Below are positions 1 to 21,666 of a stretch of 21,666 nt of DNA, in pieces (position 1 is the first letter of the stretch; each line of letters opens with the position of its first letter). Location of the stretch: positions 1 to 21,666 of the IMG/VR virus record IMGVR_UViG_3300043409_000409. The stretch is one strand, 5' to 3'. The stretch is from a virus. The position numbers and the translations under genes are program-made. Below the pieces are notes generated by a model that made no database searches, was not told the origin of the DNA, and was given only the letters and a program-made list of their open reading frames with translations.

Positions 1-1
1 C

Positions 2-1003
2 TCTGTAGCATCTACCTACACACCTACAACTACAGCAGCAATTGCTACTACTAATAACATATCCGTACCTCGTGGTTCTATTACAACATCTGCTGACGCA
101 ACTATTAATGGACTAACAGTAGGTAAAGGTGGTGGCAATATAGCCACAAATACAGCTTTAGGAGTTACTGCTGCTTCTGCTATTACTACTGGAGCACAAA
201 ATACATTACTAGGTAATAATGCTGGCTTCACAGGCACTAACAATCTCACTACTGGCTCTAACAACATCATCATAGGTTATAACGCTGCTGCATCATCAGC
301 AACTGTGTCTAATGAGGTAACAATAGGTAATAGCTCTATTACAAGTACAAGATTACGAGGTGATATTACAATCAACACGGGGGCACTGTTCCCGCGCATT
401 TATATTGGAGGAACTAGCACTTCAGTTGCTGGTGTATTTAATAGAGTGGCTGCTGGTGGTGAGATTTACTTCGGTGAAGATGCAGATACAGCAGGGGTAT
501 CTTTCAGGGGGTCGGCTGGGTTAACCTCCTCGTCAGCCAAGCTTGGCACATTGTTTACAGGGGCGTTTGTACAGAACATGGGCGCCAACACGGGAAATAA
601 TACTGTTAGAGTTTCTTTAGGTCCGCACAGTGGGCACACCAAGCTCACCTCTCCCTATATTGAATCTGGTAATCTTTCGTTAAATGGCGGTTATTTGGCT
701 TTTGGAACACATAACGACACATCTCTAATTGAAAGAGTTAGAATCACAAAAGATGGCAACTTTTTCATCGGCAACACCGCAGCCGTATCAGGAGCAAAGC
801 TAGAAGTAACTGGGGCGATTAGTGCGACAACAACAATAGCAACAGGCAGTTACACCGTAGCAACTTTACCAGCAGCAGGAACAGCAGGTCGTAGAGCTTA
901 TGTTACAGATGCAACAGCACCTACATACTTAGGAGCTTTAACAGGGGGCGGTGCAGTAGTTTGCCCAGTATTTGATAACGGAACAGCTTGGGTATCAGCT
1001 TAA
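2..1003 (+). CDS. Tail fibre protein, C-terminal part (5' end outside window)
   Basis: The reading frame is open from the first bases of the window to the stop at 1003, giving 333 residues with no start visible; a GTG at 305 is internal and should not be taken as the start. The first ~100 residues are Thr/Ser/Ala-rich and contain GxxNxxLGxxAG and TGSNNIIIGYNA units, a pattern typical of trimeric beta-helical shafts of phage fibres and related adhesins. The last ~50 residues (TLPAAGTAGRRAYVTDA to the terminal GTAWVSA) look like a small globular tip module shared by many tail fibres. It probably binds the host surface. It heads the rightward tail gene run, and the next gene follows after 14 bases with a clear AAGGAG site. 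Fibre identity is from composition and motifs; the receptor is unknown. Confidence 0.8.
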   Translation, partial: SVASTYTPTTTAAIATTNNISVPRGSITTSADATINGLTVGKGGGNIATNTALGVTAASAITTGAQNTLLGNNAGFTGTNNLTTGSNNIIIGYNAAASSATVSNEVTIGNSSITSTRLRGDITINTGALFPRIYIGGTSTSVAGVFNRVAAGGEIYFGEDADTAGVSFRGSAGLTSSSAKLGTLFTGAFVQNMGANTGNNTVRVSLGPHSGHTKLTSPYIESGNLSLNGGYLAFGTHNDTSLIERVRITKDGNFFIGNTAAVSGAKLEVTGAISATTTIATGSYTVATLPAAGTAGRRAYVTDATAPTYLGALTGGGAVVCPVFDNGTAWVSA

Positions 1004-1017
1004 TTAAGGAGCAATAA

Positions 1018-1395
1018 ATGGCAATTATATATTCATGGTCAGTAACATCTATGTACACTCTACCTGAAGTAGAAGGTGAAACAGATGTCGTAGTATTAGC
1101 ACAATGGGCAGTATCAGGCACAGATGGCACATACTCAGAAACATTAGGTAGCAACTCAACACAATTCACTATCTCGGCTGACGACCCTGACTTCACACCA
1201 TATGCTAAACTTACAGAAGAACAAGTCATAGGTTGGATACAAAGCGTATTAGGCAAAGATGGTGTAGCAAGTTATGAAGCTACAATTGCAGGAAGTATAG
1301 ACTCACAAGCTAACCCACCTGTCACACCTAGCGAACAAGCACTTCCTTGGGTAGAGCCAGTTGTAAAAGAAGAACCAATTAGCGAAGTAGTGTAA
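1018..1395 (+). CDS. Small conserved phage tail-associated protein
   Basis: A 125-residue protein preceded by AAGGAG seven bases before the ATG. It begins with a short beta-rich segment (YSWSVTSMYTLPE), has a TVSGTDG-type middle (AVSGTDGTYSETLG) and a helical segment LTEEQVIGWIQSVLGKDGV, and ends in a Pro/Glu-rich tail. This arrangement is familiar from short proteins next to tail fibres in marine and freshwater phages (I believe the DUF7936 group, from memory). Its place between two fibre-type genes suggests a fibre-associated structural or assembly role, but no enzymatic motif is visible and the function is unknown. Confidence 0.6.
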   Translation: MAIIYSWSVTSMYTLPEVEGETDVVVLAQWAVSGTDGTYSETLGSNSTQFTISADDPDFTPYAKLTEEQVIGWIQSVLGKDGVASYEATIAGSIDSQANPPVTPSEQALPWVEPVVKEEPISEVV

Positions 1396-1397
1396 TA

Positions 1398-1877
1398 ATG
1401 TTAGGCTTTAGTGCCATATCTGAAGCACCTATAAGTGCGTTAGGTTATGAAGACCCAGCCTTTCGTGCATCTGCACAAGTAAACGGTTATGCCTATGTAA
1501 CTGCTAACGCTTCTAAAATCATTTCATTTAGCGGCTCTATAAATGGTGTTGCTAATGTTACAGCTAATGGTAATCGTGTTATTTCATTTAGTGGTGCTAT
1601 TAACGGTCTTGCTTCAGTTACAGCATTAGGTAATGTTAATTATTCAAGCAATGGTACAATCAATGGTTATGCTTACGTTACAGCACTAGGCAATGCAAAT
1701 TATAGTGGCAATGGCTTTATAAATGCAAATGCAACTATTACAGCAAAAGGAGTTATTGTTGGTGAAGGATGGACACCAATTACTCCAGGCGGAGAAACAT
1801 GGACAGATATAACACCATCAACAGATATATGGATAGAAGTATCACCAGGTACAGACGTTTGGTTACGTCAGGGATAA
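1398..1877 (+). CDS. Repeat protein of the tail fibre region
   Basis: A 159-residue protein starting two bases after the previous stop; no strong ribosome binding site is visible, so it is probably translationally coupled. Residues 28-118 consist of four complete 20-residue repeats plus a partial fifth, each with the core (V/I)NGxAxVTAxGN followed by a Ser/Gly-rich link. The C-terminal ~35 residues hold a second, 10-residue repeat of the form W-x-x-(I/V)-(T/S)-P (WTPITP, WTDITP, WIEVSP). Such regular beta-strand repeats suggest an extended fibre or a particle decoration protein. It sits among tail fibre genes. Function beyond a structural role cannot be read from the sequence. Confidence 0.6.
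   Translation: MLGFSAISEAPISALGYEDPAFRASAQVNGYAYVTANASKIISFSGSINGVANVTANGNRVISFSGAINGLASVTALGNVNYSSNGTINGYAYVTALGNANYSGNGFINANATITAKGVIVGEGWTPITPGGETWTDITPSTDIWIEVSPGTDVWLRQG
1479..1751 (+). repeat. In-frame tandem repeat, 60-base unit, about 4.5 copies
   Basis: Within the gene at 1398-1877 the encoded 20-residue unit starts at residues 28, 48, 68 and 88, with a partial copy at 108. The DNA copies have diverged but retain similar phrases such as the one encoding ISFSG in units 1 and 2. Codon-level divergence with protein-level conservation points to old duplications kept for structure. Confidence 0.7.
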
Positions 1878-1891
1878 ATTAAGGATAAAAA

Positions 1892-2725
1892 ATGGCAAAA
1901 ACAAAAATTAGTGAATATTCAGCAACGTCAGCAAACAACACAGATATTAGTAATATTAATATTGCTGAAGGATGCTCACCTGCTAACGTAAACAATGCTA
2001 TTAGAACAGTAATGGCACAGCTTAAAGACTTACAAGCAGGCACGTCAGGTGATACTATTCCTGTTACAGCAGGTGGCACAGGCTCTGCTACAGCGAGTGA
2101 TGCTAGAACAGCTTTAAGTGCTGCTAAGTTAGGTGCTAACTCTGACATTACATCTATTACAGGTCTTACTACGCCACTTACAACAGCACAAGGCGGAACA
2201 GGCACAGCTTCTACTACTTTTGCAAGCCTTACTACCAACGTAACAGGTACATTACCTGTAGCAAATGGTGGCACTGGATTAGCAACATTAACAGCCAATA
2301 ATGTTCTTTTAGGTAACGGAACTTCTGCACCATCATTTGTTGCACCAAGCACATCAGGTAATCTTCTTACATCTAATGGCACTACATGGGCAAGTACAGC
2401 TCCTGTTACAGGTATTGGTTCAGGTCAATCTTGGACTAATGTAAGAACCAGTCCAGGAAGAAGTACTGGCACTACTTATACAAATTCTACAGGTAAGCCT
2501 ATTGAAGTGATGGTAGTAATAAATGCAAGTGCTGCAGGAACTGGGTCTACCACATCTACTGTAGTTGTAAATGGAGTAACTATTGGTTCAGCTGTTGCAT
2601 CTGAAAGTAGTGGTTTTTATAATATTCCAACTACATGGTCATTTATTGTACCTGATACACATACATATTCAGTCACTTTATCTACTACTGCTACAGTAAC
2701 ATATACTTGGGCTGAATTAAGATAA
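1892..2725 (+). CDS. Tail fibre / receptor-binding-type protein
   Basis: A 277-residue protein preceded by an AAGGA site. The N-terminus contains AEGCSPANVNNAIRTVMAQ, a helical segment commonly seen at the virion-attachment end of phage fibres. The middle is a chain of low-complexity modules (VTAGGTGSATASDARTAL, LTTAQGGTGTA, LPVANGGTGLATL) typical of fibre shafts. The last ~100 residues are Thr/Ser-rich and beta-predicted and end in VTYTWAELR, possibly a jellyroll-like tip. The stop overlaps the first base of the next ATG (TAATG), indicating coupling to the tail hub gene. A second fibre beside the one at the window start suggests a branched or two-component adhesion device. Confidence 0.7.
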   Translation: MAKTKISEYSATSANNTDISNINIAEGCSPANVNNAIRTVMAQLKDLQAGTSGDTIPVTAGGTGSATASDARTALSAAKLGANSDITSITGLTTPLTTAQGGTGTASTTFASLTTNVTGTLPVANGGTGLATLTANNVLLGNGTSAPSFVAPSTSGNLLTSNGTTWASTAPVTGIGSGQSWTNVRTSPGRSTGTTYTNSTGKPIEVMVVINASAAGTGSTTSTVVVNGVTIGSAVASESSGFYNIPTTWSFIVPDTHTYSVTLSTTATVTYTWAELR

Positions 2726-4560
2726 TGCCCACACAAAGATTACAGTTTAAAGAATGGCTACCTGACCAACCATCTATTTTAGACACAGTATCAGAAGCTA
2801 ATAACGTCATTCCTTTAGCTGTAGGGTATGGTGCATTTAAGTCAGCAGTAAACTATTCAGGTGCTGCATCAGAAGACCTTACTAACTGTTTTGCAACAAA
2901 GTTAGATAGTGACGTTTCTGTATTTGCAGGCGGTCTTACTAAATTATTTAAACTAGACTCATCTACTTTAGCTTTAGATAATGTTGGTAAAAGTGCATCA
3001 CGAACAATAACTAACGTAGCACTAACATCTAACGTAGCTACTATCACTACTGCTTCTGCTCATGGCTATAGCATAAATGATGTTGTAACAGTAGACGCAA
3101 GTAATAACGTATTTGATGGTAGTTATACTATTACTAGCGTTCCTACTTCTACTACTTTTACTTACGCTAAAGTCAACGCAGATATTCCAAGTGCTGCTGC
3201 TACAGGAACAGTTATAGGAAGTGATTATACAGGCACATATAGATGGCAATTCTTACAATTTGGTAGTTATGCACTAGCCACTAATGGTTCTAACAAAGTG
3301 CAGTATTACGATACAAACGCATCTTTTTATTTTGGTGACTTAGCTGCATCTGCTCCTATTGCAAAATATATAACAGTAGTTCGTGATTTCGTAGTGTGTG
3401 CAAATATAGGTGGAGGCACAAATCCATCAAAAGTGCAATGGTCAGATATAAACGACCCAACAGACTGGACAGCAGGCGGTGCATCACAAAGTGACTTCCA
3501 AGAAATTCCAGATGGCGGGGATATAACTCAAATCGTTGGTGGCGAATATGGTTTAGTATTCCTAGAAAAAACTATTGTTAGAATGTCTTATATTGGCTCA
3601 CCATTATTCTTTCAGTTTGACACTATCTCACGTAATGTAGGATGTATAGAAGGTGGCTCTGTAGCTCAATATGGTGGCGTAACATATTTCTTATCAGATG
3701 ACGGATTTTATTCATGTAACGGTCAACAAATTACTGGTATTGGTGCAGAAAAGGTAGATAGATACTTTTTTAACAACGCTAACATTGGCGATATTGATAC
3801 TATATCAGCAGCAGTAGACCCAGAACGTAATCTTGTGATTTGGGATTACACAACAGTTTCAGGTAACAGAGCATTACTTATCTATAACTTTGAAACGCAA
3901 AAATGGTGTGAAGCTGATACAGATGTAGATTATCTTTCTACCCTTGCCACTACAGGCGTATCACTAGATGGTATAGATACTGCATATAACGTAACAGCAG
4001 GTTCTTTTGTAGCCACAAAACAATATACGATTAGAAGTATAGGCACAACAGACTTTACAGCTATAGGTGCAGTTGCTAATACAGTAGGTGTATTATTTAC
4101 AGCTACAGGTGTAGGCTCAGGCACAGGTGTAGCTATTGATATGGCAGCATCAGCAACCGCACTTAAGACTGTAGACACTCTTACTACTACACTAGATGAC
4201 AGACTATATAAAGGTGGTAAATTCCTATTTGGTGGTGTTCGTGATACTAAAATTATCACATTTACAGGATTACCAGCTACAGCAACTATCACTACAAACG
4301 ACCTAGAATACGGTTATAACTCTGTGCTTACCCTTATCAGACCTTCTGTAGATAATGGCTCTGCGGACGTTTCTGTGGCTTCTAGGCGTATGTTAGACGA
4401 TACTCTTACATACTCAACTGCTGTATCAGCAAGTCAAGAAGATAGATGTGCTGTAAGAAGTGCAGGTCGTTATCACAGAGTAAGTCTTACCCCAACTGGT
4501 GCAGACTGGTTATCAGCTATTGGCATGGATTTGGATTATTCTACACAAGGTACTAGATAA
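2725..4560 (+). CDS. P22 gp10-like tail hub / stabilisation protein
   Basis: A 611-residue protein. Motifs running through it (YRWQFLQFGSYALATNG at ~172, VQWSDINDPTDW at ~243, FLSDDGFYSCNG at ~330, a core rich in beta blades, and a C-terminal RYHRVSLTPTGADW) match the tail hub that closes the head-tail channel in P22-like podoviruses (gp10). Two regions look like inserted modules: about residues 94-166 (an Ig-like VATITTASAHGYSINDVVTV unit) and about 419-471 (YTIRSIGTTDFTAIGA and following). Both module types recur in unrelated phage tail proteins. It overlaps the next gene by one base (TAATG). Assignment rests on remembered family features and gene order, not on a search. Confidence 0.65.
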   Translation: MPTQRLQFKEWLPDQPSILDTVSEANNVIPLAVGYGAFKSAVNYSGAASEDLTNCFATKLDSDVSVFAGGLTKLFKLDSSTLALDNVGKSASRTITNVALTSNVATITTASAHGYSINDVVTVDASNNVFDGSYTITSVPTSTTFTYAKVNADIPSAAATGTVIGSDYTGTYRWQFLQFGSYALATNGSNKVQYYDTNASFYFGDLAASAPIAKYITVVRDFVVCANIGGGTNPSKVQWSDINDPTDWTAGGASQSDFQEIPDGGDITQIVGGEYGLVFLEKTIVRMSYIGSPLFFQFDTISRNVGCIEGGSVAQYGGVTYFLSDDGFYSCNGQQITGIGAEKVDRYFFNNANIGDIDTISAAVDPERNLVIWDYTTVSGNRALLIYNFETQKWCEADTDVDYLSTLATTGVSLDGIDTAYNVTAGSFVATKQYTIRSIGTTDFTAIGAVANTVGVLFTATGVGSGTGVAIDMAASATALKTVDTLTTTLDDRLYKGGKFLFGGVRDTKIITFTGLPATATITTNDLEYGYNSVLTLIRPSVDNGSADVSVASRRMLDDTLTYSTAVSASQEDRCAVRSAGRYHRVSLTPTGADWLSAIGMDLDYSTQGTR

Positions 4561-4877
4561 TGGCTCGTAGTGATATGTACCGTAAACTACCTTGGACAGG
4601 TGGTGACCCTAGAAGTATAGCAGAAATTGTAAACAACCTTGTAGAAGGTAAGTCTAATAATACAGGCTCATTCTCAACTACTATTAGCACTACAACTACT
4701 ACGCTTAGTGATGAACGTATAGGCTTTAACTCAGTTATTTTATTTATGCCATTAGACCATCTTTCATCTCAAGAACTTAAAGATATTTACTTTACTAGCT
4801 TTGCACAAGGTTCTTGCACAGTTAATCATGGAAGTCATGCAGTCGCAAGGAACTATCGTTATATAATAGTAGGATGA
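4560..4877 (+). CDS. Small phage structural protein, unknown function
   Basis: A 105-residue protein directly coupled to the hub gene upstream. It starts with a basic segment (MARSDMYRKLPW), has a Ser/Thr-rich stretch STTISTTTTTLSDERIG, and a C-terminal part with ILFMPLD and CTVNHGSHAVARNYRYIIVG, which suggests a small beta sandwich. Similar short proteins sit beside gp10-type hubs in aquatic podoviruses. A virion role is inferred from position only. The stop overlaps the next ATG by four bases (ATGA). Confidence 0.6.
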   Translation: MARSDMYRKLPWTGGDPRSIAEIVNNLVEGKSNNTGSFSTTISTTTTTLSDERIGFNSVILFMPLDHLSSQELKDIYFTSFAQGSCTVNHGSHAVARNYRYIIVG

Positions 4878-5272
4878 TATTACACTACATACCTAAAGAC
4901 CAGTTACGAGAACATTGGGATTATGTTAAACATGGTCTTGAGTTAGTTCGTGCTAAAGGTCACATGGAATGGATAATAGAAGATGTCTATTGTGATTGTT
5001 ACGAAAATAGGTCTATGTTATTTCTAGGTCTAGTGGATAACAAACCAGTAGGATTTGTAGTGCTTCAACCTATAGGTAATACACTTCATGTGTGGGCTAC
5101 ATGGTCAACACTTAATGATGAAACATTATTCTATCAAGCATGGCAAGAAATACAAGCAATAGCAAAACAAGGCGGTAAGTCTAGGGTTACATTTTCATCT
5201 CAGCGTAAAGGTTGGGAACGCAAAGCTAGGGCATTAGGATTTAAACCACAAACATGGGAATTTATACTTTAA
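4874..5272 (+). CDS. GNAT-like N-acetyltransferase family protein
   Basis: A 132-residue protein. The central beta strands (MLFLGLVDNKPVGFVVLQPIGNTLHVWATW, read in segments) and the end RKGWERKARALGFKP resemble a minimal GNAT fold, in which the last part carries the helix and strand that follow the acetyl-CoA site. The classical Q/R-x-x-G-x-G/A loop is not clearly present, so catalytic activity is uncertain. Related short GNAT-like proteins are common in the tail or ejection region of phages, where their role (virion modification or a structural use of the fold) is unknown. It overlaps the upstream gene by four bases. Confidence 0.6.
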   Translation: MILHYIPKDQLREHWDYVKHGLELVRAKGHMEWIIEDVYCDCYENRSMLFLGLVDNKPVGFVVLQPIGNTLHVWATWSTLNDETLFYQAWQEIQAIAKQGGKSRVTFSSQRKGWERKARALGFKPQTWEFIL

Positions 5273-5282
5273 GGAAAGCAAT

Positions 5283-6404
5283 ATGAAATTATCTAACGCA
5301 TTTAAAATACTTAATCCAATTTGGATTATGGATAACTTTTTAACATTTTATGGTGGTGGTGGCGCTCCAACTAACTCTACGACTACAACTGGCATTGACC
5401 CATCTGTAAGACCTTATGTTACATGGGGACTAGAGCAAGCTAAAAACTTATACTCACAACCAGGTCCTGCATATTTTCCTGGTCAAACTTATGTAGGTCC
5501 ATCTGGACAAACTACATCAGCTTTAGGTTCAGCAGAACAAATTGCTAGAGGTGGTAATCCCTTATTGCAAGGTGCTTTACAACAACAACAAGATGTTATT
5601 GGTGGTCAATACTTACAAAACAATCCTTACTTTAACCAAGCTATGCAAGGTGCTGCACAAGGTGCTACACAAAACTACAATGATGCTATTAAAGCTGCAC
5701 AAGGCAGTGCTTCTATGGCTGGTCGTTATGGCTCTGGTGCATCTGCTGATATTCAAAACAGAGCAGCGAATACTTTAGCTTCAACACTTGCCAATAAATA
5801 TGGTGAACTTAGTTATCAGAACTATGCGAATGAACGTGCTATGCAAAACCAAGCAGCACAAAATGCACCTGGTTTATCTCAAGCACGTTACCAAGATGCT
5901 AACCAATTATTAAACTTAGGTCAAATTGGTGAAGGTTATCAAGAAAAAGCATTACAAGGTGATATTTCTAAATATAACTACGAACAAAACTTACCGTATC
6001 AACAACTTCAAAACTATGCTTCACTTATTCAAGGCACTCCAATGGGTCAAACATCTACTACCCAATCATCCGGTGGTGGCAAGATAGTTTGTACCGCTAT
6101 GAACGGTGAATATGGCTTTGGTAGTTTCCGTAACGCTATCTGGTTAGCTCAATCTAAAGACTTAGACCCTGCATACGAAAAAGGTTATCACACTCTATTC
6201 TTACCATTAGTAACCTATGCTTACAAGAGTGGTAAAAAGAACCCTCTACAACGCATTTTAAGGGGTGTTTTAGAGCATATCGCAAGACATAGGACTGCTG
6301 ATATATGGAAACAAAAAAGAGGTAAAACTAGAGACAATTTAGGCATGATTTATCGTGCTATCTTAGAACCTATTTGTTATGTAGTAGGAAAGGTAGGCAG
6401 ATAA
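5283..6404 (+). CDS. Probable internal virion / ejection protein
   Basis: A 373-residue protein preceded by AAGGAAAG. After a short N-terminal segment there is a Gly-rich hinge (YGGGGAP), then about 220 residues rich in Gln, Ala, Asn and Tyr (for example GALQQQQDVIGG, NYNDAIKAAQGSASMAGRYGSG), mostly helical. A second domain after residue ~265 starts at KIVCTAMNGEYGFGSFRNAIWL and ends in a basic helical region (RILRGVLEHIARHRTADIWKQ). Two-part proteins like this recur after the hub gene in aquatic phages and are usually taken as DNA ejection or virion lumen proteins. An alternative start at 5328 (MDNFLTFYGG) lacks a better binding site, so 5283 is kept. Confidence 0.6.
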   Translation: MKLSNAFKILNPIWIMDNFLTFYGGGGAPTNSTTTTGIDPSVRPYVTWGLEQAKNLYSQPGPAYFPGQTYVGPSGQTTSALGSAEQIARGGNPLLQGALQQQQDVIGGQYLQNNPYFNQAMQGAAQGATQNYNDAIKAAQGSASMAGRYGSGASADIQNRAANTLASTLANKYGELSYQNYANERAMQNQAAQNAPGLSQARYQDANQLLNLGQIGEGYQEKALQGDISKYNYEQNLPYQQLQNYASLIQGTPMGQTSTTQSSGGGKIVCTAMNGEYGFGSFRNAIWLAQSKDLDPAYEKGYHTLFLPLVTYAYKSGKKNPLQRILRGVLEHIARHRTADIWKQKRGKTRDNLGMIYRAILEPICYVVGKVGR

Positions 6405-6973
6405 TGTCAGACCCAATAACAGCAGCAATGATAGGTGCAGGTTTAAGCGGTGGTACATCTTTACTTAGAGGCAAAAGTTTAGGTAAATCATTAAAAAGTG
6501 CAGCCATAGGTGGTGCATTAGGCGGTGCTGGTGGTTATCTAGGTGGAGCTATGAGTGGTGCAGGAGCAGCAACAGGTGCAGCAGCTCCAGGCACTATTGG
6601 CACAGAACTTGTATTCAACCCAGCCACAGGTACATATTTAAACCCTGCATATTTTGCAGGAGCAACTTCTAGCATGCCATTATACACAGGTGCTGGAAGT
6701 GCATTATCACAATTAGGCACAGGCTTAGGTTCTTTAGGTAGTGAAATAAATACAGGTCTTGGTAATTTAGGCGGTTCAGCTTTAGAATCAATGAAAGCTA
6801 ATCCATTACAAACAGCAGGTTTAGGAATGAATATTTATAGTGGATTAAATGCACAACCACAAGAAGCACCACCACCTCAATTAGGTATTATTAGACCACA
6901 ACAATCAGGTCAATACAACCCTGTATTAAATGCAATGCTACAAAAACGCAACCCATATTCATTATTAGGATAA
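6404..6973 (+). CDS. Gly/Ala-rich probable ejection protein
   Basis: A 189-residue protein whose start is set at the ATG at 6404, which overlaps the upstream stop (TAATG) and has AAGG upstream; a longer in-frame start at 6374 would lie inside the previous gene. The first ~70 residues hold Gly/Ala-rich segments with GxxxG spacing (MIGAGLSGGTS, GGALGGAGGYLGGAMSG), compatible with a membrane-inserting helical hairpin. The C-terminal half is Gly/Gln/Pro-rich and ends in a polar tail. In P22-like phages, proteins of this character are injected and help form a channel across the cell envelope. The role is inferred from composition and location. Confidence 0.55.
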   Translation: MSDPITAAMIGAGLSGGTSLLRGKSLGKSLKSAAIGGALGGAGGYLGGAMSGAGAATGAAAPGTIGTELVFNPATGTYLNPAYFAGATSSMPLYTGAGSALSQLGTGLGSLGSEINTGLGNLGGSALESMKANPLQTAGLGMNIYSGLNAQPQEAPPPQLGIIRPQQSGQYNPVLNAMLQKRNPYSLLG

Positions 6974-6976
6974 ATC

Positions 6977-8296
6977 ATGGCATTATTTGATAACAACCCA
7001 TTACAATCATTATATGCACCAGTACAGTCTGGACTTGGTAATTTATTTGACGGAATGAGTGTATTTGGCACTAGCATACCATCAGGAATTTTAGATACTG
7101 CTCAAGAAGACAAATTAAGAAAGCAAGCATTATTACAAGGCTTATTAGGAACTGCTGCAACGTATTTAGCTACTCCTAAAAACTTAAACACAGGAAGTGC
7201 ATTACCATATCTAGGAAAAGCATTTTTAGGTGGTATGGGAGCTTCTCAAGATGTAATAGATAGAGGATTAAACAACGCTTACAGACAAAAACTTTTAGCT
7301 GGTAAAGAAGATAATATTAGAACGTATGAAAAAGATAGACAAAAAATTACAGAGCAATTTGATCCAAAAACAAAAACATGGACTCCACTAGGTATTAGTC
7401 CAGTAGATGCTCCAAAAGATGCAGATTCTTTTGGCACAGGAGTAGAAGGCTCATCTCTTAATTTATTGGCTAGAGGATCTCAAAATACACCAGAAGGTGA
7501 AGCAATAAGAAAAACAACTAAATATGCACTTGCTTTCAGAAATCAAACAACACCAAAATATGTAGATCAAGTAAGAATGGATGAAAATGGAAATGAATAT
7601 TATGTACGTGTTCAACTTCCAGCAGCTAAATTACCGCCGAATATATTGGAGCCCATATATGGTGAAGAAGGTGTTACAACTCAACCAGTTGATATGACTC
7701 AACCACAAATTACTACAAAACCTGGTCAAGTTACACAACCAACACAACCAACACAAACAAACACTACTGTACCACCAAACATTAAGAAATTTGGTCAAAC
7801 TAAACAAGACATATTTAAACAAGAACAAGATTTACGTAAACAATACCAAGATACTCCTGAAGTTAAAAATTTTGGTGACGTTCGTTCTGCTTATAATATT
7901 ATTAATAAATCTTTAAATAATGCTTCTCCAGCAGGTGATTTAGCAGGTGCTACTAAATTTATGAAATTACTTGATCCTACTTCTGTTGTTAGAGATACAG
8001 AGTTAAGATTGGCAATGGAAGCTACTGGTGTAGTAGATAGAGCGCAAAATTATTTTAATATGCTTGCTACTGGTCAAAAATTAAATCCAACACAAAGACA
8101 AGATTTTTTAAATGTAGCAAATAAGCTATATCAAGCTGCTGAAGAGGTTAAAAATAAATATGATGTGCAATATGCAGAAATTGCTAAAACAAATAAACTT
8201 GATCCTTCTAAAGTTATTATGGGCTATAAAGAAAAAACACCATCATCACAAGTAAGAAATAAAGCAGATATTCTTAAAGAATACGGAGTTGAATAA
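6977..8296 (+). CDS. Large probable ejection/internal virion protein
   Basis: A 439-residue protein. The N-terminal ~90 residues are hydrophobic and Gly-rich (LLQGLLGTAATYLATP, LGGMGASQDV), followed by a charged helical region, then a Pro/Gln/Thr-rich linker around residues 245-270 (QPTQPTQTNTTVPPNIKK) and a C-terminal helical domain with QDLRKQYQDTPEVKNFGDVR and a long amphipathic segment near 370-410. No catalytic motif is apparent. It lies between two other presumed ejection proteins and its stop overlaps the next ATG by one base. The linker-plus-helical-domain layout fits a protein that must unfold and pass through the tail. Confidence 0.55.
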   Translation: MALFDNNPLQSLYAPVQSGLGNLFDGMSVFGTSIPSGILDTAQEDKLRKQALLQGLLGTAATYLATPKNLNTGSALPYLGKAFLGGMGASQDVIDRGLNNAYRQKLLAGKEDNIRTYEKDRQKITEQFDPKTKTWTPLGISPVDAPKDADSFGTGVEGSSLNLLARGSQNTPEGEAIRKTTKYALAFRNQTTPKYVDQVRMDENGNEYYVRVQLPAAKLPPNILEPIYGEEGVTTQPVDMTQPQITTKPGQVTQPTQPTQTNTTVPPNIKKFGQTKQDIFKQEQDLRKQYQDTPEVKNFGDVRSAYNIINKSLNNASPAGDLAGATKFMKLLDPTSVVRDTELRLAMEATGVVDRAQNYFNMLATGQKLNPTQRQDFLNVANKLYQAAEEVKNKYDVQYAEIAKTNKLDPSKVIMGYKEKTPSSQVRNKADILKEYGVE

Positions 8297-9717
8297 TGGC
8301 AGATAGAATAGACCAATTAAAAGAAGCATTAATTAAAGCTCACACTGCTGGTGATACAGAAGCTGCTCAACTATTTGCTGATGAAATTAAAGGAATACAA
8401 AATCCTGTAGCAGCAGGACTAACTGACGTACGTGGCATTCCTGAATTTTTACCACCACAAGAAGCATTAGCACTGAGAGAAAAACAATCAACAGAACGTG
8501 GTCAATTAGCACAGCGTAAAGCTGGTGCTGGATTTTTAAATAAAATTACAGGTGCATTAGAAGTTCCTGCTGCATTAGCCACTGGTACTTATGGTAGTTT
8601 ATATGGTGCTACTAAAGCATTACTTCCTGAAAGATTTGGCGGTACTAATTTACCTTTTGAGCAATCTGTTGCTAAAGAAGGTCAACGCTTTATGTATCAA
8701 CCTAGAACTGTATCTGGTCAAGAATATCTACCTAAAGTTGCAAATGTAATTCAACAATCAGGTATAGAAGGTTTACCTGCATTATCACAGGTATCTTCAT
8801 TGTCAAGGTTAAGACCTGTAACAGGTATGCCTATGATGCAAACTCCACAAGCAATAGAGCAAGCAAAAGTTGGAATATCTAAAATAGGTGAAGCATTACC
8901 ATCTATTAGACCTAGATTAGAGCAAAAGTCTTATGAGTTAATGCAAAGTGCTTTAAAGCCAACTTACAAACAATTAAAAACAGGTAAGGCAGATGTTGCT
9001 GCAAGAACTCTTTTAGAAAATGGATTAGATATTTCTAGAGAATCAGTAGAAGTAATGAAAAATAAAATTGCTGGCATTAATGAGCAAATAGCTGATAAAG
9101 TAAAATCATCTACAGGTACAGTAAATAAAACTGACGTATTAGGTTATTTAGATGAGTTACGTGCTAAAAAATCTAGCCAAGTTAATCCTACTGCTGATTT
9201 AGCTGCTATTGACCAAGTCGCTAATGAATTTATGACAACTAATAGAACACCATTAGGTGGTCCTAAACAAACCATTCCTGTGCAAACAGCTCAAGAAATT
9301 AAACAAGGCACATACTCTGCGTTACAAAAAAAATATGGTCAAATGGGAACTACAGAAGTAGAAGCTCAAAAAGCATTAGCACGTGGGTTAAAAGAAAAAG
9401 TAGCAGGTGAAGCTCCAGATATTGTAAGACTTAATAAAACAGAGTCTAAACTTTTAGATACTTTAGATGTAGTTGAAAGACGTGCATTTATGGACTTAAA
9501 TAAAGACCCTGTTGCTATGGGTTGGCTTGCTGAAAATTTGCAAAGGACTGCTGGCTTTTTGGCTACTAGAAGTCCTGCGTTTAAAACATTATTAGCTAAA
9601 ACATTGTATAAAGTAAGCGGTGCAAAACCATCTGGTATTTTAACGCAACCTGAACGAGCAAAAATTACATTGCCTCAACAAGCAGGTTTATTATCACTCA
9701 CTCAACAACAAGAATAA
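8296..9717 (+). CDS. Large probable ejection/internal virion protein
   Basis: A 473-residue protein, mostly alpha-helical by eye. The N-terminus has a short helical hairpin LIKAHTAGDTEAAQLFADEI, a motif seen at the start of many phage internal proteins (the tail-lysin and ejection group). A Gly/Ala-rich stretch at ~80-105 (ALEVPAALATGTYGSLYGA) is followed by long charged helices rich in Lys, Glu and Gln, including LEQKSYELMQSALKPTYK and a helical C-terminal region. No lysozyme or transglycosylase motif is recognisable. It ends the virion gene run; the lysis-type genes start eight bases later with a new AAGGA site. Confidence 0.55.
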   Translation: MADRIDQLKEALIKAHTAGDTEAAQLFADEIKGIQNPVAAGLTDVRGIPEFLPPQEALALREKQSTERGQLAQRKAGAGFLNKITGALEVPAALATGTYGSLYGATKALLPERFGGTNLPFEQSVAKEGQRFMYQPRTVSGQEYLPKVANVIQQSGIEGLPALSQVSSLSRLRPVTGMPMMQTPQAIEQAKVGISKIGEALPSIRPRLEQKSYELMQSALKPTYKQLKTGKADVAARTLLENGLDISRESVEVMKNKIAGINEQIADKVKSSTGTVNKTDVLGYLDELRAKKSSQVNPTADLAAIDQVANEFMTTNRTPLGGPKQTIPVQTAQEIKQGTYSALQKKYGQMGTTEVEAQKALARGLKEKVAGEAPDIVRLNKTESKLLDTLDVVERRAFMDLNKDPVAMGWLAENLQRTAGFLATRSPAFKTLLAKTLYKVSGAKPSGILTQPERAKITLPQQAGLLSLTQQQE

Positions 9718-9725
9718 GGACAACA

Positions 9726-9935
9726 ATGAGTAACGAAATAGACCCAATACAATATGGCAAACTTATTGCACAGGTTCAAAATTTAGAACATAAAGTAGAT
9801 AGTTTAGAAGTAGATATTAAATTACTCTTAGAGCTTGCAAACAAGTCTAAAGGTGGCTTCTGGGCAGGTATGGCAATTGCCTCTGCTATTGGTGGCTTTA
9901 TCACTTTTATCACTAATCACTTATTAGGCAAATAA
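9726..9935 (+). CDS. Small coiled-coil membrane protein (XhlA/holin-like)
   Basis: A 69-residue protein preceded by AAGGACAAC. Residues ~8-40 form a coiled coil (LIAQVQNLEHKVDSLEVDI) and residues ~45-66 one transmembrane helix (FWAGMAIASAIGGFITFITN), followed by a short Lys tail. This layout matches the XhlA-type haemolysin/holin-associated proteins and several phage lysis accessory proteins. It opens a cassette of small overlapping membrane genes. A part in timing lysis or anchoring is likely; a holin by itself is possible. Confidence 0.6.
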   Translation: MSNEIDPIQYGKLIAQVQNLEHKVDSLEVDIKLLLELANKSKGGFWAGMAIASAIGGFITFITNHLLGK

Positions 9936-9936
9936 C

Positions 9937-10266
9937 ATGAAAAACTTTCTCATGGGAGTTACTTTGTTACTCTTATGGTTATTTTTATATGACTATGCTG
10001 ACAGTCAAGAGCTTACAAAAGAAATGTCAATGCCTACTGAGGCAGGTGAAATAGTTTTAACTACGGAAGAATGTATATTTAAGAAACAAGGTTTACAAGG
10101 TTATGACTATGCTGCTTATGCTACAGATAAAGGTCATGCAAACCATGAAGGCTGTTGGAGGTCTGATAGCTATGAAGGTAAACATGCAGTCTTTATATAC
10201 TTCCCAGAGATAAACCAAACAGCAGTATTTGACGCTAAACTATTTAAGCCTAAAGCTGCAATATGA
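9937..10266 (+). CDS. Membrane-anchored or exported protein of the lysis region
   Basis: A 109-residue protein with an N-terminal Lys followed by a strong hydrophobic helix (FLMGVTLLLLWLFLYDYA), which would act as signal anchor or signal peptide. The rest is soluble and contains EAGEIVLTTEECIFKKQG, YAAYATDKGHANHEGCW and VFIYFPEINQTAVFDAKLF, with two Cys residues that could pair in the periplasm. Short proteins of this kind recur in aquatic phage genomes, but I know of no assigned function. Its ATG begins one base after the previous stop and it overlaps the next gene by four bases (ATGA). Confidence 0.6.
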   Translation: MKNFLMGVTLLLLWLFLYDYADSQELTKEMSMPTEAGEIVLTTEECIFKKQGLQGYDYAAYATDKGHANHEGCWRSDSYEGKHAVFIYFPEINQTAVFDAKLFKPKAAI

Positions 10267-10622
10267 CATTCATCACAGAGAACAACATAGCTAATCTTTA
10301 TTCAGCACTAATAGAGTTCCCTGTATTTGACGAGTATAAACTTCCCCCTGCATCTAAAGTTGATTTTGTAATAGTGCATGACCATAGTATGTGTGGAGAA
10401 TACGCACCACCTGAAGCTGGTGAGCCTCATATCATTACCATTAGCACAGCACGTCATACTCATTTGTATCCAGTCTTGATGACCCTAACGCATGAAATCA
10501 TACACATGTGCGTATACCTTGCTTCACCTAAGACTGATAAATACACAAGCCATAAAGGCTTATTCTTAAAACTACAAAAACGTGTAGCCAATCATCTTGG
10601 CTTTGACCCAAAGGAGTTATAA
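10263..10622 (+). CDS. SprT-like HEXXH metalloprotease
   Basis: A 119-residue protein with the zinc protease motif HEIIH at residues 77-81 and a further His at 97 in SHKGLFLKLQKR. That spacing resembles SprT-like/Wss1-type proteases, in which the third His lies in a short GHG- or SHG-type loop before a helix. The preceding helix LYPVLMTLT and strand HIITIST also fit this small fold. Expected activity is peptide bond hydrolysis with Zn2+. It lacks a signal peptide, so it should act in the cytoplasm unless released. It lies within the lysis cassette, overlapping its neighbours by four bases and one base. The substrate is unknown: virion maturation, host protein or DNA-protein crosslink processing are all possible. 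Confidence 0.65.
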   Translation: MTFITENNIANLYSALIEFPVFDEYKLPPASKVDFVIVHDHSMCGEYAPPEAGEPHIITISTARHTHLYPVLMTLTHEIIHMCVYLASPKTDKYTSHKGLFLKLQKRVANHLGFDPKEL

Positions 10623-11011
10623 TGATTAGTTCAATTGCATCTTTAATTCTACCAGCTTTAGTCCCTGCATTTAGTGATGGTGTAAGAGGTCTTATAGCTA
10701 AGTTTACAGGCGGTGCTGGTGGACAACCACAAAACGTAGAAGAACGAGTAAGACTTATGGAAGCTGAGGCTGCAAAGTTACAAGCCTTAGCTCAATTAGA
10801 TAGTGTCAGTGGTGAGCCTTCTAGGTGGATTATAGATTTAAGAGCATCATTCAGATATGTGATTATTAGTTCTATTATGATATTTACAGGTCTTATAGTA
10901 TTCAACCCTGATATTGTAGGTGCTGGTGTAGTAGCAGTATTTATAGACATGACTGGAGCTTGTATGTCTTTCGTGATCGGCGAAAGAATGTACTTGACAC
11001 TTAAAAGATGA
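10622..11011 (+). CDS. GTA-type 3TM holin-like protein
   Basis: A 129-residue protein. An N-terminal hydrophobic segment (SIASLILPALVPAF) is followed by an amphipathic region with EERVRLMEAEAAKLQALAQLD and SGEPSRWIIDLRASFRY, then two transmembrane helices (VIISSIMIFTGLIVF and VVAVFIDMTGACMSFVIGE). This order and the W-x-x-D-x-R-x-x-x-R-Y core match the 'holin of 3TMs' family known from gene transfer agents and marine phages. It would open the inner membrane at the end of infection. Its stop overlaps the next ATG by four bases. The family assignment is fairly firm; the precise role within this multi-gene cassette is inferred. Confidence 0.7.
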   Translation: MISSIASLILPALVPAFSDGVRGLIAKFTGGAGGQPQNVEERVRLMEAEAAKLQALAQLDSVSGEPSRWIIDLRASFRYVIISSIMIFTGLIVFNPDIVGAGVVAVFIDMTGACMSFVIGERMYLTLKR

Positions 11012-11166
11012 TCGTCTTAAACATACTTAACTTTATCGGCTTAGCTATACTTAAATTTATTGTAGTTGCCTTGCTATTCGTAGCTATGGGATTCTCTATT
11101 CTATTTATGATGGCTATGCAAATCTTAACTAAAGCACTTACACATATAGACAAGAATGTTAATTGA
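11008..11166 (+). CDS. 52-residue transmembrane protein of lysis cassette
   Basis: A small gene overlapping the holin stop by four bases (ATGA) and the next gene by eleven. It encodes 52 residues, almost entirely hydrophobic from residue 3 to 42 (FIGLAILKFIVVALLFVAMG and FSILFMMAMQILTK), enough for one long or two short membrane helices, with a polar tail THIDKNVN. Tight coupling on both sides supports its being real. Candidates are a second holin, an antiholin or a pinholin; sequence alone does not distinguish them. Confidence 0.6.
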   Translation: MIVLNILNFIGLAILKFIVVALLFVAMGFSILFMMAMQILTKALTHIDKNVN

Positions 11167-11545
11167 AGTAAAAAGGTTTGAGTTTAAAGACACGCATACA
11201 ATAGGCAAGATGTATGTAGATGGTGTATATGAGTGTTATACATTAGAAGATGTAGTTAGGAATGGCACTAAAGTCTTAGGTAAGACTGCTATCCCTACCG
11301 GTCAATATAAAGTTATTATAGACAAATCTGTACGCTTTAAACAAGATATGCCACATATACTAAACGTTCCTAACTTCACAGGTGTTCGTATTCATGCAGG
11401 TAATACTTCAGCAGATACAGAAGGATGTATATTAGTAGGCACTACATGGTCAGGTAAAGACTTCATAGGTAACTCTAAAATAGCTTATAAGAAGTTCTTT
11501 GACAAACTAAAGAAAGCTAAAACAGCCACAATTAAGATATGCTAG
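11156..11545 (+). CDS. DUF5675 family protein, possible lysis enzyme
   Basis: A 129-residue protein with the hallmarks of the DUF5675 family: AIPTGQYKV at residues 45-53, then VRIHAGNTSADTEGCILVG at 77-95. The His of IHAGN and the Cys of EGCI recall the His and Cys in the L,D-transpeptidase (YkuD) active site (HGT..HGC), so a cell wall-directed activity is possible but not established. No signal peptide is visible, as for a holin-dependent endolysin. It lies directly after the holin-like genes and is overlapped by a small membrane gene at its end. The family name is confident; the activity is inference. Confidence 0.65.
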   Translation: MLIEVKRFEFKDTHTIGKMYVDGVYECYTLEDVVRNGTKVLGKTAIPTGQYKVIIDKSVRFKQDMPHILNVPNFTGVRIHAGNTSADTEGCILVGTTWSGKDFIGNSKIAYKKFFDKLKKAKTATIKIC

Positions 11546-11646
11546 ATTATCTTATCTGCGATATCCTTTGTGCTATAGACCACTTTAAATATGTATTACT
11601 CATGCTAATTATTTATCTAGTATATAATAAAGTATCTCAACTTTAG
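11539..11646 (+). CDS. 35-residue membrane peptide
   Basis: A very small reading frame overlapping the previous stop by seven bases. It encodes 35 residues with a hydrophobic stretch (YVLLMLIIYLVYN) that could cross the membrane once. Overlap with the upstream gene and membrane character match the surrounding cassette, but at this length chance cannot be excluded. A small lysis accessory or anti-holin is possible. Confidence 0.4.
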   Translation: MLDYLICDILCAIDHFKYVLLMLIIYLVYNKVSQL

Positions 11647-11654
11647 AGACTACT

Positions 11655-12392
11655 ATGAAAATATTACTTATTGATATAGAAGTAGCACCAAATACTGCTC
11701 ATGTCTGGGGTATCTTTGACCAGAACATCTCTATAAACCAATTACTAGAATCATCTTACACTCTTTGCTATGCAGCTAAATGGTATGGTGAATCTAAAAT
11801 TATGTTTGACTCTGTATATAAGTCAGATAAAAAAGCCATGCTTAATTCAGTTCACAAGTTATTAGATGAAGCTGATGCCATAGTCCACTACAACGGTTCT
11901 AGGTTTGACATACCCATACTACACAAAGAGTTCTTACTTTCTGGCATGCCGCCTCCAGCACCCTCCAAACAGATAGATTTATTACAGGTAGCTCGTAGAC
12001 AGTTTAGATTTGTTTCTAACAAACTAGATTATGTTGCACAGGCTTTAGGGTTAGGTAGTAAGACAGAACATGAAGGACATACATTATGGGTCAAGTGTAT
12101 GGATAATGACCGTAAGGCATGGAAGACAATGGAAAAATATAATAAGAATGATGTTATATTACTTGAGAAAGTCTACGATAAATTTAAAGGTTGGATTAAA
12201 CAACATCCAAATCATAACGCATATTCTGCTGACGTTTGTTGTCCTAATTGTTCTTCACACAAATTACAATCTCGTGGCACTCAAAGAAGTAGAACTGCTA
12301 TTTATCAACGCTTTCAATGTCAAGATTGCGGTAGTTGGGCTAGGTCTGCTAAATCAGAAAAGATTAGCAAAGATTCTTTAGTAAACATATAG
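11655..12392 (+). CDS. DEDD-family 3'-5' exonuclease with C-terminal zinc ribbon
   Basis: A 245-residue protein. An RNase H-like exonuclease domain carries all expected acidic motifs: D7 and E9 (LLIDIEVAP), N80/D85 in HYNGSRFDIPIL, and Y162/D166 in YNKNDVILL, the DEDDy arrangement of the predicted 3'-5' exonuclease group (RNase_H_2 type). Residues ~195-228 form a zinc ribbon with CPNC and CQDC pairs, similar to those of transposase-type nucleic acid binding domains (YQRFQCQDCGSW). It should trim single-stranded DNA or RNA 3' ends, with the ribbon binding substrate. It is far from the replication genes, sitting after the lysis cassette, nine bases downstream of a small membrane gene. Motifs are intact, so activity is expected. 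Confidence 0.75.
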   Translation: MKILLIDIEVAPNTAHVWGIFDQNISINQLLESSYTLCYAAKWYGESKIMFDSVYKSDKKAMLNSVHKLLDEADAIVHYNGSRFDIPILHKEFLLSGMPPPAPSKQIDLLQVARRQFRFVSNKLDYVAQALGLGSKTEHEGHTLWVKCMDNDRKAWKTMEKYNKNDVILLEKVYDKFKGWIKQHPNHNAYSADVCCPNCSSHKLQSRGTQRSRTAIYQRFQCQDCGSWARSAKSEKISKDSLVNI

Positions 12393-12399
12393 GACAATT

Positions 12400-12576
12400 A
12401 TGCAACGGTCAGAAGTAGAGATTATCTGTAATCACATGCTTGGTAAAACTATCATATCTTGTGAAGCATTACATGGCGATAGCACTATTGTCATTCAACT
12501 AGATGATGACTCACTTATAGAAATTAGTGGTGAGGAATTATCGCTCTATGGTGAACTTACACCGCTAGACGATTAA
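12400..12576 (+). CDS. Small acidic hypothetical protein
   Basis: A 58-residue reading frame preceded by AGGA at good spacing and seven bases after the exonuclease stop. The product is acidic with alternating beta-like segments (KTIISCEALHGDSTIVIQLD, LIEISGEELSLYGEL) and may form a small beta barrel. I do not recognise a family. Position and binding site support expression. Confidence 0.5.
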   Translation: MQRSEVEIICNHMLGKTIISCEALHGDSTIVIQLDDDSLIEISGEELSLYGELTPLDD

Positions 12577-12594
12577 TTAATAAAGGAAATAAAT

Positions 12595-13587
12595 ATGAAA
12601 GTTATACGTGGCATTGTAGTAGATGACAATGGAAATCCACTACCATCTCAAAATTTAACTAAAGAAGAAGCTCAAACTGTTTTATCTACAATAGGTTCAG
12701 CAGCATTTCCATTTGCTTTAGGTGTTCCATTAGCTCTTAATGAATTATATCAAGGTATACAAAATAAAAATCCAGTGCAAGGATTATTAGGTGGTGCTGG
12801 AGCTGCGCTTGGAGCAATACCTGCAGCTAGGGCAAGTGTACCTTATATTAATAAAGCTGGTGAAAAATATTTACGCCAATACTCTACCCCATATTTTAAT
12901 ACTGAAACTGCTGTAACAAACCCAGCACTATTACAAAATATATCTCTTGGCAATGAAGCTGGAATGGCTGCATCTGCTCAAAGATTAAATGCAGCACGTT
13001 CTGCTGCTGGTGGTCCATTTTCACAAGGTCAGTTACCAGTTGCTCAAGGTGCTTGGTGGAGTACCTCTAAAAAAGCTCCAGAGTTTAATCCAGTATATTC
13101 TCAAGAACTTCCTAAATCATCATTAAAAGTATCCAAAATGAAGGAGCCAATGAGATATGCTGCACAAACATCTGAAAATCTTACACAAGAAGGTAATGCT
13201 GTAATGAGATTTGTGCCACAAGTTATTCAAAAGCCATCTACAGCTAATGCTTTATTGGTAAAAAATATATCTCCAGAAGATATACAAAGACTGGGAGCTA
13301 GACCCGATTTTTTAAATAACTATGTTATTGCAGCTAGACCAAATAATGAAGCTATGATAGTTCCAATGAGTAGTCGCAAAAAAGTTTCTGGATTATTGTC
13401 TGAAGTTAAAAAAGAATTGCCAGACGCTAAAATTAAAACAGGATATGCAAGACAAAATATTGATAGAGTATATATGGATAGGTCTGGGCAGTACGGTCAA
13501 CCTTATACAGCGTTTGGCGCACAACCCAGACAATCCTTAGGTTTGTTAGACGAACTTGATGCGTTGATTGGGAAGAAACAATATTGA
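12595..13587 (+). CDS. Unassigned 330-residue phage protein
   Basis: A 330-residue protein preceded by AAAGGAAATAAAT. A Gly/Ala-rich hydrophobic region at ~38-80 (FPFALGVPLALNELYQG, GLLGGAGAALGAIPAA) resembles the membrane-active segments of the ejection proteins upstream. The middle contains NLTQEGNAVMRFVPQVIQKP and the end is basic and helical, closing in LLDELDALIGKKQY. I do not recognise the family. It could be a late-acquired virion protein or an effector. It is the last rightward gene before the convergent junction, and its final 42 bases overlap the end of the leftward gene on the other strand. Confidence 0.55.
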   Translation: MKVIRGIVVDDNGNPLPSQNLTKEEAQTVLSTIGSAAFPFALGVPLALNELYQGIQNKNPVQGLLGGAGAALGAIPAARASVPYINKAGEKYLRQYSTPYFNTETAVTNPALLQNISLGNEAGMAASAQRLNAARSAAGGPFSQGQLPVAQGAWWSTSKKAPEFNPVYSQELPKSSLKVSKMKEPMRYAAQTSENLTQEGNAVMRFVPQVIQKPSTANALLVKNISPEDIQRLGARPDFLNNYVIAARPNNEAMIVPMSSRKKVSGLLSEVKKELPDAKIKTGYARQNIDRVYMDRSGQYGQPYTAFGAQPRQSLGLLDELDALIGKKQY

Positions 13588-13890
13588 TATTGAATCTCCT
13601 GTAGGATTAACTCCTTCAATTAATCCATCAATTAAAATATCTTCCGCAAGCCTATGGTAACGTTTATCTGGATATTTAACTTCAAGATATTTTGAATATT
13701 GGCGAGCTGTAATATATAACAGCTCTATATACACACAAGCAATTTGAATTGCTTTAGGACATATATTAAAATATTCATAAAATCTATATCTAAATTCAGA
13801 TATCTCAAAAAATTCAGATGCAGAAGTTACTGTAATATCTAAACGAAGTCTCCATTTTTTAAGATTAAAAGTGTTGATATCACACCTCAC
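13546..13890 (-). CDS. Hypothetical protein, convergent end of leftward block
   Basis: A 114-residue protein, last gene of the leftward block. It contains aromatic and basic helical segments (EISEFRYRFYEYFNICPKA, IELLYITARQYSKYLEV) and no recognised motif. Its start overlaps the upstream gene end by eleven bases. The last 42 bases overlap the end of the rightward gene at 12595-13587. The reading frame is intact and codon use looks like its neighbours. Function unknown. Confidence 0.5.
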   Translation of the reverse strand: MRCDINTFNLKKWRLRLDITVTSASEFFEISEFRYRFYEYFNICPKAIQIACVYIELLYITARQYSKYLEVKYPDKRYHRLAEDILIDGLIEGVNPTGDSISILFLPNQRIKFV

Positions 13891-14110
13891 TTATATTAGT
13901 AGATTGAGCAAAAGTTTCCTTGTGAAAATAATGGCTATTTTGTAAGTTTCCATTTACAGGATGCTTTCTATATAGCTCATAATAATCACCAACAGACCTA
14001 ACACCATAATTTTTCATAGTATCACCAAAAAATTTCATAGTGCTTTTAGAAAAAAAGAAACTGTTAGGGTTAAGTAGTTCATGTTTATGTTTAAGTTCAC
14101 TAGGTGACAT
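13880..14110 (-). CDS. Small conserved phage protein
   Basis: A 76-residue protein with the core KSTMKFFGDTMKNYGV, then YYELYRKHPVNG and YFHKETF. Short phage proteins with an 'FFGDTMxNYGV' phrase followed by aromatic and Arg/Lys residues recur in many phages; their role is not known to me. The first base overlaps the clamp gene stop, and the reading frame is part of the same leftward transcript. Confidence 0.6.
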   Translation of the reverse strand: MSPSELKHKHELLNPNSFFFSKSTMKFFGDTMKNYGVRSVGDYYELYRKHPVNGNLQNSHYFHKETFAQSTNISEV

Positions 14111-14760
14111 TATGCAGCCTCCTTTAGAGATTCTTTAGGTTCGTCATATAAGAATTTTGGTTTAGTAATAAACGCCTCATTATCATTTCTTAATGGGCAA
14201 ATAATACCAACACAATCAGACTCAACATCTACTAAAGCTGCTTTACTACCATTCTGGCTTAAATATGCTTTCTTAAATTTAGTGCCAGATATATACTCAG
14301 CAGCCTTATTAAAGTCATTAAGATATGTAAAGTCATAATTACCAGGTTCATTAGATACTGACTCTGGAAATACTCTTCTAAAGTCAGGGTACGTTGCCTG
14401 AATTGGTAATGTTTCTAATTTGACTGCATCACTAATAACATCAATTTTCTTAACTACTTTATCTTCAACCGTTAAAGTTATTAAACCCACATCAACTCGT
14501 GGTTTAACTTTTAATAAAGATTCAATAGTTTCAATCGGAATAATAGCTCCAATAGTATCTCTACCATGTTGCGTTTCACGATTATAGATAGCTGCACTTA
14601 ATAGTCTATGACCATCAGTTGCAACAAAGATAGTGTTATATTTATTAAACTCAACATAAACACCATTAAGATAATGCCTTATATCTTTTTTACCTACAAA
14701 AAGTTTTAAAGCCTTTAAATGACCAAAAGTTACTACTACTTCATACTTAAATGTTTCCAT
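14110..14760 (-). CDS. Shortened DnaN-like DNA sliding clamp
   Basis: A 216-residue protein; the ATG at 14760 has AAAGGAG seven bases upstream, whereas the longer TTG start at 14778 does not. Motifs of bacterial beta clamps appear in order: RHYLNGVYVEF (28-38), FVATDGHRL (45-53), IIPIETIESLL (73-83), YPDFRRVFP (124-132) and, near the end, VGIICPLR (184-191), which matches the C-terminal VMPMR of DnaN. Compared with the three-domain E. coli clamp, domain 1 and roughly the first half of domain 3 are missing, leaving about three of six structural repeats. A 25-residue tail follows. It should encircle or contact DNA and hold a polymerase, but the oligomeric state is unclear. A strong promoter lies just upstream. 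Confidence 0.75.
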   Translation of the reverse strand: METFKYEVVVTFGHLKALKLFVGKKDIRHYLNGVYVEFNKYNTIFVATDGHRLLSAAIYNRETQHGRDTIGAIIPIETIESLLKVKPRVDVGLITLTVEDKVVKKIDVISDAVKLETLPIQATYPDFRRVFPESVSNEPGNYDFTYLNDFNKAAEYISGTKFKKAYLSQNGSKAALVDVESDCVGIICPLRNDNEAFITKPKFLYDEPKESLKEAA

Positions 14761-14825
14761 GTTACTCTCCTTTAGCAAAATTTCTTGTTCGCCTGCAAGT
14801 GGATTGATAAATCGGCGATATGCAA

Positions 14826-14854
14826 ATCTTATATAATTGATATTTACATGTCAA
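14826..14854 (-). promoter_or_regulatory. Sigma70-type promoter for the clamp gene
   Basis: On the minus strand TTGACA (14849-14854) and TAAGAT (14826-14831) are separated by 17 bases. The -35 box is perfect and preceded by AAAATGC. It lies about 65 bases before the clamp ATG, leaving an untranslated leader. The same extended -35 block occurs at 19327-19354. Confidence 0.7.
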
Positions 14855-14897
14855 GCATTTTTTTCATTATTTTTAAATATTTTATAAGTTGTTGATT

Positions 14898-15056
14898 TTA
14901 TACACAAATTACAATACCATTAGAGCCAACTTGACAGACTGTTACAGAGCCATCTGGTGCAAGTATCGTAGTCGTTTCAGCAAACGCATTTGTAAGCGCA
15001 ATTAACAAACCAATCACAATACCTATTACAAATCCTAATACAATTTTCTTATTCAT
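14898..15056 (-). CDS. 52-residue exported or membrane-anchored protein
   Basis: Encodes a Lys-rich start (MNKK), a hydrophobic helix (IVLGFVIGIVIGLLIALTNA) and a possible signal peptidase site at NAFA-E, leaving a ~26-residue tail with two Cys (TVCQVGSNGIVIC). Its ATG overlaps the upstream DUF3310 stop by eight bases. Short secreted peptides with a PDGxxxVC...C tail are common in aquatic phages. Periplasmic or membrane location is likely; function unknown. It is followed by the clamp gene promoter. Confidence 0.6.
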   Translation of the reverse strand: MNKKIVLGFVIGIVIGLLIALTNAFAETTTILAPDGSVTVCQVGSNGIVICV

Positions 15057-15330
15057 CATCAAACCTCTGTAGTTGAGCTTCTATTTCTGGTGGATTAATA
15101 GCTTCAGGTGCATTTTTTCTTCTATGCTCTAATAGCCTTTCTTTATAAAAATCAGACTTTGCCAAATCTAATTCATAACTACCTTTAAATGGATACCTTA
15201 AATCATAAGCCATTTTACTTCCCATAAGATAACCTTCAAATTGCTCATAAGTTAATTTTGCTTCAATTACATCTATGCTTTCAATTCCACCTACCAAATA
15301 ATGTGGAGGTTTATTTACTAAATCTACCAT
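15049..15330 (-). CDS. DUF3310 family protein
   Basis: A 93-residue protein with the DUF3310 signature: VNKPPHYLVGGIESIDVIEAKLTYEQFEGYLMGSKMAY (given here only as family landmarks at residues ~5-42), then LRYPFKGSYELDLAKSDFYK. The family is widespread in phages, often close to replication genes and sometimes annotated as nucleotide kinase-associated, but its biochemical role is not settled. Preceded by AAGGGG nine bases from the ATG. Confidence 0.75.
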   Translation of the reverse strand: MVDLVNKPPHYLVGGIESIDVIEAKLTYEQFEGYLMGSKMAYDLRYPFKGSYELDLAKSDFYKERLLEHRRKNAPEAINPPEIEAQLQRFDDE

Positions 15331-15332
15331 AA

Positions 15333-15449
15333 CTATCCCCTTATAAAAAATAAATCAATTACTTGATACGTCCCATAAAAAAATCCTATTATACTACCAA
15401 GTATTAAAGCGTATATAAGATAATCTATTACTTTTAATATCCTATCCAT
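15333..15449 (-). CDS. 38-residue membrane peptide
   Basis: A small reading frame overlapping the upstream gene end by 16 bases and ending two bases before the next ATG. One transmembrane segment is evident (LIYALILGSIIGFFYGTY) with charged ends. The fit into the tightly spaced leftward run supports it, though at 38 residues certainty is limited. Confidence 0.5.
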   Translation of the reverse strand: MDRILKVIDYLIYALILGSIIGFFYGTYQVIDLFFIRG

Positions 15450-15688
15450 TTACCATACTCCCTTCCTACAGTTACAGATACATAATTTCTATTCTTAAAT
15501 CGTTTATCTAATTCTTTACTATAAGTCCATTTAGGTAAGCTAAAGTATCCTTGACTTTCTAAATACCTTAACCTAGTCCTATTAGTTGCGCATTGTTGCA
15601 CAATTTCTTTAATACTGCAATAAGGATGTTCGTCTATGTATTTAACAATAACCTTTGCTTGTCGTTGGTCATCTAGTTTAGTGTACAT
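15434..15688 (-). CDS. Small winged-helix-like protein
   Basis: An 84-residue protein. Residues ~8-50 read as a helix-turn-helix or winged-helix domain: AKVIVKYIDEHPYCSIKEI, then VQQCATNRTRLRYLESQGYF, in which the second helix could be the recognition helix. The C-terminal part is basic (KRFKNRNYVSVTVG). It may be a small DNA-binding regulator of phage or host genes. No family is recognised by name. Confidence 0.5.
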   Translation of the reverse strand: MYTKLDDQRQAKVIVKYIDEHPYCSIKEIVQQCATNRTRLRYLESQGYFSLPKWTYSKELDKRFKNRNYVSVTVGREYGKWIGY

Positions 15689-15824
15689 CTTTTACTCCAT
15701 GAGCTTGTTCTATAAGCCTAGCAAATCTAAATATTTTATCAAGTGTTAAAACAGCATTACCATTGCCAAACGCTTCTTTATAAGCCTTGATAATCTCTTC
15801 TTGTGTAAGTGGTTTAGAGTCCAT
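15678..15824 (-). CDS. Small conserved phage protein
   Basis: Encodes 48 residues (starting MDSKPLTQEEIIKAYKEAFG, with FRFARLIEQAHGV near the end). The LTxEEIxKAYxEA phrase followed by an arginine-rich FARAIE-like helix is typical of small proteins repeated in many phage early regions. It overlaps both neighbours by eleven bases, consistent with translational coupling. Function unknown. Confidence 0.6.
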   Translation of the reverse strand: MDSKPLTQEEIIKAYKEAFGNGNAVLTLDKIFRFARLIEQAHGVKDVH

Positions 15825-16050
15825 TGTGAGCTTCTACTAATCTCTTACTATCGTACTTAGACAATCCTTTATACTCTTCTACAGGTTCACCAGGAAACAA
15901 AGGCACTATTTTTATGTGGTGACTTGTATTTTTTAAATCGTTCAAATACGACAATTGATTTGGGTGAAACGACCATAAATAAGACTTCTTTAGATCACCA
16001 GTTTTAACGCAAAACTCTTCATAAAGCCAGGCTACAGGTTGTTTTTTCAT
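15814..16050 (-). CDS. Small hypothetical phage protein
   Basis: A 78-residue protein beginning with MKKQPVAWLYEEF and containing IKIVPLFPGEPVEEY. Many phages encode short proteins with an 'AWLY...VxPLY' frame of this kind; the role is unknown. It overlaps the upstream gene by four bases (ATGA). It sits between two other small genes in the leftward run. Confidence 0.55.
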   Translation of the reverse strand: MKKQPVAWLYEEFCVKTGDLKKSYLWSFHPNQLSYLNDLKNTSHHIKIVPLFPGEPVEEYKGLSKYDSKRLVEAHNGL

Positions 16051-16262
16051 GATTTATCCAATAGTAATGAATAGCCAAATAATCCTATTTCCAAATAACA
16101 ACTATGCAAAGTAATAGCAAAACTTAAATGTAATATCATTGGTTTATATTTGTAAACAGTTATATTATTATATGGACCATCGTCTTTATGTAATCTCCAT
16201 TCTATTGTTTGGTCTACATAATTACCAAATGGATTATCAATTCTTAGTGAAATATCTATCAT
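16047..16262 (-). CDS. Small hypothetical phage protein
   Basis: A 71-residue protein. It starts ISLRIDNPFGNY, has an internal beta-rich segment and ends LEIGLFGYSLLLD, reminiscent of a widespread phage family whose members end in an 'ELGLLGYSxxF' phrase. Function not known. The ATG overlaps the stop of the cell wall hydrolase by one base (TAATG), so the two are coupled. Confidence 0.55.
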   Translation of the reverse strand: MIDISLRIDNPFGNYVDQTIEWRLHKDDGPYNNITVYKYKPMILHLSFAITLHSCYLEIGLFGYSLLLDKS

Positions 16263-16654
16263 TAGTAAAACTCCATTCTGCCTAGTTTAACTACTTTCTT
16301 TTTTTTCCAAATATGTTGCATGTCTATACTATCATCATGAAAATAATATGTAGTATTTCCAACAGGGTTAGCATACTTCTTAAAAAACAATGTGTCTACT
16401 ACTAAAAGTTTAGTCTTTAATAATGCTGCTTTATCTATATTCTTTTCATTAACTTTCATCATATCTTGTATGCCTATAAATTGACCTTTGGAAAAAGTTA
16501 CCTCACACGCATCTTTACCAAATTTACCAGACCTAACTCTATTTATTATAGTGAAAAGCACGCCCAATTTGGCTTCAAGTGGTTGTGTATTTGCTTCTGT
16601 AAAAATTGCCAAGCTAATACAGTGAACATCTGCTTCTGAAACATGTATATCCAT
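16262..16654 (-). CDS. SleB-type cell wall hydrolase (endolysin candidate)
   Basis: A 130-residue protein matching the Hydrolase_2/SleB fold: LAIFTEANTQPLEAKLGVLF at 15-34 with the likely catalytic Glu20, IINRVRSGKFGKDACEVTF at 36-54, QF at 58-59, and the C-terminal TTYYFHDDSIDMQHIW. Family members cleave the glycan strand of peptidoglycan. No signal peptide is present, so export would need a holin. It is on the opposite strand and about 5 kb from the rightward lysis cassette, which is unusual for an endolysin. A ribosome binding site AAAGG precedes the start. A weak promoter candidate lies upstream. Confidence 0.75.
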   Translation of the reverse strand: MDIHVSEADVHCISLAIFTEANTQPLEAKLGVLFTIINRVRSGKFGKDACEVTFSKGQFIGIQDMMKVNEKNIDKAALLKTKLLVVDTLFFKKYANPVGNTTYYFHDDSIDMQHIWKKKKVVKLGRMEFY

Positions 16655-16740
16655 GATACCTTTCTAATGATTATCCGGTGTCTAGCAAACCCACATAAGC
16701 GTATAATTCTACTATAAATCTAAAAGAAAGGAGAACCGCC
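16655..16740. promoter_or_regulatory. Divergent control region between hydrolase and pqqA
   Basis: An 86-base gap separates the leftward hydrolase start from the rightward pqqA start. Rightward, TATAAT at 16702-16707 is a perfect -10 box, but no good -35 lies at the proper distance. Leftward, GATAAT (16670-16675) has only a poor -35 (TTATGT, 17 bases away). AAAGGAG at 16727-16733 is a strong ribosome binding site for pqqA, seven bases before its ATG. Confidence 0.45.
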
Positions 16741-16812
16741 ATGTGGACAAAACCATCAGCTACTGAAATGCGTCTAGGATTTGAAATAACTTTATACGTA
16801 TTCAATCGCTAA
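16741..16812 (+). CDS. pqqA: PqqA, precursor peptide of coenzyme PQQ
   Basis: Encodes 23 residues. It begins MWTKP, continues TEMRLGFEITLY and ends VFNR. Glu15 and Tyr19 are spaced E-x3-Y exactly as in the enterobacterial 23-residue PqqA, where PqqE joins these side chains and later enzymes turn them into pyrroloquinoline quinone. Conserved Trp2, Lys4-Pro5, Arg11, Gly13 and the terminal Arg also match. The gene has AAAGGAG at ideal spacing, a TATAAT upstream and a strong terminator right after the stop. It points rightward within a leftward gene block, so it is a separate transcription unit. No pqqB, C, D or E is in the window; the product would enter the host's pathway. This is probably an auxiliary metabolic gene taken from a PQQ-producing host. 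Confidence 0.85.
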   Translation: MWTKPSATEMRLGFEITLYVFNR

Positions 16813-16818
16813 TTAAAC

Positions 16819-16846
16819 AGGGGAGGTAAAACTCCCCTTTGTTTTT
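16819..16846 (+). terminator. Intrinsic terminator of pqqA
   Basis: A perfect seven-base-pair stem (AGGGGAG with CTCCCCT) with a six-base loop is followed by TTGTTTTT. It begins six bases after the pqqA stop. In the leftward direction the same hairpin follows the SSB-like gene stop and is followed by a weaker T-rich run, so it may end transcription both ways. Confidence 0.85.
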
Positions 16847-17084
16847 AAAATGGGACATCTGACAAGTCCTCACCCTCAGCAACAGGCTTTAGTCTTTCAT
16901 CCGTTGCTACCATTGCTACAGCACCACTAATAAACTTACCATTAGCACCTTCTCTTACCCAACCTGATAATGTAAATTCAATACCATCTACATTTAACTT
17001 TCCTCTATAGTCTGGTCGTTTAGGATTATCCCCTTTATCATTCTTGTTTAACGTAAACGTGTTTGTGTTATCATACTGAGCCAT
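16845..17084 (-). CDS. Small SSB-like protein with acidic C-terminal tail
   Basis: A 79-residue protein. The ATG at 17084 has AAGGA at correct spacing and is preferred over the one at 17093. It starts MAQYDNTNTFTLNKND, has a beta-rich core (GKLNVDGIEFTLSGWVREG, then GKFISGAVAMVAT) and ends EDLSDVPF, which resembles the acidic tip (D-D-I-P-F) used by bacterial single-stranded DNA-binding proteins to recruit partners. The core has the size of a small OB fold. It lies beside the exonuclease and annealing protein genes, consistent with recombination or replication. It could instead be an unrelated small phage protein. Confidence 0.55.
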   Translation of the reverse strand: MAQYDNTNTFTLNKNDKGDNPKRPDYRGKLNVDGIEFTLSGWVREGANGKFISGAVAMVATDERLKPVAEGEDLSDVPF

Positions 17085-17226
17085 CTTCGTCATCCTTTTT
17101 AGTTGTTAATTGTGTATTGCCTTGCTCTTGTATCTTAGGTACTAATTGATTAACAGCTTCAAATGGTAACTTAGATAAAGCTAACAATATCAAGTTTACT
17201 TCTTCTACAGTTAATTCTAATTGCAT
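17071..17226 (-). CDS. Small conserved phage protein
   Basis: Encodes 51 residues starting MQLELTVEEVNLILLALSKL and then PFEAVNQLVPKIQEQG. Such short helical proteins (LTxxEVNLILxALxxLPF) recur in many phages, often next to replication or recombination genes; function unknown. The start lies two bases after the exonuclease stop, and its own end overlaps the SSB-like gene by 14 bases. Confidence 0.65.
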   Translation of the reverse strand: MQLELTVEEVNLILLALSKLPFEAVNQLVPKIQEQGNTQLTTKKDDEDGSV

Positions 17227-17228
17227 AC

Positions 17229-17861
17229 TTACTCCTTCAGTTTAATAATTGTTTTGTCTACTTCGTCTAAAAACTTAATTACTTCTTCTTCTAATTCTTT
17301 TATAAAATCATCATCCCTGTGTAATCTTGATACAAAGAGTTGTAATTCTACAGGAAAGTTAGGATTATAGGAAATAAAATCTACCCACTTAGCACCGGTG
17401 CAAGCCATTTGCCATTGCATCTGAGGGACATATTTGTTGGGAATCCATTTACTCATAAGCGTATTAGTATGGGTTGTTTCTATAGGGCATTTAATCTCTA
17501 TAAGGCCAGCATACTTCCCATCCTCTTCTGCATTTACAGCTCCGTCAGGACTAGCACCACTCATGGCAATAGTTGGGTGGTCAAAGAATCCTACCTCTGT
17601 AACAGATACCCCCCTAGTTCGCATATAAAGCTCCCTAGCAGCACTTTCTCTTTCAATACCATCTAGCATAGCCTGATTAACAAAACTATCGCCTTTCTTG
17701 CCTGTAAGACGTTCTGATACAAGTTGGATAAGGTAGTTTTGACGTGATGTAGATACGCCTGTTTTAGTCTTGGCGATAACATCCGATATTCTGGATGCTG
17801 TCACCTTACCCATTCTAATTTTATGCCATTCATCACTTCTTTGCTCAAATTCATAGTGCAT
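17229..17861 (-). CDS. YqaJ/lambda-type recombination exonuclease
   Basis: A 210-residue protein with the order of motifs seen in lambda exonuclease-like enzymes: QRSDEWHKIRMGKVTAS at 7-23, GIERE at 68-72, SPDG at 104-107, the EIK of LIEIKCPIE at 120-128, and QMQWQMACTG at 147-156. Asp106, Glu122 and Lys124 are the expected catalytic residues. The enzyme degrades one strand of double-stranded DNA from the 5' end and leaves 3' single strands for the annealing protein encoded two genes upstream. It overlaps the HNH gene end by eleven bases. The Leu/Glu-rich C-terminus has no extra domain. Confidence 0.85.
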   Translation of the reverse strand: MHYEFEQRSDEWHKIRMGKVTASRISDVIAKTKTGVSTSRQNYLIQLVSERLTGKKGDSFVNQAMLDGIERESAARELYMRTRGVSVTEVGFFDHPTIAMSGASPDGAVNAEEDGKYAGLIEIKCPIETTHTNTLMSKWIPNKYVPQMQWQMACTGAKWVDFISYNPNFPVELQLFVSRLHRDDDFIKELEEEVIKFLDEVDKTIIKLKE

Positions 17862-18420
17862 ATAATTTCCCTCTCTTATGTCTTAAATGTGCAGCACCTT
17901 TTGATATTCCAAGTTCTTTAGCAATATCAGATATGTGAGTTAATTTACCTTTCCAATCAATCCAAATAGAACAATCTTTATTTCTTTGTTGTTGTGAATT
18001 GGTTGCCCATCTTACATTACCAGGCTCATATCCTTTATTATTATCAATTCTATCAATAGACTGACCTTTTTGTTTTTTACCCATGTAAGCATAAAACTTT
18101 TCAAAACTATCAATCCATTCTTCATATATTGTAATACCTTTAGCACCATACTGATTATAATCTTTACTATTAATATTTAAACATCTATCTTTCATTGCAG
18201 TCCATGTTGAATATTCTAAAGAATGACGCATACCATGTGTTTTATGTTTATCTGCACCACGTAATGTAGCACAATTTTTACATGATTTAACTCTGTTATG
18301 TTTAATTCTACTTGCTAATCCAATATAAAGCTCTCCACAGTCACATTGGCATTTCCATAATATATGACCATCTTGAGCTTTACCTACAGCATCTACAAAT
18401 GTTAATTGATTATACTTCAT
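17851..18420 (-). CDS. HNH homing-type endonuclease
   Basis: A 189-residue protein. Residues 24-50 carry Cys residues of a zinc-binding motif (CQCDCG, then CKNC). The HNH core follows: H62-G63, TWTAMKDRCLN, YGAKGITIYEEW, and SIDRIDNNKGYEPGNVRWAT at 121-140. The last 30 residues look like a helix-turn-helix (THISDIAKELGISKG). This is the usual free-standing phage HNH endonuclease, which nicks or cuts DNA at or near its insertion site in related phages. It sits between the annealing protein and the exonuclease and overlaps the latter by eleven bases. A candidate promoter lies in the 66-base gap upstream, suggesting an independent unit. Confidence 0.8.
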   Translation of the reverse strand: MKYNQLTFVDAVGKAQDGHILWKCQCDCGELYIGLASRIKHNRVKSCKNCATLRGADKHKTHGMRHSLEYSTWTAMKDRCLNINSKDYNQYGAKGITIYEEWIDSFEKFYAYMGKKQKGQSIDRIDNNKGYEPGNVRWATNSQQQRNKDCSIWIDWKGKLTHISDIAKELGISKGAAHLRHKRGKLYAL

Positions 18421-18451
18421 ATTTAATCCTGTAATGGTTGAATAAGCTATT

Positions 18452-18460
18452 ATTATACCA
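18452..18460 (-). promoter_or_regulatory. Candidate extended -10 promoter for HNH gene
   Basis: On the minus strand the gap between the annealing protein stop and the HNH start contains TGGTATAAT, an extended -10 element with a perfect core. No good -35 is seen 17 bases upstream, which extended -10 promoters can tolerate. It would drive the HNH gene about 30 bases downstream. Confidence 0.45.
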
Positions 18461-18486
18461 TAACATCACTAAACGTACATGTATAT

Positions 18487-18888
18487 TTATAGGAAGTCCT
18501 TGCTAGATACTGCCTTTAGAGCTGGTTGTTCTGATTCTGGAATATCCTCACCGCTATAAATGTAAAGACCTATGCCATGTAATGCAATAGCCTTAGCTAA
18601 ACAACGCTGCATAGCTGTATTAACTGCCATAGCATCAGGGTTAGGGATAGCTTGGTTTCTAAAGTTAAGCACAGGTAATTGAGCTGTCATAGACTTACCA
18701 AACGCATGGACTGTGCAGAATACCATAAGCGTTTCACCAAACTGTTTAGGTTCACCATATCCCCATGAAGCAGTTGGGTCTTGCTGTAGCAAGGTGTCGA
18801 CCGCCCAAGCCCATGATAAGTATGATAGACCATTCTTTTTTTCTATGTGGTCTGATACATTAATTTTACGTAGTTCGTTATAGTTCAT
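18487..18888 (-). CDS. DUF1071 (Sak3-like) single-strand annealing protein
   Basis: A 133-residue protein. It matches the DUF1071 annealing family: ELRKINVSDHIEKKNGLSYLSWAWA (landmarks at 5-29), the NTAMQRCLAKAIALHGIGLYIYSGEDIP segment (90-117, given here in part), and an acidic C-terminus. The start at 18888 is chosen because AGGAG lies six bases upstream and the preceding gene ends eleven bases inside; starts at 18951 or 18972 would add a Gln-rich extension not seen in the family. It should anneal complementary single strands, working with the exonuclease two genes downstream. It is shorter than many family members (~200), mainly in the middle. Confidence 0.8.
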   Translation of the reverse strand: MNYNELRKINVSDHIEKKNGLSYLSWAWAVDTLLQQDPTASWGYGEPKQFGETLMVFCTVHAFGKSMTAQLPVLNFRNQAIPNPDAMAVNTAMQRCLAKAIALHGIGLYIYSGEDIPESEQPALKAVSSKDFL

Positions 18889-19048
18889 CTTTCTCTCCTG
18901 TTGTTGATGTTGTTCCATCATCACTTGGTCGTAATGTTGTTGTTGACTCATTTGCTCTCTCCCTTTCATCAAATCTTTTATTAAGTTCTTCTAAGTCTTT
19001 CCATACTTCTGGTAATATTTCAGCTATACGCTTTAAACCATTCGCCAT
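18878..19048 (-). CDS. Small hypothetical protein
   Basis: Encodes 56 residues starting MANGLKRIAEILPEVWKDLE. Helical and acidic at first, then a Ser/Thr-rich tail with RERANESTTTLRPSDDG. The chosen ATG at 19048 has a G-run eight bases upstream; an upstream in-frame start at 19084 would overlap other small genes without a binding site. Function unknown; it precedes the annealing protein and is coupled to it. Confidence 0.5.
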   Translation of the reverse strand: MANGLKRIAEILPEVWKDLEELNKRFDERERANESTTTLRPSDDGTTSTTGEKDEL

Positions 19049-19101
19049 ATTATATACCCCCAAAACACAAAAAGGAATAGCCATAAGTATTTATTCATCA
19101 T
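19033..19101 (-). CDS. 22-residue membrane micropeptide (tentative)
   Basis: A tiny reading frame with AGGAG just before two consecutive ATG codons. It encodes one hydrophobic helix (YLWLFLFVFWGYIIW) with a basic end. It overlaps neighbours on both sides. The strong binding site is the main support; with this length it may be chance. Confidence 0.35.
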   Translation of the reverse strand: MMNKYLWLFLFVFWGYIIWRMV

Positions 19102-19201
19102 GCTTCTCCTGTTGGTCAAGTTTATATTGAGCTTCATATTCTTGTTGCTCAAGTCTTTCCATCTCATCTATATATTCATCATAATCTAAATGTCGTTCCA
19201 T
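19091..19201 (-). CDS. 36-residue acidic peptide
   Basis: A small gene whose ATG overlaps the upstream stop (TAATG), with AGGAGC upstream. It encodes a highly charged Glu/Gln/Tyr-rich helix (DEYIDEMERLEQQEYEAQY). Position in a close-packed run supports expression. No family known. Confidence 0.45.
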   Translation of the reverse strand: MERHLDYDEYIDEMERLEQQEYEAQYKLDQQEKHDE

Positions 19202-19296
19202 TATATTGCTCCTGCTAGCTTACCCATAATTTGTAAACAAAGCCACACATAAGCCCAAAATGCTACTGCTATTACTATCATTGTTTTAATACTCAT
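19201..19296 (-). CDS. 31-residue membrane peptide, first gene of leftward block
   Basis: Starts at 19296 with AGGAGAG in good position and is the first gene after the leftward promoter. It encodes a single hydrophobic helix (TMIVIAVAFWAYVWLCLQIM) followed by GKLAGAI. As the first gene of an early transcript it may be a membrane-acting early peptide, but this is speculation. Confidence 0.5.
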   Translation of the reverse strand: MSIKTMIVIAVAFWAYVWLCLQIMGKLAGAI

Positions 19297-19326
19297 GTTT
19301 CTCTCCTGGTTAAAATTACAATAGTT

Positions 19327-19354
19327 ATCTTAATGACCTAAAATAACTTGTCAA
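19327..19354 (-). promoter_or_regulatory. Leftward early promoter
   Basis: On the minus strand TTGACA (19349-19354) is followed after 16 bases by TAAGAT (19327-19332). The box is preceded by AAAATGC, the same block as at 14849-14854. It lies ~30 bases before the first leftward gene and probably drives the whole block to 16845. An inverted repeat AGTTAT/ATAACT (19323-19328, 19343-19348) overlaps it and could be an operator. Confidence 0.7.
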
Positions 19355-19388
19355 GCATTTTCTAGTAAAAATCTATAAATAAAATAGT

Positions 19389-19417
19389 TTGCAATTAGAA
19401 ATACATTGTGGTAAGGT
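19389..19417 (+). promoter_or_regulatory. Rightward early promoter candidate
   Basis: TTGCAA at 19389-19394 and TAAGGT at 19412-19417 are 17 bases apart, with TG one base before the -10 element. The predicted transcript would begin only a few bases before the ATG at 19426, implying a near-leaderless message for the first gene. The -10 match is moderate. Confidence 0.45.
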
Positions 19418-19425
19418 TTTGACCT

Positions 19426-19611
19426 ATGGATAACTTACGTTACATTATATTAGATGAGTTTGATGGAAAACCGCTAAGAGCCTTTAGTAACAAGGCATCT
19501 GCTCTTTGGTTTCTTGAGAATAGGTCTGATTGTAAGCTCCATATTCTGCCTAAGCCGCCTAAAGCAAAAGTCGTGCCAATGTCAGAACTTTATGAAGAAT
19601 GTTTATTTTAA
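19426..19611 (+). CDS. Small early protein, rightward replication block
   Basis: A 61-residue protein. It has YIILDEFDGKPLRAFSNKAS, then ALWFLENRSDCKLHILPKPPK, a pattern seen in short phage early proteins that look like a small alpha/beta fold (a strand, a helix and a closing strand). Only a weak AAGG lies upstream, at nine bases. It is the first rightward gene after the divergent control region. Function unknown. Confidence 0.55.
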   Translation: MDNLRYIILDEFDGKPLRAFSNKASALWFLENRSDCKLHILPKPPKAKVVPMSELYEECLF

Positions 19612-19621
19612 GGAGAGTAAT

Positions 19622-19765
19622 ATGAGTGAAAAAGAAGTTTTATATTATATACAAGGCTTTTTAAGAGGTATAAGCCATGATGATTCATTATTGAATTCAG
19701 AAATATTATTTAACTGGGATGAGATGATTGACAAGGCTTTATACGGAGATGATGATGCGAATTAA
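19622..19765 (+). CDS. Small acidic early protein
   Basis: Encodes 47 residues starting MSEKEVLYYIQGFLRG. The ATG at 19622 has AAGGAGAG upstream; a longer in-frame start at 19514 lies inside the previous gene and has no binding site. Acidic, helical, with aromatic residues and a DDDAN end. It overlaps the initiator gene by eleven bases. Function unknown. Confidence 0.55.
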   Translation: MSEKEVLYYIQGFLRGISHDDSLLNSEILFNWDEMIDKALYGDDDAN

Positions 19766-20348
19766 AAACTGGGATAAGTACCAGCATTACAAGCATAAGA
19801 GTGATATGAAGTGGTTTAAATGTTATGGTCGTGATATTTTAAATGACCCTGATTTTATGAAAATGGATGATATAAAACAGGCAACTTTATTCAAATTATG
19901 GTGTTTAGCTAGTGAGTCAAATGGCAAATTACCACAAGTATCAGATATTGCCTTTAGATTTAGAAAACCTATCAGCTTTGTAGAAAAATTAGTAAAAGAA
20001 TTAGATACTTGGCTCATAAGAAATGAAAGTATAGAGCAAGTCTATACAAATACTATAACAGATAAGATAAGATTAGATAAGAATATAAACACCATTGTGC
20101 GGTTTGATGAATTTTGGAATACATATCCAAATGTTCGTAAAAATAATAAAAAGGGTTGTTTAGAAAAATGGCAAGTAAAAGACCTTGACTTAATAGCTGA
20201 TAAAGTTATAGGCTATGTCAATATGATGAAAGAAACTAAATCATGGAAGGAAGGTTTCGTGCCAGCACCTATGACATTACTTAACCAAGAAAGATGGGAT
20301 GATGGAACTGTAACTCATATCCGTAAAGTTTGGGAAGGTGGCATCTAG
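19755..20348 (+). CDS. Phage O-like replication initiator
   Basis: A 197-residue protein; of several in-frame starts, the ATG at 19755 has CGGAG at best spacing. Residues ~15-90 read as a winged-helix DNA-binding domain (GRDILNDPDFMKMDDIKQ, then LWCLASESNGKLPQVSDIA and VEKLVKELD). The C-terminal part (FDEFWNTYPNVRKNNKKGCLEKW, then VPAPMTLLNQERWDD) matches the domain found at the end of lambda O-like and related replication proteins, which contact the helicase. It should bind the origin and load the helicase encoded next. The stop overlaps the GTG start of that gene by one base. Confidence 0.7.
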   Translation: MRIKNWDKYQHYKHKSDMKWFKCYGRDILNDPDFMKMDDIKQATLFKLWCLASESNGKLPQVSDIAFRFRKPISFVEKLVKELDTWLIRNESIEQVYTNTITDKIRLDKNINTIVRFDEFWNTYPNVRKNNKKGCLEKWQVKDLDLIADKVIGYVNMMKETKSWKEGFVPAPMTLLNQERWDDGTVTHIRKVWEGGI

Positions 20349-21265
20349 TGAACATAGGCGAAGTAATAGATAAACTAACAGTAAGCCAATCAACAGTTCA
20401 AGAATTTTATAACGAGGAGTATAGTCATGCAGAGTTTAAGATTAAAAGTACAAATTTATTTGCTGATAGTTTGGTCAAGTATTTTGGTGAAGAAATTAAT
20501 AGTGGAAAATCACTTGGCTGGATTAAGACGGAAGATAAGTTCCGTGTTAGGAATGAATTAAATATTTTGACTGGCGTATCAGGTCATGGCAAATCCATGT
20601 GGCTATCACAAGTTATATTGTCTATGATGAAACAAAATACTAAATGCCTAATAGCTTCTTTAGAAATGAGACCTGTATTAACATTAGCTAGAATGGTTAC
20701 ACAAACATTAGGTTCACCAGAGCCAACAGACGATTACATAAGAAAATTTTGTGAACGAGCAACTGATAAACTGTATCTTTACGACCAGCATCAACAAACT
20801 ACATCACAAGATATGATAGCTACGCTTTATTATGGAAAACATGTTTTAGGTGTAGATGTATTTGTTATAGACAGCCTTATGAAAATGTCAGATATATCTG
20901 AAGAGTCTTTAGAAGCTCAAAAATTATTTGTAGATAAATTAGCTGTGACTGTTAGAGACTTAAACATTGCAGTTTTTTTAGTAGCACATACAAGAAAAAT
21001 GAAGTCAGAAGAAGAAATACCAGACGCTACAAACATTATGGGAAGTTCGCATATTCGTAACTTATGTGATAATATTATTTGTGTATGGCGTAACAGGTCT
21101 AAAGAAAGATTAGTTGAAGAAGGCAAGACTTCTGACGAAGAGTTAAAGATTATTCCAGATGCAAAGGTATTTGTTCAGAAGCAGCGTAATGCACAATGGG
21201 AAGGTTCATTTAACTTTTGGTTTGACCAAAAAGGTTTACGATATAACGAGAGTCCACCAAGATGA
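20348..21265 (+). CDS. DnaB-type replicative helicase (compact, no N-terminal domain)
   Basis: A 305-residue protein starting at GTG 20348, with GGGAAGG upstream; a TTG at 20330 is less likely. It has a RecA-like core: Walker A TGVSGHGKS at 75-83, the conserved Glu in ASLEM at 103-107, Walker B VFVID at 171-175, the sensor His in VAHTRK at 212-217, and the VFVQKQRNAQWEG segment at 274-286 that carries the arginine residues acting across subunits. It should form a hexamer and unwind DNA 5' to 3' using ATP. Only ~65 residues precede the core, so the N-terminal domain of bacterial DnaB, which binds primase, is absent. It overlaps the next gene by four bases (ATGA). Confidence 0.8.
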   Translation: MNIGEVIDKLTVSQSTVQEFYNEEYSHAEFKIKSTNLFADSLVKYFGEEINSGKSLGWIKTEDKFRVRNELNILTGVSGHGKSMWLSQVILSMMKQNTKCLIASLEMRPVLTLARMVTQTLGSPEPTDDYIRKFCERATDKLYLYDQHQQTTSQDMIATLYYGKHVLGVDVFVIDSLMKMSDISEESLEAQKLFVDKLAVTVRDLNIAVFLVAHTRKMKSEEEIPDATNIMGSSHIRNLCDNIICVWRNRSKERLVEEGKTSDEELKIIPDAKVFVQKQRNAQWEGSFNFWFDQKGLRYNESPPR

Positions 21266-21435
21266 CCATAAATGAATTTATCAAGCAATGCAAAAAAGTA
21301 TTTGGTGATGATATAGAATACAAAGCAACTTCTAAAGACGGACAAGTATTTAAAACGAAAGGATGGAGAGATGATAAAGTGGGCATTAACCAAAGACAAC
21401 TTACCTCAGCTTATAGAGAAGCTAAAAAATCTTGA
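21262..21435 (+). CDS. Small hypothetical protein, replication block
   Basis: Encodes 57 residues starting MTINEFIKQCKKVFG, basic near its end (QRQLTSAYREAKKS). The ATG overlaps the helicase stop by four bases, and its own 3' end overlaps NinB by 65 bases in another frame, so both cannot be fully conserved without constraint. Function unknown. Confidence 0.5.
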   Translation: MTINEFIKQCKKVFGDDIEYKATSKDGQVFKTKGWRDDKVGINQRQLTSAYREAKKS

Positions 21436-21666
21436 CTTTACTAAACGCTGGCGTGTAACAGTAACAGACGCTAAACTAAATCGTAGCCTAGAACAAAACG
21501 AAAGATTATGGGAATTGTATACAAGCATAGGTCAACATCTTGGTATTGAGAAAGATAAGATACACGAACTCATGGGATATAAATTCTTACGCTACCAAAC
21601 AGAAATAGCAGGTATGCCAGTAGAACTTATAAAGTCAACAACTAAACTAACCACAAGTGAGATGAC
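21371..21666 (+). CDS. ninB: NinB-family recombination protein (3' end outside window)
   Basis: The frame opens at 21371 with GGAGAG upstream and runs past the window end; 98 residues are visible. The segment FTKRWRVTVTDAKLNRSLEQNERLW matches the NinB signature, in which R-S-x-x-Q-N-x-x-x-W is highly conserved, and an IHELMGYKFLRYQTEI region follows. Phage lambda NinB binds single-stranded DNA and can replace RecFOR-type functions in recombination. It follows the helicase and complements the exonuclease and annealing protein on the other strand. Confidence 0.8.
   Translation, partial: MIKWALTKDNLPQLIEKLKNLDFTKRWRVTVTDAKLNRSLEQNERLWELYTSIGQHLGIEKDKIHELMGYKFLRYQTEIAGMPVELIKSTTKLTTSEM

Follow-up and report, generated by a model that had tools for sequence, protein, structure and literature searches.

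The 21,666-nucleotide stretch of viral DNA analyzed here, indicated below as the window, contains at positions 16741–16812 of the plus strand a pqqA gene of 23 codons plus a TAA stop. The gene is likely to be an auxiliary metabolic gene, giving the PQQ precursor to the host PqqBCDE and supporting methanol dehydrogenase during infection.

The pqqA gene and its surroundings

The predicted product, MWTKPSATEMRLGFEITLYVFNR, has 23 residues before the stop, as PqqA from Methylophilaceae does. Translation shows Glu15 and Tyr19 in the E-x3-Y spacing, as reported in a preliminary description of this DNA; these are the residues that become cross-linked in known PqqA to form PQQ. The peptide covers model positions 1–19 of 19 of the Pfam profile PF08042, at 39.9 bits (E 3.8e-10; curated cut-off 21.1 bits), and scores 37.7 bits against the NCBIfam equivalog TIGR02107 (curated cut-off 20 bits). 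Both scores are well above threshold and support the family assignment made in the preliminary description, where a sub-threshold score had been set beforehand as a reason to abandon it. A six-frame PqqA scan of the whole window returns pqqA as its sole match (E 8.4e-11), while no matches were found in 14 control genomes; on sequence grounds, a chance match is excluded and the identity of the gene as PqqA is established.

With bacterial PqqA, as described by the two profiles, the peptide shares the full-length match, the Glu-x3-Tyr motif, W2, P5, R11 and G13; it differs in being phage-encoded and in not adjoining pqqBCDE. At positions 12, 16, 18 and 21 it has Leu, Ile, Leu and Phe in place of the Phe, Val, Met and Met of the phage consensus. 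In the 21.7 kb of the window, pqqA is the only pqq gene recognised: pqqB-E are absent, in agreement with what had been noted earlier about the remaining pathway. No family matching phage PqqA was found in PHROGs, and scanning the window for Rfam families and tRNAs gave no matches.

Phage genes lie on both sides of pqqA, coding for an endolysin/hydrolase, an SSB-like protein, a YqaJ exonuclease, a Sak annealing protein, a helicase, a virion protein and an ejection-like protein. Given these flanking genes, and the presence of the same gene in cultured phages, the window gene is part of a genuine phage genome. The divergent neighbour (16262–16654, minus strand) is an endolysin/cell-wall hydrolase gene (phrog_938 endolysin, E 3.2e-12), also found next to pqqA in the environmental phage ctXG6705. 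The convergent neighbour (16845–17093, minus strand) is SSB-like, with 67% identity to the annotated putative SSB beside the ctXG6705 pqqA. The adjacent recombination module includes a YqaJ-type exonuclease gene (17229–17861, minus strand; phrog_149, E 2.5e-44), 59% identical to its ctXG6705 counterpart and 50% to that of Venkman. The order hydrolase, reversed pqqA, SSB, exonuclease is common to the window and ctXG6705, at 37–67% identity; helicase, Sak and exonuclease have Venkman relatives at 46–67%. The window phage type is related to ctXG6705 and, more distantly, to Venkman. Between the exonuclease and Sak genes, a 189 aa ORF (17851–18420, minus strand) resembles, by eye, an HNH homing endonuclease; no counterpart was found in ctXG6705, Venkman, L011, L018 or L019.

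The gene features the anatomy of a stand-alone cistron. A Shine-Dalgarno site, AAGGAGAA, is located ahead of the ATG at 16728–16735 (plus strand), and a ribosome binding site of this type precedes all 165 of the 165 phage pqqA copies. Directly 3' of the gene, the scan indicates a strong intrinsic terminator at 16819–16846 (plus strand), composed of AGGGGAG-GTAAAA-CTCCCCT (stem 16819–16838) and of the T run TTGTTTTT. Among phage pqqA copies, 74 of 164 are followed by a terminator, compared with 78 of 1680 control phage ORFs. Since the flanking genes both read the opposite way, pqqA needs its own promoter. Sequence and upstream comparison point to a putative -10 element, TATAAT, at 16702–16707 (plus strand), within the block AAGCGTATAATTCTA, largely common to the relatives L010, L018, L058, L068, L102 and L124; of 162 phage copies, 59 have a perfect TATAAT upstream, whereas shuffled sequences give 17. 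As no convincing -35 is present nearby, the promoter is a candidate only; nor is the element listed by the promoter consensus scan. The ORF list also contains an antisense ORF of 44 aa (16671–16805, minus strand) overlapping pqqA, which is probably spurious.

Between -55 and -10 of pqqA, 37% of the phage copies and 28% of those from hosts have hairpins of at least 6 perfect pairs (background: 12% and 5%, respectively, in shuffled sequences; 7.5% in control ORFs). Their sequence is variable, and they may act as mRNA-stabilising or regulatory stems. The hairpin is absent in the window copy.

Distribution in phages and hosts

A search with the 23-residue peptide across 50,697 annotated phage records produced 12 matches: nine Methylophilales-infecting isolates (Venkman, P19250A, MEP301, MEP401, MEP402 and four Melnitz), ctXG6705 and two Acinetobacter records. 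The count of nine is given with the presence of MEP431-434 and HIM624-A in the searched collection undetermined. The cultured pqqA-bearing Methylophilales phages span several unrelated types. The Acinetobacter phage MD-2021a matches were rejected: in the record examined, one of the two, pqqA belongs to a bacterial pqqABCD(E) operon rather than to a phage. The terminase relatives nearest to Venkman, after ctXG6705, are pelagiphages (about 44–50% identity), and these are absent from the pqqA matches in the 50,697 records, which indicates an association with host range: the gene follows the host. In the plasmid collection, pqqA from other genera is found, mostly annotated as such among the matches listed.

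The preliminary description had suggested that gene callers usually skip a gene so short. None of the ten phage records carrying the gene names it; in ctXG6705 and Melnitz, a hypothetical ORF was placed instead on the opposite strand. The deposited hypotheticals antisense to pqqA, UOF77531.1 (ctXG6705, L003 2067–2195) and QZI94879.1 (Melnitz, L007 2461–2556), are probably spurious. In Melnitz (L007 2498–2580), pqqA ends about 11 bases upstream of a tRNA-Leu gene, and the two may be co-transcribed. As far as searched, the descriptions of Venkman, MEP301, MEP401/402 and Melnitz mention no PQQ gene; in the Melnitz description PQQ appears only as a growth supplement.

The preliminary description had proposed to look for short PqqA frames in aquatic viral contigs: pattern scans of IMG/VR revealed unannotated pqqA in at least 120 contigs. 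The first pattern fixed Glu15 and Tyr19; a second, blind scan, specifying residues 1–14 only and thus avoiding circularity, was therefore used for statements about conservation. Among the IMG/VR contigs there could be misassigned pieces of host DNA; neither the cultured phages nor the bait-based set relies on these. For the latter, prevalence was evaluated by baits with no relation to pqqA, the terminase of Venkman and the helicase of the window, counting only records of at least 20 kb: 14 of 15 carry pqqA (5 of 6 for the terminase, 9 of 9 for the helicase). Shorter bait-retrieved records without pqqA may simply stop before the locus. The one exception among the 15, the 35 kb relative G211, contains in its available sequence neither pqqA nor a recognisable degraded copy, and the short contig L016 is also without it, at least in the available sequence. 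In 11 of 12 hydrolase relatives, pqqA lies beside the hydrolase gene. Far from being rare, pqqA is near-constant in the methylophage lineages tested. A 52 kb viral record, G219, contains two clearly different pqqA copies (L426, L427) separated by about 39 kb; the contig may be over-length or chimeric, or the phage may have two copies.

Of 79 host loci, 15 have a pqqB gene near pqqA; none of the 166 phage loci does. The linkage to pqqBCDE, usual in bacteria, was not seen for phage pqqA; it is not a defining feature, as most retrieved host copies are orphans. The orphan pqqA genes of Methylophilaceae (PMC4109929) are likewise stand-alone mini-genes with ribosome binding site and terminator, coding for a near-identical peptide; they differ in being chromosomal and in featuring a terminator more often (77 of 90, against 74 of 164 in phages).

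A phage-encoded PqqE was rejected, the 49 phage records analyzed giving three weak radical-SAM matches, all below cut-off; co-supply of methanol dehydrogenase was rejected as a general rule, being found in one of 49 pqqA phage records. This sole carrier, G169 (72 kb), encodes XoxF. In its 32000–44000 segment (L425), a XoxF-like gene (1990–3864), a formate dehydrogenase alpha-like gene (3944–6784) and pqqA (about 9888) all lie within 8 kb, a methylotrophy module larger than the pair of methanol dehydrogenase and pqqA described for Lake Baikal.

The host of the window phage is most likely a member of the Methylophilaceae, as inferred from its relatives. pqqA is present in 149 of 150 genomes of this family, with a mean of 4.2 copies and at least two copies in 141, and pqqB/C adjoin it in some host loci: the host carries both a homologue of the phage gene and the pathway that it feeds. 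Methylophilaceae genomes are reported to contain 3–12 pqqA copies and typically one pqqBCDE set (PMC4109929); the hosts themselves thus scale the consumable part of the PQQ pathway, and the phage adds to it.

Selection on the peptide and alternative explanations

In the blind scan, Glu15, Thr17, Tyr19 and a length of exactly 23 codons are kept in 120 of 120 loci among the matches listed. Close and distant relatives all retain Glu15 and Tyr19, whose loss, indicated beforehand as a finding that would refute the PqqA reading, was not seen. For codons 15–23 of these loci, among the matches listed, pS is 0.65 and pN 0.08 (pN/pS 0.12), which shows purifying selection on the reactive residues in phages. 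Such heavy synonymous divergence under a held peptide is difficult to reconcile with a role of the DNA itself, as a site of recombination or attachment that matches the many pqqA copies dispersed in the hosts, the peptide being irrelevant. Compared with the nearest of the host copies retrieved, moreover, the window copy has 10 differences in 72 bases; selection therefore acts on the peptide, and a DNA-level role seems hardly tenable. The same pN/pS ratio, again among the matches listed, argues against a recently captured, functionless host fragment carried by chance, an origin for which the very short gene and the many available host copies would offer an opportunity. Such a fragment would not be expected to occur in unrelated phage types, nor to keep its position across relatives as distant as the window, L018, L019 and ctXG6705, and this explanation can be practically dismissed.

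Two other explanations accept that the peptide matters. It might be a decoy, competing with host PqqA for PqqD/PqqE, lowering PQQ and diverting the cell from methanol oxidation: leader residues are conserved, and an excess of substrate could in principle, by inference, titrate PqqD. A decoy, however, needs no reactive residues, and both are invariant in the 120 loci; host PqqA is matched exactly by some phage peptides, which should hence be ordinary substrates, and in G169 pqqA co-occurs with XoxF. We regard a decoy as very improbable. PQQ made from the phage peptide might, alternatively, have a different use, for example in another PQQ-dependent dehydrogenase or for redox protection, and most pqqA phages are indeed without a dehydrogenase of the methanol dehydrogenase family; yet the hosts named are methylotrophs, and the core genome of these bacteria includes both PQQ synthesis and XoxF (PMC4109929); such a use is unlikely.

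Proposed role and significance

In PQQ synthesis, PqqE with PqqD joins the Glu and Tyr of PqqA, and the pair is later excised and oxidised to PQQ; PqqA is consumed stoichiometrically, one peptide per PQQ. According to the preferred reading, a supply of precursor to the host pathway, the phage would make the 23-residue substrate peptide from its own small transcription unit, expression during infection being inferred. Host PqqD/PqqE would then cross-link Glu15 to Tyr19 of the phage peptide, and a host protease, PqqB and PqqC would complete PQQ; processing by the host enzymes is equally an inference. The reusable enzymes would persist in infection, while the short peptide would have to be made anew: the peptide would be the cheapest part to supply, because each cofactor costs one peptide, whereas the enzymes can be used again. 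The inferred benefit to the phage is that its copy may keep XoxF/MxaF loaded with PQQ, and methanol oxidation running, as host expression declines. Since only one of the 49 pqqA phage records contains a methanol dehydrogenase, this benefit must come from the host dehydrogenase. The synthesis of the latter may stop in infection, which would count against the proposed benefit. The psbA gene of cyanophages offers an analogy, as there too the phage provides only that part of a host energy system which is rapidly consumed; psbA, in contrast, encodes a protein subunit, while pqqA encodes a peptide consumed as a substrate.

Whether phage pqqA had been reported before was left undecided in the preliminary description: it is already known, from the Lake Baikal phage population VP_266, which carries pqqA and methanol dehydrogenase (Coutinho et al. 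2020, PMC7678222), and pqqA is listed among viral genes found in reservoirs (PMC13188868). VP_266 also has a predicted Methylophilaceae host; it is T4-like and carries methanol dehydrogenase, while the window contig, of a small-phage type, features pqqA alone. Near-universality in the lineages tested, the stand-alone form and the oversight in cultured genomes across unrelated groups were not found reported in the open-access literature, to which the search was limited.

It seems somewhat more probable to us than the contrary that pqqA is a hallmark gene of nearly all methylophages, in unrelated groups of tailed phages, retained since the peptide, and not the enzymes, limits PQQ in infected methylotrophs, and missed because it is 23 codons long, with an antisense ORF annotated in its place in two phage types. 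Auxiliary genes below the usual gene-calling limits are systematically lost, as indicated here by the lack of a PHROGs family and of annotation in any of the ten phage records. In coastal sea and lakes, the Methylophilaceae (OM43, LD28/Methylopumilus) are abundant and oxidise methanol. If the hallmark holds, the 23-codon pqqA would serve as a simple genomic marker by which methylophages could be recognised when their host is unknown and, if methylophages almost always carry it, viral influence on methanol oxidation would be the rule.
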